This document shows positions 1-64,000 of a stretch of DNA of 64,000 bases, piece by piece. The notes beneath the pieces are model-generated. The model was given only the letters and a program-made list of their open reading frames with translations. It ran no database searches and had not been told where the DNA came from. Source of the stretch: an uncultured Maribacter sp. (GTDB lineage Bacteria; Bacteroidota; Bacteroidia; Flavobacteriales; Flavobacteriaceae); assembly GCF_947500985.1 (NCBI RefSeq), contig NZ_CANMTX010000005.1:248001-312000 (forward strand). The letters run 5' to 3'. The position numbers were made by a program, and so were the translations under genes. Positions within the stretch are counted from its first letter, which is position 1; every line of letters begins with the position of its first letter.

Positions 1-812
1 AATGCTGTTTCTTCTTTGCCATTTTCTGAATATGAACTATCGATGGCTTCTTGAATTTCGTTACCATCTATTAGTCGTACTATATCAGTGAACGGATCTA
101 CATCAAATTTAAAATCTTCAAAAAAATCGCTTTGCAATTGCTCTCTTAATAAAGTTGCATTTGCTAATATTCCTGAATCACCTGCTTGCCTTACTACTTC
201 ATTCAACTCTAAATGAACCACTTCTTTATTATAATTCAAAGAAAGTTTATCGCCATCTAAAGCGGGACTCAAAACTAAATGCACCGGTGGCAATTGCGCT
301 GTATCTCCTATTAATAACAACTTACATTTATGCCCAGAGTATACGAACATCATTAAATCATCTAATAAAGAACCATTTTCGAATAACTTAGAATCTGCAG
401 CAGTATCTGGTATCATAGATGCTTCATCGACAATAAATAAGGTATCTCTATGTTTATTAGGCGCTAAAACAAACTGCACTCCCCCACCACTTTGCTTCTT
501 CGGAAAATATATTTTTCTGTGTATGGTAAACGCCTGTGTTTTTGAATAATTCGACATCACTTTTGCCGCTCTACCGGTCGGTGCCATTAGCACAGCTTTC
601 TTCTGAACATTCCATAAACTGTTAACTAAAGTGCCTATTAAAGTAGTTTTACCCGTACCAGCGTAACCTTTTAACAAAAAAACTTCGTCCTTGACCGTAG
701 AAAGGGTAAACTCAGCTAATTTCTGCAAAGCCACTGATTGTGTGGCAGTTGGTGTATGTGGAAATTTAGATTCTAGTATACTATAGAATGATGCGGGTGT
801 TGTTGGTTTCAT
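1..812 (-). CDS. RecD-like AAA ATPase/DNA helicase, 3' part outside window
   Basis: An ATP-dependent DNA helicase of the RecD/UvrD superfamily 1 type that is widespread in Bacteroidota; expected role is DNA unwinding in repair or recombination in the cytoplasm. Only the first 270 codons are visible, because the gene runs off the left edge. Reading the complement from the ATG at 812 gives Walker A GYAGTGKT (residues 49-56), MAPTGRAA (76-83), Walker B IVDEAS (127-132) and motif III GDTAQLPPV (169-177). That order matches the N-terminal ATPase domain of the family; the UvrD_C-type domain must lie outside. It is divergent from the gene at 913, with 100 bases between the two starts. An upstream ATG at 819 is in another frame and was not used. 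Confidence 0.88.
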   Translation of the reverse strand, partial: MKPTTPASFYSILESKFPHTPTATQSVALQKLAEFTLSTVKDEVFLLKGYAGTGKTTLIGTLVNSLWNVQKKAVLMAPTGRAAKVMSNYSKTQAFTIHRKIYFPKKQSGGGVQFVLAPNKHRDTLFIVDEASMIPDTAADSKLFENGSLLDDLMMFVYSGHKCKLLLIGDTAQLPPVHLVLSPALDGDKLSLNYNKEVVHLELNEVVRQAGDSGILANATLLREQLQSDFFEDFKFDVDPFTDIVRLIDGNEIQEAIDSSYSENGKEETA

Positions 813-872
813 GTGCCATCAAAGATAAAGATGATTTTTAGCCTAAAAACTTTTACGATTAAAAAAAAATTG

Positions 873-880
873 TAGATTTG
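873..880 (+). promoter_or_regulatory. Putative -7 promoter box upstream of the 913 gene
   Basis: TAGATTTG fits the Bacteroidota sigma-A -7 consensus TAnnTTTG and lies 32 bases before the ATG at 913. No clear TTG -33 element is seen at the expected distance, so support is partial. Confidence 0.4.
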
Positions 881-912
881 TGAAGACCACTAAATAAAAT
901 AACACATACGAA

Positions 913-1563
913 ATGAAGACCATTATACAAATTGTACTTTGGATTGGGTGTATCGCTTTAGGATACTTTATCTACAACTCCATAACTGGACCAATTAAAT
1001 TTAAAGAGGTAAAAGAGGAACGTTTTTCTCAGGTTGTTGCCAAATTAAAAGATATTAAAAATTCTCAAGACGCTTACAAAACAATTAACGGCAAATATGC
1101 GAATGACTTTAATAGTCTTATTCGTTTTATTGACACTGGCAACTATGTTATTACGCAACAAAGAGATTCTTCTTTCTTAGAGATGAATGATGCATACGGA
1201 ATTGAAATGCTTAAAGAGGTTAAAATAATTGATACTTTAGGTTTCGTTTCAGTAAAAGATTCACTTTTCAAAACTGATACTAGATATAAAAGCTTAATGG
1301 ATGTACCTACAGCGGCAAATGGTGAAAAATTCACAATGAAAGCTGGGTTTGTAGAAAAGAGTGGTTATAAAGCTCCTGTTTTCGAAGCCAAAGTTGATAA
1401 GGAAGTTGTTCTTTATGATCAACCAAAAGATTTATTAGCACGTGAGAAAGCATCGTTAAGTGTAGAAGAAGTAAATGGACCGACCATTTATGTTGGTTCT
1501 ATGGATGAAGTTAGCACAAGCGGCAACTGGCCTGCTATATATGACAGAAAAGAAAAAAAATAG
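913..1563 (+). CDS. Hypothetical membrane-anchored protein, pilin-like N terminus
   Basis: I do not recognise a named family. The 216-residue protein begins with one hydrophobic segment (about residues 4-25) followed by a charged helix and a stretch (KDIKNSQDAYKTINGKYAND, about 46-65) that resembles the helix and 'ayyakNGkYp' region of type IV pilins and pseudopilins. The rest is probably periplasmic or extracytoplasmic. No Gly-Phe prepilin peptidase site is seen, so a true pilin role is not supported. It is the first gene of an apparent operon with the DUF3822 gene and rsmD, overlapping the former by 23 bases. The function is unknown. Confidence 0.75.
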   Translation: MKTIIQIVLWIGCIALGYFIYNSITGPIKFKEVKEERFSQVVAKLKDIKNSQDAYKTINGKYANDFNSLIRFIDTGNYVITQQRDSSFLEMNDAYGIEMLKEVKIIDTLGFVSVKDSLFKTDTRYKSLMDVPTAANGEKFTMKAGFVEKSGYKAPVFEAKVDKEVVLYDQPKDLLAREKASLSVEEVNGPTIYVGSMDEVSTSGNWPAIYDRKEKK

Positions 1564-2377
1564 TAGCTTTAATATAGCGGATAAAAATTTTAAGAAATTG
1601 TCCATTCAGGTTAGCTTGAATGGACTTTCTTTTTGTGTAGCAGATACTGTTTCACAAAAATTATTGATTTCTGACAAAGTGGATTTTTCTGATGAAAAAA
1701 ATCCGATGACCGCTAAAGATGAATTGGAAAAACTTTTTCAAAAGCATGATATAGAAAATATGCAGTTTGATGAAGTTGTTGCTATTCATAGAAACACCCT
1801 TTTTGGACTTGTACCTAAATCTTTATTCAACCCCAATAACTTAAATGAATACCTTAAATTCAATACTAAGGTTCTGGCGAATGATATTTTAGCTTATGAC
1901 GAGGTAGAGAATCATGAATTAGTCAATGTTTATGTTCCTTATGTAAACATCAACAATTACATATACGATCTTTTTGGTGAGTTCGATTTTATGCACAATG
2001 GCACGGTATTACTGCAATCTTTGCTAAATAACCAAACACAAAATCAAGAGATAACTTGTTTTGTACATTCCAACAAAGAACAATTAGATATTACTGTTCT
2101 AAACCAACGAAAACTACTTCTTTATAATAGTTTTAAATACCAAACAAAAGAAGACTTTGTCTATTATCTTCTATTTGTAATTGAGCAATTAGAATTAGAC
2201 CCTAAAACTGTTACCGTAAAACTATTTGGAAGTATAGAAGAAGATGACGAAATTTTTCAACTTTGCTATAATTATATTCAGAATATTAGCATTTTTGAAC
2301 CATCGACCGCTCAATTATTAAAACTTGGAGAGACCACAACAGGCTCTATAGACTTCACCCTTATTAATACTATATAA
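1541..2377 (+). CDS. DUF3822 family protein
   Basis: A 278-residue protein recognised as the Bacteroidota DUF3822 family, whose fold resembles actin/ASKHA-type (pilM-like) proteins; no biochemical function is known to me. The frame is open back to an ATG at 1475, but the ATG at 1541 (MTEKKKNSSF) is preferred because it is the start closest to the end of the upstream gene and family members begin shortly before the 'KLSIQVSLNGLSFCV' strand. It overlaps the 913 gene by 23 bases and its stop codon shares one base with the rsmD start (TAATG), so translation is probably coupled. The pairing with rsmD, next to a pilin-like protein, is the only functional hint. Confidence 0.85.
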   Translation: MTEKKKNSSFNIADKNFKKLSIQVSLNGLSFCVADTVSQKLLISDKVDFSDEKNPMTAKDELEKLFQKHDIENMQFDEVVAIHRNTLFGLVPKSLFNPNNLNEYLKFNTKVLANDILAYDEVENHELVNVYVPYVNINNYIYDLFGEFDFMHNGTVLLQSLLNNQTQNQEITCFVHSNKEQLDITVLNQRKLLLYNSFKYQTKEDFVYYLLFVIEQLELDPKTVTVKLFGSIEEDDEIFQLCYNYIQNISIFEPSTAQLLKLGETTTGSIDFTLINTI

Positions 2378-2913
2378 TGCGCATCATATCAGGAAAACAT
2401 AAAGGACGTCACTTAATGGCCCCTAAAAAACTACCTGTAAGGCCTACAAAAGATATGGCCAAAGAGAGCTTGTTCAATATTTTGAACAATAGTTACTATT
2501 TTCCAGACTTAAAAGTTCTTGATCTTTTTGCAGGTACTGGCAATATTAGCTACGAATTCTCTTCAAGAGGTGTTGATGATGTACTTGCAATTGACGCCAA
2601 CTCTGGCTGCATAGAATTTATAGACAAAACAGTTGAAAAGCTAGACATGAATATTCGCACTTTAAAAAGTGATGTATTTAGCTTTCTACAAAGAAATACC
2701 GAAAAATTCGATATCATATTTGCAGATCCTTTCTATGACATGGATCTTACTGATTTTGAGAAATTACCAGAATTAGTTTTTGAAAATGATCTTCTGTTAG
2801 AAGACGGAATACTAATTATTGAACATTCTAATCGCACCAGCCTAGCTGAATTTCCACATTATAAAAACTCTAGAAAATACGGAGGAAGTGTTTTTAGTTT
2901 CTTTGAGAAGTAA
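2377..2913 (+). CDS. rsmD: 16S rRNA (guanine(966)-N(2))-methyltransferase RsmD
   Basis: Methylates N2 of G966 in 16S rRNA of the small subunit, using S-adenosylmethionine. At 178 residues it has the usual family length. Visible features are the N-terminal MRIISGKHKGR, RPTKDMAKESLFNIL (22-36), SAM-binding motif I DLFAGTGN (49-56), an acidic residue in IDAN (72-75), and a catalytic motif reading DPFY at 117-120. The family normally has DPP(F/Y) there, so the second Pro is replaced by Phe. The start is fixed by overlap with the DUF3822 stop (TAATG). Identification is firm; the motif change is noted as odd. Confidence 0.93.
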   Translation: MRIISGKHKGRHLMAPKKLPVRPTKDMAKESLFNILNNSYYFPDLKVLDLFAGTGNISYEFSSRGVDDVLAIDANSGCIEFIDKTVEKLDMNIRTLKSDVFSFLQRNTEKFDIIFADPFYDMDLTDFEKLPELVFENDLLLEDGILIIEHSNRTSLAEFPHYKNSRKYGGSVFSFFEK

Positions 2914-3000
2914 ACTCAACACATCAAAAAGCAAAAAGACTCTTCGACCACGCTCAGAGTTAATTCGATGATTCTAACCTTAGATTTACAATATCATTAA

Positions 3001-3304
3001 AAAAGCAGGCCATAAGCCGGATTCTGTATACTGAAAAATTCAGAATTCCTTATCATTTATCTAGGCAAAGGGTTACCCCAGAGCTCGAACCGCCTACCCT
3101 TCGACTTGGGCGTGCAACCCTCAATCACCGATTTACATGACGTTTCACCGTATAGAGTTTACCTGGTTTCACTACAGCCGAACTGTACTTGCTTTCTGTT
3201 GCACTTGTCCTCACTTCTCAGCGGACGGGCGTTACCCGCTATACTGCACTATGGTGTCCGGACTTTCCTCTCCCAATTGCTTGGCAGCGATAAGGTGACC
3301 TGCT
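3001..3304 (-). ncRNA. rnpB: RNase P RNA (catalytic RNA)
   Basis: The catalytic RNA of ribonuclease P, which matures tRNA 5' ends. On the minus strand the sequence contains the P4/CR-I core GAGGAAAGUCCGGAC near 3265, a GCGGGUAACGCCCG stem, and the 3' conserved ACAGAAUCCGGCUUAUGGCC near 3012-3031. Helix P1 can be drawn directly: AGCAGGUC (3304-3297) pairs with GGCCUGCU (3012-3005), followed by a U-run that suits termination. The 66-codon open frame on the plus strand across this interval is an antisense artefact. It lies between rsmD and dnaX; the ends are set from P1, so could be off by a few bases. Confidence 0.96.
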
Positions 3305-3309
3305 GAGCG

Positions 3310-3317
3310 CAAATGTA
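3310..3317 (-). promoter_or_regulatory. Putative rnpB -7 promoter box
   Basis: On the minus strand TACATTTG (TAnnTTTG) sits 5 bases upstream of the inferred 5' end of RNase P RNA (helix P1 at 3304), which is where the Bacteroidota -7 element should be. The -33 element is not clear. Confidence 0.5.
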
Positions 3318-3382
3318 CTGCAATTGTTGATAACTAAGGATGATCTCTTTTCTTAATTCTCGTTAGAATTAAAGGCTATAAT

Positions 3383-3390
3383 TATATTTG
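3383..3390 (+). promoter_or_regulatory. Putative dnaX -7 promoter box
   Basis: TATATTTG fits TAnnTTTG and lies 25 bases before the TTG start of dnaX. A -33 TTG is not evident. Confidence 0.4.
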
Positions 3391-3415
3391 TATAAGAATA
3401 AACAGAAGTAGCAAT

Positions 3416-5281
3416 TTGGAACCATTTATTGTATCGGCTAGAAAGTATAGACCCCAGACATTTAAAGATGTTGTGGGTCAACAATCTATTACCAATACAT
3501 TACAAAATGCGATAGACCAAAATCATCTTGCGCAAGCATTATTATTCTGCGGACCAAGAGGTGTTGGTAAAACTACCTGCGCCCGTATATTGGCAAAACA
3601 AATAAATTCTGATGGCACCGAACAAGAAGACGAAGATTTTGCTTTCAATATTTTTGAGCTTGATGCCGCTTCTAACAACTCGGTCGATGATATTCGTAAC
3701 CTTATTGACCAAGTTCGTATACCACCGCAGGTAGGTAAATACAAAGTATATATCATTGATGAGGTGCACATGTTGTCTCAGTCTGCTTTCAACGCATTTC
3801 TAAAAACGTTAGAAGAGCCACCAAAGCATGCGATTTTCATATTAGCGACTACTGAAAAGCATAAAATTATACCAACAATTCTATCTAGATGTCAAATTTT
3901 TGATTTCAAGAGGATTACCGTTAAAGATGCTGCTGAATATTTAAAATATATTGCTGAAAACCAAGGTATAAATGCCGAAGAAGATGCATTGCACATCATT
4001 GCCCAAAAAGCTGATGGTGCCATGCGTGATGCTTTATCGATTTTTGATAGAGTAGTTAGTTTTTCTGGTTCAGAGCTTACACGTAAAGCAGTTACCGAAA
4101 ATTTAAATGTACTAGATTATGATACTTATTTTGAGGCTACAGATTTAATCTTAGAACATAATATACCAGGGTTATTATTACTATTCAACAAGACCTTATC
4201 TCTTGGTTTTGACGGACACCACTTTATATCTGGACTAGCGTCTCATTTTAGAGATTTAATGGTATGCCAGCATCCTGATACTATTACCCTATTGGAAGTT
4301 GGTGAAGCCGCACAGCAATTATACCGAGACCAGAGCAAAAAGACCTCCCCCTCCTTTCTTCTTAAAGGTTTGGATATTTCAAATGACTGCGACTTAAAGT
4401 ACAAAACAAGTAAGAATCAACGATTACTTGTTGAGCTTACACTTATGAAACTTGCCTCTATCAATTTTGATGGAGAAAAAAAAAATCCTGAATCCGTAGC
4501 TCTTAATAACAAGACTATCGATTTTATTGCTCCTTCAGCATTTTACAATCAAGTCCCCAAAGCACTAACTAAAGAATCTGTGGTAAAACCAGTAACTGGA
4601 AATCAACCAGCTGCTACAAAATCTGAAGTTGAAGTTTCAAAAGAAATAATTGCTACGGATATGACTACCGAAACGCCAGCAGTATCAAAACCAGCTTCAG
4701 TAACTGCTGAAGCACAAGTATCTCCAGAAAAACCCAAAGAACCACAACGAGAAACTAGTGAAGAACCAACAGTAGAAACAGCTACTGATGGTAAAAAACC
4801 GATTATTAATCGCCCTACCAAAAGAGTTTCAGGTCTTTCAATTTCGAGCTTAAATGCCAAAAAGCAACACGAGCTTAATAAAATTGAAGTTGTAATTGAT
4901 GAAAACAACTTACCAAAAGATAATTTTACCGAAGAAGAGCTGCGTAAGCATTGGGCAGATTTTATAGAAATTATTGATAAAAAAGGTCAAAAAATTCTAG
5001 CTTCTAACCTTCATTCAGATATTCCCAAATTAAAAGAAGGCTTTGCTATTCATTTAGAGCTTCCTAACGGAACCATGAAAAAGGAAATTGAGCGTGAGCA
5101 GTATGAATTAATGGAATATCTACGTGCTAAACTAAATAACCATTTTGTTCATTTAAATATCACGGTAAATGAAACTACATCAACGAAATTTGCGTTTACC
5201 CCTGAAGAAAAGTACGAAAAACTACGAGAGAAAAATCCTGTAATCGATTTACTCAGAACGGAATTTGATTTGTATTTATAA
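3416..5281 (+). CDS. dnaX: DNA polymerase III subunits gamma and tau (DnaX)
   Basis: The clamp-loader ATPase of the replicative DNA polymerase. Visible: SARKYRPQTF (7-16), Walker A GPRGVGKT (46-53), Walker B with DEVH (115-118), sensor 1 ATTEKHKI, and SRC arginine-finger motif ILSRC near 158. The AAA+ part is followed by a lid and collar region, then a low-complexity Pro/Glu/Thr linker (about 390-470) and a C-terminal tau-like region. The four-Cys zinc module found between Walker A and B in proteobacterial DnaX is absent, as I recall for flavobacteria. The start is TTG: no in-frame ATG exists just upstream and MEPFIVSARKYRP matches the family N terminus. I saw no obvious slippery frameshift site for a separate gamma product. 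Confidence 0.96.
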   Translation: MEPFIVSARKYRPQTFKDVVGQQSITNTLQNAIDQNHLAQALLFCGPRGVGKTTCARILAKQINSDGTEQEDEDFAFNIFELDAASNNSVDDIRNLIDQVRIPPQVGKYKVYIIDEVHMLSQSAFNAFLKTLEEPPKHAIFILATTEKHKIIPTILSRCQIFDFKRITVKDAAEYLKYIAENQGINAEEDALHIIAQKADGAMRDALSIFDRVVSFSGSELTRKAVTENLNVLDYDTYFEATDLILEHNIPGLLLLFNKTLSLGFDGHHFISGLASHFRDLMVCQHPDTITLLEVGEAAQQLYRDQSKKTSPSFLLKGLDISNDCDLKYKTSKNQRLLVELTLMKLASINFDGEKKNPESVALNNKTIDFIAPSAFYNQVPKALTKESVVKPVTGNQPAATKSEVEVSKEIIATDMTTETPAVSKPASVTAEAQVSPEKPKEPQRETSEEPTVETATDGKKPIINRPTKRVSGLSISSLNAKKQHELNKIEVVIDENNLPKDNFTEEELRKHWADFIEIIDKKGQKILASNLHSDIPKLKEGFAIHLELPNGTMKKEIEREQYELMEYLRAKLNNHFVHLNITVNETTSTKFAFTPEEKYEKLREKNPVIDLLRTEFDLYL

Positions 5282-5623
5282 CCTTCTTTTACTTCGAAAG
5301 GCAAATACAAGTAGTACGATTGAAATTATCAAAAGTCCAAAGGCTTCCCTTCCTAATTCTACGATAACTATATCTCCATCATTTAAATCGAATCCTTGAA
5401 AATCTGACGGATATAGATATATAAAGCCAATAAAAGCAAGTACCCCAAATATCATCGGTATTACAAACCCTATTTTATTTAACGCGAATAATAAAGACAT
5501 TAAAGCCGCAACACCGTAAATAATAATCCAATTTAACGAGTCTGGATCATTGTATTGCAATACAGCACCAACAGTAAATAAGACTGCAAAAACATACCCT
5601 AATATCTTAAATAATAGATTCAT
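5276..5623 (-). CDS. TMEM220-like small membrane protein, end of ebo operon
   Basis: A 115-residue integral membrane protein with about four hydrophobic segments (near 3-22, 32-48, 51-70 and 90-110) and the 'AVLQYNDPDSLNWIIIYG' signature (22-39) of the TMEM220 family, a conserved protein of unknown function also found in animals. The gene begins 6 bases after the eboF stop, so it reads as the last gene of the ebo operon. Its 3' end overlaps the end of dnaX by six bases, tail to tail. No catalytic residues are evident; a structural or transport role for the ebo product is only a guess. Confidence 0.85.
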   Translation of the reverse strand: MNLLFKILGYVFAVLFTVGAVLQYNDPDSLNWIIIYGVAALMSLLFALNKIGFVIPMIFGVLAFIGFIYLYPSDFQGFDLNDGDIVIVELGREAFGLLIISIVLLVFAFRSKRRL

Positions 5624-5629
5624 TTAAAT

Positions 5630-7003
5630 TTAGTTTAAGAGGTGATCTTCAATAAGATCACGTACTTGTATTGCACTAATTTTTTGATGGTTATCACCCG
5701 TTACATGATTGCTTATGAAGATGGGAAAATCTTCTTCATCTTCAGTCAACCGACCGTGTGATCCTTTTATCAAAGTAGCATCAATTGGTATAATATTCAT
5801 CACCGTTCTAAAGCCCATTTTTTTCTTAAGTAGCTTGCCCACTACTTTTGCCATCACTAATTTATCTTTTGGATCCGTCAACATTTCTACTGGATCGTAA
5901 CCTGGCTTTTTATGAATATCTACCATTCTTGCATAGTCTGGTGCCTTCGTATCATCTAGCCAGAAATAATAGGTAAACCAAGAATCTTTATCTGCAACAA
6001 CCACAATATCACCACAACGTTCATGTTCTATGTGATAGGTCTTTAAATCTTCTCCGTAAAGAACTTTCTCTACACCGTCAATTGACTTCATCAATTTGGC
6101 AACACGCTCAATATCTTTAGAATTCTTACAATACACATGTGCAATTTGATGATCAGCCACTGCAAACACATCACTTGCCCCTGCATCTAAAAGCTCCAAA
6201 CCTCGTTCTTCACGAATAGCAAGCATTCCCTCTTTTCTTAATACACGATTAAGATGAATTGGTCTGATTACATTTGTAATTCCGTATTCTGAAAGTAGAA
6301 TCACTCTGGCATCTAGTGCTTCATAATGTTGCACCAATTGTTTTACTACAGTATCAATTTCGTTCAAATCTTCTGATATAACCTTGAAATCAAGACCGTA
6401 CCGCTGTAAATTATAATCTAAATGTGGAAGGTAAATAAAGGTTAAATCTGGATTGTGTTTTTTATCTGTCAATAGAGCGGCATCAGCTATCCATTTAGAA
6501 GAATTGATAGTTGTCTTAGGCCCCCAAAATTCGAAGAGAGGAAAAGTACCTAATGCTTTTTGCATATCATCTCGCAACTCAGCCGGATACGAATACACAT
6601 CAGGAATTTTTCTGCCGTCTGCTAAATAATTAGGTCTTGGTGTAAGGCTATAATCTACATTGCTGTACATATTATACCACCAAAAATGATTGGCACAAGT
6701 AAAATTAGGATACTTCTCTTTTAAATCGTCCCAAATTTTTGACTGCTCCACCAATTTATTCGATTGTCTCCAGAACTTGACTTCGCATTCATCTTTAAAA
6801 TACCAGCCATTACCTACAATACCATGTTCTGATGGCCATTTGCCTGTTACATAGGTAGATTGAACAGCACATGTAACTGCTGGCAATACAGGTTCTATGT
6901 ATGATGTCTGACCTTTCTCTAAAAATAATTTTATAAACGGAGTGTGCTCACCTATCAATCTCTTTGTTAACCCAACTACATTTATGACTACCGTTTTTTT
7001 CAT
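5630..7003 (-). CDS. eboF: EboF: alkaline phosphatase/nucleotide pyrophosphatase-fold protein
   Basis: A 457-residue member of the type I phosphodiesterase/nucleotide pyrophosphatase superfamily, in the EboF position of the ebo cluster. The nucleophile loop is present as PAVTCAVQSTYVTGKWPSEHG (Thr44 in the position of the catalytic Thr) and a C-terminal GSHGR supplies a histidine. Other metal-binding positions differ from the superfamily consensus: the Asp before Gly in the first strand is V10-G11, and the usual D-H-G-M reads E-Y-G-I (SEYGIT near 242). It has no signal peptide and so is probably cytoplasmic. It starts one base after the eboE stop. The substrate is unknown, and reduced or altered metal binding is an inference. 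Confidence 0.88.
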   Translation of the reverse strand: MKKTVVINVVGLTKRLIGEHTPFIKLFLEKGQTSYIEPVLPAVTCAVQSTYVTGKWPSEHGIVGNGWYFKDECEVKFWRQSNKLVEQSKIWDDLKEKYPNFTCANHFWWYNMYSNVDYSLTPRPNYLADGRKIPDVYSYPAELRDDMQKALGTFPLFEFWGPKTTINSSKWIADAALLTDKKHNPDLTFIYLPHLDYNLQRYGLDFKVISEDLNEIDTVVKQLVQHYEALDARVILLSEYGITNVIRPIHLNRVLRKEGMLAIREERGLELLDAGASDVFAVADHQIAHVYCKNSKDIERVAKLMKSIDGVEKVLYGEDLKTYHIEHERCGDIVVVADKDSWFTYYFWLDDTKAPDYARMVDIHKKPGYDPVEMLTDPKDKLVMAKVVGKLLKKKMGFRTVMNIIPIDATLIKGSHGRLTEDEEDFPIFISNHVTGDNHQKISAIQVRDLIEDHLLN

Positions 7004-7004
7004 A

Positions 7005-8198
7005 TTACATGTGTGATTTAAACCACTCTATTTCTCTAATTATAGATACTGATAAATCTTGTTTTAAATCTGACGGAAGCACATCCCAAGTATAGGTTTC
7101 TATTTCTAAATGTTCTGATACTAGATTAGATTTAATATACTCCATCGTTTTCAAAATATGATCTTGTGTTGAAAACAACTCACCATATTTTTCTAAGAAA
7201 ATGGGAACGTGATAGTGTGCCCTAAGCTCTGTATGCTTTCTTTCTCCCTCTAAAATCAGAGGTAAATCGCTATACGTTTTTACTTCGCCATCGATTTTCT
7301 CTGTTACCTGATGTAAATAGGTTGGTTCATTAAATTGAGACAATTGTTCCCAAATAACCTCATCCTTATCGCCACCAAAAAGAATTTTCAATGCTGCACT
7401 TACTTGAATTTTACCTACTCGTATATTTTCTTTTTCAAACTTAGCAAAGGTATCTTTAGGTTCTTCATATGCCAAAGAGAAATGGCAAACATCATAACAA
7501 ATGGTGATGTATTTTTTAATTAACTCTTCAGATTCCTTTTGCCCTAACCCTAATTCCTGTTTAAAAAATACTGCTCCTATTGGTAATAAGTAGTCAGAAT
7601 AAAAGGATAGTACTTCATGACTATTTTCTAACAACCCGTCTGGTTCTGGTTCTATATCTAAATGCAAATAGGTTCCTGTGGCTTGCTCAATTTCGAACAA
7701 CTGTTTGGCAACCTCTAGCATATTTTCGGCACCTACGTGAAATGCAGTTTTTATTTCGCTTTCTGTTTTATGCCAGTATTTATAGGTGATTGGTGATGTA
7801 GAAATTCCGCCATTCATTCCCTCAGGGATTAATTCCGACAATTGACGAAACAATCGTTTTGTATACCGTAATCGATTATCAGTGGTCCAATCTGGAGCGT
7901 GCACCATATCTTTTACACGTTCATCATGAAAATTACCATAAGGGAATCCGTTCATGGTGAAAACATATAGATTGTTAGCATCTAACCACTTTTTGAAATC
8001 GGACATGTTATTATCCAAATCAAGTTCTTCACTTGCTTTATTAGATAATCGAAGCCCTAGACCAAATGGCTGCTCTTTTGAAACTTCTTGTTTTATGCCT
8101 GGAACATGTTTTTTAATACTCTCAAAAGTACTTTTCCAATCTTGACCAGGATGAATATTTGTGCAATAGGTTAAATGAAGATTTTCTTTTAGCTGCAT
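7005..8198 (-). CDS. eboE: EboE: xylose isomerase-like TIM-barrel protein
   Basis: A 397-residue sugar phosphate isomerase/epimerase-like TIM barrel, recognised as metabolite traffic protein EboE. Visible: N-terminal LTYCTNIHPGQDW (9-21), a segment LHLDIEPEPDG that could place metal-binding acidic residues, and CYDVCHFSLAYEEP with a His and Asp in the expected strand. No signal peptide is seen. It lies 5 bases downstream of eboD and one base upstream of eboF, in one operon. The reaction is not known; in cyanobacteria the ebo genes are linked to moving the scytonemin precursor to the periplasm. Confidence 0.9.
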   Translation of the reverse strand: MQLKENLHLTYCTNIHPGQDWKSTFESIKKHVPGIKQEVSKEQPFGLGLRLSNKASEELDLDNNMSDFKKWLDANNLYVFTMNGFPYGNFHDERVKDMVHAPDWTTDNRLRYTKRLFRQLSELIPEGMNGGISTSPITYKYWHKTESEIKTAFHVGAENMLEVAKQLFEIEQATGTYLHLDIEPEPDGLLENSHEVLSFYSDYLLPIGAVFFKQELGLGQKESEELIKKYITICYDVCHFSLAYEEPKDTFAKFEKENIRVGKIQVSAALKILFGGDKDEVIWEQLSQFNEPTYLHQVTEKIDGEVKTYSDLPLILEGERKHTELRAHYHVPIFLEKYGELFSTQDHILKTMEYIKSNLVSEHLEIETYTWDVLPSDLKQDLSVSIIREIEWFKSHM

Positions 8199-8203
8199 TG
8201 AAC

Positions 8204-9364
8204 TTAATTTAATGCGAATTGATGATTCAATTTTGAAACTGCCTGTGCCATTAACTCCATATCAATAGTATGAACGTCATGTTTAACACCTAAATCAGAA
8301 ATTAGGGTAATTGTTAACTGACCACCCAAATGCTCTCTAAACTCTTCTATGCCATCTAACAAAGATTGAATCTCAACCGGACTTTCAACCGGAAGTGATA
8401 GGTCAAAACCTATAGCAATCATTACATCTAAAATATGTTTTAAATCTGCCTCTGAAATTAAACCGATTAATTGCGCATAGGTTACATCTAGTGCAATGCC
8501 TTTTGCTACTGCCTCACCATGTCGCAATCCATAATTGGTCATAAATTCCATTTTATGGGCTGCCCAATGCCCGAAATCTAATGGTCTTGACGAACCTGAT
8601 TCAAATGGATCACCACCTTGCGCTATATGATTCATGTGCATTTCTGCACACTTATAAATGACATATTGCATGGGTTCAATTTCTCTGTTCTTCAAAGCCG
8701 TAGCATTATCTGCTATGTACTTAAAGAAAGTTTTTTCCTTAATCAAGGCAACTTTAATCGCTTCAGAAATTCCGGAAATCCAATCACGTTGCTCTAGAGT
8801 TTCTAGAAAATTACTGTCATTGATAATTGCGAAAGGCGGAGCGAACGTTCCTAAAAAATTTTTCTTTTTAAAAGCGTTTACACTATTCTTAACCCCTACT
8901 GCAGAATCGTTCTGAGATAATACTGTTGTGGGTATTCGTATCAACTTAACACCTCTATGCGCAATTGCCGCTGCATAACCGACCATATCGATTACTGCAC
9001 CACCACCTATGACAACTACAAATGAATGACGACATATTTTATTTTCATTGACTCCTTTTAAAACAGAATCAATTGCTGCATCGCTATTTTTAACTTGCTC
9101 GCCACCTGGCAATACCAAGGTACTGGTATACTTTATAGTTTGCTGATTTTTTCTACAATAAGCTTCAATCTGATTTATTAACGGAGGATGATGATTTTTC
9201 ACTCCGTCATCCAATACGAACAGAAGTTTTACGGGTTCAAAATCTTTATAGTCTGCAATTAAGTTTGCGAACAAAAGATTATTTAAAGCAAAGAGTCCCG
9301 AAGTAAAATACAATTGATAATCGTACTGAACTTGAAAAGACTGTTTTATAGGCTGTAATTGCAT
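8204..9364 (-). CDS. eboD: EboD: 3-dehydroquinate synthase-like sugar phosphate cyclase
   Basis: A 386-residue member of the AroB/sedoheptulose-phosphate cyclase superfamily, NAD- and metal-dependent. Visible: PGGEQVKN (86-93), the NAD-binding glycine run GGGAVID (120-126), PTTVLSQNDSAVG (145-157), and a metal-site pattern preserved in EAIKVALIKE, DFGHWAAH and GLRHGEAVAKG. Where dehydroquinate synthases read GGKTGVN, this protein reads GVKNSVN (157-163), so the substrate is probably not DAHP. It is therefore unlikely to be the housekeeping shikimate enzyme, and its place between eboC and eboE agrees. The start gives a family-like N terminus. The sugar phosphate used is unknown. Confidence 0.9.
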   Translation of the reverse strand: MQLQPIKQSFQVQYDYQLYFTSGLFALNNLLFANLIADYKDFEPVKLLFVLDDGVKNHHPPLINQIEAYCRKNQQTIKYTSTLVLPGGEQVKNSDAAIDSVLKGVNENKICRHSFVVVIGGGAVIDMVGYAAAIAHRGVKLIRIPTTVLSQNDSAVGVKNSVNAFKKKNFLGTFAPPFAIINDSNFLETLEQRDWISGISEAIKVALIKEKTFFKYIADNATALKNREIEPMQYVIYKCAEMHMNHIAQGGDPFESGSSRPLDFGHWAAHKMEFMTNYGLRHGEAVAKGIALDVTYAQLIGLISEADLKHILDVMIAIGFDLSLPVESPVEIQSLLDGIEEFREHLGGQLTITLISDLGVKHDVHTIDMELMAQAVSKLNHQFALN

Positions 9365-9371
9365 ACGTATT

Positions 9372-10271
9372 TTATGTTACCGCAAATAATTTAGACAATA
9401 GCATTGAAATCGGTAATAGTAATAAAACTGCTAAAGCCAAATACCAATTAGAAAAACCAGCCACCCAGCAAGCGTTCATCACCACCAACGATAATACACC
9501 CCCCATTACTGCCTTCTTAATATTCTTGGGCGAATTTTCTTTATATGCCTTAATTAATGGCGAATAAATTAAAAATCCGAACAAAAGTAAAAACGGCAAT
9601 AACACCAAGACATTGTCTTTCTTTTGCATTACAATTAACGCAATAGATAGTACAACTATTGCATAGAGAATACCCGCCCAAACAATATGTTTTTTATTAT
9701 TACCATGTACCTCACCTCTACTGATCAAGGTGATGGCAAAAATATATACGACCGGAACCAAAGAAATGTACCAATGAGTAAGGCTTCCTAAAATAGACAT
9801 GCCTAATAAAAGATTCAATCCTCGGCAAATACCCATATTCAAAGGACCAACAAATCCGAACTGCTTAAAGTAGCCATTATATGCCAAAATAGCAATGGTC
9901 AATACCATAGATATCATTCCTGACAACAATGTGCATTTAAATGCCAAAGTAATACCGATCAACAATAAAATTGCTCCAAAACAAATAGCTTCTCTTTTAG
10001 GTACGCGTCCACTTGGTATTGCTCTTTCAGGTCTCTCTATAGCATCCAATTCAGCATCAAATACATCGTTAAAAACAACTCCGCCAGCATATAATGCAAC
10101 CGACGAAAAAACTAATAAAAACACATCAGCGCCTTGCTCACACAAAAATGTAAGCACATCAATATTTTGCAGGTATAAGATAATAGTGATACCAGCCAAT
10201 ATATCAGCTGCGGCCGTAGGAAGGTTTGCAGGCCGCGTTAATTGTAAATAGCCTTTTAAAACAATCCTCAT
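9372..10271 (-). CDS. eboC: EboC: UbiA-like membrane prenyltransferase
   Basis: A UbiA-superfamily prenyltransferase of 299 residues with about eight to nine hydrophobic helices. The first Asp-rich, Mg-diphosphate-binding motif NDVFDAELD is at residues 68-76, followed by RPERAIPSGR (80-89), the typical UbiA loop; RLTRPAN-type residues LTRPANLPTA at 11-20 also fit. The second Asp-rich motif is weak. It would attach a polyprenyl chain to an aromatic or sugar-derived acceptor in the inner membrane. Its start codon overlaps the eboB stop by one base and eboD follows after 7 bases. This is the clearest sign that the cluster makes or handles a prenylated compound. Confidence 0.92.
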   Translation of the reverse strand: MRIVLKGYLQLTRPANLPTAAADILAGITIILYLQNIDVLTFLCEQGADVFLLVFSSVALYAGGVVFNDVFDAELDAIERPERAIPSGRVPKREAICFGAILLLIGITLAFKCTLLSGMISMVLTIAILAYNGYFKQFGFVGPLNMGICRGLNLLLGMSILGSLTHWYISLVPVVYIFAITLISRGEVHGNNKKHIVWAGILYAIVVLSIALIVMQKKDNVLVLLPFLLLFGFLIYSPLIKAYKENSPKNIKKAVMGGVLSLVVMNACWVAGFSNWYLALAVLLLLPISMLLSKLFAVT

Positions 10272-11182
10272 TAGTGAATTTTATCAGTATTTTCAATTTT
10301 TGGATCTTGCCCTCTTAAAACGCTGTTATTATTATATAGTTCTGTTTGATTGATTCCTTTGGCATTCATCCAATCTGATTCCTTCATTTTCCCATTTTTA
10401 CCGAAAGCATTTAATGCATTTTGGTAGCAGGTTTTAATTACGTGTTCCTTAGAAATACCGCTTTTAAGCATAAGAGAAGCCGTCTTTGGTACTGCAAGTG
10501 GATCACTAACGCCCCAATCCGCAGAACTATCAACAATAATATCTGTACTACCATATTTTTTCACCACTTCTACCATTCGTTCATTTCCCATTTTTGTATT
10601 AGGATAAATGGTAAATGCAGCAATAAAACCTCTATTCAACACCTCTTCAACCGTTTCTTCATTATTATGATCTATAATTATCCTTTTGGGGTCAAGACCA
10701 TGTTCTAAACAAACTTCCATACTTCTAATTGTGCCCGCCTTTTTATCTCTATGAGGTGTATGCACTTGTACTACCATATCCAATTCTTTCGCCAGCTCTA
10801 ACTGGATTCTAAAATATTTGTCTTCAGCGGCGGTTTGGTCATCATAGCCTATTTCCCCAATAGCAACTACATTTTCTTTATGAACATATAACGGTAATAA
10901 TTCAATAACCTGTTCTGCTAAAGCCTCATTATTGGCTTCCTTTGAATTTAATCCAATGGTACAATAATGCTGAATACCAAATTGGCTAGCCCGAAATGGC
11001 TCCCAACCTACTAAACTACTATAGTAATCTTGAAATGAACCTACTTTTGTTCGTGGTTGCCCTAACCAAAATGAAGGTTCAATAAGTGCGACTATACCTG
11101 CTTTGGCCATTGCCTCATAATCATCAGTAGTTCTTGAGGACATGTGAACATGAGGATCAATAAACATCATTTTATCTTCCAT
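10271..11182 (-). CDS. eboB: EboB: TatD-family metal-dependent hydrolase
   Basis: A 303-residue TatD-like amidohydrolase-superfamily protein. The first metal motif DPHVHM has His11 and His13; IGEIGYDD supplies the conserved Glu, VQVHTPHRDK a further His, IIIDHNNEE another, and IIVDSSADWG the last Asp. So the metal site appears complete, unlike that of EboF. It has no signal peptide. It begins 2 bases after eboA ends and overlaps eboC by a base. A C-terminal tail rich in Asn and charged residues follows the barrel. The hydrolysed bond is unknown; a nuclease activity like that of TatD is possible but the ebo context argues for a small-molecule role. Confidence 0.9.
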   Translation of the reverse strand: MEDKMMFIDPHVHMSSRTTDDYEAMAKAGIVALIEPSFWLGQPRTKVGSFQDYYSSLVGWEPFRASQFGIQHYCTIGLNSKEANNEALAEQVIELLPLYVHKENVVAIGEIGYDDQTAAEDKYFRIQLELAKELDMVVQVHTPHRDKKAGTIRSMEVCLEHGLDPKRIIIDHNNEETVEEVLNRGFIAAFTIYPNTKMGNERMVEVVKKYGSTDIIVDSSADWGVSDPLAVPKTASLMLKSGISKEHVIKTCYQNALNAFGKNGKMKESDWMNAKGINQTELYNNNSVLRGQDPKIENTDKIH

Positions 11183-11184
11183 TA

Positions 11185-12117
11185 TTATTCTTTTATGGTT
11201 TCCCAGCTAAGTGCTGCATTTTCTATTTGTTGAATTAAATTTTGATGACCATTTAATAATTTTTTGGCATCTAGGTTGTCTGAAAAATAACAGCACAAAG
11301 CTCCTGCTCTATTTTCAAATTTATTTTTACTATTTAATAATCGCTTCATATCTTCTAATAGTGCTGGGCTCATAAATTGAATTACAGGACGCCAAAAATC
11401 AGGATCTATTTCCCTACCTGCCGCCCAGCGTTCATGTGCATAGTCAGAAATTATTCTAGCTAAATCTTTATTTGCTCTTTTATCAATATTGAGTATAGCA
11501 CTTAAATTGCCTTGCATAAAGGCCGTTTTTAAGAACATTTGATTCCACTGCTGGTCATCAAAATAACTACTTGGATAAGGATTATAATATGCCAATGCAT
11601 TAAAAACCGGCGAAATATTTGTTCGTAAAGCATCTACCGCAACCATTTTGTATTTTTCAGGGTTGGGCAACAGAATCAAAAATTTCAAAAATGTTTCTAG
11701 TTCGCTTGTGTCGGCAACTTCTATAATATTCGCTACTTTTTCACTGAAAAATTCTTCATCAGCTTCAAGTACCTTGATCAAAAAATACATTCTTGCTATT
11801 TGTAAAAAATTTCCATTTTGAATTTTAAGGTAATTTATTAATTCAGCTGTTATCATTGATGTATCAAATGCATGATTAACATCAATTTTAGGCGCAAGTA
11901 AACTATACGTTAAATAAAGGTCTTTCGTAGATTTCGTATGCGTAATGGTCGTAATCTTATCCGCTAACCATTCTTTTGTTTTCGAATTAATATTACCTTC
12001 AATAATTTTAGAAAGCTGCAGTTTCGTGTCTTCAAAGTGCATCAAAATATGTGTTAGGTTTGGCAATGGCATCCAATGAATACAGGATAAAAACTCTTTC
12101 TGCCAAGTGTTTTCCAA
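11185..12117 (-). CDS. eboA: EboA domain-containing protein
   Basis: The first gene of the ebo operon, 310 residues, recognised as EboA. The sequence is almost wholly predicted helix, without signal peptide or membrane segment, and suggests HEAT-like or alpha-solenoid packing; no catalytic motif is seen. The conserved portion around 'YYNPYPSSYFDDQQWNQMFLK' (about 194-214) and a C-terminal 'CYFSDN' are family-like. A 130-base gap separates its start from miaE, which is divergent, so the operon promoter must be in that gap. The function is unknown; a scaffold or binding protein for the other Ebo proteins is a guess. Confidence 0.88.
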   Translation of the reverse strand: MENTWQKEFLSCIHWMPLPNLTHILMHFEDTKLQLSKIIEGNINSKTKEWLADKITTITHTKSTKDLYLTYSLLAPKIDVNHAFDTSMITAELINYLKIQNGNFLQIARMYFLIKVLEADEEFFSEKVANIIEVADTSELETFLKFLILLPNPEKYKMVAVDALRTNISPVFNALAYYNPYPSSYFDDQQWNQMFLKTAFMQGNLSAILNIDKRANKDLARIISDYAHERWAAGREIDPDFWRPVIQFMSPALLEDMKRLLNSKNKFENRAGALCCYFSDNLDAKKLLNGHQNLIQQIENAALSWETIKE

Positions 12118-12221
12118 AAATAAAGCTATTTATCCGAAGAAAAAATATCAATTATCATAGTATTTGCAGCTAATTTCAATTGAAACGCTTTACTTTAAAA
12201 TCACATTCTTGTTATTCTTTT

Positions 12222-12229
12222 TACATTTG
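12222..12229 (+). promoter_or_regulatory. Putative miaE -7 promoter box
   Basis: TACATTTG (TAnnTTTG) lies 18 bases before the miaE ATG at 12248. A -33 TTG at the expected distance is not clear, so support is partial. Confidence 0.45.
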
Positions 12230-12247
12230 TTTTAAAATGAATAATTT

Positions 12248-12829
12248 ATGCTAGGCTTGAAATTACCAACTGACCCAAGATGGGTAAATATTGTAGAGAA
12301 AAATATTGATGAAATACTTACCGACCATGCGTATTGCGAGCAAAAAGCTGCTAGTACTGCTATATCGCTAATTGTATCTTTCCCTGAATATACCGAACTT
12401 GTTGAAGAAATGGTTGCTTTATCTAGAGAAGAAATGGGTCATTTTAAAATGGTGCATGACCTTATCTTAAAACGTGGTAACACTTTAGGTAGAGATCGTA
12501 AAGATGATTATGTGATTCAGTTGATTAAATTCTTTCCAAAAGGAGGAAGCAGAACCACACAGCTGGTTCATAGATTATTATATGCCGGACTTATTGAAGC
12601 GCGAAGCTGTGAGCGTTTTAGATTATTATCAGAAGAGTTAGAAGACAAAAAATTAGCCGAATTCTATCATAAATTAATGATAAGCGAAGCTGGTCATTAT
12701 ACTATGTTCTTAAAATTTGCCCGTAAATACGGGGAATTAGAAGAGGTGAATAAAAAATGGGAGAGCCTTTTGGAATATGAAGCTCTAATCATGAAAGATT
12801 TAAGCAAAAAAGAATCTATTCACGGATAA
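12248..12829 (+). CDS. miaE: tRNA-(ms2io6A37)-hydroxylase-like di-iron protein MiaE
   Basis: A 193-residue ferritin-like di-iron protein that hydroxylates the isopentenyl group of ms2i6A37 in tRNA. The ligand pattern is visible: Glu in DHAYCEQKAAS (29-39), EExxH in SREEMGHFK, Glu in AGLIEARSCERF, and E..H in ISEAGHYTMF. Length fits the bacterial family. It is transcribed alone, divergent from the ebo operon, and ends 8 bases from the end of ppx. I see no odd features. Confidence 0.92.
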   Translation: MLGLKLPTDPRWVNIVEKNIDEILTDHAYCEQKAASTAISLIVSFPEYTELVEEMVALSREEMGHFKMVHDLILKRGNTLGRDRKDDYVIQLIKFFPKGGSRTTQLVHRLLYAGLIEARSCERFRLLSEELEDKKLAEFYHKLMISEAGHYTMFLKFARKYGELEEVNKKWESLLEYEALIMKDLSKKESIHG

Positions 12830-12837
12830 GACTTAAA

Positions 12838-13728
12838 TCATTTTGTTTCCGAATTATATAGTTCCTTTATAATACCATCTGAAAGTCCGATTTTAGGAAC
12901 ATGAATTTTCTTCGCCCCACTCCATTTGGCAGCAGATAGAAAAATTTTGGTTGCCGGAATAATAACGTCTGCCCTATCTGGATTCAATCCTAGTTCTGAT
13001 ATTCGATCATCATAACTTAGACTATCTAAAAAATGATATTGAGCATTCAACCAAATATAGGATAAAGGTTCGCCTTCTTTTCTTCCCGATAGTTTATGCA
13101 ACTTATTAATATTACCGCCAGAACCTATAATGGATAACTTAGGCTTATCCTTTAAATTCACCTTTATCCATTCTTCTAATTTTTTCCATGTTTCAGGTTT
13201 GACCATATCGTTCAAAAGTCTGACCGTACCTAATTTAAACGACTTAGAAACTTGAATTTTACCATTTGAAAATAAGGTGAATTCTGTACTTCCGCCACCA
13301 ACATCAATGTATAAATAAGATTGGTCCTCTTTAATTAGACTCTTTAAATCTGTAGCGGCTATTATAGCCGCTTCTTGCTTACCATCTATCAAATCTATTT
13401 GAATACCTGACTCTTGAGCTACTTTTTTTATAATCTCATTTCCATTATTGGCTTCTCTCATTGCAGAAGTGGCACAAGCTCTATATTTTTCAACTCCCGC
13501 AACTTCCATCAACAGCTTAAAAGCCTTCATGGTACTTATTAATCGTGTTTCATTTACCTCAGAAATTTCACCTACTGTAAATGAGTCTTCACCTAAACGT
13601 ACGGGTACCCTTACCAAAGAACTTTTTCTAAATTGAGTTCTTTTACCCTTATCCTCAATTACGTTATGCGTTAGCAACCTAATCGCATTAGAGCCTATAT
13701 CAATCGCTGCAAATTTTCTTACCTTCAA
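12838..13728 (-). CDS. ppx: Ppx/GppA exopolyphosphatase
   Basis: A 296-residue ASKHA-fold phosphatase that trims polyphosphate or hydrolyses pppGpp. Visible: N-terminal phosphate-1 motif AAIDIGSNAIRLL (8-20), conserved CATSAMREANNG, and phosphate-2 motif YIDVGGGSTEF with the Gly-rich loop. The sequence stops after the two N-terminal actin-like domains; the extra C-terminal domain of E. coli Ppx is absent, as is usual in flavobacteria. It lies 12 bases downstream of ppk1 and is last in the sixA-ppk1-ppx set, so polyphosphate is the likely substrate. Confidence 0.93.
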   Translation of the reverse strand: MKVRKFAAIDIGSNAIRLLTHNVIEDKGKRTQFRKSSLVRVPVRLGEDSFTVGEISEVNETRLISTMKAFKLLMEVAGVEKYRACATSAMREANNGNEIIKKVAQESGIQIDLIDGKQEAAIIAATDLKSLIKEDQSYLYIDVGGGSTEFTLFSNGKIQVSKSFKLGTVRLLNDMVKPETWKKLEEWIKVNLKDKPKLSIIGSGGNINKLHKLSGRKEGEPLSYIWLNAQYHFLDSLSYDDRISELGLNPDRADVIIPATKIFLSAAKWSGAKKIHVPKIGLSDGIIKELYNSETK

Positions 13729-13740
13729 AAGACTTCTTTT

Positions 13741-15807
13741 TTAAGATTCTTGTTTATTCGCATAATACTCATAAGTAGCAAATTGTGATCTAATTCTGGG
13801 TAACGTAGTCTTTCTGTACGCATTATCTTGAGCTGCGTTGAATACACGTGCCTTCATATTATCTTTCCAACAGATATCAAATGTATCCATCAATTCTTTT
13901 TTAATATCCTCATCATAAATTGGGCAACCAACTTCAACTCTATAATCAAGGTTTCTAGTCATCCAATCTGCAGAGGATATATATATTTTAGTATCGCCAC
14001 CATTAGCAAATGCAAAAATACGTGTATGTTCTAAAAATTTATCTATTACACTTATAGCTTCTATGTTTTCACTCATACCCTCAACACCTGGTATTAAGCA
14101 ACATATACCTCTTATGATCAACTGGATCTTTACCCCTGCTCTACTTGCTTCATACAGTTTATCCACCATCTTATATGACGTAAAACTGTTCATTTTTATT
14201 TTAATAAAAGCTACTTTACCTTGCTTGGCATTTGCTATCTCATTATCAATTAATTTCATGAACGCATTTTTAGTATAATGCGGCGAAACTATAAGGTGTT
14301 TGTACTTATTGATTTTATACGTAGTCTCAAAGAAGTCGAAAACTTTATTCAACTCTTTTAGTATAGAATCATCTGCTGTAAAGAGTGTAAAATCAGTATA
14401 AATTCTTGCTGTAGATTCATTGAAGTTTCCTGTACTTACGAAGCCATATCGCTTTATTGAACCAGATTCTTCTCGCTCAATTAAACATATTTTACTATGT
14501 ACCTTTAAACCTGGCACACCAAAAATTAGCTTTACGCCTTCTGCTTGTAACTGCTCTGCATATTCAATATTAGCTTGCTCATCAAAACGTGCCTGAAGCT
14601 CAATTTGTACGGTAACTTGTTTACCGTTTTTAACGGCATTAATTAAAGAAGCGGCAATTTGAGAGTTTCTTGCCAGCCTATAAACCGTAATCTTAATAGT
14701 ACGGACTTTAGGATCTAATGCAGCTTCACGCAAAAACTTTAAAATATATGTAAAAGTATGATATGGCGTGTATTGCAGATAATCTTTTTTAGCGATACTT
14801 TCTAAAATACTACCCTCTACACTTAAGCCTTTTACCGGTAGCGGAATAATTTTATCGTACAGTAAATCTTTTCTACCCAAGCTTGGAAAGCCCATATAAT
14901 CTCTACGGTTATGATATCTACCGCCAGGTATTACACTATCAGTATCTTCAATATTCATCTTCTCCTTCAGAAAAGTCAAGGTATCTCTACCTATACTTTT
15001 ATCATATACAAAACGAACCGGATCACCTATTTTTCTATGTTCTACACTAGATGATATTTTCTCAATAAAACTCTTACTTAAATCATTATCAATATCCAGC
15101 TCGGCATCTCTGGTAATCTTTATCATGTGAGCAGAAATAGACTCATACTCAAACATGGTAAAAATATTATCCAAACAGTATCTAATTAAATCATCTAGTA
15201 AAATGATAAAACTCTTCTCCCCTTCATCTGGCAATACAACAAAACGGTCTATCCCCTTCGGAATTTCAATTAATGCGTAGCGCTTCTCTTTCTTACTTTC
15301 TTCACTCTTAATAACCATCTTCACTGCTAAATAGGCTGCAGTATCTTTTAAGGTAGGAAAACGAGTAAGATCATTGAGAATAATGGTCATTAATTGCGGA
15401 CTCACCTCTTTCAAGAAATAGGCTTTTACAAACTCCTTTTGATTTTCGTTTAATTCCGTTTCCTGAATGATAAATATATTCTTACCCTCAAGCTCATGCT
15501 CAATTCTTCTAAGAATAGTCAAACTCTTGGTTTGCTGCTCAATTACAATATTTGTAATCTCTTCTAAAAGGTCTTTTGCTTTTTCACCTCCTAAAACACT
15601 TTTACCTGTTTTACCGGCTTCAACTATACGCTTTACAGTTGCGTATCGAACTTTAAAAAACTCATCTAAGTTATTTGAGAAAATACCTAAAAAACGAAGT
15701 CTTTCAATTAATGGAACATTCTTATCCGCGCTTTCTTGTAATACACGCTCGTTGAACCATAACCAACTTATTTCTCTATTTACGTACTGGTTGTTATTTT
15801 TTATCAT
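13741..15807 (-). CDS. ppk1: Polyphosphate kinase 1
   Basis: Makes inorganic polyphosphate from ATP, reversibly. At 688 residues it has the normal length. Visible: N domain start YVNREISWLWFNERVLQE (8-25), FLGIFSNNLDEFFKVR (44-59), an ATP-binding and catalytic C1/C2 region with GLKVHSKICLIERE (phosphorylated His in this loop) and a second histidine-bearing stretch ADWMTRNLDYRVEV near the C terminus. It overlaps the end of sixA by four bases (ATGA-type coupling) and is followed by ppx. The complete active site argues for a working enzyme. Confidence 0.96.
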   Translation of the reverse strand: MIKNNNQYVNREISWLWFNERVLQESADKNVPLIERLRFLGIFSNNLDEFFKVRYATVKRIVEAGKTGKSVLGGEKAKDLLEEITNIVIEQQTKSLTILRRIEHELEGKNIFIIQETELNENQKEFVKAYFLKEVSPQLMTIILNDLTRFPTLKDTAAYLAVKMVIKSEESKKEKRYALIEIPKGIDRFVVLPDEGEKSFIILLDDLIRYCLDNIFTMFEYESISAHMIKITRDAELDIDNDLSKSFIEKISSSVEHRKIGDPVRFVYDKSIGRDTLTFLKEKMNIEDTDSVIPGGRYHNRRDYMGFPSLGRKDLLYDKIIPLPVKGLSVEGSILESIAKKDYLQYTPYHTFTYILKFLREAALDPKVRTIKITVYRLARNSQIAASLINAVKNGKQVTVQIELQARFDEQANIEYAEQLQAEGVKLIFGVPGLKVHSKICLIEREESGSIKRYGFVSTGNFNESTARIYTDFTLFTADDSILKELNKVFDFFETTYKINKYKHLIVSPHYTKNAFMKLIDNEIANAKQGKVAFIKIKMNSFTSYKMVDKLYEASRAGVKIQLIIRGICCLIPGVEGMSENIEAISVIDKFLEHTRIFAFANGGDTKIYISSADWMTRNLDYRVEVGCPIYDEDIKKELMDTFDICWKDNMKARVFNAAQDNAYRKTTLPRIRSQFATYEYYANKQES

Positions 15808-16292
15808 GCTTTTAGTTGCTTCGGAAAAATGGTTTGTATTGTTGATCCTTTATTAACATTAGCCCAGGTATTTTCATTGAATTGCAAATGAACAAATCCG
15901 CTAGTAGGCACATTATCAATATGCTTATCTCCCATAGAATTTGCTAAATGGGTAAAGGTATGGTTGTGTCCAAAAAGAAGGACATTATCTAAATCATCAT
16001 CCAAATTCTTAATAAACTGGAATACTTGATTCCCTGAAAAATCATACAGATCCGCATCTACACTACAATTCTCTAACGGGTAATTAATAATTCGCAAACA
16101 AATCATACATGTATGAAACGCCCTGTTTGCCGGACTGGTATAAACATAATCTATTTTTAAATTTAGTTTAGAAATTTCTTCGCCTACCAAACGAGCGTCA
16201 AAAATTCCTCTTTGCAATAATGCCCTGTCTTCATCGCCAACATTTAGCTCCCAAGAAGATTTACCGTGGCGCATTAAAAATAGATTCTTCAT
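15804..16292 (-). CDS. sixA: SixA-like histidine phosphatase
   Basis: A 162-residue histidine phosphatase-superfamily protein. The catalytic RHG is at residues 8-10 (FLMRHGKSSWE), with the second Arg in YTSPANRAFHT, and a further His in LFGHNHTFTHLAN. In E. coli SixA removes phosphate from phosphohistidine, for example in the ArcB HPt domain and PtsO; the substrate here is not known. Its gene overlaps ppk1 by four bases, so it is co-translated with the enzyme that autophosphorylates on histidine. A role in polyphosphate metabolism or in resetting a phosphohistidine is possible but is inference. Confidence 0.88.
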   Translation of the reverse strand: MKNLFLMRHGKSSWELNVGDEDRALLQRGIFDARLVGEEISKLNLKIDYVYTSPANRAFHTCMICLRIINYPLENCSVDADLYDFSGNQVFQFIKNLDDDLDNVLLFGHNHTFTHLANSMGDKHIDNVPTSGFVHLQFNENTWANVNKGSTIQTIFPKQLKA

Positions 16293-16301
16293 TTTACTTA
16301 A

Positions 16302-16952
16302 TTAAGGAGCTAATCGCTCAATTTTCCAATCATATTCATTTGTAAGGGTGTACCTAATACGATCGTGTAATCTATTAGGTCTTCCTTGCCAAAATTCCAT
16401 AGAAACCGGTCTTACTAAATAACCTCCCCAATGGTCTGGTCTTTCAATTTCCTTACCTTCATATTCACTCTCCAACTTGGTAAGTTTATCCTCTAAAACA
16501 GCTCTAGAGTCTATTACCGTACTTTGATCGGAAACCAATGCACCTAACTTACTTCCGTCTGGTCTTGAATCAAAATAACCATCAGATAGATTTTGTGGCA
16601 GTTTTTCCGCAATGCCTTTTATTATTACTTGGCGTTCTAAATTTGCCCAGAAAAAAGAAATACAGATATTTGGGTTTTCGCTAATGGCACGCCCTTTCTC
16701 ACTATTGTAATTCGTATAAAAGATAAAACCTTCGTGTGTATATTTTTTTAGAAGTACTACCCTGCTTTTTGGAAAACCATCTAAACCAACTGTAGATACC
16801 GTCATGGCATTTGGTTCATCTACTCCATCAGATTTTTCAACCTCATAGAACCAGGTTTGAAAAAGTTGAATTGGATTGTCAGATATACTGCCCTCCATCA
16901 ACGCACTTTTCTCGTATGATTTTCTATAATCTCCTAAATCTTTTTGCATCAT
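16302..16952 (-). CDS. pdxH: Pyridoxamine/pyridoxine 5'-phosphate oxidase
   Basis: FMN-dependent enzyme that makes pyridoxal 5'-phosphate, 216 residues. Visible: PNAMTVSTVGLDGFPKSRVVLLK (FMN-binding strand region), FYTNYNSEKGRAISENP (75-91), and the C-terminal RPDHWGGYLVRPVSMEFW and GRPNRLHDRIRY signatures. Ends with a family-like 'W..ERLAP'. It is 9 bases upstream of sixA, in the same direction. The open frame starts at MMQKDLGDYR; either Met could be the first. No anomalies. Confidence 0.96.
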   Translation of the reverse strand: MMQKDLGDYRKSYEKSALMEGSISDNPIQLFQTWFYEVEKSDGVDEPNAMTVSTVGLDGFPKSRVVLLKKYTHEGFIFYTNYNSEKGRAISENPNICISFFWANLERQVIIKGIAEKLPQNLSDGYFDSRPDGSKLGALVSDQSTVIDSRAVLEDKLTKLESEYEGKEIERPDHWGGYLVRPVSMEFWQGRPNRLHDRIRYTLTNEYDWKIERLAP

Positions 16953-17027
16953 TTTCGTGTTAAAAACAAGATAAACAAAGTTCTAAAAAGAAAGGAAAAT
17001 AAATGCGATAAAAATGTATTAAAACAT

Positions 17028-17933
17028 TTAAAAATCTAAAGTCTTACCATCATCGGCAAGAAGCACATTCTTAAATATAGTTGAAGCTTCGTCCTTAAAA
17101 AGCTCAATAGATTTATAACGCGTAGAATAATGACCTAATATTAAGGTTTTTACGTTAGCATCTCTTGCTACTTTTGCAGCTTGCATAGCAGTTGCATGCT
17201 TTGTTTTCGTTGCCAATTCGGCTTCTGACTCTAAAAATGTAGATTCATGATACAAAACATCAACGTCTTTAATTTTTGCAGCTAAGCTTTCATCATAAAT
17301 AGTATCGCTACAAAAAGCATAAGATTTTGGCTTAGGCGGATCAAATGTCAATTCACTATTCTCAATTACCTCTCCATTATCTAGGCTAACATCTTTACCA
17401 TTTTTTATATTCTGATAATAAGCTTTATCAATACCATATTCCTCGACAACCTCTATATTTAGCTTTCTCTTTCCTACTTTCTCCCTAAACAAATAGCCGT
17501 TTGTGTAGATTCTATGATCTAATGGTATTGTGGTAACACTAATTTTAGTATCCTCAAAAATAAGCTCAGATTCTTTACTTGTAAGCTCATGAAATAATAA
17601 AGGATAATTCGTCCAAGAATCGCCCAATTTCAATAGCAATGTAATAGCTTCTTTTATGCCCTTCGGCCCGTATACATGAAGTTCCTTCTCTCTACCCAGT
17701 AATCTCATCGTAGAAATGAAACCCGGTAATCCAAAAAAATGGTCTCCATGAAGGTGCGAGATGAAAATATGATTAATTCTTGAGAACTTTATTTTATGCC
17801 TTCTAAGTTCCACTTGTGTACCCTCACCACAATCAATTAACACAATATGGTTATTGATTTCTAAAACTTGAGATGTAGGGTTCGTAAATGTTCTTGGTGT
17901 TGCCGCATAACAGCCCAATACAGTAAGATGCAT
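17028..17933 (-). CDS. rnz: Ribonuclease Z
   Basis: Zinc-dependent endonuclease of the metallo-beta-lactamase fold that matures tRNA 3' ends; 301 residues. Visible: DCGEGTQVELRR (34-45), the metal motif SHLHGDHFFGLPG, LDHRIYTNGYLF with the exosite-type His, SDTIYDE, and the C-terminal HYSTRYK. All expected metal residues are present. It lies 35 bases downstream of the small STAS-like gene, in a run pyrR-pyrB-STAS-like-rnz. The family order here is typical in Flavobacteriaceae. Confidence 0.95.
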   Translation of the reverse strand: MHLTVLGCYAATPRTFTNPTSQVLEINNHIVLIDCGEGTQVELRRHKIKFSRINHIFISHLHGDHFFGLPGFISTMRLLGREKELHVYGPKGIKEAITLLLKLGDSWTNYPLLFHELTSKESELIFEDTKISVTTIPLDHRIYTNGYLFREKVGKRKLNIEVVEEYGIDKAYYQNIKNGKDVSLDNGEVIENSELTFDPPKPKSYAFCSDTIYDESLAAKIKDVDVLYHESTFLESEAELATKTKHATAMQAAKVARDANVKTLILGHYSTRYKSIELFKDEASTIFKNVLLADDGKTLDF

Positions 17934-17968
17934 ATTAATTATATTCTATATTTTCTTGATTTAGCCAA

Positions 17969-18292
17969 TTACAGCCCTAAATCGCGCTCAATTTCTTCCA
18001 TTTCAATAACATCACGTGCTTCTTGAAGTGTAGGTACTAAATTAATCTCTTCTGGCACATCATCATAAGATACCTTATCAGATACCAAAACGAATGACTT
18101 TGTATGCTTTCTCGCCACCTCTAAAAAAGAAATAATATTGTATGGCGTCAGTTCAGAGAAACTAAGTAAGTCCAATACTAGATTGTCGTTCTTTAACTTA
18201 TCATATTCCTTATTCAAATTTTCTAAAAAACGCGCAATAGAGATGTCTTCTTGAGAGACGATAATCAACGATCCTTCTTTAGTAAAAATCAT
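17969..18292 (-). CDS. Small STAS-like conserved protein
   Basis: A 107-residue protein that I recognise only as the small gene regularly placed before rnz in flavobacteria, where it is sometimes mislabelled as ribonuclease Z. The pattern of strands and helices (an NLVLDLLSFSELTPYNIISFLEVARKHTK core, then SFVLVSD) resembles a STAS/anti-anti-sigma fold, although a phosphorylatable Ser is not clear. It starts one base after the pyrB stop, so is probably translated with it. The function is unknown; a regulatory or protein-binding role is a guess. Confidence 0.8.
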   Translation of the reverse strand: MIFTKEGSLIIVSQEDISIARFLENLNKEYDKLKNDNLVLDLLSFSELTPYNIISFLEVARKHTKSFVLVSDKVSYDDVPEEINLVPTLQEARDVIEMEEIERDLGL

Positions 18293-18293
18293 A

Positions 18294-19220
18294 TCATTTA
18301 ATTTTAGATGCTAACAAATAAATCACTGCCATACGTATGGCTACTCCGTTTTCAACTTGATTCAAAATTATAGATTGTTTTGAATCGGCAACATCACTTG
18401 TAATTTCAACCCCTCTATTTATTGGTCCGGGGTGCATAATTACAATTTCTTTATCTAGACTATCAAGCAACTTTTTATTAACTCCAAATTGCTGAGTGTA
18501 TTCCCTTGTTGTCGGAAAATAAGATATATCCAATCTTTCGTTTTGTATACGTAGCATATTTGCCACGTCGCACCATTCTAATGCCTTTCTAAGATTAGTC
18601 TCTACACCTACCCCTAAAGACTCTATATGTTTAGGCAACAAAGTTTTAGGTCCACAAACCTTAACATTTGCACCTTGCAATTTTAATGCAAAAATATTTG
18701 ACAGCGCTACCCTTGAGTGAAGAATATCACCTACAATTAACACATTTTTACCAGCAACATCACCAAGTTTTTCACGAATGGAGTAAGAATCTAATAATGC
18801 CTGCGTAGGGTGTTCATGTGCCCCATCACCCGCATTCACAATAGAGGCATTTACATGCTTTGACAAGAATATACCCGCCCCAGGATTTGGATGCCGCATG
18901 ACCACCATATCTACTTTCATAGATAAAATGTTATTTACGGTATCTATTAAGGTTTCTCCTTTTTTTACTGATGATTGACTGGCAGAAAAATTAAGTACAT
19001 CTGCAGATAGTCGTTTTTCAGCAAGCTCAAATGATAATTTAGTTCTGGTACTATTCTCAAAAAATATATTGGCAATAGTAATATCTCGAAGTGAAGGAAC
19101 TTTTTTAATGGAGCGATTGATCACTTCCTTAAAATGATCTGCAGTTTCAAAAATAAGCTGAATATCGGTTTCCTTTAGGTATTTAATTCCCAGTAAGTGT
19201 TTAACACTCAGTTCGCTCAT
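18294..19220 (-). CDS. pyrB: Aspartate carbamoyltransferase catalytic subunit
   Basis: Catalyses carbamoyl phosphate + aspartate to carbamoyl aspartate in pyrimidine synthesis. At 308 residues it matches catalytic chains. Visible: carbamoyl phosphate loop ENSTRTKLSFE (55-65; the usual STRTR reads STRTK), QSSVKKGETL (80-loop Ser and Lys), HPNPGAG, GDGAHEHPTQALLD, and MHPGPINRGVE near the C terminus. No pyrI regulatory chain gene is adjacent; control probably runs through pyrR, which precedes it by 3 bases. Firm identification. Confidence 0.96.
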   Translation of the reverse strand: MSELSVKHLLGIKYLKETDIQLIFETADHFKEVINRSIKKVPSLRDITIANIFFENSTRTKLSFELAEKRLSADVLNFSASQSSVKKGETLIDTVNNILSMKVDMVVMRHPNPGAGIFLSKHVNASIVNAGDGAHEHPTQALLDSYSIREKLGDVAGKNVLIVGDILHSRVALSNIFALKLQGANVKVCGPKTLLPKHIESLGVGVETNLRKALEWCDVANMLRIQNERLDISYFPTTREYTQQFGVNKKLLDSLDKEIVIMHPGPINRGVEITSDVADSKQSIILNQVENGVAIRMAVIYLLASKIK

Positions 19221-19223
19221 TTT

Positions 19224-19763
19224 TTATCTATTTACTAAATATATAATATCCTCCCCGTCATTTTCTTCCCACATCACCTTTACTTTTTCATCATTAATAG
19301 CATCTACTTGACGACCTCTATAATTAGGCTGTATAGGCAAATGTCTACTAAATCTACGGTCAATTAAACACAACAGTTCTAAATCTTTTGGTCTACCAAA
19401 AGACTGAAGAGCAGTCAAAGCTGCATTTATACTTCTACCGGTATATAGAACATCATCTATTAAGACCACGTTCTTATCTTCTATCAAAAAATCGATTTTT
19501 GTTTTTGTAGCTTCTAAGGTCTTATCTCCTCTTCTAAAATCATCACGATAAAAAGTGATATCTAAAAAGCCAAGATCAATATGCTTTACTTTATATTCTT
19601 CCTTTAGAATTTTGGTCAAACGCTGAGCAAGAAACTTACCTCTTGGTTGAATACCTATTAAAACAGTATTTTCAAAGCTTAAATGATTTTCAAGAAGCTG
19701 ACAAGCCAATCTATGCAGGATGATATTTATTTCTTTGGAAGAGAGTAAAACTTTTTGACTCAT
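19224..19763 (-). CDS. pyrR: Pyrimidine operon regulator/uracil phosphoribosyltransferase PyrR
   Basis: A type I phosphoribosyltransferase-fold protein that in other bacteria binds pyr mRNA leaders and also has uracil phosphoribosyltransferase activity. Visible: the PRPP-binding motif VVLIDDVLYTGRS, GIQPRGKFLAQRL, and LIDRRFSRHLPIQPNYRG. The frame opens at 19772 (MHIMSQ) but the second Met at 19763 (MSQKVLLSS) is the family-like start. It is the first gene of pyrR-pyrB. I did not find a convincing anti-terminator/terminator pair in the 100 bases upstream. Confidence 0.93.
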   Translation of the reverse strand: MSQKVLLSSKEINIILHRLACQLLENHLSFENTVLIGIQPRGKFLAQRLTKILKEEYKVKHIDLGFLDITFYRDDFRRGDKTLEATKTKIDFLIEDKNVVLIDDVLYTGRSINAALTALQSFGRPKDLELLCLIDRRFSRHLPIQPNYRGRQVDAINDEKVKVMWEENDGEDIIYLVNR

Positions 19764-19877
19764 AATATGCACCCGTGCTTTTAGCTAAACAAAAATAGAG
19801 AATTCTATCTAAACTTTGATAGCTTAAATAAGGAAGTAAAAAAGGAAAGAATAAATTTAGGTGCAGACCAAGTAAAT

Positions 19878-20606
19878 CTATAAACCTAATATAGAGAAAA
19901 AAGCCTCTTTATGACTTTCACCAATAGGAATTCGCATATCATTTATAACTATTCTATTACGCTGAACAGTTTTAATATAATTTACGTTTACTAGGTAAGA
20001 TTTATGCACTCTAAGAAACTGATTAGAAGGTAATTTACTCATAATCTCTTTAAAACTCATGAGTGTAAGAATGGTCTTGTTCGTATTTACAATATGTATC
20101 TTCAAATAATCTTTTAAACCTTGTACATATTCTATTTGATCTAAATCAATTTTTATACTTTCATATTCTGCCTTTACAAAAATGAATTTTTTGTCTACTG
20201 AATTATCGCCGGCCGATGAGAATACATTTGCTTCCATAATAGGTTTTTGTTTTTTAGATATTAAATCTTGAACTCGTGATACTGATTTTATAAAACGATG
20301 ATAGGGTATCGGTTTTACTAAATAATCAACTGCATTCAACTCAAACCCTTCAACGGCATATTGAGAATAGGCCGTGGTAAATATGAAAAATGGCTTATTA
20401 TCTAAAGTGCCCATAAAATCAATCCCGTTAATTTGAGGCATTTCGATATCACAAAAAATCAAATCGATTTTCTTCTCTTTTATATCACTAATAGCATCTA
20501 ACGGATTGGTGTAGGTTTTTACTAAATCGATAAAATCTAACTTTTCACAATAACCTGAAAGTATTTCTATCGCTAATGGCTCATCATCTATAATTATACA
20601 TTTCAT
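19878..20606 (-). CDS. LytTR-family response regulator
   Basis: A 242-residue two-domain regulator. Residues 1-115 are a receiver domain with acidic pocket Asp7-Asp8, phosphoacceptor Asp53 (FCDIEMP), the conserved TTAYS and the Lys of LVKPIP. Residues about 140-242 form a LytTR DNA-binding domain (FVKAEYESIKIDLDQIEYVQ; LRVHKSYLVN). Its ATG overlaps the stop of the sensor kinase gene by four bases, so the two are co-translated. The likely targets are nearby exported-protein genes, but no operator sequence was identified. Confidence 0.94.
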   Translation of the reverse strand: MKCIIIDDEPLAIEILSGYCEKLDFIDLVKTYTNPLDAISDIKEKKIDLIFCDIEMPQINGIDFMGTLDNKPFFIFTTAYSQYAVEGFELNAVDYLVKPIPYHRFIKSVSRVQDLISKKQKPIMEANVFSSAGDNSVDKKFIFVKAEYESIKIDLDQIEYVQGLKDYLKIHIVNTNKTILTLMSFKEIMSKLPSNQFLRVHKSYLVNVNYIKTVQRNRIVINDMRIPIGESHKEAFFSILGL

Positions 20607-21637
20607 AGGCTTGATTGTTTTTGGTAAATAGTTAATGACACTTCATAATCTTTTCCATCATTGTCAACTTCAAGATCATGCAACCCCGGATAAATAAGCT
20701 TTAATTGGTTTCTAATATTTTCTAAACCAATACCAGAATTCTTTGTTGGCTCTCTAAACACTCCTATTTTATTCTTAACATTTAAATAAACAGAGGCATC
20801 TGTAATGATCAAAGCAATTTTTACATAGGTCTTACCTTTATAGTCGGTACCATATTTAAAGGCATTTTCAATAAAAGAAATAAACAGTAAAGGTGGTACC
20901 GCTCTTCCCCTATCTTCTCCTGTTATTTTTAAAGAAACATTTTCACTATCAGATAGTCGTAATCGCTGTAATTGAATGTAACTTTTTATATAATCTATTT
21001 CTTTGTTCAATGGTACCAAGTCTTTATCGGCCTCGTAAATCATATATCTCATTAACTCAGACAAATCAACTATAGCCTCAGAAGTATCTGGTGATTTTTT
21101 TACCGAAAGCGCATAAATTGTATTGAGCGTATTGAATAAAAAATGCGGATTCAACTGCGCTTTTAAAAATTGCAGCTCAGACTTAATGTTTTCTTTTTCT
21201 ACCGATAAACGTAAATTTTCATTACGCTTCCACTCTACATATATTCTTAAAATAGCACTAATTACATAGGGTATCCCAAGATTTACGAACGATCTATAAA
21301 TAGGCATATAACCAAAACCTCTTGGACGTTGAAAATCCATTATAAAGTTTTCCGGAAACTTTGGTTCGTAAAAGTGATATAGCAGCATCACAGAAGCTAC
21401 CAACAAACCCAATGAGACCAAAAGGTAAAACAGTACACTTTTTTTCAGGAGATACTCTGGCACTAAATAGAAGTAGTTGAAATAAAAAAGAACGATTATA
21501 ACAATCAGCTTTGGAAAAACATCTAAAGGAATTGGTCTTGCATCGTTCAAAATCGGATAAAAAGTGAGTCCATATAATAATATCCATATACTAATATGAA
21601 CAACTATTTGAACCCTATTTTTTATAATCGATTTCAT
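20603..21637 (-). CDS. LytS-type membrane sensor histidine kinase
   Basis: A 344-residue sensor kinase of the His_kinase (PF06580) class. The N-terminal third has about four membrane helices; the phosphoacceptor His lies in QLNPHFLFNTLN, followed by an ATPase domain with N-box LLFISFIENAFKYG and GIGLENIRNQL. The frame opens at 21667, but the Met at 21637 (MKSIIKNRVQ) starts 7 bases after the DUF4907 stop and gives a family-like N terminus. It overlaps the response regulator by four bases. No extracellular sensing domain is evident, so membrane helices may sense the signal. Confidence 0.92.
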   Translation of the reverse strand: MKSIIKNRVQIVVHISIWILLYGLTFYPILNDARPIPLDVFPKLIVIIVLFYFNYFYLVPEYLLKKSVLFYLLVSLGLLVASVMLLYHFYEPKFPENFIMDFQRPRGFGYMPIYRSFVNLGIPYVISAILRIYVEWKRNENLRLSVEKENIKSELQFLKAQLNPHFLFNTLNTIYALSVKKSPDTSEAIVDLSELMRYMIYEADKDLVPLNKEIDYIKSYIQLQRLRLSDSENVSLKITGEDRGRAVPPLLFISFIENAFKYGTDYKGKTYVKIALIITDASVYLNVKNKIGVFREPTKNSGIGLENIRNQLKLIYPGLHDLEVDNDGKDYEVSLTIYQKQSSL

Positions 21638-21644
21638 AAAGAAA

Positions 21645-21986
21645 TTAGCGACTTGTCGCAATAGCAATATTTAATTCTGCTAAATCTGTTGGTAATAAAA
21701 TTGGCGATTTACCTTCTTCTAATTTTGATATTACAAGATTTGCAGTTTTTAAGGCCTGAGCCTTGGTAGCAAATTTTTGCTTACCCGGAAAACCTGGTAT
21801 ATATTCTTGTAGAATCACTATTTTTTCTCCTCTCATAATCTGATATCCATATCCATTGTTAAGATCTACCACCTGACTATGAAAAGTTTGGTTTTCACTA
21901 GTGAACGTTTGATTATAAATTGAATAACTCAACACAAGTGCCAAAAATAAGACAAGTAAGACCCAATATTTTGCAGTCGAAATCAT
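21645..21986 (-). CDS. DUF4907 family protein, membrane-anchored
   Basis: A 113-residue protein recognised as DUF4907. It has one N-terminal hydrophobic segment (MISTAKYWVLLVLFLALVLSY) and a small domain with 'NGYGYQIMRGEKIVILQEYIPG' and 'AQALKTANLVISKLE'. The latter is typical of short domains packed against a beta sheet. The frame opens at 22016, but that Met lies in a minus-strand terminator-like hairpin (21999-22029), so the Met at 21986 is preferred. It precedes the sensor kinase by 7 bases. Function is unknown; DUF4907 genes commonly sit beside Kelch-lipoprotein genes, as here. Confidence 0.83.
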   Translation of the reverse strand: MISTAKYWVLLVLFLALVLSYSIYNQTFTSENQTFHSQVVDLNNGYGYQIMRGEKIVILQEYIPGFPGKQKFATKAQALKTANLVISKLEEGKSPILLPTDLAELNIAIATSR

Positions 21987-21998
21987 AAATAAATGTTT

Positions 21999-22029
21999 AA
22001 AAATGGGCCAATCCACACAGATTGACCCA
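21999..22029 (-). terminator. Hairpin with U-run between Kelch gene and DUF4907
   Basis: On the minus strand TGGGTCAATC, a six-base loop, and GATTGGCCCA form a stem with a single mismatch, followed by five T. It lies after the Kelch gene stop (22061) and before the DUF4907 start (21986). It may end or weaken transcription between these genes. Confidence 0.6.
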
Positions 22030-22060
22030 AAAAATTAACAATTGCACTCACTATGAAAAA

Positions 22061-23053
22061 TTAATCTTCCTCTTCGTACTCATCTTGAGGAAAGAATTCA
22101 TCTAAATCATCTAGGTATAAAGTACCTGTTCTACCCATTCCAATAAATACACGACTTCCATTTGAAAATGCAATAGCATCTTGTCTTGTTGCACCTTCAA
22201 AAGACGTTTTTTGCTCCCACTCATCTGACGTAGGATCATACTCCCAAACTGTATTGGTTGCACCACTTAATTCACCACATGCTATATAGCCGTAACCATT
22301 TAATGTGAAACCAACGGCATTACTTCTTTGCACAGCGTAATCATCTTCTTCATCCAAATCTAATTTCTTTGTCCAGCTTTCTGTAGTTGGATCAAATACC
22401 CAAAAATCATCTAGATATACTCCATTAGAAACTCCTGTTCCTAAATAGGTCAATCCATCAATGGTAAACGTTGTTGCCGACCTTCTTTTGTTTCCTCCAA
22501 AACCAACTAACTCTGTCCAAGTATCATTGCCAGGATTATATCTCCAGAAATCTTTTCTATCGTTTTCGCCATCATAACCCGTACCTACATAACCAAAGCC
22601 ATTAGTACCAAAGCCAACCGCACTTCTTCTTGCCGTAGTTAATGACGCAATTTCTGTCCACGTATTAGATGCTGTGTTATAACTATAAAAATCTGTTAAT
22701 TCATCGACCCCATCATACCCAGAACCGATATAACCAGTACCATTTATTTCAAAACCTACTGCGGCGTTTCTAGCCACCCCAGGAAAATCTGCTTTTTGAG
22801 ACCAATAATCACCTTCTATATCATATGCCCAAAATGAAGACAAATAATCATCTCCATCATAACCAACGCCCATATAACCAACATTGTCAATTGTAAAGCC
22901 AGATATACTACTTCTTGGGCTACCATCAAATACAGATTTATCAACCCAGTTTCCTAAATCGTCATCGTCATCATCACTTGAACAACTTGTAATTACCATG
23001 GCCAGTAGTGCCATACCAGTAATTTTGTACACATACGATTTTCTTTTATTCAT
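22061..23053 (-). CDS. Kelch-repeat surface lipoprotein
   Basis: A 330-residue lipoprotein with a signal peptide ending in the lipobox region ITSC (Cys about 24) and then SSDDDDDD, which fits the acidic lipoprotein export signal that sends Bacteroidota lipoproteins to the cell surface. The rest is a run of about six Kelch units of roughly 45-50 residues, each with a 'G.GYIG.GYDG...DFW.Y.P..D.W' pattern, for example GFGYVGTGYDGENDRKDFWRY. This predicts a beta-propeller. No galactose oxidase active-site residues were sought successfully. It is divergent from the DUF4270 gene and upstream of DUF4907 and the two-component pair. Ligand is unknown. Confidence 0.9.
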   Translation of the reverse strand: MNKRKSYVYKITGMALLAMVITSCSSDDDDDDLGNWVDKSVFDGSPRSSISGFTIDNVGYMGVGYDGDDYLSSFWAYDIEGDYWSQKADFPGVARNAAVGFEINGTGYIGSGYDGVDELTDFYSYNTASNTWTEIASLTTARRSAVGFGTNGFGYVGTGYDGENDRKDFWRYNPGNDTWTELVGFGGNKRRSATTFTIDGLTYLGTGVSNGVYLDDFWVFDPTTESWTKKLDLDEEDDYAVQRSNAVGFTLNGYGYIACGELSGATNTVWEYDPTSDEWEQKTSFEGATRQDAIAFSNGSRVFIGMGRTGTLYLDDLDEFFPQDEYEEED

Positions 23054-23087
23054 TATTTTTTGTTTTAAGGTTCTTTCTTTTCAAGAT

Positions 23088-23115
23088 CAAATCTACTAGA
23101 GACCCTACTGTTCAA
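23088..23115 (-). promoter_or_regulatory. Putative Kelch gene promoter
   Basis: On the minus strand a TTG (23115-23113) is followed by 17 bases and TAGATTTG (23095-23088), which fits the -33/-7 pattern of the Bacteroidota housekeeping sigma. It lies 35 bases upstream of the Kelch ATG. Confidence 0.5.
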
Positions 23116-23266
23116 AAAACACAATAGATTAAAATTGGTTTTTAACATACCAAACCCTTGTTTTCATCTACCAATACAAATTTTTCATTAATAGCTTAAA
23201 TAACAGAGTTCATCCCTTAACATTCACGATTCGTCTATTCAGGTTTTTACAACCAAGCCTGGTATT

Positions 23267-23274
23267 TAGTTTTG
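23267..23274 (+). promoter_or_regulatory. Putative DUF4270 gene -7 box
   Basis: TAGTTTTG fits TAnnTTTG and lies 18 bases before the ATG at 23293. A -33 TTG is not clear. Confidence 0.4.
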
Positions 23275-23292
23275 ATAAAAATTAAATACTAA

Positions 23293-24633
23293 ATGAAGGT
23301 GTTCTTAAACAAAGTACGTGCGCTCTACATGTTTATGCTAGGCGGTTTCCTATCAATTGCAATCATATCGTGTAGCGATGATATTTATAATGACTCAGAA
23401 TTTGTTGCGGGTGAAACTTTTACCGATAGCAATGTTCGCCTTATACTAATTGACACCTTAACTGTCAGTACATCTACCATGAAGTTTGATAGTATTGTCA
23501 CCTCAGAATCTACGAGAATCCTATTAGGAAAATATACCGACACCGTTTTCGGTACTGTTACAACATCTAGCTATATGCAACTTTTACCCGAAACATATAC
23601 CATAGACGCTGAAGCTGAGTATGACAGTATTGTTATGGTAATGGGTTATGACAACTACTATTATAATGATACACTGCAGAAAAACACTATTCACATTAAA
23701 AAAATCAATGAAAATTTTAACCCAGAAGGTGATGATTTCTTTTATAATACAAGTAGCATAGGTTATGACGAAACCGACCTTGGTTTTTCTGAATATTACC
23801 CACGACCATTATCTGGTGATTCAATTACTATTAAACTTGTAGATGATTTTGGTACAGATGTATTTTCTCAACTTCAAGAAAAAAATATTGTAAACGCTGA
23901 TGAGTATCGAGATTACTTTAAAGGTATTGGTCTAGTACCAGATGACACAGATAACAGTGCTATAATAGGTTTTTCAAAATCTTCTGAAAACACTTATATG
24001 CGTTTATATTATAGCACCGATACCGAGTACGAATCTGAGCAAGAATATCTTGATATACAAATAGATGGTACTACTACTCCTGTTCCATTTTTTAATAGAA
24101 TTACAGCAGATGATCCTATTACACCTCTGCAATCCTTGACCAATAGTCAGACAATTTTAGAAAGTTCGGATTCCAACAACCAAAGTTATATTCAGTCTGG
24201 TGTTGGTATTGCTATGCGTGTACAATTTCCCAGTATTACCAGTCTTTATGACATACCTGGTAGCGGCACTATTTTAGACGGAATCTTAAAAATTAAACCA
24301 ACAGCTCAATCTTATGATGACCATCTAAAACTTAGAGATACACTTGCCGTTTACGTGGTTGACCAAAACAATGATTTAATTGAGACACTGACATCCACTT
24401 CATATGCTATTCTGAATAGAGACAATCAAGAATTTAATGACATCTATTATGAAATACCAATAGCCTATTATTTAGAAGAATTACAATTAAAAGATAGAGA
24501 TATTGACGATGCACTGATTCTGCTTCCTGCAGATTACAATTCTACGGTTGATAGATTTATTTTAAACGGGAACGGTAATGGCGAAAACGAAACAATTTTA
24601 GAATTAACATACGGTATATACGATGAAGATTAA
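23293..24633 (+). CDS. DUF4270 surface lipoprotein
   Basis: A 446-residue lipoprotein recognised as DUF4270. The signal peptide ends at ISCSDD (Cys about 27), with acidic residues after the Cys that suggest surface display. The body shows the family's opening 'VRLILIDTLTVSTSTMKFDSIVTSESTRILLGKY' and repeated beta-strand-rich segments, ending 'ILELTYGIYDED'. It overlaps the following outer-membrane protein gene by 11 bases, so they probably act together at the outer membrane. It faces the Kelch gene across a 239-base divergent region. Function not known. Confidence 0.88.
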   Translation: MKVFLNKVRALYMFMLGGFLSIAIISCSDDIYNDSEFVAGETFTDSNVRLILIDTLTVSTSTMKFDSIVTSESTRILLGKYTDTVFGTVTTSSYMQLLPETYTIDAEAEYDSIVMVMGYDNYYYNDTLQKNTIHIKKINENFNPEGDDFFYNTSSIGYDETDLGFSEYYPRPLSGDSITIKLVDDFGTDVFSQLQEKNIVNADEYRDYFKGIGLVPDDTDNSAIIGFSKSSENTYMRLYYSTDTEYESEQEYLDIQIDGTTTPVPFFNRITADDPITPLQSLTNSQTILESSDSNNQSYIQSGVGIAMRVQFPSITSLYDIPGSGTILDGILKIKPTAQSYDDHLKLRDTLAVYVVDQNNDLIETLTSTSYAILNRDNQEFNDIYYEIPIAYYLEELQLKDRDIDDALILLPADYNSTVDRFILNGNGNGENETILELTYGIYDED

Positions 24634-25873
24634 CCAAATAATATTTTTTACCATAGCAGCACTGTTAGCTTTTTATCAGTCTTCGGCACAGTCTGAAGCT
24701 TTAACTAGCTCGCCATATTCGCTTTACGGATTAGGAGTCATTAACCAGACAAGTATCGGAAAATTTAATAGTTTAGGTTACAGTGGTATCGGCATTAAAT
24801 CTCCGTACGAGCTAAACAATTTAAACCCCGCAAATTATGCCTTAATACCTCAAAATTCATTCCTATATGATATAGGTGTCACCGGTGAATTTAACAGTTA
24901 CAGCAACACTTCTTCTTCAGAAGAAAAGTCGAATATAAACTTTTCTAATTTAGCCTTCGGATTTAGAATTATGGAAAACTTAGGTGCTGGTATTACTATG
25001 ACACCCTATAGCGATGTTGGTTATTCATTACTTGGCGTTAGTAGTAACATTGAGGGATCTACAGAATCTTTTGAAAGTAACATTACCGGATTGGGTGGAC
25101 TAAATGATATTAAGCTAAATGTTGGTTATGCACTAATGCCAAAATTGAGATTAGGTTTAAGTGCATCGTTTTTATTCGGAAACATTGAAGAAACGGAATC
25201 TTTCATTTATAGTACTTCTACATTCGAATCTGTAGAAAAAACTAATTATAGCGGTGCAAGGTTAGGTTTCGGACTTCAATACGATGTCAATGACAAGATA
25301 ACTATTGGTAGTACGGTTCAACTACCAACAAGTTTAAACGGAAACCTAAAAAGATCTGTCGATAAATCAATATCAGGAATTTCAATTTCTGTAGAAGATG
25401 AAAGCTCTAGTAATGTTTCTGACTTTAAACTTCCTTTAGAGTTCGGTTTTGGTATGAGTATAAAACCAATTGAAGAACTGACATTTAGTGCAGATTACAA
25501 GAAAAACTTCTGGTCAGACACCAATCAATCAGAAAATATTGGCAGTTATGAAGATCAAGATATTTATGCCTTTGGACTAGAATTTATTCAAGACCCTACC
25601 AGTTATAAATACGGTCAAAGACTTGCTTATAGATTGGGTTACAATTATGATAATGGCTACCTCGCCATAGGTGACAAAAAAGTGGAAGGTTACAATTTTA
25701 CGGCAGGTATCGGCATACCAACAAGCAGAGGCACACACTCTATGATCAATCTTTCTTATAGTTATGGTTCTAAGGGACTTTTACAAAACGTATTGGTGAA
25801 AGAGAATTTTCATTTAGTTACTTTAAACTTGAGCTTAGAAGACATCTGGTTCGTAAAGAAAAAGGTCTATTAA
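24623..25873 (+). CDS. Outer-membrane beta-barrel protein
   Basis: A 416-residue protein with a cleavable signal peptide (cut probably after YQSSAQ, residue 23). The mature part consists of many alternating-residue strands, starting with 'SPYSLYGLGVINQTS', and resembles the flavobacterial outer-membrane proteins related to the OmpP1/FadL group; I do not see enough to assign a substrate. It ends 'EDIWFVKKKVY'. Its start overlaps the DUF4270 stop by 11 bases. An interaction of the DUF4270 lipoprotein with the barrel, in the manner of lipoprotein-lidded transporters, is inference. Confidence 0.8.
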   Translation: MKINQIIFFTIAALLAFYQSSAQSEALTSSPYSLYGLGVINQTSIGKFNSLGYSGIGIKSPYELNNLNPANYALIPQNSFLYDIGVTGEFNSYSNTSSSEEKSNINFSNLAFGFRIMENLGAGITMTPYSDVGYSLLGVSSNIEGSTESFESNITGLGGLNDIKLNVGYALMPKLRLGLSASFLFGNIEETESFIYSTSTFESVEKTNYSGARLGFGLQYDVNDKITIGSTVQLPTSLNGNLKRSVDKSISGISISVEDESSSNVSDFKLPLEFGFGMSIKPIEELTFSADYKKNFWSDTNQSENIGSYEDQDIYAFGLEFIQDPTSYKYGQRLAYRLGYNYDNGYLAIGDKKVEGYNFTAGIGIPTSRGTHSMINLSYSYGSKGLLQNVLVKENFHLVTLNLSLEDIWFVKKKVY

Positions 25874-26010
25874 AAATTATAGTTAGGGAATACTATACAA
25901 CGAATACTAACCCTTGCATTAGAAGAAATTCAACTTCTAATATTAAAATCTCCATTAGTAATTCATTTTTTTTGGAACCCTAATAGGAACTGAGAATTGT
26001 GGATATTAAA

Positions 26011-26038
26011 AAAAGCCCAGATTAATTTCCGGGCTTTT
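26011..26038. terminator. Terminator copy 1 of 3
   Basis: A-run followed by AAAAGCCC and CCGGGCTTTT around an eight- to ten-base loop; with T-runs on both flanks it can act in both directions. On the plus strand it would serve the outer-membrane protein gene. Confidence 0.7.
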
Positions 26039-26200
26039 ACTTTTGCTACTTTCCTAAGATACATCTTGATAAATTAAGGCAAGAAAATACCAAAACTTAG
26101 GATCTATCTAACTTTAAAATAATATAACTTCTAAAACCACATCGCCATTAACAAATCACTCTGTCAGTACCTTAAAAAAAATCAAAAAGAATAGACACAA

Positions 26201-26228
26201 AAAAGCTCGGACTAATAACCGGGCTTTT
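26201..26228. terminator. Terminator copy 2 of 3
   Basis: AAAAGCTCGG and CCGGGCTTTT pair with one G-T wobble around ACTAATAA. It has the same flanks as the other two copies. Confidence 0.7.
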
Positions 26229-26373
26229 ACTTTTGATACTTGCCTAAGATATATCCTATCAAACCAAGGCAAGAAAACACTAAAACTAACTATCTACCAC
26301 TGAAGTAATTTATGAACATCTTCATTAGCAATTCATTTTATCAGCACTTAAAAGTGAAAATAATAGACACAAA

Positions 26374-26408
26374 AAAAGCCCGGATACATATCCGGGCTTT
26401 TACTTTTG
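26374..26408 (-). terminator. rpsA terminator, copy 3 of 3
   Basis: A perfect 12-base-pair stem AAAAGCCCGGAT / ATCCGGGCTTTT with a four-base loop, followed on the minus strand by seven T. It lies 29 bases after the rpsA stop and is the likely main terminator of rpsA. Confidence 0.85.
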
Positions 26409-26436
26409 ACCCTTATAAAGGATCTATACTATGAAA

Positions 26437-28272
26437 TTACTTCTTCTTAGAATCAGCTTCCATTTTGTCTTTCAACGCTTGTAGTGCATCGTTAGCATCA
26501 CCTAAAGTAGGCTTAGCTTCATCTGCGCTAGCTGCTTGTCTTTTGACAGCTGCTTTTACATTACGTTGCTCTTCTTCACGGAAAATAGCAGTATGACTAG
26601 CTACTACACGTTTGAAGTCTTTATTGAACTCAATAATCTTGAATTCAGCTTCATCGCCTTTACTTAGTTTCTTACCATCTTCTTTCTCTAAATGACGTTG
26701 AGGAATGAATGCAGTAATATCTTCGTTAAATTCAATTGTTGCACCTTTATCAACTACATCAGAAATGGTTGCTGTATGAACTGTACCCAATGCGAATTCA
26801 GTTTCATATTTATCCCAAGGGTTTTCAGTAGTTTGTTTATGACCTAAGCTTAACTTACGACCATCAACATCTAATTCTAACACCTCAACCTCTAAAGTAT
26901 CACCAACATTGGTAAACTCAGATGGATGCTTGATTTTCTTAGTCCAAGAAAGATCAGAGATATAAATTAAACCATCAATACCTTCTTCTAGCTCAACAAA
27001 AACACCAAAGTTTGTAAAGTTTCTTACAATACCTTTATGCTTAGAACCTACAGGGTATTTAGTAGTAATATCAGTCCAAGGATCTGGAGTCAATTGCTTG
27101 ATACCAAGAGACATTTTACGATCTTCACGATCTAATGTCAATACAACTGCTTCAACCTCATCACCAACTTTTACGAAATCTTGTGCAGAACGCAAGTGCG
27201 TAGACCAAGACATTTCAGAAACGTGGATAAGACCTTCAACACCTTCAACAACTTCGATGAACGCGCCGTAATCAGCTATAACAACTACTTTACCTTTTAC
27301 TTTATCACCAATCTTAATTTCATCAGATAAAGCTTCCCAAGGGTGCTTCTCTAATTGCTTAAGACCTAATTGTATTCTAGATTTGTTTTCGTCAAAATCA
27401 AGAATTACAACATTTAATTTCTGGTCCAGTTCAACAACCTCGTTCGGGTGGTTGATTCTGCTCCAAGAAAGGTCAGTAATGTGAACTAAACCATCAACAC
27501 CACCAAGATCAATAAACACACCGTAAGAAGTAATGTTTTTAACAACACCTTCTAATACTTGTCCTTTTTCTAATTGGCTAATGATTTCTTTCTTCTGTTC
27601 TTCAATATCAGCTTCAATAAGGGCTTTATGAGAAACAACAACGTTTTTAAATTCGTGGTTGATTTTCACAACCTTAAATTCCATTGTTTTGTTAACATAC
27701 TGATCGTAATCACGAATAGGCTTAACATCGATTTGAGAACCTGGTAAGAAAGCTTCAATACCAAATACGTCAACGATCATACCACCTTTAGTTCTGCACT
27801 TAACAAAACCACTAACGATTTCTTCTTTGTCATGAGCCGCGTTAACACGATCCCAAGCCATAATAGTTCTCGCCTTTCTGTGAGATAATACTAGTTGACC
27901 ACTTTTATCCTCACGAATATCAATCAATACTTCTACCTTGTCACCAACTTTTAAACCTGGGTTGTAACGAAATTCGTTTAACGAAATTACACCTTCAGAT
28001 TTTGCGTTGATATCAATAATAGCTTCTCTATCTGTGATATAAACTACCGTACCTTCTACTACTTCCTCATCGGCAGTATCTACAAAGTTTTCGGCAACTA
28101 ATTCTTCAAACTCCTTTAATTTAGAATCATCAACACGCTCAATTCCTTGCTCGTATTTTTCCCAGTTAAAGTTTTCTAAGAATTCTTTTGGATCTTGCTG
28201 TGGAGTTTCAACAGCTTGTTGTGTTGCTTCGGTAGTAACTTCTACCTCTGCGTTTGTTTTTTCTTCAGCCAT
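26437..28272 (-). CDS. rpsA: 30S ribosomal protein S1
   Basis: Binds mRNA on the small ribosomal subunit. The 611-residue protein holds six S1 (OB-fold) domains after an acidic N-terminal extension, and ends with a Lys-rich tail. The last four show the typical motif as VHITDLSW, IHVSEMSW, IYISDLSW and the degenerate FIPQRHLE. Length is slightly more than E. coli S1 because of the N and C tails, which is normal for the phylum. Upstream is a promoter with good -33/-7 match and a 5' leader of about 120 bases; downstream are three tandem terminators. Confidence 0.97.
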   Translation of the reverse strand: MAEEKTNAEVEVTTEATQQAVETPQQDPKEFLENFNWEKYEQGIERVDDSKLKEFEELVAENFVDTADEEVVEGTVVYITDREAIIDINAKSEGVISLNEFRYNPGLKVGDKVEVLIDIREDKSGQLVLSHRKARTIMAWDRVNAAHDKEEIVSGFVKCRTKGGMIVDVFGIEAFLPGSQIDVKPIRDYDQYVNKTMEFKVVKINHEFKNVVVSHKALIEADIEEQKKEIISQLEKGQVLEGVVKNITSYGVFIDLGGVDGLVHITDLSWSRINHPNEVVELDQKLNVVILDFDENKSRIQLGLKQLEKHPWEALSDEIKIGDKVKGKVVVIADYGAFIEVVEGVEGLIHVSEMSWSTHLRSAQDFVKVGDEVEAVVLTLDREDRKMSLGIKQLTPDPWTDITTKYPVGSKHKGIVRNFTNFGVFVELEEGIDGLIYISDLSWTKKIKHPSEFTNVGDTLEVEVLELDVDGRKLSLGHKQTTENPWDKYETEFALGTVHTATISDVVDKGATIEFNEDITAFIPQRHLEKEDGKKLSKGDEAEFKIIEFNKDFKRVVASHTAIFREEEQRNVKAAVKRQAASADEAKPTLGDANDALQALKDKMEADSKKK

Positions 28273-28394
28273 TTGCTGATTAATAATTTGTATTTCATAA
28301 CCTTATCAAGACTTAGGCAACGACTATGAAAGTAGTTATATTTATTTGTTTATCTAATCCCTTTTTTTCTTGACTTCCTTGCAAAAAAGGTGTG

Positions 28395-28425
28395 CAAAAA
28401 TAATCATTTTATTTAAATTAGACAA
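28395..28425 (-). promoter_or_regulatory. rpsA promoter
   Basis: On the minus strand TTG (28425-28423), 20 bases, then TATTTTTG (28402-28395). Both elements and spacing match the Bacteroidota housekeeping promoter (TTTG/TTG, 17-23 bases, TAnnTTTG). Transcription would start near 28389, giving a leader of roughly 115-120 bases that could hold autoregulatory structure. Confidence 0.65.
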
Positions 28426-28537
28426 CACAACTAAATATTACACGTTCATTTAAAGAATATGGCACGATTTTAGAGTTAAACATCTTAAATATGCTTATCT
28501 TAGAAGTATTATAATAACCATTAAAAAAAGTAAAATT

Positions 28538-28894
28538 ATGAGTGTTAAGGCAAAATATCAAGGTCTTTTAGATCTTGGTGAGCAATTAGGTATAAAAGAC
28601 GGCAATGTGACTGTTGAAGGTGATGTTCTTAAAATAAAAGGACAAGCAAAAACGCCTTATGAAAAAGACCTTATGTGGGATAAAATTAAGCAACTAGGTG
28701 GTGAAAGCCCTTCTGACATCAAAGCTAATATCTCAGTTGAAGATGATTCTGTATATCACAGACACGTTGTTAAAGGTGGTGAGTCTTTAAGTAAAATAGC
28801 AAAGCACTACTACGGTGATGCTATGCAATACAAAGCTATATTTGAAGCGAACACTGGTATCTTGAAAAGCCCAGATGTTATTCATCCAGATTAA
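28538..28894 (+). CDS. LysM (Kbp/YgaU-like) protein with premature stop
   Basis: A 118-residue homologue of the E. coli potassium-binding protein Kbp. Residues 1-67 resemble a BON domain and residues about 73-118 a LysM domain (YHRHVVKGGESLSKIAKHYYGD). The frame stops after SPDVIHPD, but the same frame continues past the TAA at 28892-28894 with V-L-V-I-P-N-K and a TAG at 28916-28918. Kbp-type LysM domains end in a 'PxQ-x-L-x-IP' strand, so the TAA stands where CAA (Gln) is expected: a C-to-T nonsense change removing the last eight residues. Function of the shortened protein is uncertain. A terminator lies at 28941. Confidence 0.88.
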   Translation: MSVKAKYQGLLDLGEQLGIKDGNVTVEGDVLKIKGQAKTPYEKDLMWDKIKQLGGESPSDIKANISVEDDSVYHRHVVKGGESLSKIAKHYYGDAMQYKAIFEANTGILKSPDVIHPD

Positions 28895-28940
28895 GTATTG
28901 GTTATACCAAACAAATAGTATTGATACTATATAAATAAAA

Positions 28941-28970
28941 AGAGGTTAGCAGTGCTAACCTCTTTTTTTA
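28941..28970. terminator. Bidirectional terminator between LysM gene and cmk
   Basis: AGAGGTTAGC and GCTAACCTCT form a perfect 10-base-pair stem around a three-base loop, with seven T after it and A-runs before it. It would end the LysM transcript on the plus strand and overlaps the end of cmk on the minus strand. Confidence 0.85.
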
Positions 28971-29666
28971 TGCTTGATGTTTTTCAATTACCCGAAGCGA
29001 ATGTTCATATATTCTTTGAAACTGATCCTCTAGTCCTAAATCACTATTATCAAACTCAATAGCATCGTCTGCTCTCTTTAAAGGTGAAATTGCACGGTTA
29101 CTATCTATATAATCTCGCTTTTCAACATTTTCAAGAATATCTGCATAAACCACATCTTCTCCCCTATCCAACAATTCTTTATATCTTCTTACCGCACGTT
29201 TCTCTGGTGAAGCCGTCATAAAAATTTTAAGATCAGCATCAGGAAATACTACAGTACCGATATCTCTACCGTCCATAACAAGACCTTTATCAATACCCAT
29301 TGCTTGTTGCATGGCTACTAATTTTTCTCTAACAGCTGCTATAACCGAAACCTGACTCACATTTTTTGACACAGGCATAGTTCTTATTTCCTTCTCTACA
29401 TTTTCACCATTCAAATACATTTCGGCATACCCTAAATCTGAATTAAAAATAAAATTCAATTCAATATCACCTAATGATTTCACCAATGCATCTTCATCAA
29501 CTTCACCCGCTTCTACAAAACCTGACTTCATAGCAAATAGAGTAACTGCGCGATACATTGCACCTGTATCTACATAAACATATTCTAGCTTTTTAGCCAA
29601 CTGCTTAGCTAAAGTGCTTTTTCCCGTAGAAGAGAATCCGTCAATTGCAATAGTGATTTTTTTCAT
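28968..29666 (-). CDS. cmk: Cytidylate kinase
   Basis: Phosphorylates CMP and dCMP with ATP. A 232-residue P-loop kinase: Walker A DGFSSTGKSTLAK (9-21; usually GPxGxGKS, here with Ser-Ser-Thr), VDTGAMYRAVT (32-42), the long CMP-binding insert with MDGRDIGTVVFPDAD, and the lid-like MTASPEKRAVRRYKEL. All family marks are present. It lies 28 bases downstream of lon, in the same direction, and shares a terminator region with the LysM gene. Confidence 0.95.
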   Translation of the reverse strand: MKKITIAIDGFSSTGKSTLAKQLAKKLEYVYVDTGAMYRAVTLFAMKSGFVEAGEVDEDALVKSLGDIELNFIFNSDLGYAEMYLNGENVEKEIRTMPVSKNVSQVSVIAAVREKLVAMQQAMGIDKGLVMDGRDIGTVVFPDADLKIFMTASPEKRAVRRYKELLDRGEDVVYADILENVEKRDYIDSNRAISPLKRADDAIEFDNSDLGLEDQFQRIYEHSLRVIEKHQA

Positions 29667-29694
29667 TGTTCCAAAAATATAAAGAAAAGTTATA

Positions 29695-32151
29695 CTATAG
29701 CTCCTTCGCGTTTTTTACTTTGACATCTGTAATTGCAATATCAATTACTTCAGACATTTCTTTTACATAGTGAAAAGTCAATCCTTTTAAATAAGACTCT
29801 TTGATTTCTTTGATATCACGCTCATTATCCGCACAAAGAATTATCTCTTTAATTTTCGCTCTTTTTGCAGCAAGAATCTTCTCTTTAATTCCGCCTACAG
29901 GTAACACTTTACCACGTAGCGTAATTTCCCCTGTCATTGCCAAGCTCTTTTTAATTCGCTTTTGAGTAAATAATGAAACCAACGATGTCAACATGGTTAT
30001 ACCTGCACTCGGTCCATCTTTTGGTGTTGCACCCTCAGGTACGTGAATATGTACATTGTACTTTTCAAAAACCGATGGATTAATTCCAAACCTTTCAGCG
30101 TTAGACTTTATGTACTCCATAGCAATGGTAGCTGATTCTTTCATCACCTTACCAAGGTTACCGGTAATACTCATAGTACCTTTACCTTTTGAAAGTATAG
30201 ATTCAATAAACAAAATATCACCACCAACACTAGTCCACGCCAAACCTGTAACTACACCAGCAACCTCATTATTTTCATATTTATCACGCTCCATTTTTGG
30301 CGCGCCCAATACTTGTATAATAATTTCATTACTAACCTTTATCTCATACTCCTCTTCTGTAGCAATAGACTTAGCCGCGTAACGTACCATTTTGGCAATT
30401 TGCTTCTCTAGAGAACGTACGCCAGATTCACGGGTATACCCCTCAACAATTTTCTCTAGTTGTGGTTTCCCAATTTTTAAATGACCAGAATCTAAACCAT
30501 GCTCAGTCAATTGTTTTGGTAACAAATGCTTTTTGGCAATTTCTACCTTCTCTTCAATAGTATAACCACTTACGTGAATAATTTCCATACGATCTCTTAG
30601 TGCTGGCTGAATACTACCTAAATTATTTGCTGTAGCTACAAACATCACTTTAGAAAGGTCATACCCTAACTCTAAAAAATTATCATGAAAATCACTATTC
30701 TGCTCAGGATCTAACACTTCTAACATTGCAGAAGATGGATCACCTTGATTGCTATTAGACAACTTATCTATTTCATCTAGTATAAAAACAGGATTTGAGG
30801 TACCTGCCTTTTTAAGACTTTGAATAATTCTACCTGGCATAGCACCAATGTAAGTTTTACGATGCCCTCTTATTTCAGCTTCATCACGTAAACCACCTAA
30901 AGACATTCTTACATATTCTCTACCTAATGCTTCTGCAATAGATTTACCTAAAGAAGTTTTACCAACTCCCGGAGGTCCGTACAGACATAAGATCGGAGAT
31001 TTCATATCATTACGCAGTTTTAATACCGCTAAATATTCTATGATTCTTTTCTTTACATCTTCTAAACCATAATGGTCACGGTCTAATATTCTTTGGGCTC
31101 TTTTTAGATCGAATTTATCTTTCGAAAACTCCTTCCAAGGTAGATCTAGCATAAGATCCAAATAGTTTCTTTGAATAGAATATTCCGCTACCTGCGGATT
31201 CATTCGCTTCATTTTTGCTAGTTCTTTATCAAAATGCTCCTTAACTTTTTTTCCCCATTTTTTCTTTTTAGACTTGATTTTCATCTCCTCTAACTCCTCA
31301 TCATAAGAAACACCACCCAATTCTTCTTGAATGGTTTTCATTTGCTGGTGTAAGAAATATTCTCTCTGCTGTTGATCTAAGTCATTTCTAACTTTAGACT
31401 GTATATCGTTCTTAAGCTCCAACTTTTGCATTTCAACATTCATATATTTCAATGTTGCCAATGCTCTTTCTTGCAAGCTACCAATCTCTAATAATTCTTG
31501 CTTTGCCTTAACATCTAAATTAAGATTAGAAGAAACAAAATTGATTAGAAAAGAATCGCTTTGAATATTTTTTATAGCAAAAGATGCCTCACTCGGAATG
31601 TTCGGATTATCTCTAATTATTTTTAAAGCCAATTCTTTGATCGATTCAATAATCGCCAAAAATTGTTTATCATTTTTTTTGGGTCTTATTTCTTCTGTCT
31701 CTCTAACTGTAGCCGTTAAGTATGGCTTTTTAGTCAAGATTTCAGCAACCTCAAAACGTTTTTTACCTTGAATGATAACCGTTGTATTACCATCGGGCAT
31801 TTGAAGTACACGTAATATTTTAGCTACAGTACCCAAGGTATTGATATCCTGCACATCAGGATTTTCAGTTTCCTCATCTTTCTGAGAAACTACACCAATG
31901 ACCTTAGAACCATTATTAGCATCCTTTATTAAGCGAATACTTTTATCTCTACCCGCAGTAATAGGAATTACCACACCAGGAAATAGCACTGTATTTCTTA
32001 AAGGCAATATCGGCAAGGTTTCTGGCAATGTCTCACTATTCATTTGCTCCTCATCTTCGGGGGTCAATAGTGGTATAAGCTCAGAATCTTGATCTATTCC
32101 TTGTAAAGACATATTGTCAAAATTTGAAAATTTAGAATCTCCCATACTCAT
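29695..32151 (-). CDS. lon: ATP-dependent protease Lon
   Basis: An 818-residue cytoplasmic AAA+ protease. Order: LON substrate-binding domain (about 40-240), coiled-coil, AAA+ domain with Walker [12 protein letters not shown] and Walker [11 protein letters not shown], and the C-terminal protease with catalytic Ser in PKDGPSAG and the partner Lys further on ([13 protein letters not shown]). It degrades damaged proteins and some regulators. Length is in the family range. Start taken at [10 protein letters not shown]; the second Met is possible. No heat-shock operator was identified in the upstream region. Confidence 0.97.
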
Positions 32152-32498
32152 ATATCGGTCATTCTGTCATTAAACCAACAGAATTTTATTTTTATAAATT
32201 ATACATAAATGCTGTAATAGCAATGAAAACTAAGCGAATGCAGCTTTTGTAGCTTCATTTGCATATAAGTATTTCAATTCTTGTGCCAAGAGAATTAATT
32301 CATTTAAAAATTAGATAGTATTAAAGAATACTACGTCAGCACTAGCCCATAAAGCATATGTAAAAACTTCTTTATAAATCAGATGCTAGCCTTAAAGTCG
32401 ATAATCTAGAATATGAAGTGAAGAATATTTACATATAAATTTTACCAAACTGTAACAAACCGTAAATTGAGTCATCTTTCAATAAAACCAATCACTTT
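32152..32498. other. Intergenic region between lon and ECF sigma gene
   Basis: No credible open frame or RNA gene seen. It contains the divergent promoters for lon and for the sigma operon, and a TGTAACAAA element at 32451 near the sigma gene start. Confidence 0.6.
32451..32459 (+). promoter_or_regulatory. TGTAACAAA element, possible ECF promoter -35
   Basis: TGTAACAAA lies 40 bases before the sigma gene start. The same nonamer lies 45 bases before the second ECF sigma gene (51163). The AAC core is usual in ECF-type -35 elements, so autoregulation is possible; a clear -10 partner was not settled. Confidence 0.35.
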
Positions 32499-33053
32499 TT
32501 GAGCCAACAAAGAGAACATATTGATGAGCTAGTGCAATTGTGCATGGTCGGTAAACAGAGTGCACAGCTAGAAGTGTACAACAGGTATTACAAGGCTATG
32601 TTCAACACATCACTCAGAATCGTAAAAGACACTGCCCAAGCAGAAGACATTATGCAAGAATCGTTTCTAAGCGCATTTACGAAACTGCATACTTTTAAAG
32701 GGGAAGTAACTTTTGGATCTTGGTTGAAGCGCATTGTTATTAACAACAGCATACATCAATATAGAAAGCAACAGAAAAAGAATGAAGTTGCTTTAGATGA
32801 AGTATTGTACAAGGTCGAAGATAATGACGGAATTGCATCTGACCATGTGTTTACAGAACTAAAGGCTCAAAAAGTGATGGAAACCATGAAAGATTTAAAA
32901 GACAATTACAGAATTTCTTTGACCTTACATCTAATTGAAGGGTTTGATTATGATGAAATTAGCGAAATCATGAACATTAGTTACGCCAATTGCAGAACTA
33001 CCGTTTCACGAGCTAAAGAAAGTCTTAGAAAAAAATTAATACTCGCAGTCTAA
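32499..33053 (+). CDS. ECF-type RNA polymerase sigma factor
   Basis: A 184-residue sigma-70 family protein of the extracytoplasmic function type. Region 2 covers about 20-90 (YNRYYKAMFNTSLRIVKDTAQAEDIMQESFLSAF) and region 4 about 125-180 (DYDEISEIMNISYANCRTTVSRAKESLRKKL). The start is TTG; there is no ATG upstream in frame and the next Met lies inside region 2. Its stop overlaps the next gene's start (ends 33053, starts 33053), a tight coupling with the probable anti-sigma factor. It likely controls this operon of exported beta proteins. Confidence 0.92.
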   Translation: MSQQREHIDELVQLCMVGKQSAQLEVYNRYYKAMFNTSLRIVKDTAQAEDIMQESFLSAFTKLHTFKGEVTFGSWLKRIVINNSIHQYRKQQKKNEVALDEVLYKVEDNDGIASDHVFTELKAQKVMETMKDLKDNYRISLTLHLIEGFDYDEISEIMNISYANCRTTVSRAKESLRKKLILAV

Positions 33054-33616
33054 TGAAGAAAGATACTATTGACGAGCTTTTTATTGAGCTACAGGACAAA
33101 ATGGATTATGCGGAACCCACTACAGGGCACCAACAACGTTTTTTAGAAAAACTAAATGAATCAAAAGGCGTGGCTACACTTGCACCTAAGAAAAAGAATC
33201 CTTGGATGCTCTTTTTGTCTGTTGCAGCATCAATTGCTATTTTATTATCTGTAGGCATATTTCAACTTAATACTGCTAGTAGCATTGAAGATCAGGTTGC
33301 CGAAATTTCACCTGAAGCTTCTAAGACCCAATTTTATTTCGCCAATTTAATCGAAGAGCAAATCAACGAACTGAATTCTGAAAAATCACCAGAAACAGAA
33401 AAAATAATTAAAGACACCATGACCCAATTGAAAAAGCTTCAATTGAATTACACCAAAATGGAACAGGATCTTTTAAACGGTGGTAATAGTAAACTTATAT
33501 TAAGTGCTATGATTACCAATTTCCAAACCAGAATAGACCTTTTAAGCGAGGTAATGATACAAATTGAAAATATTAAATCAATTAAAAAATCAAATGATGA
33601 AAACTATACTATATAA
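33053..33616 (+). CDS. Membrane anti-sigma-factor-like protein
   Basis: A 187-residue protein with a cytoplasmic N terminus (about 1-45), one membrane helix (NPWMLFLSVAASIAILLSVGIF, 45-66) and a C-terminal helical periplasmic part (Gln/Glu/Lys-rich, coiled-coil-like, about 80-185). I see no zinc anti-sigma HxxxCxxC motif. The position directly after an ECF sigma gene, with overlap by one base, is the main reason to call it an anti-sigma partner. It overlaps the following gene by about 20 bases. Confidence 0.75.
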   Translation: MKKDTIDELFIELQDKMDYAEPTTGHQQRFLEKLNESKGVATLAPKKKNPWMLFLSVAASIAILLSVGIFQLNTASSIEDQVAEISPEASKTQFYFANLIEEQINELNSEKSPETEKIIKDTMTQLKKLQLNYTKMEQDLLNGGNSKLILSAMITNFQTRIDLLSEVMIQIENIKSIKKSNDENYTI

Positions 33617-34688
33617 ATATACCTGGCTACTATTATTAGCATTTACCACTGTAGCCGCTGCCAACGATACTGATTTTGATGGCAAGCATACTAGAGAAAA
33701 GACCATTAAAAAAGAATTTAATGTCAATGCTAATGCATTGCTAAAAATCAACAACTCATACGGTAATTTAAATATTACTTCTTGGAACGAGAATAGGGTC
33801 GTTATCGAAGTTCATATTAAAACCAATGGTAATAACGAAGAAAAGGTTCAGAAAAAACTAGATGAAATTTCAATTGATTTTGAAGCTAGTAGCGAACGTG
33901 TTTCTGCAGAAACTATTTTTAACAAAAGTAGTAATGGCTGGGGATGGAGCTGGGGAAACAATAACAATGTCAACATGCAGATCAACTACACCATTAAAGT
34001 TCCTGTAAAAAACAATGTTGACCTAAGTAATGATTACGGTAATATTAGCCTAGATAGAATTGATGGTCATGCCAGAATTAATTGTGACTACGGAAGGTTA
34101 GATTTAGGAGAACTAAGAGGTCGTAATAATCGTTTAAATTTCGACTACACCTCAAAATCTACAATTGGGTATATCAATAGTGGAGAAATAAGAGCCGACT
34201 ACTCCGGATTTACAATTGAAAAAGCTGGTAATCTTGCAATAAATGCAGACTATACCAACGCTAGTATTGGCACTATGGACAACTTGGAATACACTAGTGA
34301 TTACGGCAATATGGATATTGACGAATTAAAGAGTATTGATGGTAATGGTGATTATATTACTGTAAAATTAGGTACTGTACATGGTGATGTTTCCATTGTG
34401 GCGGACTATGGTTCTATTAGAATTGAAGAGCTTGCTGCTGATGCCGGCAATGTAAATATTAGAACAGATTATACCGGAATCAAAATAGGATACCATAGCG
34501 ATTATCATTTCGATTTTGACATATCAACCAGTTATGCGGGTGTTAGTGGAAAAGATGACCTTACCATTAACATTAGTACAGAAAAATCTTCTAACAAGCA
34601 CTACGAAGGGTTTTATGGCTCTAAAGGAAGTGGAAATAAAATGACGCTGTCAAGTGACTATGGCGGTATTAGTTTTACCAAAAAATAA
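33597..34688 (+). CDS. Exported DUF4097-like beta-ladder protein with DY(G/T) repeats
   Basis: A 363-residue protein with a signal peptide (MKTILYKYTWLLLLAFTTVAAA) and a mature body made of short strands in which D-Y-(G/T/S) recurs at roughly 20-residue intervals: NDYGNISL, CDYGRLDL, FDYTSKST, ADYSGFTI, ADYTNASI, SDYGNMDI, ADYGSIRI, TDYTGIKI and SDYGGISF. That pattern fits a right-handed beta solenoid as in DUF4097-like proteins. The open frame begins at 33564; ATGs at 33594/33597 give the proper signal peptide. It is co-transcribed with the ECF sigma and anti-sigma-like genes. Function unknown; envelope or adhesin role is inferred. Confidence 0.8.
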   Translation: MKTILYKYTWLLLLAFTTVAAANDTDFDGKHTREKTIKKEFNVNANALLKINNSYGNLNITSWNENRVVIEVHIKTNGNNEEKVQKKLDEISIDFEASSERVSAETIFNKSSNGWGWSWGNNNNVNMQINYTIKVPVKNNVDLSNDYGNISLDRIDGHARINCDYGRLDLGELRGRNNRLNFDYTSKSTIGYINSGEIRADYSGFTIEKAGNLAINADYTNASIGTMDNLEYTSDYGNMDIDELKSIDGNGDYITVKLGTVHGDVSIVADYGSIRIEELAADAGNVNIRTDYTGIKIGYHSDYHFDFDISTSYAGVSGKDDLTINISTEKSSNKHYEGFYGSKGSGNKMTLSSDYGGISFTKK

Positions 34689-34705
34689 TCAATCAATCAA
34701 TCAAT
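34686..34705 (+). repeat. AATC tetranucleotide repeat before the GIN-domain gene
   Basis: About five copies of AATC/ATCA stand between the stop of the DUF4097-like gene and the ATG at 34711, where a ribosome-binding site would be. Copy-number change here could alter spacing and translation. Confidence 0.7.
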
Positions 34706-34710
34706 TAAAT

Positions 34711-35445
34711 ATGAAAATCATGAAAAAATTAAGTTTATTAGTATGTGCAGGTTTTTTATCTCTTTCTTGTTCAGCACAATGGGGAAAAACCATAAAAGGA
34801 AACGGAAACAATGTAACCGTTGAAAGAAGTACTGGAGATTATGACGGAGTAGCAGTTTCTGGCTGGTTCGATGTAGATCTAGTTTCTGGCAGTGAAGGGG
34901 AAATTATTTTAGAAGGGGAAGAAAACCTTTTAGAATATATTATTACAGAAGTAAAAGATGGAAAACTAGTTATTAAAACTGAAAAGGGTGTCAATCTAAA
35001 ATCAAGCAATTGGAAATCTGGAATTCATATTACCGTACCTGTAGAATCTATAAGTTCTGTGGCTATGTCTGGTTCTGGAGATATCGTTGGAAAGACAAAA
35101 ATTAAAGCAGACAAATTCAGTACGGCCATGTCAGGATCTGGTGATATTACCTTAGATATTGATACGAGCTTTATTTCTGCTACAATGTCAGGATCCGGAG
35201 ATATTTCATTAAGCGGTAGAACTACCGATTTTGAAGCTACAATTTCTGGTAGTGGCGATATTGAAGCGTATGGCCTTGAAGCTGATAATGTAGAAGCCAC
35301 AGTTTCTGGTTCTGCAGATATACAAGTAACCGCAAACAAATCTATTAAAGCCCGTGTATCTGGCTCTGGAGATATCTCTTATAAAGGAAATCCAGAAAAA
35401 GTAAATACTAAAACTTCTGGTTCAGGCGACATTTCTAAAGGATAA
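34711..35445 (+). CDS. Exported GIN-domain (DUF2807) protein with SGSGDI repeats
   Basis: A 244-residue exported protein with a signal peptide ending in SLSCSA, so possibly a lipoprotein; the body is the GIN/DUF2807 domain (putative auto-transporter adhesin head). Seven copies of x-SGS(G/A)-DI recur at about 19-20 residues (AMSGSGDI, TMSGSGDI, TISGSGDI, TVSGSADI, RVSGSGDI and so on), giving one turn of a beta solenoid each. The open frame extends to 34654 but overlaps the upstream gene; ATG at 34711 or 34720 starts the signal peptide. It is the last gene of the ECF sigma operon. Function unknown, cell-surface role likely. Confidence 0.85.
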   Translation: MKIMKKLSLLVCAGFLSLSCSAQWGKTIKGNGNNVTVERSTGDYDGVAVSGWFDVDLVSGSEGEIILEGEENLLEYIITEVKDGKLVIKTEKGVNLKSSNWKSGIHITVPVESISSVAMSGSGDIVGKTKIKADKFSTAMSGSGDITLDIDTSFISATMSGSGDISLSGRTTDFEATISGSGDIEAYGLEADNVEATVSGSADIQVTANKSIKARVSGSGDISYKGNPEKVNTKTSGSGDISKG

Positions 35446-35481
35446 TATATAAAATCAAAATAGCGAACAATCAATTCAACG

Positions 35482-35506
35482 AAGCCTCTTTTATAGAGGC
35501 TTTTTT
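35482..35506 (+). terminator. Terminator of the ECF sigma/GIN operon
   Basis: AAGCCTCT (35482-35489), loop TTTAT, AGAGGCTT (35495-35502) then T-run. The stop of the convergent MFS gene lies in the loop, so the two 3' ends overlap. Confidence 0.85.
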
Positions 35507-36831
35507 GATTCATCTACCCTAAATAACAATATAATACCGCCTAAAAAGAATACGAATAAAAACAAAATAGCATATCGCATATTACTTACCTGATCAATTA
35601 TAGCAAAGAGCGCCATACCGATAACAATACCTATTTTCTCAGCAACGTCATAAAAACTAAAGTACGAGGTAGTGTCTTCTGTTTCTGGTAAGAATTTTGA
35701 ATATGTAGATCTCCCTAAAGATTGAACACCTCCCATTACCAAACCTACAAAACCTGCAGCAATGTAAAATTGTATGGGTGTTACCATAAAGTAAGCGTAA
35801 ACACATAGTAGCATCCAAATTGCATTAACTGCTATTAAGGTTTTAATATTTCCATATTTATCAGATGCCTTAGAGGTAATTATAGCACCAGCTATTGCAA
35901 CCAATTGAATTACCAATACACTTATAATTAACCCTGTAGTTTTTTCACTTGCAGAAGCCCAAGCAATTTCCTTTTCTCCAAAATACACGGCAACCAACAT
36001 AATTGTTTGGACAGCCATACTGAACACAAAAAAGGCATATAGGTATCGCTTTAGTCTTTCATTTTCTTTCAATTGACCCCAAACTACCTTTAGTTCTTTA
36101 AGACCCTTAAAGAGAGCGTCGCGAGTAATTTTGTGACCTTTACCTACACCTTTTGGTAACACATAAAATGTGTATTGACTAAAAAGCAACCACCATACCC
36201 CAACGGTTATAAATGATATTCTCATCGCTTCTACTTTAGCTGCGTTTAGGGTCTCTTCTGTTTCACCAATATCAAATCCAAACCATTCTGGTTTCATAAC
36301 CATGGCTAAATTCAATAATAATAATAGAACACTCCCAAAATAACCTAGTGAAAATCCTTTTGCGCTAATACTATCTTGTTGATCTTCAAAAGCAATATCA
36401 GGTAAATACGAATTATAAAAAACTAGACTGCCCCAATACCCTATCAATCCCATAAAATAGAACAGAAGACTTAAATGAATTTGTTCTAAATCGAACCAAT
36501 ACAAACCCATACAGCCTATACTACCTGTATAGCAGAAAAACTTCATGAACATTTTCTTATTACCAACATAATCAGCAATGCCCGATAATACTGGTGACAA
36601 AAATGCAACAACAAGAAAGGTGAAAGCAGTAACTATTGAAATGAGCACAGTCTGTTTCATATCGAAACCGAATGCCGAAACCAACTCATCTTTGGAAGCA
36701 AAAAGTGATGAATAATAGATGGGAAAAATAGAAGAGGCTATAGTCAGTGTATACACTGAATTTGCCCAGTCATAAAAGGCCCAAGCGTTCAATAATTTTT
36801 TACTTCCTTTTGCAACTAGTGTCTTCCCCAT
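35491..36831 (-). CDS. MFS transporter, UMF1 (Atg22-like) family
   Basis: A 446-residue polytopic transporter with about twelve helices. The start 'LLNAWAFYDWANSVYTLTI' (15-33) is the signature of the UMF1 family, related to vacuolar effluxers; the substrate is not known. The open frame reaches 36870, but that Met lies in the hairpin of the upstream gene's terminator (36832-36867), and the Met at 36831 (MGKTLVAKG) begins just before the conserved region. It is a single gene between two terminators. Confidence 0.9.
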   Translation of the reverse strand: MGKTLVAKGSKKLLNAWAFYDWANSVYTLTIASSIFPIYYSSLFASKDELVSAFGFDMKQTVLISIVTAFTFLVVAFLSPVLSGIADYVGNKKMFMKFFCYTGSIGCMGLYWFDLEQIHLSLLFYFMGLIGYWGSLVFYNSYLPDIAFEDQQDSISAKGFSLGYFGSVLLLLLNLAMVMKPEWFGFDIGETEETLNAAKVEAMRISFITVGVWWLLFSQYTFYVLPKGVGKGHKITRDALFKGLKELKVVWGQLKENERLKRYLYAFFVFSMAVQTIMLVAVYFGEKEIAWASASEKTTGLIISVLVIQLVAIAGAIITSKASDKYGNIKTLIAVNAIWMLLCVYAYFMVTPIQFYIAAGFVGLVMGGVQSLGRSTYSKFLPETEDTTSYFSFYDVAEKIGIVIGMALFAIIDQVSNMRYAILFLFVFFLGGIILLFRVDESKKPL

Positions 36832-36867
36832 ATATAAAAATAAAAGCCGTTCATTTCTGAACGGCTT
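36832..36867 (-). terminator. Terminator after the M48 peptidase gene
   Basis: On the minus strand AAGCCGTTCA, a four-base loop, and TGAACGGCTT form a perfect 10-base-pair stem, followed by TTTTATTTTTATA. It ends 25 bases after the M48 stop and just before the MFS start. Confidence 0.85.
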
Positions 36868-36891
36868 CAATATACAATAATCCTAAAGGTT

Positions 36892-37701
36892 TTAGTTAAA
36901 TTTAGTTACTCCAAATTTAGCAGCTTCTGCTTCAGCATCTGGTGCCCAAGCTGTTAGATTATTTATTCTAGTATCATTTGAAGGGTGTGTACTCATGAAT
37001 TCTGGTGGTGCTTCTCCTCCACTGTTTGCCTTCATACGTTTCCAAAGCTCTGCAGCTTCATAAGGATCGTAACCTGCAATAGCCATTATCTGTAAACCAA
37101 TTCTATCTGCTTCAGTTTCGTGACTTCTACTAAATGGTAACATACCCAAGTACTGCGTACCTACACCGTAAGCCTGATTGAACAAGCCTAAGGTTTGTTG
37201 ATTTTTAATTGCAACATTACCTGCAACAGCACCTACTTGTTGTAATGTACCTGCACTCATACGTTGTGCTCCATGGTCAGCCAATGCGTGAGCCACCTCA
37301 TGACCCATTACTACCGCTACACCTGTTTCTGTTTGCGTAATTGGCAAAATACCTGTATAAAATACAATTTTACCTCCTGGCATACACCATGCATTTACAG
37401 TTTCATCTTTCACCAAGTTATACTCCCAAGCATAATCTTGTAAATAACCTGGATGACCGTTTGCAGTTAACCAACGTTCCGCAGCAGAAGAAATACGCTG
37501 ACCCACCCTAGTAATCATTTGGGCATCTGTTGTACCAGTAACAACGTTATTCTCAGTTAAAAAGGTATCATATTGCGCAAATGCAGATGGGAATACCTGA
37601 CTGTTTGGATAAAAATTCAATGTTTTTTGACCCGTAAACGGGTTTACTTTACAAGCTGAAATGCCTATAAATACAAATACTATTAATACTAATTTTCTCA
37701 T
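36892..37701 (-). CDS. M48-family metallopeptidase lipoprotein
   Basis: A 269-residue zinc peptidase with a lipoprotein signal peptide (lipobox ISAC, Cys about 17). The HExxH motif is HEVAHALADHG (about 139-149), with the third ligand Glu in SHETEADRIGLQ (about 192-203). Resembles the periplasmic BepA/LoiP-type M48 proteases in length and motifs, without the TPR domain of BepA. It would act in the envelope as a quality-control protease. It is preceded by a 36-base gap to the GH31 gene and followed by its own terminator. Confidence 0.92.
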   Translation of the reverse strand: MRKLVLIVFVFIGISACKVNPFTGQKTLNFYPNSQVFPSAFAQYDTFLTENNVVTGTTDAQMITRVGQRISSAAERWLTANGHPGYLQDYAWEYNLVKDETVNAWCMPGGKIVFYTGILPITQTETGVAVVMGHEVAHALADHGAQRMSAGTLQQVGAVAGNVAIKNQQTLGLFNQAYGVGTQYLGMLPFSRSHETEADRIGLQIMAIAGYDPYEAAELWKRMKANSGGEAPPEFMSTHPSNDTRINNLTAWAPDAEAEAAKFGVTKFN

Positions 37702-37737
37702 ATTGTTAATTTTAGTTAATGGTAATAAACTACAAAG

Positions 37738-40140
37738 TTATTGTTTTCCTGATAAATGCAATAGCGTAAAGTTTTTGTCTATTCGCAAATCATTGTTTTC
37801 GTTAACCGCTATACTATCTAGATCTATTTTTTCATTATCTATCATAACGTCCTCAATTCCAAAAGGAAGACCATGAAAATTAAGCTTTATCATCTCATAC
37901 TCAGTATCAAAAGTTCCATCTTTAAATAACTGAATGGTCAATGAATTTTCTTTACCTGTCAACTTATAATTACTCAACGAATACCGCCCTTTCTTATAAT
38001 CATACCCATCGTCTGAATCTTCATATACCTCAGATGCTTCTGTACCTTCTTTGTAATAAACTTCTAAAACCAATTCTTCAATTCTTTTTTCTCCAACGTA
38101 TTGTTGAATAGGATACTTCGGAATTATTGATCCGGCTTTTACAAAAATTGGAAGCATATCAATTTCTGCCGCGACCCATTTTTCTTTACCTCCTATTACA
38201 TGTTCGTTGGTCCAAAAATCATACCAATCTCCTCTAGGTATATACATTCTACGCCCTTGTGCATTGGGTTCTTGTATAGGGCAAACCAATATTTTTTCTC
38301 CAAAAATAAACTCATCAGTTCTAAAATGTGTCTGATTATCTTCTTGATCATAGAACACTAAAGACTGAATCATAGGTATATTCTCTTTCGTATATTTATA
38401 GAACATGGTGTATAAATACGGTAACAGTTGATAGCGTAGATTTATGAACTTTCTAACGATATCTGTTATCTCAGAACCAAATGACCATGGCTCTTGATCA
38501 CCATGATCTCCACTTGAATGTACTCTACAAAATGGATGAAAAATTCCTAATTGTACCCATCTGGCAAATAACTCGCCATCTGGTTGTTCGGCAAATCCTC
38601 CAATATCAGAACCTACAAAAGAATAGCCACTTAAACACATGCGCTGTACCTGTACGTTGGCTATCCATAAATGCTCCCAAGTAGCTACATTATCGCCTGT
38701 CCAAGTAGAAGAATATCGTTGTGTACCTGCAAATGCCGCTCTTGTTATTACAAATGGTCGTTTTGGATATACATATTTCTTAACACCTTCATAGGTTGCC
38801 CGTACCATTTGCATACCATAAACATTGTGTGCTTTTCGGTGTGTACATGGGTGTCCGTCGTAATTATGACGAGTGTCTAAAGGTGCCGTTTTTGTTGGAA
38901 CTTCCATTACTGCCGGTTCGTTCATATCATTCCAAACGGCATGAACTCCTAATTCTGACATAAATTCTTTGTACAATTCCGCCCACCATTCTCGAACTAG
39001 AGGATTGGTAAAATCTGGAAAATTACATTCCCCAGGCCATACCTTACCATGCATTAAAGGACCATCTCCCCTTTTACAGAAATAATCGTTTTCTAATGCT
39101 TCATTATATATCCAATAATCACGATCCACTTTTATACCTGGATCAATCATTACTACAGTCTTGAAGCCGTCTTCTTCCAGTTCAGAAATCATTCTCTTTG
39201 GATCAGGAAAATGCTCTTTATCCCAAGTAAAACACCTAAAACCATCCATATAATCTATATCTAAATAGATTGCATCACAAGGTATTTGTAATCTCCTAAA
39301 TTCGCTGGTAATATCTTTTACATTACTTTCTGGATAATAACTCCATTTAGATTGATGAAAGCCTAATGCCCACATTGGCGGTAATTCAGGCGTACCGGTA
39401 AGACTTGAATATGAGCTAACTACTTTTGACATATCTGGTCCGAAAATGAAGTAATAATTCATTTCACCACCATCTGCCCAAAAGCTTGTTATATTTCTTC
39501 GCTCTTGTGAAAAATCGAAACCTGTTCTAAAACTATTGTCAAAATAAATGCCGTAAGCCTTGCCTTTATTTAAACCAACGTAAAATGGTATTGCCTTGTA
39601 AAGCGGGTCTTGCTCTTTTGCAAAAGCAAATTGATCTGTTACCCAATTTTCTACTCTTTTACCCTTAAGGTTACTATGCATGGCTTTATCGCCCATGCCA
39701 TAAAAACTCTCCCCAGACTGGGTTATTTTACTCAATTTTACAGTGTTTCCACCATATTCATAGTTTTCTTCCCAATGAAAACCTAATTCGTCTTCACTAA
39801 TGATGTTTCCCTTTAAATCTGAAATTTGTGTACGTAATGTCTTTTTATCTACCAGAATGCTTAATCTCGCAGTTGCTACTATATACTCTGTATCGTTCTC
39901 TACAATTTCTAATTTACTGTAACCCATGGTTGCATCTGGGTCAATGGCGTATGAGAAATCTGGTTCAAAATTATAGTTGGTAGCATATCTAAAACGAATA
40001 ATGCTACCTCTTAGTATTGTTATTTGTAAAACAACACCGTTGTCTGTAGTGAAATATAATTTATCTGAGTCTTGTGAAAATTCAACGATATGGTTTGGGT
40101 ATAAATTACCTTTATACTCAAGCTCTGTATTTGTGATCAT
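37738..40140 (-). CDS. Glycoside hydrolase family 31 alpha-glucosidase
   Basis: An 800-residue GH31 enzyme without a signal peptide, so cytoplasmic. N-terminal beta-sandwich (about 1-245), then the catalytic barrel: DIDYMDGF, nucleophile Asp in HAVWNDMNEP, acid/base Asp in STWTGDNVATWEHLW, and HSSGDHGDQEPW. C-terminal beta domains follow. The expected activity is exo-hydrolysis of alpha-glucosidic links. It lies 79 bases downstream of glgB in the same direction, and the pair suggests glycogen or maltodextrin use; no other glycogen genes are in the window. Confidence 0.94.
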   Translation of the reverse strand: MITNTELEYKGNLYPNHIVEFSQDSDKLYFTTDNGVVLQITILRGSIIRFRYATNYNFEPDFSYAIDPDATMGYSKLEIVENDTEYIVATARLSILVDKKTLRTQISDLKGNIISEDELGFHWEENYEYGGNTVKLSKITQSGESFYGMGDKAMHSNLKGKRVENWVTDQFAFAKEQDPLYKAIPFYVGLNKGKAYGIYFDNSFRTGFDFSQERRNITSFWADGGEMNYYFIFGPDMSKVVSSYSSLTGTPELPPMWALGFHQSKWSYYPESNVKDITSEFRRLQIPCDAIYLDIDYMDGFRCFTWDKEHFPDPKRMISELEEDGFKTVVMIDPGIKVDRDYWIYNEALENDYFCKRGDGPLMHGKVWPGECNFPDFTNPLVREWWAELYKEFMSELGVHAVWNDMNEPAVMEVPTKTAPLDTRHNYDGHPCTHRKAHNVYGMQMVRATYEGVKKYVYPKRPFVITRAAFAGTQRYSSTWTGDNVATWEHLWIANVQVQRMCLSGYSFVGSDIGGFAEQPDGELFARWVQLGIFHPFCRVHSSGDHGDQEPWSFGSEITDIVRKFINLRYQLLPYLYTMFYKYTKENIPMIQSLVFYDQEDNQTHFRTDEFIFGEKILVCPIQEPNAQGRRMYIPRGDWYDFWTNEHVIGGKEKWVAAEIDMLPIFVKAGSIIPKYPIQQYVGEKRIEELVLEVYYKEGTEASEVYEDSDDGYDYKKGRYSLSNYKLTGKENSLTIQLFKDGTFDTEYEMIKLNFHGLPFGIEDVMIDNEKIDLDSIAVNENNDLRIDKNFTLLHLSGKQ

Positions 40141-40219
40141 GAACTTATAAATTAAAAAATATCAATTATTACTATCAAAGAAATTCTTTAAAGTAGACTA
40201 AAACGAAAACTACTTCAAA

Positions 40220-42115
40220 TTATTTCAGTATTACTATACCTAAAGGAGGAATAGTAATTTCTATGGACTTTTTATGCCCGTGAGCCGGTTTGGTAGACGC
40301 TTTTATTTTACTATTTAAATTTCCGCCGCCACCATATTTGGCATCATCACTATTTAAAACTTCTATTAATTTTCCTTTTTTAGGATTACCAATTCTATAA
40401 TTCTCTCTAGGCACAGGCGTAAAATTACACGCTATAATTAAATCGTTCTTTTCATCATGACCCTTACGTACGTATGTCAATACAGAATTTTCGTGATCGC
40501 CATAATCTATCCATTGAAAACCTTCTGGACTAAATTGCTTTTCATATAATGCCGGTGCGCTTTTGTATAGATGATTTAAATCTTTTACAAAGTCTTGAAT
40601 TCCTTTATGACCATCATACTGCAATAAATGCCAATCTAAACTTTGCTCAAAATTCCACTCTGCGGTTTGACCAAATTCACCACCCATAAACATTAATTTG
40701 GTACCTGGGTGGGTAAACATATACCCGAACAACAATCTTAAATTTGCAAACCGCTGCCATTCATCACCTGGCATTCTATATACTAATGACTGCTTGCCAT
40801 ACACTACCTCATCATGTGAAAAAGGCAACATAAAATTCTCGGTAAAAGCATAGGTCATACTAAATGTTAGATCATTCTGGTGGTGCTTTCTATAAATTGG
40901 TTCTTTTTGAAAAAACTGTAATGTATCGTGCATCCAGCCCATCATCCATTTCATACCAAAACCTAAGCCACCATGTTCAACTGGTTTTGAAACCCCTGAA
41001 AATGCTGTAGATTCTTCAGCAATAGTCTGTACACCGTCGAAACTAGAATATACCGCCTCATTCAATTCACGAATAAAAGATATAGCTTCTAAATTCTCAT
41101 TATTACCATAAATATTTGGCTCCCACTCACCATCTTCTCTAGAATAATCTAAATATAACATAGATGCAACTGCATCTACACGAAGACCATCTACATGAAA
41201 TTGGTCTAACCAAAATATGGCATTACTTATAAGGAATGCTTTTACCTCATTTCTACCATAATTAAATATCAAACTCTTCCAATCGGTATGGTAGCCTTTT
41301 CTTCTATCTGGGTGTTCATATAAATTAGAACCATCAAAGAAGCCAAGACCATGTGCATCTTCTGGAAAATGAGAAGGTACCCAGTCTAAAATTACCCCTA
41401 TATCGTTTTGATGGAAAGCGTCTACTAAAAACTTGAATTCTTCAGGAGAACCAAATCTTGATGTTGGCGCAAAATAACCTGTTAATTGATACCCCCAAGA
41501 AGGATCATAAGGGTACTCCATGATCGGCATAAATTCTACATGGGTATACCCCATTTCTTTTACATAGTTTACAAGATCTATTGCAAACTCTTTATAGGTT
41601 AAAAACTTATTCTCTGAATTTTTCTTCCATGACCCTAAATGCACTTCATAAACAGAATAGGGTCTATCTAATCCGTTTTTATCTTTTCGATAACCCATCC
41701 AAGCATCATCTTTCCAATTGTGCTCTGCTGTCCATACTATAGATGCAGTATTTGGTGGGTGCTCACAGTACCGAGCAAATGGGTCTGCTTTCTCTGTCCA
41801 AATATCATTGTTGTTAGACTGTATCTTATACTTATAGACTTCGCCTTTACCTATATTAGGAATAAAACCTTCCCAAATACCGCTAGAATCCCAACGAACA
41901 TTCAACTTATGGTCATCTGAATCCCAAGAATTAAAATTACCAACTACCGATACAGATTTTGCAGAAGGTGCCCAAACTGCAAAGTATGTACCCGCTACAC
42001 CGTCAACTTCTACCAAATGAGAACCTAACTTTTCATATAGACGATAATGCTTTCCACCTTTAAAAAGATCAATATCAAAATCGGTAAATAATGAGTGTAC
42101 TTTTACGTTTGGCAT
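40220..42115 (-). CDS. glgB: 1,4-alpha-glucan branching enzyme
   Basis: Makes alpha-1,6 branches in glycogen. The 631-residue protein has a CBM48 domain (about 20-120; YFAVWAPSAKSVSVVGNFN) and a GH13 barrel with DWVPSHF, nucleophile Asp in GLRVDAVASM, Glu in TIAEEST and LPFSHDEV, then a C-terminal beta domain. Length fits the shorter GlgB type. Its GH31 neighbour shares direction. glgA and glgC are not seen here, so the pathway is completed elsewhere. Confidence 0.96.
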   Translation of the reverse strand: MPNVKVHSLFTDFDIDLFKGGKHYRLYEKLGSHLVEVDGVAGTYFAVWAPSAKSVSVVGNFNSWDSDDHKLNVRWDSSGIWEGFIPNIGKGEVYKYKIQSNNNDIWTEKADPFARYCEHPPNTASIVWTAEHNWKDDAWMGYRKDKNGLDRPYSVYEVHLGSWKKNSENKFLTYKEFAIDLVNYVKEMGYTHVEFMPIMEYPYDPSWGYQLTGYFAPTSRFGSPEEFKFLVDAFHQNDIGVILDWVPSHFPEDAHGLGFFDGSNLYEHPDRRKGYHTDWKSLIFNYGRNEVKAFLISNAIFWLDQFHVDGLRVDAVASMLYLDYSREDGEWEPNIYGNNENLEAISFIRELNEAVYSSFDGVQTIAEESTAFSGVSKPVEHGGLGFGMKWMMGWMHDTLQFFQKEPIYRKHHQNDLTFSMTYAFTENFMLPFSHDEVVYGKQSLVYRMPGDEWQRFANLRLLFGYMFTHPGTKLMFMGGEFGQTAEWNFEQSLDWHLLQYDGHKGIQDFVKDLNHLYKSAPALYEKQFSPEGFQWIDYGDHENSVLTYVRKGHDEKNDLIIACNFTPVPRENYRIGNPKKGKLIEVLNSDDAKYGGGGNLNSKIKASTKPAHGHKKSIEITIPPLGIVILK

Positions 42116-42288
42116 ATAATTGGTTTATTTGGGTAAAGCTAATCATCTTTTAAAGACGTTCGACTCTATTTATTTTTTGTTAATAATATAGCAGTTAATA
42201 TCCGATTTAAATATCTAAATACCAAAAATGGAACGCTTTTTGAAACAACTATTCAAAATTTAAACGTAAAACGAATAATTATAACATT

Positions 42289-42852
42289 ATGAAAAAACTG
42301 AATTTATTTTTAGGCGCACTTGTAACTATATTTTTTATTTCATGTGAAGGACCACAAGGACCTCAAGGATTTGATGGATTTGATGGTGCAGACGGATTTG
42401 ATGGTGCAGACGGAATCAACATCTTGGGGCAAGTAGTAGATATTGAAGGAACCTTTACCTTAGATAATGATTATTCTATATTTTATGAATTCCCACAAAC
42501 AATTGAAGTCTTTGAAACCGATGTTGTTCTTGTTTACATGCTTTGGGATGTAACCGAAGATAGTAATGGTGAACTAGTTGATATTTGGAGATTGATGCCA
42601 CAAACACGAATTTTAGACCAAGGCTTACTTCAATACAATTTTGACTATACTTTTTTAGATGTTAATATTTTCTTGGAATCAGATTTTGATTTATCAACCC
42701 TAGCTGCAGGTGATACTGACAATCAATTTTTTAGAATTGCGATTTTACCTGCAGAATCTACTACAGGCAAATTAGATACATCAAACATCAATTCTGTAAT
42801 GGCACATTTGGGCATTACAGAAGATAGCATACAGAAAACAACAATAGAATAA
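42289..42852 (+). CDS. Lipoprotein with short collagen-like repeat
   Basis: A 187-residue lipoprotein: signal peptide with lipobox ISC (Cys about 19) followed at once by a Gly-x-y stretch, GPQGPQGFDGFDGADGFDGADG, about seven triplets, then a beta-rich domain of unknown type. An 18-base DNA unit (GATTTGATGGTGCAGACG) is repeated twice there. The repeat is too short to assume a stable triple helix but resembles collagen-like lipoproteins found across Bacteroidota. Single gene, with a strong terminator downstream. Function unknown. Confidence 0.85.
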   Translation: MKKLNLFLGALVTIFFISCEGPQGPQGFDGFDGADGFDGADGINILGQVVDIEGTFTLDNDYSIFYEFPQTIEVFETDVVLVYMLWDVTEDSNGELVDIWRLMPQTRILDQGLLQYNFDYTFLDVNIFLESDFDLSTLAAGDTDNQFFRIAILPAESTTGKLDTSNINSVMAHLGITEDSIQKTTIE

Positions 42853-42883
42853 TACCCATATATAGTTGACCTATTTAAGTCAG

Positions 42884-42913
42884 AGCCCTTGATTTATTAT
42901 CAGGGGCTTTTTT
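42884..42913 (+). terminator. Terminator after the collagen-like gene
   Basis: AGCCCTTGAT, loop TTATT, ATCAGGGGCT (one G-T pair), then six T. It begins 32 bases after the stop. Confidence 0.85.
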
Positions 42914-43011
42914 ATATTTTTTTTAAAACCTTAATGCAAAAACTTTCGTAAATAAAATACATTGATAAGGAATACATTAATTTATCGACTGAACTAAAAA
43001 AAATCGAAGAA

Positions 43012-43509
43012 ATGAAAATTAATATTGTAATTGCACTATTGGTACTTTTTGTAAGCTGTAAAGGCACTTCTCAAGAAAAAGAGATGACTACCAGCATAAA
43101 GACCAACGAGAAAAAAGAATTCGCGGTTCAAAAAACAAATAGCGAATGGAAAAAGGAGTTGACCGATTCTGAATATTATGTACTAAGAGAAGCTGCCACT
43201 GAAAACCCGTTTACGAGCGAGTTATTAAAGAATAAAGAAAAAGGAACTTACGTTTGTGCTGCATGCTCCACTCCCTTATTTAAAAGTTATACCAAATTTG
43301 ATTCTGGTACAGGGTGGCCTAGTTTCTATGAAGAAATTGAAGGCAACGTTGCTTATGACGTAGATTACAAAATTGGCTACAAAAGAACCGAAGAGCATTG
43401 TGCTACCTGTGGCGGACATTTAGGTCATGTTTTTGAAGACGGACCAGACCCAACCGGTTTGCGCCACTGCGTTAACGGTGTTGCACTTAATTTTGTCCCG
43501 ACCGAATAA
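43012..43509 (+). CDS. msrB: Peptide-methionine (R)-S-oxide reductase, lipoprotein
   Basis: Reduces methionine-R-sulfoxide in proteins. The 165-residue protein has a lipoprotein signal peptide (LFVSCKG, Cys 16), so it acts in the envelope, unlike cytoplasmic MsrB. The domain holds the zinc-binding CxxC pairs CAACS and CATCGG and the catalytic Cys in RHCVNGVALNF. The fold also shows FDSGTGWPSF. All catalytic residues are present. Single gene with its own terminator. Confidence 0.95.
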   Translation: MKINIVIALLVLFVSCKGTSQEKEMTTSIKTNEKKEFAVQKTNSEWKKELTDSEYYVLREAATENPFTSELLKNKEKGTYVCAACSTPLFKSYTKFDSGTGWPSFYEEIEGNVAYDVDYKIGYKRTEEHCATCGGHLGHVFEDGPDPTGLRHCVNGVALNFVPTE

Positions 43510-43532
43510 ACTTTTTAATTAGAATTTATAAT

Positions 43533-43568
43533 AACAGGGGGTCTAAATAGACCTCCTGTTTGTTTCTA
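43533..43568 (+). terminator. Terminator after msrB
   Basis: AACAGGGGGTCTA and TAGACCTCCTGTT pair over 13 positions (one G-T) around a two-base loop, then TGTTTC. Weak T-run but strong stem. Confidence 0.75.
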
Positions 43569-43668
43569 TAACATTCATATTAAACCAACTAGAAACTTTT
43601 CTAAATATCACAATTTCATATTAAAGGTCATATTTTAAAAACCTGCGAGCAATCTCAATTAGGTTTTG

Positions 43669-43676
43669 TATTTTTG
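43669..43676 (+). promoter_or_regulatory. Putative lpdA -7 box
   Basis: TATTTTTG (TAnnTTTG) lies 31 bases before the lpdA ATG at 43708. It lies inside the alternative longer frame, which supports the shorter start. Confidence 0.45.
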
Positions 43677-43707
43677 CTCCTCAATTAAAACTACAAAAAT
43701 TCAGAAT

Positions 43708-45099
43708 ATGAGCACTTTCGATATTATTGTTTTAGGTAGTGGTCCCGGTGGATATGTAACCGCTATTAGGGCTGCACAATTAGGTTTTAAGACCGCCGTT
43801 ATTGAAAAAGAAAGTTTAGGCGGCGTTTGCTTAAATTGGGGTTGTATACCTACCAAAGCTTTGTTGAAATCTGCGCAAGTATTTGAATACTTGAAACATG
43901 CAGAAGATTACGGTTTAAAAATCAAAGGTGCCGATAAGGATTTTGATGCTGTAGTAAAAAGAAGCCGTGGCGTTGCTGAAGGAATGAGCAAAGGTGTTCA
44001 ATTCTTAATGAAAAAGAATAAAATTGAAGTTATTAAAGGTTACGGTACCTTAAAAGCAGGAAAGAAAGTTTCTGTTAAAACTGAAGACGGTTCTACTACT
44101 GAATACAGCGCAAACAATATTATCATTGCAACAGGCGCGAGAAGTCGCGAACTACCTAGCCTACCACAAGATGGTAAGAAAATTATTGGGTACAGACAGG
44201 CAATGACCTTAAAAAAACAACCTAAGAAAATGATTGTCGTTGGTAGTGGCGCAATTGGTATCGAATTCGCTTACTTCTACAACTCTATGGGAACTGAAGT
44301 TACCGTAGTTGAATATTTACCGAACATTGTACCTGTTGAAGACGAAGATATTTCTAAGCAATTAGAAAGAAGTTTCAAAAAAGCGGGAGTTAAGATTATG
44401 ACCTCTGCAGAAGTTACTTCTGTAGACACTTCTGGCGACGGAGTTAAAGCTACCGTAAAAACAGCAAAAGGAGAAAAAGTTCTTGAAGCTGATATCGTAT
44501 TGTCTGCGGTTGGTATTAAAACTAATATTGAAAATATAGGATTAGAAGATGTTGGTATCGCTACCGACAGAGATAAGATTTTGGTAAATGATTATTACCA
44601 AACGAACATACCTGGTTATTATGCAATTGGTGATGTTACACCAGGTCCAGCACTTGCTCACGTTGCGTCTGCAGAAGGTATTTTGTGTGTTGAAAAATTA
44701 GCAGAAATGCATGTTGAGCCATTAGATTATGGTAATATACCAGGTTGTACATACTGTTCTCCTGAAATTGCTTCTGTTGGTTTAACTGAAAAACAAGCTA
44801 GAGAAAAAGGTATCGATATTAAGGTTGGTAAATTTCCTTTCTCTGCAAGTGGTAAAGCACAAGCTTCTGGTGCATCTGAAGGATTCGTTAAAGTTATATA
44901 CGATGCCAAATACGGGGAATGGCTAGGTTGCCATATGATCGGTGCAGGTGTTACAGATATGATTGCTGAAGCAGTTCTTGGTCGTAAACTAGAAACTACC
45001 GGGCATGAAGTATTAAAAGCTATTCACCCACATCCAACTATGAGCGAAGCTGTTATGGAAGCAACCGCAGCAGCTTATGACGAGGTAATCCACTTATAA
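43708..45099 (+). CDS. lpdA: Dihydrolipoyl dehydrogenase (E3)
   Basis: FAD-dependent E3 of the 2-oxoacid dehydrogenase or glycine cleavage complexes, oxidising dihydrolipoyl groups with NAD+. The 463-residue form begins MSTFDIIVLGSGPGG (FAD-binding) with redox cysteines in GGVCLNWGCIPTKA, a second Rossmann site VVGSGAIGIEFAY, and the C-terminal catalytic HPHPTMSEAVMEA. The frame opens at 43666, but MSTFDI at 43708 is the family start. A DUF3817 gene follows after 21 bases; no E1/E2 genes are adjacent. Confidence 0.96.
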   Translation: MSTFDIIVLGSGPGGYVTAIRAAQLGFKTAVIEKESLGGVCLNWGCIPTKALLKSAQVFEYLKHAEDYGLKIKGADKDFDAVVKRSRGVAEGMSKGVQFLMKKNKIEVIKGYGTLKAGKKVSVKTEDGSTTEYSANNIIIATGARSRELPSLPQDGKKIIGYRQAMTLKKQPKKMIVVGSGAIGIEFAYFYNSMGTEVTVVEYLPNIVPVEDEDISKQLERSFKKAGVKIMTSAEVTSVDTSGDGVKATVKTAKGEKVLEADIVLSAVGIKTNIENIGLEDVGIATDRDKILVNDYYQTNIPGYYAIGDVTPGPALAHVASAEGILCVEKLAEMHVEPLDYGNIPGCTYCSPEIASVGLTEKQAREKGIDIKVGKFPFSASGKAQASGASEGFVKVIYDAKYGEWLGCHMIGAGVTDMIAEAVLGRKLETTGHEVLKAIHPHPTMSEAVMEATAAAYDEVIHL

Positions 45100-45120
45100 T
45101 TAATTAGAATATAGTATAGC

Positions 45121-45408
45121 ATGTTAAAATTATTTCGAGCAACGGCAATTTTAGAAGGTATCTCCTATTTGGCGTTGTTCGGAGTAACCATGCCTTTAAA
45201 ATATTGGGCAGAAATACCAGAACCAAATAAATTAGTTGGCTACGCTCATGGTTTCTTGTTCATCGCCTTTATAGCTCTTACACTTATAGTAGGCTTTAAG
45301 CACAAATGGAGCTTTAAAAAAGTCTTTATTTTTGGTATAGCCTCCCTTCTACCCTTTGCTACATTTTACGTAGAAGAGAAATACTTAAGACCTGAAGATA
45401 ACGCTTAA
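45121..45408 (+). CDS. DUF3817 small membrane protein
   Basis: A 95-residue protein with three hydrophobic segments and the family opening 'LFRATAILEGISYLALFGVTMPLKYWA' (about 4-30). Function not known. It follows lpdA by 21 bases and could share its transcript. Confidence 0.9.
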   Translation: MLKLFRATAILEGISYLALFGVTMPLKYWAEIPEPNKLVGYAHGFLFIAFIALTLIVGFKHKWSFKKVFIFGIASLLPFATFYVEEKYLRPEDNA

Positions 45409-45527
45409 GGCTCATTTCCCTTTTAACCAAGACTTATATATATAAGAAACTATTAAAATGGCTCTAATGGTTCATTTTAAAAGGTATAGAAGTAAGCACT
45501 AAAAGTGCCTTTTAAATAATACGCTAC

Positions 45528-45944
45528 TTAAAATAAAAAACTCTCGATAGCGAGATCATAGCTTTTTAAACCAAAACCAAGTATTACACCACTTGCTGCT
45601 GGCGATATGTAAGATATATGCCTGAATTCTTCGCGCTGGTGTGTATTAGAAATATGCACTTCTATTACGGGAGTTTCTACCGCTTTTACAGCATCACCAA
45701 TACCCACAGAAGTATGTGTATAAGCTGCTGCATTGAGCACAATACCATCATATGAAAAGCCTGTCTCTTGAATTTTAGAAATTAGTTCACCCTCAATATT
45801 CGATTGAAAATATTCTAATTCAACATCTTTAAATTTGAATTGTAATTTTGAAAAGTAATCCTCAAAAGTTTCAGAACCGTATACTTCTGGCTCCCTTTTT
45901 CCTAACAAATTTAAGTTGGGACCATTTATAATGATAATCTTCAT
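45528..45944 (-). CDS. aroQ: Type II 3-dehydroquinate dehydratase
   Basis: Dehydrates 3-dehydroquinate to 3-dehydroshikimate. A 138-residue enzyme: INGPNLNLLGKREPEVYG (6-23, with active-site Arg and Tyr), NAAAYTHTSVGIGDAV, EVHISNTHQREEFRH. It is near xerD but on the opposite strand, with a beta-barrel gene between. Length and motifs are ordinary. This is the housekeeping shikimate step, in contrast to the AroB-like eboD. Confidence 0.96.
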   Translation of the reverse strand: MKIIIINGPNLNLLGKREPEVYGSETFEDYFSKLQFKFKDVELEYFQSNIEGELISKIQETGFSYDGIVLNAAAYTHTSVGIGDAVKAVETPVIEVHISNTHQREEFRHISYISPAASGVILGFGLKSYDLAIESFLF

Positions 45945-46011
45945 ATATCAAAAATAACGAATGTTATTGTACAATGAATTAGAAATATCAGAAGTAAATT
46001 AAAGTATTTCT

Positions 46012-46530
46012 TTAGCGACGAGTTCTATATTTAGGCTCAAAATTGTAAACGATACCCAAGGTAACCGTAGACCATGTAGTTTCTTCAATATCAATACCTG
46101 TATAAGAAAAATTGACTTCTACACTTGAACTCATTAAATAAGCAATTGTAGGTCTGTAATATAAACCACCCTCATTACCATCATTAATACCCATAGCATA
46201 GCCAATATTCCCGCCAAATGAGAAATAATTTGATGTCCAAAAACGAACGCCTGCAGACAATGGTAAAAACTGAACAGCTTCTTGCTCTTCTCTAATAATT
46301 GTTGTTTGAAAGGTTTCTGCAAAACCATGAATATAACCTACTGCAGGTCCAACATCAACCACTTCACCTAGCGGATACATGTATGAGAAATCTGCTCCTA
46401 GTACAATACTTACCGCTTCATTATAATCATCTAGAGGAATACCTCCTTGTATACCGAATTTGAAGCCTTCTTGGGCAAATACTCCGGTTGAAAGACATAA
46501 GGCAAATAATAAAATGAAATACTTATTCAT
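46012..46530 (-). CDS. Small outer-membrane beta-barrel protein
   Basis: A 172-residue protein with a signal peptide (MNKYFILLFALCLSTGVFAQ) and about eight predicted amphipathic strands (FKFGIQGGIPL, VSIVLGADFSYMYPL, FGGNIGYAMG, VTLGIVYNF), which fits an OmpA/OmpX-type eight-stranded barrel. A terminal Phe is not the last residue; it ends PKYRTRR. Ligand unknown. Single gene divergent from xerD. Confidence 0.82.
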   Translation of the reverse strand: MNKYFILLFALCLSTGVFAQEGFKFGIQGGIPLDDYNEAVSIVLGADFSYMYPLGEVVDVGPAVGYIHGFAETFQTTIIREEQEAVQFLPLSAGVRFWTSNYFSFGGNIGYAMGINDGNEGGLYYRPTIAYLMSSSVEVNFSYTGIDIEETTWSTVTLGIVYNFEPKYRTRR

Positions 46531-46717
46531 GGTTTGTTCGGTTTGTTTTCTTCAAAAATAAAGGTAAGACTAAGCTTACAGGCATCTTTGTTGTGAATAC
46601 CATGAAAGTAGTGGTACAGCTAAGTTTTAGATAGGTCATGTTATTTAAAAAATTAAAATAGGCTCCCTATTATTACATTATCACATACTCAATTAATGTA
46701 TTCTTTATCTTTAAACC

Positions 46718-47620
46718 ATGAATTGGAAACATGCGTTAAAGGATTACACGGTATATCTTAAGCTTGAACGAGGGTTATCAAAAAACTCTATACAGAGCTA
46801 TACTATGGATATCGAGAAATTGATGTCTTTTCTTGATGCCAATACCATTAACACAAGCCCTATAATTATAGACAAAAACACTGTTCAACAATTCATATAT
46901 GAAATTGCCAAAGTTGTAAACCCTCGATCCCAAGCTCGAATTATATCGGGACTCAAAAGTTTTTTTAACTATTTAATTTTTGAAGATTACCGAAAAGATA
47001 ATCCGCTGGATTTAATAGAATCGCCAAAAATCGGGCGCAAATTACCAGATACACTTTCTGAAAACGAAATAGACAAATTAATCGGCGCTATTGATTTAAG
47101 CTCAGCCGAAGGAGAACGCAACAGGGCTATGCTTGAAACTTTATATGGTTGCGGACTAAGAGTTTCTGAACTAATCGGATTAAAAATATCTGATCTGTTT
47201 TTTGAGGAAGATTTTATAAAGGTAACCGGCAAAGGAGACAAACAACGCTTTGTACCCATTAGCCCTGTAAACAAGAAATACATTGATATTTATAGAAATG
47301 AAATTAGAGTTCATTTAAAAATTCAAGAAGGTTTTCAAGACATTCTATTTCTTAACCGACGTGGAAAGCAACTTACCAGAGCCATGATTTTCACTATCGT
47401 AAAAAACTTAGCGGTAATAATAGGGTTGCAGAAAAGTATAAGTCCGCATACCTTCAGACATTCTTTCGCTACTCACCTTCTTGAAAATGGTGCAGATTTA
47501 CGATCTATACAACTAATGCTTGGACACGAGAGTATTACTACAACAGAAATTTACATGCACGTAGATAGGTCTCACTTAGCTGAAGTTATGAATACGTATC
47601 ACCCTAGAAAAGATCATTAA
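46718..47620 (+). CDS. xerD: Tyrosine recombinase XerD/XerC-like
   Basis: A 300-residue tyrosine recombinase that resolves chromosome dimers at dif. N-terminal core-binding domain (about 5-85; LERGLSKNSIQSYTMDIEKL) and C-terminal catalytic domain with Arg in GCGLRVSEL, Lys region GKGDKQRFVP, HTFRHSFATHLL, LGHES and the nucleophile Tyr in TTTEIYMHV. Its stop overlaps the stop of a frameshifted beta-barrel gene on the other strand. XerC versus XerD is not decided from the sequence; the location near aroQ is common in flavobacteria. No phage neighbours. Confidence 0.93.
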   Translation: MNWKHALKDYTVYLKLERGLSKNSIQSYTMDIEKLMSFLDANTINTSPIIIDKNTVQQFIYEIAKVVNPRSQARIISGLKSFFNYLIFEDYRKDNPLDLIESPKIGRKLPDTLSENEIDKLIGAIDLSSAEGERNRAMLETLYGCGLRVSELIGLKISDLFFEEDFIKVTGKGDKQRFVPISPVNKKYIDIYRNEIRVHLKIQEGFQDILFLNRRGKQLTRAMIFTIVKNLAVIIGLQKSISPHTFRHSFATHLLENGADLRSIQLMLGHESITTTEIYMHVDRSHLAEVMNTYHPRKDH

Positions 47621-48133
47621 AATTTCCACTTACTACCAATAGTATATACCGAAGACATAGTTACTTGGGTTTCTCCAAAAGCACCGATGGTCGATTTATT
47701 TAATTGAACATTACTTTTTAATTCAATCATAAAATTTTCGCTAACGTCATAACCAGTACCTGCCACAAAACCAAGACGATATGGCACTTCCAACAGTTCT
47801 TTTTTTTTCAGTTGCTACTTCAACTTCTAGACCTGACAACAAATATAATTTCTCATTTAAATAAAACTTACCCAATAAACTAGATCTGGATCTTTCGCTC
47901 AAAATATAGGTGTCATAAAATCCTTGAAGCTCTAATTGTATTCCACTGGTAATTCCATACTGTACCATAAAAAATTTATGTACATCACCAAATGCAGAAA
48001 CAGGGTATGCATGCCCTGAAATTGATATTCCAGTTAATGATGAAGGCAGATTTGTTACCGGCTCGTCTTCTGTAGTTTGACCTTTCGACACTATTACAAA
48101 CAAGAACAGAAAACTAAGTACAAGTATTTTCAT
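47617..48133 (-). pseudogene. Outer-membrane protein gene with +1 frameshift in A9 tract
   Basis: The frame from the ATG at 48133 gives a signal peptide (MKILVLSFLFLFVIVSKGQ) and beta strands, and stops at 128 residues with an unrelated tail after VATEKKRTVG. On the minus strand there is a run of nine A (plus-strand T 47800-47808). With eight A, the frame continues as E-L-L-E-V-P-Y-R-L-G-F-V-A-G-T-G-Y-D-V and on to 'VYTIGSKWKF', a classic barrel C terminus with a final Phe, ending at 47617-47619. So the full gene is about 171 codons, and one inserted A breaks it. It may be a true mutation, a phase-variable switch or a sequencing error. Confidence 0.85.
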
Positions 48134-48269
48134 CGGTTGGGCATCTTAAATTGTTGAGCATAAATTCCTACAAAAGATATTTTAAAAATCAATGCCACAG
48201 AAATACTTAGCAAAACTTTAACTGCCAACTATTTAGAAAGTCTCTCTTAAAATATGAAATACAGTTTCA

Positions 48270-49562
48270 CTAATCTTTAAACTGGCTGTAATCTCTTTTA
48301 AACGGGCGAATGATCAAACGTGCCTCCCTATCAAATCGAATGTAGTTGTATACCCAATTGATAAATACTACCATTCTATTTCTAAAACCGATTAAGAAAA
48401 ACAGGTGTACGAACATCCAAACGAACCAAGCAAAAATGCCCTGAAATCTGATTTTTTTAATATCACAGACCGCTTTATTTCTACCAATAGTTGCCATGCT
48501 ACCTTTATCATTATAGACAAATGGCTTCATGGGCTTGTTTTCCAATAAATTTACTAAGTTTTTACCCAGTAGTTTACCTTGCTGTATTGCAGGTTGTGCT
48601 ACCATTGGGTGTCCACGAGGGTTATCTTCGGTAGCCATGCACGCAATATCGCCAATAGCAAATATTTCTGGATGACCTATTACCTGATTGAATTCATTGA
48701 CATTTATTCTATTACCACCAGCAATTACGCCTTCAGCATCTAAACCTTTAATACCAGCACCTTTTACCCCTGCTGCCCAAACTACAGTAGCTGCATCGAA
48801 TTTTAAATCTGTTTTTGTTGTAACTGTCTTACCATTATACCCGGTTACCCGAACTCCCTTCCAAACCTGAACTCCTAACTTTTCTAAGAAATCTTCAGCC
48901 TTTTTTGATGCTTGCGCACTAAAACCTGGCAGTAAACAATCACCACCTTGTACAATATTTATCTGTGCTCTTCTTGTATCTAAATCTGGGTAATCTTTTG
49001 GTAAAATACCTTTCTTTATTTCTGCTAAAGCACCAGACAGCTCAACCCCTGTTGGTCCGCCACCTACAATCACAAAATTCATCAAAGCATCTCTTTCATG
49101 ATAATCATCTGTAAGAAGTGCTTGTTCAAAATTCTCTAAAATTAAACTACGAAGATTTAATGATTGCGGAATCGATTTCATAGACATCGCGTTCTTTTCT
49201 ATCTCCTCATTTCCAAAGAAATTAGTTTCAGAACCTGTTGCGACCACTAAATAGTCAAAACTTAAATCACCAATATTTGTATTCAACTTTTTGCCGGCAG
49301 TATCTATACGCTCTACTTCTGCTAAACGGAAATAAAAATTATCATACCCTATTAATACTTTTCGAAGTGGGTATGCTATAGAATCTGGTTCAAGACCACC
49401 GGTAGATACTTGATATAATAAGGGCTGAAAAGTATGGTAATTGTTCTTATCGATAAGAACAACCTGTACTTCTTGCTTACTTAATTTTTTAGCTAGAGAG
49501 ACTCCGCCAAAACCACCACCTATTATTACAATTCTAGGATAGCTCGAAAGTGGTATGTTCAT
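48270..49562 (-). CDS. ndh: Type II NADH dehydrogenase-like oxidoreductase
   Basis: A 430-residue FAD/NAD(P)-dependent oxidoreductase, most like non-proton-pumping NADH:quinone oxidoreductase (NDH-2). Visible: FAD-binding VIIGGGFGGVSLAKKL (12-27), NAD-binding FVIVGGGPTGVELSGALAE, FAIGDIA, and a C-terminal hydrophobic hairpin FAWFVWMFVHLFFLIGF then MVVFINWVYNYI that would anchor it to the inner membrane. It passes electrons to menaquinone. Single gene, divergent from the amidohydrolase. Confidence 0.93.
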   Translation of the reverse strand: MNIPLSSYPRIVIIGGGFGGVSLAKKLSKQEVQVVLIDKNNYHTFQPLLYQVSTGGLEPDSIAYPLRKVLIGYDNFYFRLAEVERIDTAGKKLNTNIGDLSFDYLVVATGSETNFFGNEEIEKNAMSMKSIPQSLNLRSLILENFEQALLTDDYHERDALMNFVIVGGGPTGVELSGALAEIKKGILPKDYPDLDTRRAQINIVQGGDCLLPGFSAQASKKAEDFLEKLGVQVWKGVRVTGYNGKTVTTKTDLKFDAATVVWAAGVKGAGIKGLDAEGVIAGGNRINVNEFNQVIGHPEIFAIGDIACMATEDNPRGHPMVAQPAIQQGKLLGKNLVNLLENKPMKPFVYNDKGSMATIGRNKAVCDIKKIRFQGIFAWFVWMFVHLFFLIGFRNRMVVFINWVYNYIRFDREARLIIRPFKRDYSQFKD

Positions 49563-49662
49563 AGTATAAGTACTTAAATGCGAAATTAAACAAATGGATT
49601 TCTACTTTAAAATAATAATGTGTTTTTAGTATCTTTAAGGTCTAACTCAAACAAACACCACA

Positions 49663-51090
49663 ATGCATAAAACCCTTATTTTATTGGCAGTACTCGGTAC
49701 TTCCTTTTATTCGATGAATGCTCAAAAGAGCGAAAAAGACATTATTAAAAATTTAGAGCAAAAAAGTGCCGATTACGGAATTATAGCTCAAAATATTTGG
49801 GAATTCGCAGAAATGGGCTATCAAGAAGAACAAAGTTCTGGTCTTCTGCAACAGACATTACAAGATGCTGGTTTCACCATTAAAAAAGGTGTTGCAGGCA
49901 TACCAACAGCTTTCATTGCAGAATATGGTAGTGGTAGCCCGGTAATTGCTATTATGGGGGAATACGATGCTTTACCTGGTCTTTCTCAAAAAGCAGTAGG
50001 TGAGAAGGAATCGGCTGGCGCAGCTGCAGGTCACGCATGCGGACACCATTTATTCGGGACCGCTTCTACAGCTGCTGCCATTTCAACAAAAGAATGGTTA
50101 GAGGCAAACAAATCTAAAGGTACAATTCGTTTTTACGGTACCCCTGCAGAAGAAGGAGGTTCTGGTAAAGTTTATATGGTTCGTGAAGGACTTTTTAATG
50201 ATGTTGATGTTGCCTTACACTGGCACCCAGGAGCTCAAAATGCTGCGAGCGCTGGCGCGGCCTTAGCAAATAAATCGGCTAAATTTAGATTTCATGGTAT
50301 TTCTGCACATGCAGCTGCTTCGCCAGACAAAGGTCGTTCTGCTTTAGATGGTGTTGAAGCTATGGATATGATGATCAATATGATGCGTGAGCACATACCT
50401 CAAGAAGCCAGAATTCATTATGTAATTACAGATGGTGGTAAAGCACCGAACGTTATTCCTGATTTTGCAGAAGTGTATTACTATGCTCGCCATAATAGAC
50501 GCGACGTCGTTATTGAAATTTTTGACCGTATGGTAAAAGCTGCCGAAGGTGCTGCTTTAGGTACAGGTACAACGATGGATTATGAAATGATAGGTGGTAC
50601 GCATGAGTTACTACCAAATCTTACTTTACAGAAAGTGATGCATGAAAACCTATCTGAAGTTGGCGGAATGGAATATACTGCAGAAGAAAAGGCTTTTGCC
50701 GATAAAATTGCAAAAACATTAGGTCAAGAAAAAGCAGATCTTGCTACTGCAAAAAATGTACAACCGTACAAGACCGAAGCTAAAGCATTTGGTTCTACCG
50801 ATGTTGGCGATGTTAGTTTCACCGTACCAACAGTTGGTTTTAGCACTGCTACTTGGGTGCCAGGTACACCGGCGCATAGCTGGCAGGCAGTTGCCGCGGG
50901 CGGTACTTCTATTGGTAATAAAGGGATGATGATTGCTGCAAAAACATTAACAATGACTGCAATAGATTTATTCAAGGATAAAAAACTTATTGAAACTGCA
51001 AAGAAAGAATTCATTGAAAAAAGAGGTGCAGATTTTAAATACATTCCTCTATTAGGGGATAGAGCACCTGCTTTAGATTATAGAAAATAG
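49663..51090 (+). CDS. Exported M20-family amidohydrolase (AbgB-like)
   Basis: A 475-residue metal-dependent hydrolase with a signal peptide (MHKTLILLAVLGTSFYSMNA), so periplasmic or secreted. M20D-type motifs: MGEYDALPGL, GHACGHHLFG, FYGTPAEEGGSG and LHWHPG for the metal site, and a dimerisation/lid domain with IPFSAHAA-type FHGISAHAAASPDKGR. Nearest known relatives are p-aminobenzoyl-glutamate hydrolase subunit B and aminobenzoyl/indole-acetyl-amino acid hydrolases; the substrate is not certain. Single gene with a terminator at 51111. Confidence 0.9.
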   Translation: MHKTLILLAVLGTSFYSMNAQKSEKDIIKNLEQKSADYGIIAQNIWEFAEMGYQEEQSSGLLQQTLQDAGFTIKKGVAGIPTAFIAEYGSGSPVIAIMGEYDALPGLSQKAVGEKESAGAAAGHACGHHLFGTASTAAAISTKEWLEANKSKGTIRFYGTPAEEGGSGKVYMVREGLFNDVDVALHWHPGAQNAASAGAALANKSAKFRFHGISAHAAASPDKGRSALDGVEAMDMMINMMREHIPQEARIHYVITDGGKAPNVIPDFAEVYYYARHNRRDVVIEIFDRMVKAAEGAALGTGTTMDYEMIGGTHELLPNLTLQKVMHENLSEVGGMEYTAEEKAFADKIAKTLGQEKADLATAKNVQPYKTEAKAFGSTDVGDVSFTVPTVGFSTATWVPGTPAHSWQAVAAGGTSIGNKGMMIAAKTLTMTAIDLFKDKKLIETAKKEFIEKRGADFKYIPLLGDRAPALDYRK

Positions 51091-51110
51091 TCATAGATTA
51101 CTATAGATTA

Positions 51111-51144
51111 AAAAGTGCCAAATAATACTTTGGCACTTTTTTTT
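51111..51144 (+). terminator. Terminator after the amidohydrolase gene
   Basis: AAAAGTGCCAAA (51111-51122), loop TAATAC, TTTGGCACTTTT (51129-51140), then more T. A perfect 12-base-pair stem. Confidence 0.88.
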
Positions 51145-51162
51145 ATGTATTTGTAGATTTAT

Positions 51163-51171
51163 TGTAACAAA
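51163..51171 (+). promoter_or_regulatory. TGTAACAAA element before second ECF sigma gene
   Basis: Same nonamer as at 32451, at a similar distance from the start (45 against 40 bases). Possible ECF-type -35 element; a -10 partner is unsettled. Confidence 0.35.
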
Positions 51172-51215
51172 AGAAACTATCGATAGACTAACGTGATAAG
51201 AACAACCAACCAATA

Positions 51216-51710
51216 GTGAATAAAGAACTTGAACACAAATTTGTGACCGAGCTGCAGGACAATCAAAATATTGTCCATAAAGTGTGTACCCTGTATACAA
51301 ATGACCGCGACTCTCACAACGATTTGTTTCAAGAAATAACTATTCAATTATGGAAGGCTTATCCCAAATTTAGGGGAGAAGCAAAGTTTAGCACGTGGAT
51401 GTATCGTGTGGCATTGAACACCGCCATCACCTTATATCGAAAAAATAAAAGAAGAATTGATACTGCTGATTATGAGTCTATAATTTTCAAAATTAAGGCA
51501 GATGAGTATGATGAAACCGAAGAATTGCAATTGAAGCTAATGTATAAAGCTGTAAAGCAATTAAATGATATTGATAAAGCATTAGTTTTTTTATATCTGG
51601 AGGATAAAAATTATGCAGAAATATCAGAAACATTAGGTATTACCGAAGTAAATGCACGTGTGAAAATGAACCGTATTAAAACAAAATTAAGAACCATTTT
51701 GAATCCATAA
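51216..51710 (+). CDS. ECF-type RNA polymerase sigma factor
   Basis: A 164-residue ECF sigma factor. Region 2 spans about 20-85 (DLFQEITIQLWKAYPKFRGEAKFSTWMYRVALNTAI) and region 4 about 105-160 (LNDIDKALVFLYLEDKNYAEISETLGI). The start is GTG at 51216; no better ATG is available before region 2. A membrane protein gene follows after 4 bases and may be its anti-sigma factor. This is the second ECF system in the window; it resembles but is not a copy of the one at 32499. Confidence 0.92.
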   Translation: MNKELEHKFVTELQDNQNIVHKVCTLYTNDRDSHNDLFQEITIQLWKAYPKFRGEAKFSTWMYRVALNTAITLYRKNKRRIDTADYESIIFKIKADEYDETEELQLKLMYKAVKQLNDIDKALVFLYLEDKNYAEISETLGITEVNARVKMNRIKTKLRTILNP

Positions 51711-51714
51711 GCAT

Positions 51715-52365
51715 ATGACGGATGAACTGGAATTATTAAAGAAAGACTGGCAGAAGAAGGAATTTGATGTTCCTAAACTGAGCTATGAAGATATTCACAA
51801 AATGATATGGAAAAAATCTTCTTCTATTGTTAAATGGATTCTAATCATTAGCATATTAGAATTTACCGTACCCCATCTTTTATACCTATTACCTTCTATG
51901 CGTGAAGGAATGGAAATCTATGATAAAATTGGCGTATCTAAATATCTACTGATTATTTCTGTATTTACTTATGCAGTTGCATTTTACTTCATATTTCAAT
52001 TCTATAAGCGATTTAAAGAAATATCAGTTTTAGATAATTCTAAAAACTTGATGAAGAAAATTATAAAGACAAGAAAAACAGTAAAGCACTACGTTATTTT
52101 TTCATTATCAATGATAATGGTTACCATTATCATTATGATTATTGGTGTTTATTTGAACGATAATATAATTTCGGCTTTCCCAGAATTAAAAGGTAGTCTA
52201 GAAAACATATCACAAGAAAAGTTGAAAATCACCGTAATGCTATCCATTGGTATTTTCGGAGTAATCTTAACTTTACTAATGGGAGTAATTTACTTTTTAC
52301 TTTATGGTCTTCTACTAAGAAAACTAAAGAAAAATTATAGTGAATTAAGGCATTTAGCAGTTTAA
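51715..52365 (+). CDS. Four-helix membrane protein, probable anti-sigma partner
   Basis: A 216-residue integral membrane protein with about four membrane helices (near 38-58, 78-98, 125-145 and 175-200), a cytoplasmic N terminus of about 35 residues (TDELELLKKDWQKKEFD) and a cytoplasmic charged tail. No classic anti-sigma zinc motif. The gene is 4 bases after the ECF sigma gene. Family not named. The gene overlaps plsC at the 3' end by four bases, tail to tail. Confidence 0.78.
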   Translation: MTDELELLKKDWQKKEFDVPKLSYEDIHKMIWKKSSSIVKWILIISILEFTVPHLLYLLPSMREGMEIYDKIGVSKYLLIISVFTYAVAFYFIFQFYKRFKEISVLDNSKNLMKKIIKTRKTVKHYVIFSLSMIMVTIIIMIIGVYLNDNIISAFPELKGSLENISQEKLKITVMLSIGIFGVILTLLMGVIYFLLYGLLLRKLKKNYSELRHLAV

Positions 52366-53168
52366 GAATTTCTCCACTTACGCTGCTTATTTTCCTCTTC
52401 TACAGCCATTAAATCTTTTTTAGAGATTACCTTTAAAAATGAAGGGTGTTGTTCTATGGCGTACTCTAATTTTTCAATTATAGATTCAGAAGATTCATTC
52501 TCATAATCTATTTGCAATGGCTCTTTAATGATTATAGATTGAAGAATTCCTTTTTTCTTGACACGAAGTCCTTTCTTATCAAAAGAACGTCTAAATCCAT
52601 CAATTACTACTGGTACAACAACTGGTTTGTATTTTTTAATAATATGTGCAGTACCTTTTCTTAAAGGTTTCCACGGTGTTGTAGTCCCTTGAGGAAAAGT
52701 AATAACCCAACCATCGTTTAAAGCTAAACCAATGCTAGAGATATCGCTCATTTTTACTTGACGCTTTACATCTTTACCTTCAGAACGCCATGTTCTCTCT
52801 ACACTTACAGAACCTGCATAGGCCATAATTTTCGTCAACAGACTTTTTCTCATGGTTTCTGCAGCCGCAACATAATACATGTTCAATTTAGGCTGCCATA
52901 TATAACCTAAGTTCTTTATAGAATCTTCTCGGCCACTTAAGCTAGCATTGAATACATGAAACATAGCCACTACATCAGCAAAGTAAGTTTGATGGTTACT
53001 TACAAATAGTACATTTCTATCTGGCAGGCTTCTAATAATATCAGAGCCTTCAATTTCTAACGTATTAAATCCTTTATAGCGCTGATGCGAAAGCAAGGCT
53101 AAAATACGAATTAGCCATTTTTTAATATATAAATTATGCCCGAAAGGGTTTTTATCGAATAATCCCAT
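52362..53168 (-). CDS. plsC: 1-acyl-sn-glycerol-3-phosphate acyltransferase (PlsC family)
   Basis: Acylates lysophosphatidate in phospholipid synthesis. The 268-residue protein has the acyltransferase motif NHQTYFAD (residues 58-65): H and D are separated by five residues, one more than the standard HX4D. Further motifs are FPQGTTTPWKP (in place of FPEGTRS) and the VVPVVIDGF strand. So it belongs to a divergent PlsC branch, common as I recall in Flavobacteriaceae; the exact acyl acceptor is uncertain. Next to a NUDIX gene 26 bases upstream. Confidence 0.88.
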   Translation of the reverse strand: MGLFDKNPFGHNLYIKKWLIRILALLSHQRYKGFNTLEIEGSDIIRSLPDRNVLFVSNHQTYFADVVAMFHVFNASLSGREDSIKNLGYIWQPKLNMYYVAAAETMRKSLLTKIMAYAGSVSVERTWRSEGKDVKRQVKMSDISSIGLALNDGWVITFPQGTTTPWKPLRKGTAHIIKKYKPVVVPVVIDGFRRSFDKKGLRVKKKGILQSIIIKEPLQIDYENESSESIIEKLEYAIEQHPSFLKVISKKDLMAVEEENKQRKWRNS

Positions 53169-53194
53169 AGAATGCTAAAATAAATAAATATGCC

Positions 53195-53836
53195 TTACAA
53201 CACCTGCTTTAATAACTCTTTAATCTCATTCAACATCATTGCCGTAGCACCCCAAACAATATAACCGTTTAATTTAAAGGCAGGTACTTCAATATCTACA
53301 GCATAAGAGGTTGTTATTTTTTTGGATACAATTTTTGATTCGTCTAAAAAATCTACAATTGGAACTTCTAGAATCAATTCTACTTCTGATTCTTGTTTTA
53401 CAAAAGGTTTTGGTTCTTTATACAGCCCAATAAATGGCTGAACAATAAAATTACTTGGAGGAATAAAAATTTCTGAGATTTCTTTCACCAAGGTAACATC
53501 TTTGGGCTCTACCCCTACTTCTTCATAGGTTTCGCGCAAAGCAGTAGTAAGCAATCCGTCATCTGATTTTTCCACTTTACCGCCCGGAAAACCTACTTGG
53601 TTAGAGTGCACACCTTTATATGTTTTTCTCAGAATCAACAATAGATTGGTATTTTGATTTACCGTTGGATAAAATAATGCCATAACTGCCGCTTTCCTCG
53701 GATTCTTCTTCGCCTGACTAATTCGCTGCAACTCTTCTATACGAATTTCTGGAGCCATTTTATACTGCGAAGCTTCTCCCGGTAGCGGTAGATCCTTTAT
53801 TTTTGATATTTGTTGTTCAAAAAAATTAAAATCCAT
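53195..53836 (-). CDS. NUDIX hydrolase, CoA pyrophosphatase type (NudL-like)
   Basis: A 213-residue NUDIX protein. The Nudix box is GGKVEKSDDGLLTTALRETYEEVGV with REXXEE intact; upstream LPLPGEASQYKMAPE (17-31) and the 'VGFPGG' preceding the box match CoA-pyrophosphatase (NudL) relatives. Expected reaction: CoA to phosphopantetheine and 3',5'-ADP. The start codon at 53836-53834 overlaps the start of the cyclophilin gene on the opposite strand by two bases (CATG). It is followed by plsC. Confidence 0.9.
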   Translation of the reverse strand: MDFNFFEQQISKIKDLPLPGEASQYKMAPEIRIEELQRISQAKKNPRKAAVMALFYPTVNQNTNLLLILRKTYKGVHSNQVGFPGGKVEKSDDGLLTTALRETYEEVGVEPKDVTLVKEISEIFIPPSNFIVQPFIGLYKEPKPFVKQESEVELILEVPIVDFLDESKIVSKKITTSYAVDIEVPAFKLNGYIVWGATAMMLNEIKELLKQVL

Positions 53837-54554
53837 GCGTTCACTTAAATTCTATATATTCCTTTTTGTTGTTATTGTAGCTTTAGCTGGCTGTAAAGAT
53901 ACTTCTAAGAAAGTTGACACTACAATTTCTACGGCCCAGACAATTATAGACTCTACTAAAATTACAGAAAAAGAAATAATAAATGACGAGCAAGAAGAAG
54001 CTTTTGAACTCACCGAAGACAATGCCATTGATTTCTTTTTCAATTATGAAAAAACGTTAAAATCGAATAAGGTAAAAATCACTACTAATCTTGGCAGTTT
54101 TACCATAGAGCTATTTGAAAATGTACCTTATCACCGAGCCAATTTCATTTACCTTACTGAAAAGGGTTATTTTGATTATACGCAATTTCATAGAGTGGTG
54201 AAAAATTTCATTATCCAAGGTGGTAATTCTGATGACGAGAAAACAGGAAAGAAGAGAAATGACATAGGCAGGTATTTATTACCTCCAGATACTCGAAAAG
54301 GTCATAAGCACCATAGAGGAACAGTTTCTATGCCTAGTAGCGAAATGGACAACCCTCATATGCTAGCATCTCCTTTTGAATTTTTCATAGTTGTTACCGA
54401 TCCTGGCTCTTATCATTTAGATAATGAATACACGCCATTTGGTAGAATTACAGAAGGTATGGATGTGGTTGATAAAATTAACAATGTACCCGTTGAAAAA
54501 GGAGATTGGCCTTTGCAAAATATCTACATCGAAAAGGCTGAAGTACTAGAGTAG
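53835..54554 (+). CDS. Cyclophilin-type peptidyl-prolyl isomerase, lipoprotein
   Basis: A 239-residue lipoprotein with a signal peptide ending LAGC (Cys 20), then a Ser/Thr/Glu-rich linker (about 21-75) and a cyclophilin domain (about 78-238): ITTNLGSFTIELFEN, YFDYTQFHRVVKNFIIQGGN, GTVSMPS, EFFIVV and FGRITEGMDVVDKI. The catalytic Arg in FHRV and Gln in IQGG are there. Acts in the periplasm on folding. It is divergent from the NUDIX gene with overlapping start codons. Confidence 0.93.
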   Translation: MRSLKFYIFLFVVIVALAGCKDTSKKVDTTISTAQTIIDSTKITEKEIINDEQEEAFELTEDNAIDFFFNYEKTLKSNKVKITTNLGSFTIELFENVPYHRANFIYLTEKGYFDYTQFHRVVKNFIIQGGNSDDEKTGKKRNDIGRYLLPPDTRKGHKHHRGTVSMPSSEMDNPHMLASPFEFFIVVTDPGSYHLDNEYTPFGRITEGMDVVDKINNVPVEKGDWPLQNIYIEKAEVLE

Positions 54555-54581
54555 TTGTTGGTTGTTGGTTGTTGGTTGTTG
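54554..54581. repeat. Four tandem 7-base repeats (GTTGTTG)
   Basis: Four copies of GTTGTTG starting at the cyclophilin stop codon, then a partial copy. A small perfect hairpin ATTTGGC-TTT-GCCAAAT follows at about 54596-54612. Non-coding. Confidence 0.8.
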
Positions 54582-54628
54582 GTTGAAATTTAGCTATTTG
54601 GCTTTGCCAAATAACCCAAAAAAAATCT

Positions 54629-55240
54629 TCACACTCCTTCGCGATAAATATTTGGGAGCGAAATTTTAAAATGTACCGCCAACACCCGCATGATTATAAT
54701 GGTTACAATTGCCATAGAATAGGCTATGGTATTTTGTATCGGAAATTGAATTAAAAGAAAATACACCAAGCCCCCTAAAATACAGACTGTTGCGTAAATC
54801 TCTTTTCTGAATATTACGGGAATTTCATTACATAAAATATCTCGAATTACTCCGCCAAAACAAGCTGTAATTGTTCCTAAGGCTATGCACATTACAGGTA
54901 GCAAATCTACGGCTAGCCCTTTTTCGATACCTACCATAGTATATAACCCAATACCTATAGTATCAAATAGAAAAAGTGATTTTCTAACGTATTTCAATTG
55001 CTTTACAAAGATAATTGCCAACAACACGGTAATTACAATAATGAGTAGATGCATGGGTGCATTCAACCATCCTACGGGTTTAATACCAATTAATAAATCA
55101 CGTAAAGTACCACCACCTACCGCTGTTACAAAGGCTATAATAAATACACCAAAAGCATCTAGTTTTTTATCCATCGCTACTAATACACCTGATATAGCAA
55201 ATGCAATGGTTCCTAAAATATCAATGATGAAATAAAACAT
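54629..55240 (-). CDS. Trimeric intracellular cation channel (TRIC)-like protein
   Basis: A 203-residue integral membrane protein of the UPF0126/YicG family, prokaryotic TRIC channels. Seven hydrophobic helices with an internal two-fold repeat: AISGVLVAMDKKLDAFGV (about 17-34) and CFGGVIRDILCNEIPVIF (about 128-145) are the paired motifs, and the Gly-rich GGGTLRDLLIG (42-52). Probably passes monovalent cations. It lies 3 bases downstream of the RDD gene and may be co-transcribed. Confidence 0.92.
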   Translation of the reverse strand: MFYFIIDILGTIAFAISGVLVAMDKKLDAFGVFIIAFVTAVGGGTLRDLLIGIKPVGWLNAPMHLLIIVITVLLAIIFVKQLKYVRKSLFLFDTIGIGLYTMVGIEKGLAVDLLPVMCIALGTITACFGGVIRDILCNEIPVIFRKEIYATVCILGGLVYFLLIQFPIQNTIAYSMAIVTIIIMRVLAVHFKISLPNIYREGV

Positions 55241-55243
55241 TGG

Positions 55244-55969
55244 TTATAGCTTTTGAGTAAAATAATTATAGTCTTTTAAGACCGTATCTAAATACTGTTT
55301 ATCGTACAAATCTGAATTGGTTTGCAATATACTATCAACTTTATCTCTAAGCGCTTTCATCGTTTTAAAATCATTGCTTTTATTAGCTATACTAAAGGTT
55401 TCTTTGATCAGCCTTACATCTTTATCGGTCAGTATGGTAACGTTTACAAATTTAGGTACATATGTATCTTCCACTTCTTCTAAAATAGTATGAGAAACTT
55501 TAGTCTTGTTTTTTGTACTTATTACAACCGTACCTGCCGCCGCATCACCTAAACGTTGTCTTTTTTCAGAGAATAGAATGGTAAGAATACCAATAGACCC
55601 AACAAAGATCCAGATATCGACCAAACGAAGCATCCACCGAATTAAATAATTGCTCCAATTTACAGGTGATCCATCAACCGATACCACCCTCATTTTCATA
55701 ATCATTTTACCTACAGTTCTACCATTAAAAATTATATGCATCAATAAACTATAAAACATTGCGGGTAAGGTAATTAAACCAACAATCCCTCTCTGCGTCC
55801 ACCCATCATCATAAATATAACCAATGGCGTCACCAATTAAATCCACTAGAATATAATAGAGATATAATATAAATGCATCTATAAAAAATGCCACAATTCG
55901 TTCACCAATACTTACAATAGTATAATTAAGGTTAACATTTTGCGTTGTATTGATTTGAAGGTTATTCAT
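55244..55969 (-). CDS. RDD-family membrane protein
   Basis: A 241-residue protein with the RDD domain (about 15-160): start 'SIGERIVAFFIDAFILYLYY' with the Arg-Asp-type pattern and RWMLRLVDIWIFVG, with about three membrane helices, then a soluble tail. RDD genes often lie beside SpoIIM, MoxR and DUF58 genes, as here: the spoIIM-like gene is divergent 33 bases away. Molecular role not certain; some RDD proteins act as ion exchangers. Confidence 0.9.
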   Translation of the reverse strand: MNNLQINTTQNVNLNYTIVSIGERIVAFFIDAFILYLYYILVDLIGDAIGYIYDDGWTQRGIVGLITLPAMFYSLLMHIIFNGRTVGKMIMKMRVVSVDGSPVNWSNYLIRWMLRLVDIWIFVGSIGILTILFSEKRQRLGDAAAGTVVISTKNKTKVSHTILEEVEDTYVPKFVNVTILTDKDVRLIKETFSIANKSNDFKTMKALRDKVDSILQTNSDLYDKQYLDTVLKDYNYFTQKL

Positions 55970-56002
55970 TAAGTCTTAAATTTAACAAGGTAAAAATAGT
56001 TT

Positions 56003-56989
56003 ATGCGCGAAGCTGCTTTTTTGAAGCAAAATAAGGAAAAATGGATAGCATTCGAAAATGCTATAAACCTTGGTGCTACCTCAAACCCAGATGAACTTGC
56101 CAATGGCTACATTCAACTTACTAATGATTTAGCCTACGCGCAAACGTATTACGCAGAAAGTAAGACTTTATTGTATTTAAACGGATTAGCTTCACAAGCT
56201 CACCAAAAAATTTATAAGAATAAAAAAGAAAGTAAAAATCGAATTCTTAGCTTTTGGGTAACTGAATTTCCACTTTTTTTCAAAAAATATCACAGCACAC
56301 TTGGCATTGCATTTTTAATATTTGCTATAGCATCTGCCATTGGTTCATTATCTGCTTTGAACGATGCAACCTTTGTTCGTTTAATTTTAGGTGATGCATA
56401 TGTAAACGAAACCCTTAATAATATTGCCAACGGTGATCCTGCCGCTATTTACAAAGGCGGAAGTGAAATCGTTTCATTTTTAGGTATTACCATTAATAAT
56501 ATTAGAGTTGCATTTCTGGCCTTTGCATTTGGTGTAATTACTAGTATTGGTACTGGTTATATTCTTTTTAGCAATGGTGTTATGCTCGGTGCCTTCATTA
56601 CATTCTTTTACACCAAAGGGGTTTTCTTTGAAGCAAATAAGCAAATATGGTTACATGGTACTATTGAAATTTCAGTCATTATTATTGCGGGATGCGCTGG
56701 TTTGATTATGGGCAATAGCATTCTTTTTCCAAAAACCTATTCTAGACGTGTGTCCTTCATGAAAGGCGCCAAAGACGGACTAAAAGTTGTAGTCAGTACG
56801 ATTCCGTTTTTTATTATTGCCGGTTTTATTGAAGGTTTTATTACACGATATACCGGTATGCCCAATTGGCTGGCTTTTATAATAATTGGCGCTTCTTTAT
56901 TCTTAATTATATTTTATTATCTAGCCTACCCGATCATTCTTAACAACCAATATGAAAGACAATTACATACCGTTACGGGTAAACCGTGA
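56003..56989 (+). CDS. SpoIIM-like (stage II sporulation M/DUF95) membrane protein
   Basis: A 328-residue protein with a soluble N-terminal part (about 1-90) and roughly six membrane helices after it. The segment 'GSEIVSFLGITINNIRVAFLAFAFGVITSIGTGY' (about 153-186) is the SpoIIM signature, with 'LHGTIEISVIIIAG' (about 216-229). No sporulation is implied in this phylum. First gene of a six-gene set; overlaps the next gene by 38 bases, so co-translation is likely. Confidence 0.9.
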   Translation: MREAAFLKQNKEKWIAFENAINLGATSNPDELANGYIQLTNDLAYAQTYYAESKTLLYLNGLASQAHQKIYKNKKESKNRILSFWVTEFPLFFKKYHSTLGIAFLIFAIASAIGSLSALNDATFVRLILGDAYVNETLNNIANGDPAAIYKGGSEIVSFLGITINNIRVAFLAFAFGVITSIGTGYILFSNGVMLGAFITFFYTKGVFFEANKQIWLHGTIEISVIIIAGCAGLIMGNSILFPKTYSRRVSFMKGAKDGLKVVVSTIPFFIIAGFIEGFITRYTGMPNWLAFIIIGASLFLIIFYYLAYPIILNNQYERQLHTVTGKP

Positions 56990-57890
56990 TTTTGGCGGAA
57001 TAGTATCCGTTTATTTCGACTTTTTTAAACAGAATATTAAAAACTTTACCAATGTTTTTATCAGTTATAATGGTGTTTTTTTAATAGGTCTTTTAATAAC
57101 TAGCTATTTATTAGTATCTGGTTTTTTAGGAATGATTGCGCAAGAATCTAGCAATAATTCTTTTGGTAATGGTAATGAATTTGAACAGGACTATTATATT
57201 TATTTAGGTGTCGGCGGATTTTTATTCGTTATTATTTTCTTAGGTGTTGCCTTCTTAAACTACTCGCTTTCTACTAGCTATATGATAAAATATGTAGAGA
57301 CTAGAGATGAAAATGTAGATAAAAAAGAAGTTTGGGAACTAGCCAAAAGCCAATTCGGGAATACCTTTGTATTTGTATTATTATTGATACCGATTTACTT
57401 CATTTATTTTATTGCAGCCATTATTTTAAATATCATACCATTAATAGGTTTTATTGCACAGTACATTGTACAATTCGGTTTAACCGCATGGATTGGTGTT
57501 TCATTTTTTGATATGCTTCAAAACAAAAAAGGTGTTACCGAAGCATTAGGCGAAGGTTGGAAATTAGTAACTACAAATTTCTGGAAATCTATTGGTGTCA
57601 ACTTTATCTTGGGTCTCTTACTTGGTATATTACTAATGATCGCATTAATAGTACCTGGTATTATTGTAGGTGTTTACACCTTTCATGTTGTCGAAAACAA
57701 TGTAGACTACTCACACTCTATCGTTTCTACAATAGTCTATACTATCGGTACTTGTATTATATTAATTATTGCAGTGTACGGTCAATGTCTTTCTCAATTT
57801 GTAAATGGCTTATTATATTATGCGTTACACGAAAAAACATACAACGAAAACACTAGAGCTACTATCGAACAAATAGGTCAAAACGATTAA
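56952..57890 (+). CDS. Polytopic membrane protein, SpoIIM-MoxR cluster
   Basis: A 312-residue protein with about six hydrophobic segments and no named family that I can state with confidence; its pattern of helices and Gly-rich breaks resembles DUF4013/GDPD-membrane-domain-like proteins. The start overlaps the end of the SpoIIM gene by 38 bases and the next gene follows after one base. It may form a membrane complex with the SpoIIM and RDD proteins. Function not known. Confidence 0.82.
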   Translation: MKDNYIPLRVNRDFGGIVSVYFDFFKQNIKNFTNVFISYNGVFLIGLLITSYLLVSGFLGMIAQESSNNSFGNGNEFEQDYYIYLGVGGFLFVIIFLGVAFLNYSLSTSYMIKYVETRDENVDKKEVWELAKSQFGNTFVFVLLLIPIYFIYFIAAIILNIIPLIGFIAQYIVQFGLTAWIGVSFFDMLQNKKGVTEALGEGWKLVTTNFWKSIGVNFILGLLLGILLMIALIVPGIIVGVYTFHVVENNVDYSHSIVSTIVYTIGTCIILIIAVYGQCLSQFVNGLLYYALHEKTYNENTRATIEQIGQND

Positions 57891-57891
57891 G

Positions 57892-58614
57892 TTGAAGCAT
57901 ACTTTTTTCCTCATATTCTTTCAGTTGTTAGCGCTATGCTCATTTGCACAGGGCACGAACGATAGTATCATAAAAATTGATACTTCGTCTATACTGACTT
58001 TAAGAACTATTGACGATGATCTTACTAAAAAGTATACAGGCGATGAGTTTAACTACACCTTTAAAACAGGAGAATCTCAAAACCTATTGGCTAGATTTAT
58101 CAATTGGGTCGGTCGAGGACTGGGCAACATCTTTGGCGTTAACATATCGCCACAGCTTTTAAAAATCATTGAATATGTCATTTACTTTTTGTTGGTAATT
58201 TTAGCAATATACCTTATCGTAAAGGTTCTAATTAATGAAAACTTCAATTCTCTTTTTCAGAAAAAAGCAAAAATAATTAACGCTATCAACTTAACAGAAG
58301 AGCATATTGAAGGTATCGACATTAACAATCTTCTCAGAACTGCTTTAGTACAAAAAGACTACAGACTTGCCATACGTTATCAGTTTCTTCTAACGTTACA
58401 AAAATTGTCTAAAAGCGATATTATAGAATGGCATTTCGATAAAACAAATTCAGACTATTTCAATGAAATCGAGCAACTAGAAATAAAAAAAGGATTTAAG
58501 AAAATAGCCTACCTGTACGATTATATCTGGTATGGAGAACAGGCTATAGATGACATAAAATACACAAAATCGGTTTTAGATTTCGAATCGATCAACAAAC
58601 AAATTCAATCATAA
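57892..58614 (+). CDS. DUF4129 protein
   Basis: A 240-residue protein with an N-terminal signal peptide (KHTFFLIFFQLLALCSFAQG), a membrane helix (about 93-112) and a cytoplasmic C-terminal domain of the DUF4129 type (ALVQKDYRLAIRYQFLLTLQKL, then DYIWYGEQ). The start is TTG, one base after the upstream stop region; no ATG is near. DUF4129 is frequent in MoxR-DUF58 clusters. Role unknown. Confidence 0.85.
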   Translation: MKHTFFLIFFQLLALCSFAQGTNDSIIKIDTSSILTLRTIDDDLTKKYTGDEFNYTFKTGESQNLLARFINWVGRGLGNIFGVNISPQLLKIIEYVIYFLLVILAIYLIVKVLINENFNSLFQKKAKIINAINLTEEHIEGIDINNLLRTALVQKDYRLAIRYQFLLTLQKLSKSDIIEWHFDKTNSDYFNEIEQLEIKKGFKKIAYLYDYIWYGEQAIDDIKYTKSVLDFESINKQIQS

Positions 58615-58615
58615 T

Positions 58616-59836
58616 TTGGGTAAGCGTTCTAAAATAATACTTGGGCTTTTGATTGCGGTGCTAATTGGTATCATCGTAACCGAAATAGTTCGCCCTAGAC
58701 CCATAAATTGGAGACCGTCGTACACATCAGTATCTAAAATTCCGTTTGGTTGTTTTGTTCTTTATAATGAGCTGCCTTCAATATTTCCGAACAGCGAAAT
58801 TGAATCTGTTGAAAAGAGTATTTACGATTTGCTTATAGAGCGAGATTCTACCATAGCTTCGAACTATTTAATGATTAATGATTTTATCTATTTAGATGAA
58901 CAAGAAACAAATCAAGTTTTAAATTATGTAGCCAATGGTAATCAAGTTTTTATAGCCAGTAGCAATCTTACAGGGCAATTAGCCGATACTTTGAATATTG
59001 AAATTACACAGCAATATGATATACAAGAAGACTCGGTTAAAGCTTCTTTCTCAAATCAAAATTTTAAACAAGAATATTTCTATTTTGAAAGAGGAGTCGA
59101 TCCTTCTTATTTCATTAGTGTAGATACGGCAAACACGGAAATACTGGGACACATACAATTTAAATCCTCAACATTTTTAGAAAATAATAAGGATGAAATT
59201 AGAGTAAAACCCAATTTTATAAAGACATCTTTTGGTGAAGGAAGTTTCATTATCAATACCTTACCAATCGCATATACTAACTATTACGTACTTGGTGACA
59301 ATAGAAACTACAGCGCTCAGAGTTTTTCGTATCTAAATGATCATCTTTTATTTTGGGATGATTATAAGAAATCTGGCAGAAAAGTTATAACATCACCAAT
59401 GCGATTCATTTTAAATCAACCCGCATTAAAATGGAGCTATTATTTACTTGTTGTAGGCTTACTACTCTTTGTAATATTTAAAGCCAAAAGAGAACAGCGA
59501 ATAATCCCTATTATAAAACCTTTAGAAAACTCTTCTGTAGAATTTGCAAAAACTGTTGGTTCATTGTACTATCAACATAAAGATTATGCGAATTTGAACG
59601 ATAAAAAAATTACCTATTTTTTAACCTACATTAGAAATAGATACTATGTAAACACCACAGTGTTAGATGAAAACTTTATTACCCAATTAAGTGCTAAAGC
59701 TGGAAAATCTAGAGAGGAAACAAAAACTCTAGTGGACCTCATACTTAGTCTAAAAAATAAACCTATACATACTGAACAAGACTCTTTAACCCTAGTTCAG
59801 AAAATAAATACATTTAAACAATCTTATGGAAGATAA
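58616..59836 (+). CDS. DUF4350 protein
   Basis: A 406-residue protein: N-terminal membrane helix (about 5-24), a large extracytoplasmic region of the DUF4350 type (opening RPINWRPSYTSVSKIPFGCFVLYNELP; 'VANGNQVFIAS'), a second membrane helix (about 281-297) and a cytoplasmic tail. It starts with TTG one base after the DUF4129 stop and overlaps the MoxR start by 11 bases. No enzymatic motif. In this cluster, a substrate-binding or scaffolding part is conceivable. Confidence 0.85.
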   Translation: MGKRSKIILGLLIAVLIGIIVTEIVRPRPINWRPSYTSVSKIPFGCFVLYNELPSIFPNSEIESVEKSIYDLLIERDSTIASNYLMINDFIYLDEQETNQVLNYVANGNQVFIASSNLTGQLADTLNIEITQQYDIQEDSVKASFSNQNFKQEYFYFERGVDPSYFISVDTANTEILGHIQFKSSTFLENNKDEIRVKPNFIKTSFGEGSFIINTLPIAYTNYYVLGDNRNYSAQSFSYLNDHLLFWDDYKKSGRKVITSPMRFILNQPALKWSYYLLVVGLLLFVIFKAKREQRIIPIIKPLENSSVEFAKTVGSLYYQHKDYANLNDKKITYFLTYIRNRYYVNTTVLDENFITQLSAKAGKSREETKTLVDLILSLKNKPIHTEQDSLTLVQKINTFKQSYGR

Positions 59837-60824
59837 TACACAAGATGAAAACAACGTAGAATTTAATTCGCGCATAGACCTAACCAAACTACAGGAGTCT
59901 GTAGCCAAAGTAAAAGCAGAATTAGGTAAAGTAATTATCGGTCAGCAAGAAATGATCGAATTATTAATTGTTTCTATTTTAGCTAACGGTCATTCTCTTA
60001 TTGAAGGTGTACCAGGTGTAGCAAAAACAGTGACCGCAAAACTCTTGGCAAAAACAATGAATGTAGATTTCAGCAGAATTCAGTTTACGCCAGATTTAAT
60101 GCCTAGCGATATTTTGGGTACGTCTATATTCAACGTAAAGACCTCAGAATTTGAATTCAAAAAGGGACCTATATTCTCAAATATTGTTTTAATTGATGAG
60201 ATAAACCGTGCACCAGCCAAAACCCAAGCTGCTCTTTTTGAAGCCATGGCAGAGCGACAAATTACTATTGATGGAAATGAATTTGAAATGCAACCTCCAT
60301 TTTTGGTTTTTGCCACTCAAAACCCAATTGAACAAGAAGGTACCTACCGATTGCCAGAAGCTCAATTAGACCGTTTTCTTTTTAAAATAAATGTACACTA
60401 CCCTACTTTAGAAGAAGAAATACAAATTTTAGAAAACAAGCATCAACAGAAAAATACTAATGTGGAAGCATTGATTGATTCTGTTCTTTCTGCAGAACAA
60501 ATTGCAGCGTATCAATTAGTGATAAAAGACATAATCGTCGAAGATAATTTACTAAAGTACATTGCTGCCATTGTGAACAATACAAGAACTAATGCCAATT
60601 TATATTTAGGAGCTTCTCCAAGAGCCTCTATAGCCATACTAGATGCGTCTAAAGCCGTTGCTGCTATAAATGGTAGAGATTTTATAACCCCAGATGATAT
60701 CAAGAAGGTAGTAGGTCCTATTTTAGGTCATAGAATTATATTAACACCTGAACGAGAAATGGAAGGCTACACCGCAGAAAAAATGATCAGTGACCTTATT
60801 CAAACTATCGAAATTCCTAGATAA
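59826..60824 (+). CDS. MoxR-family AAA+ ATPase
   Basis: A 332-residue AAA+ protein. Walker A GVPGVAKT (about 60-67), Walker B LIDEINRAP (about 121-129), sensor 1 FATQNPIEQEG, and the Arg-bearing ASPRASIAI. MoxR proteins are chaperone-like ATPases that work with VWA and DUF58 partners. It overlaps the DUF4350 gene by 11 bases and is followed by DUF58 after 6 bases. Confidence 0.94.
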   Translation: MEDNTQDENNVEFNSRIDLTKLQESVAKVKAELGKVIIGQQEMIELLIVSILANGHSLIEGVPGVAKTVTAKLLAKTMNVDFSRIQFTPDLMPSDILGTSIFNVKTSEFEFKKGPIFSNIVLIDEINRAPAKTQAALFEAMAERQITIDGNEFEMQPPFLVFATQNPIEQEGTYRLPEAQLDRFLFKINVHYPTLEEEIQILENKHQQKNTNVEALIDSVLSAEQIAAYQLVIKDIIVEDNLLKYIAAIVNNTRTNANLYLGASPRASIAILDASKAVAAINGRDFITPDDIKKVVGPILGHRIILTPEREMEGYTAEKMISDLIQTIEIPR

Positions 60825-60830
60825 ATAATC

Positions 60831-62165
60831 GTGAAAAAGGTTTTCAAAAATATATTTCTTCAAAAAAGATTCTTCCTAGTATTAACGGGTATTATCTTGT
60901 GCTTTCTAGTTTCCTATATTTTTGAGAATATATCATTTATTGCCCAACTACTTTTCTATCTGTTTTTAGTGCTAATAATAGTAGATATTATTCTTCTGTT
61001 TTTATCAAAAGGAAACATAGTTGCCGACAGAATAGTACCTGATAAACTTTCTAATGGCGATGAAAATAATATCAAAATACAAGTTACCAATCAATACTTA
61101 TTTTCAAGCCGAGTAAACATAATTGACGAACTTCCTTTCCAATTTCAGAAACGCGACTTTAATTTTCGGAGTATAGTAAAATCCGGAGAACAGAAATTTT
61201 ACACCTATAATGTAAGACCTGTTGAACGCGGAGTTTATAGTTTCGGGAATTTAAATGTATTCGCTACTTCCCCTATCGGATTTCTAGCTAAAAAATATAC
61301 ATACGACCAAGATAAGGAGGTACCTGTGTATCCGTCATTTTTACAACTTCGTAGATATGAGCTTTTAGCTTTTAGTAATCGATTACTTGAATTCGGAATT
61401 AAAAAAATTCGCCGCATCGGTCATACGATGGAGTTCGAGCAAATAAAAGATTACATACAAGGCGATGACATTCGTAATATAAATTGGAAGGCGACAGCTA
61501 AAAGAGGTCAGTTAATGGTCAACCAATTTCAAGATGAAAAATCACAACCAATATATTCTATTATTGACAAAGGAAGGGTAATGAAAATGCCTTTTAATTC
61601 GCTTAGCTTACTCGATTACGCAATCAACGCCACTTTGGTCATTAGCAGTATTGCCCTTAAAAAGAACGATAAAGCAGGTATGTTCGCTTTTAGTAATAAG
61701 ATAGAAAATAGGGTCGTTGCAGAACGGAGAAGTTCTCAAATGAACCTCATTCTTGAAACGCTTTATAACCTAAACACTAATTTTGTTGAGAGTGATTTTA
61801 GTAGATTATATATTGATGTAAAAAGGCATTTACCACAAAGGAGCCTTTTGCTATTATATACCAATTTTGAAACATTAGATGCTTTACACCGACAATTACC
61901 TTATTTACAAGCGATTGCAAAACAACATTTATTGGTAGTCATATTCTTTGAAAATTCTGAACTTATATCTTATGCCAAAGAAAAACCAAACAATACTCTT
62001 GAGATTTACGAACAAGCTATTGCAGAAAAATTTATCTACGAGAAACAATTGGTAGTCAATGAACTTAGAAAGTATGGCATACAGACTATTCTAACTAAAC
62101 CCGAAGATTTGACTATTAACACTATTAATAAGTATTTAGAAATAAAAGCGAAGGGTCTTCTTTAA
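60831..62165 (+). CDS. DUF58 protein
   Basis: A 444-residue protein with two N-terminal membrane helices (about 14-58) and the DUF58 domain, signature 'EFEQIKDYIQGDDIRNINWKATAKRGQLMVNQFQDE' (about 196-231), which leads into a VWA-like fold. No complete MIDAS motif is obvious. GTG start. It is the last gene of the SpoIIM-to-DUF58 cluster. Usual genomic partner of MoxR. A fragment of a possible lost gene lies just downstream on the opposite strand. Confidence 0.92.
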   Translation: MKKVFKNIFLQKRFFLVLTGIILCFLVSYIFENISFIAQLLFYLFLVLIIVDIILLFLSKGNIVADRIVPDKLSNGDENNIKIQVTNQYLFSSRVNIIDELPFQFQKRDFNFRSIVKSGEQKFYTYNVRPVERGVYSFGNLNVFATSPIGFLAKKYTYDQDKEVPVYPSFLQLRRYELLAFSNRLLEFGIKKIRRIGHTMEFEQIKDYIQGDDIRNINWKATAKRGQLMVNQFQDEKSQPIYSIIDKGRVMKMPFNSLSLLDYAINATLVISSIALKKNDKAGMFAFSNKIENRVVAERRSSQMNLILETLYNLNTNFVESDFSRLYIDVKRHLPQRSLLLLYTNFETLDALHRQLPYLQAIAKQHLLVVIFFENSELISYAKEKPNNTLEIYEQAIAEKFIYEKQLVVNELRKYGIQTILTKPEDLTINTINKYLEIKAKGLL

Positions 62166-62527
62166 GCTATCTTAGAAGATACGCTGCTTGCAATTCTGAT
62201 GTTATATCGCCCGTACCATTTTCTACAAACGAGGGTAATTGAATTTCATATTGGCTATAAATTTCAAAATTATTGATAAATCAAAAATTCTAGTCATGGA
62301 AGTTCCTATGAGTGTTTCATAGTAAAAGGTTTAAAAGAAAAATAAGTATTAAAAGGCACCAATAAAAGGTGTCTTTTCTAATTTTATAAGCTGCTCTTTA
62401 TTATATTTATGTAAAATATGAATCTTTAAAAAACTCCCCCAATTCTTCATATTTTACTAGTTGAGAGTTATTATAAAAAAATCGCCTATTTGACTCTCGA
62501 AAAATAAAGCACTTTAAAATTTACAGT
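62166..62527. other. Intergenic region with possible gene remnant and a terminator
   Basis: No intact gene. On the minus strand 62167-62280 there is an open stretch of about 36 codons ending in a TAG directly next to the DUF58 stop (…YEIQLPSFVENGTGD… LLR), with coding-like composition but no start. A second short frame precedes it with an offset, which could mark a frameshifted remnant of a gene. A terminator is at 62351. Confidence 0.45.
62351..62377. terminator. Bidirectional terminator
   Basis: AAAAGGCACC, loop AATAAAA, GGTGTCTTTT (one G-T). T- and A-runs on both sides permit action in both directions; the plus strand sense would end the DUF58 transcript. Confidence 0.75.
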
Positions 62528-63904
62528 TTGTCTAAACAAAACACTTCTAATAAAGGCGCAAAAAAAATCAACTTTTTAGATGAATTTGGTTTAATAACCA
62601 TAATATCATCAATTTTTACATTTGCTGTATTTATATATACTCTTCTTTTTCATGCTTATACCGAACGAGTACTGGCATTTATTGTTGCTTTAGGTTTCGG
62701 CATTGGATTTATATTAAATCGTTTAAAACTTCATAAAGCCACTAGAATATATATGACCCTTTTTCCCCCGGTCATGTTTATGAGCCTTATATTTTTAATA
62801 GGTGGTTTTTTTGGGCAAGCAGTTGCATTTGCTACAATGGGTTTCTTAGCGTATATAGGTTATCGTAGAAACCCTAAGTTAAGAAATCTAATTATCGGTT
62901 TTGATATTCTAGCATTTATAGTACCTACTATTTATATTTCAATATACGAACCTTTTTTAGGGACTATAGATGTTCCGTTCGATGAAATTTTTGCGTTTTT
63001 AGCTTGCTTAGGCTGGCTTTCTCTTACATTTAGCATGTATGATGAAAATAAGACGAAAACGTATACCTCCGATCTAGAAAACCATATTACCGCTTTAAAA
63101 GAAAGTGAACTTAATCTTAAAAAAGCCCAAAGCGACCTAAGAAATCAAAACAACAAATTAGCCGTTTTAAACAATGAACTTGAATTAAAAAATACGCATA
63201 TTGAAGAATTCACCTTTATTGTTACCCATGATTTAAGAGGACCTTTAAACAATATAAAAGTCATTTCCACAGAATTAGAAAAACAACATACAGCAGCTAA
63301 CTATGCGAATTTCGACAACTATTTAAAGCATTTACAGAGCAGCTCTACAAGGCTTACAAATTTGGTAGAAGGTCTTTTAAAATATGCTGAAATCGGGAAT
63401 TCTAGCGGAATGGAATTTGTAAATCTCAATGAAGTTATAGCGTTAGTTATTGATGATTTATCAGAAAGTATTAAAGACTCTAAGGCAACATTAAACATTG
63501 ACGATATGCCTACATTGATTGCTAGACCTAGCGATATTAGAATGCTTTTTCAAAATTTAGTTCATAATGCACTGAAATTTAAAACCAATAATGGGCTAAT
63601 GGTTATTAACATCTCGTCTGAAAAGAAAGATAATGAATACCTGTTTAGTGTTTCCGATAATGGCATTGGAATACCAAAAGAACATCTTGAAAATATATTT
63701 AAAGCTTTTCATAAGCTTCACAACCAATCTAAATTCGAAGGATCGGGTATCGGACTGTACGGAAGCAAAAAAATAGTAGATCACCACTTAGGTAAAATAT
63801 GGGTAGAATCTGAAGAAAATGTAGGTAGCACCTTTTATTTTACCATCAACACAAATTCTTTAAAACATCATAAAACTGAAGAGCATAGCGTAAGTCTCAA
63901 TTAA
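62528..63904 (+). CDS. Membrane sensor histidine kinase
   Basis: A 458-residue sensor kinase. About six membrane helices (20-180), a short coiled-coil (about 180-225), HisKA with the H-box FIVTHDLRGPLNN (about 229-241), and HATPase_c with N-box LFQNLVHNALKFK, G1 VSDNGIGIP, F-box FKAFHKLHN and G2 GSGIGLYG. It starts with TTG; the next in-frame Met lies far into the membrane domain. No response regulator gene is visible before the window ends, so the partner could be outside or elsewhere. No extracytoplasmic sensing domain. Confidence 0.92.
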   Translation: MSKQNTSNKGAKKINFLDEFGLITIISSIFTFAVFIYTLLFHAYTERVLAFIVALGFGIGFILNRLKLHKATRIYMTLFPPVMFMSLIFLIGGFFGQAVAFATMGFLAYIGYRRNPKLRNLIIGFDILAFIVPTIYISIYEPFLGTIDVPFDEIFAFLACLGWLSLTFSMYDENKTKTYTSDLENHITALKESELNLKKAQSDLRNQNNKLAVLNNELELKNTHIEEFTFIVTHDLRGPLNNIKVISTELEKQHTAANYANFDNYLKHLQSSSTRLTNLVEGLLKYAEIGNSSGMEFVNLNEVIALVIDDLSESIKDSKATLNIDDMPTLIARPSDIRMLFQNLVHNALKFKTNNGLMVINISSEKKDNEYLFSVSDNGIGIPKEHLENIFKAFHKLHNQSKFEGSGIGLYGSKKIVDHHLGKIWVESEENVGSTFYFTINTNSLKHHKTEEHSVSLN

Positions 63905-64000
63905 ATATAACACTTTGAAAAATGAATTTACTTTGACATATTATTTTTATTGAGAGCATAACTAGAGTTTATAACAAACTACTAATTGGTGCTCCCTTTT
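63905..64000. other. Right end of window, no feature seen
   Basis: The last 96 bases hold no recognisable gene start, RNA or terminator. Confidence 0.5.

Follow-up and report, generated by a model that had tools for sequence, protein, structure and literature searches.

The question raised by this locus is whether an in-frame TAA that cuts a conserved small gene short is a recent inactivating mutation, the natural end of a protein that still works, a flaw in the sequence, or a codon that is read through. The window, that is, the whole 64-kb stretch of DNA analysed here, comes from a member of Maribacter, a marine genus of Flavobacteriaceae. Within it an open reading frame starts at ATG 28538 on the + strand and reaches the TAA at 28892-28894 after 118 codons; past the stop the same frame reads GTA TTG GTT ATA CCA AAC AAA (VLVIPNK) and then TAG at 28916-28918, just as the initial annotation had described it. 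The features of the locus are as follows.

26437..28272, - strand: upstream neighbour, which we take to be the gene for ribosomal protein S1 (rpsA)
28538..28894, + strand: truncated open reading frame of 118 amino acids, with a BON-like N-terminal half and an incomplete LysM domain (LysM profile positions 1-36 of 43, Pfam)
28763..28888, + strand: remaining LysM domain, residues 76-117
28892..28894, + strand: premature stop TAA at codon 119, which is CAA or CAG in 35/35 other Maribacter genomes
28895..28918, + strand: orphaned tail VLVIPNK with the presumed former stop TAG, encoding what is predicted to be the last LysM strand in relatives
28937..28967, both strands: terminator-like hairpin between the BON-LysM gene and cmk (two found, one per strand)
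28968..29666, - strand: downstream neighbour, presumably the gene for cytidylate kinase (cmk)

The order rpsA (-), BON-LysM gene (+), cmk (-) recurs in 74 of 80 named loci from relatives, and in the other six one neighbour was undetected, three of these loci being short. The hairpin at 28937-28967 has 14 pairs and T-rich tails and scores as terminator-like on both strands (two such hairpins found, where shuffled sequences average 0.3); it could serve as the transcription end for the BON-LysM gene. An open-access literature search (BON-LysM, Bacteroidetes, Maribacter) found no paper on this gene.

In order to place the stop we compared the gene with its counterparts in the genus, where it is present in 36/36 Maribacter genomes, with the 3' end read in every one of them (the window's own, 29 and 6 more). 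Codon 119 encodes Gln, as CAA or CAG, in all 35 other genomes and is TAA in the window genome only; in each of the eight nearest relatives it is CAA, in keeping with the earlier proposal that a one-base change from CAA had created the stop. The shorter form, for which the initial annotation had pointed to close relatives as the place to look, is fixed nowhere among the 35 other Maribacter genomes, none of whose 3' ends terminates at this TAA, and premature stops are likewise absent from the 80 named full-length loci (0/80), a set that partly overlaps that of the genus. A relative's 126-residue protein can be aligned straight through the stop, over residues 1-126, at 98% identity and with a single TAA inside, and the seven codons 3' of the TAA reproduce the C-termini of relatives residue for residue; the tail is therefore no chance open frame. 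Across the family 218 orthologue alignments extend to query residue 125 or 126, the 3' ends having been read for the fetched loci and the others judged by how far the alignment reaches. Gln at codon 119 is an invariant column in an alignment of 43 relatives (79-98% identity among members), and a single G at this codon in the codon comparison is probably due to a paralogue, locus L166, within the set.

Relative to the eight nearest relatives the window gene has private codons at positions 24, 45 and 66 in addition to the stop at 119, and each of the three gives a residue that is also present in relatives; identity to the three nearest relatives is 95.1-95.6% over the 3.35 kb around the gene. 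Since the stop is confined to the window genome among the 36 of the genus, the change arose on its own branch, and since neither the remaining codons nor the orphaned tail show any apparent decay in comparison with the eight nearest relatives, the stop looks recent.

The only Pfam family above its cut-off in this protein is LysM (PF01476), which scores 25.5 bits in the 118-residue product (gathering cut-off 20.9) and 38.4 bits, over profile positions 1-43, in L061, a full-length relative. The protein of L061 is the same as the query of the family search and matches the window gene read through at 98% identity. No match to the BON family was found in Pfam at E values up to 1, either in the window protein or in L061. 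The predicted structure of L061 nevertheless places a BON-like fold (helix-strand-strand-helix-strand) ahead of the LysM domain, with helices at residues 8-17 and 40-54 and strands at 20-27, 30-37 and 61-67. Escherichia coli Kbp (YgaU; PDB 7pvc) is alike in that it carries BON and then LysM in one small protein; it is the top sequence match among solved structures (E 6.3e-9) and the second by fold (Foldseek, E 6.9e-8, 123 columns). Kbp structures occupy fold places one to four (7vcm and 8zex are sensor fusions of Kbp), but their TM-scores across the two domains together reach just 0.41-0.43; for 7pvc (TM-score 0.43 and rmsd 9.9 across both) the match is one of individual domains. The Kbp equivalog model (NF008399, PRK11198) has a cut-off of 134 bits, which is missed by the 118-residue protein (61.6), by the genome read across the stop (69.8) and by L061 (75.5). 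The window gene also differs from Kbp in being cut by a stop. The label 'Kbp-like' given earlier is thus apt as a statement of resemblance and fails as one of equivalence: judged by these scores, the BON-LysM protein resembles Kbp but is no Kbp equivalog.

The N-terminus of the window protein is also some 20-30 residues shorter than that of Kbp, with residue 17 pairing with 7pvc chain position 48 and residue 16 with model position 39. L061 aligns to positions 39 to 147 of the 149 in the Kbp model, and the alignments begin at 7pvc 48 or model 38-39, leaving the N-terminal Kbp segment that supplies K+ ligands without a counterpart. The K+ ion in GINKO1 is described as held by V154, K155, A157, G222, I224 and I227, and the site in E. 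coli Kbp as lying within BON and stabilised by LysM (PMC9481166). Equivalents of V154, K155 and A157 would precede the first Met of the window protein, although the exact offset is uncertain; with these first three ligands falling ahead of the start, K+ binding is therefore not to be assumed. A further comparison is with the short, rpsA-cmk-linked BON-LysM family of Flavobacteriaceae, which is the same gene in the same place but whose members end eight residues later with a complete LysM strand. Longer Kbp-like paralogues in the family, in which BON likewise precedes LysM along most of the query, are separate genes elsewhere, mostly of ~160-180 codons and mostly at 31-44% identity. One of these (locus L166, G372:C1:128263-128595) has an in-frame TAG just before its own LysM domain.

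What the stop removes can be read from the L061 model (mean pLDDT 78.9, pTM 0.56), in which the LysM half consists of strand 72-77, helices 84-92 and 95-104, and strand 120-124. The last of these predicted elements lies entirely beyond codon 118, and the LysM profile match, which covers positions 1-43 in L061, stops at position 36 of 43 in the window protein, leaving the domain without its closing second strand; the earlier statement that the last LysM strand is lost thus agrees with both. Residues Q119, L121, I123 and P124 are invariant in the 43 aligned relatives. In the usual LysM fold the second strand pairs with the first, and by analogy strand 120-124 would be the second LysM strand, partner of strand 72-77. 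A model of the 118-residue protein, built with 42 of the same relatives trimmed to the same length, has a mean pLDDT of 61.8 (vs 78.9 for L061). In blocks of ten residues from residue 71 on, pLDDT falls to 44-59 from the 79-85 of L061, and the BON blocks drop as well, but less (69-82 to 64-73). The two models differ in their first sequence (L061 and the window protein, respectively), and AlphaFold confidence is no measurement of stability; read in this way, the comparison suggests that the LysM domain of the 118-residue protein is poorly folded.

We have also asked how widely the gene is kept. Of 397 family genomes drawn evenly, 290 have some match (262/330 among genomes at least 90% complete), and a short orthologue, defined by a best match with E of 1.2e-42 or better, occurs in 218, a number made up of 150 listed genomes and 68 whose similarly strong match lay outside that list and which were therefore searched again. 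The orthologue is missing from the other 179, some of which are incomplete genomes, with weaker matches only in 72 and none in 107. Since 179 of 397 family genomes are without an orthologue and three other genomes carry premature stops, the BON-LysM gene is evidently dispensable within the family. A second copy was considered as the reason why the loss is tolerated and rejected, no Kbp-like gene besides this one having been found in the window genome at the thresholds used.

The three other stops lie at different places in the gene. In genome G081 (locus L141) a TAA stands at query codon 20, which is Lys in Maribacter and Gln in G106 and L153, and in G106 (L142/L149) a TAA stands at query codon 40, which is Pro in Maribacter and Gln in G081. 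The third, a TGA in G435 (L153), falls in the LysM half at a position that is Tyr in relatives. No single base change turns the Tyr codon TAT into TGA, and this stop, in an assembly of ~140 contigs, may be an error. With the window gene included, four of 270 distinct orthologues have a premature stop, and 3/269 without it. Among the 150 best-scoring matches in the same family draw to each of two control genes the corresponding numbers are 0/150 for MsrB and 0/150 for a glycine transporter, where nine matches were flagged that all proved to be natural ends at query codons 200-202. The difference between 3/269 and 0/300 control rows is not significant (Fisher one-sided p = 0.105). The genus of G435, which added five genomes, was searched only because G081 showed a stop, and leaving it out gives 2/264 and p = 0.219. 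The excess of premature stops is suggestive at most; the stop count also mixes assemblies of all kinds, and the two control genes sample the better matches. Recurrent loss was rejected as a firm claim on these p values, and we regard it as doubtful that nonsense mutations repeatedly switch the gene off in separate Flavobacteriaceae lineages because its loss is favoured, for instance during isolation or culture.

Taken together, we consider it likely that the TAA is a recent C-to-T nonsense mutation and that this allele of a dispensable gene has probably lost its function. Somewhere along the lineage of this Maribacter species or strain, a single C-to-T change would have made the codon for Gln-119 a TAA, and translation would stop eight residues early. 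With residues 120-124 gone, strand 72-77 would lack its partner in the LysM fold; the domain is therefore most likely to fold poorly, which would leave the protein unstable or inactive. The loss of fold, the loss of function and the cell's tolerance of that loss are all inferred.

Unlikely, in our view, is a working 118-residue protein, in which the BON half performs the function and the impaired LysM domain either still folds or is unneeded. On such an account the codons before the stop should stay conserved on the branch of the window genome, as they do, and it too predicts the lack of decay; the LysM match of 25.5 bits remains above the Pfam cut-off of 20.9, and the K+ site of E. coli Kbp lies in BON, with LysM in a stabilising role (PMC9481166). 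Recency alone, however, accounts for the lack of decay. The invariance of residues 119, 121, 123 and 124 in 43 relatives points to strong selection on the strand elsewhere, none of the 35 other Maribacter genomes has the short form, the 218 family alignments all reach residue 125 or 126, and the predicted structure loses confidence over LysM.

An error of sequencing or assembly, with C as the true base at 28892, is a little less likely still. An error would explain why nothing else in the gene looks damaged and why the stop is known from one assembly only. We paired the mechanical open reading frames of the 64-kb window with those of a near relative, G004, retaining pairs of at least 100 residues in the relative and >60% identity and comparing them at their C-terminal ends only. 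Two of 64 pairs are broken in the window, the BON-LysM gene and the frame at 47620-48133; the filter also listed a third pair, in which solely the last few residues differ. With 2/64 pairs broken the assembly is not riddled with errors, and the idea of a generally poor assembly finds no support in these pairs. A completeness of 99.99% and a contamination of 0.12% for the genome also argue against an error, as does the nature of the change, since sequencing errors are not typically substitutions outside repeats. The second disruption, in contrast, is at a type of site where sequencing also errs and so lends the error account some weight: on the - strand at 47620-48133, a frame of 171 residues in G004 is split in the window, where the reading frame shifts at nine consecutive A. 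This frame has no Pfam match in its first part. Of the 25 other Maribacter genomes that match it, 21 have the frame free of stops from end to end or nearly so, and in G015, G005, G013 and G034 it is interrupted, split or partial; 10 of 36 Maribacter genomes have no match.

That the TAA is read through to give some full-length protein is highly improbable: the tail remains in frame and conserved, but recency explains this, TAA is normally an efficient stop, and none of the 35 Maribacter relatives has TAA at codon 119. Of the three options offered by the initial annotation, then, tolerated loss fits best, an assembly error is possible and nothing specific speaks for readthrough.

On the reading of a recent nonsense allele that we prefer, the event is of an ordinary kind, a gene loss that seems genuine but rather commonplace. 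Because the gene is conserved, mostly between rpsA and cmk, and yet missing or broken in many members of the family, its benefit is probably conditional. The locus would thus amount to one recent nonsense allele, and a useful natural experiment on the need of the BON-LysM protein for its closing strand.
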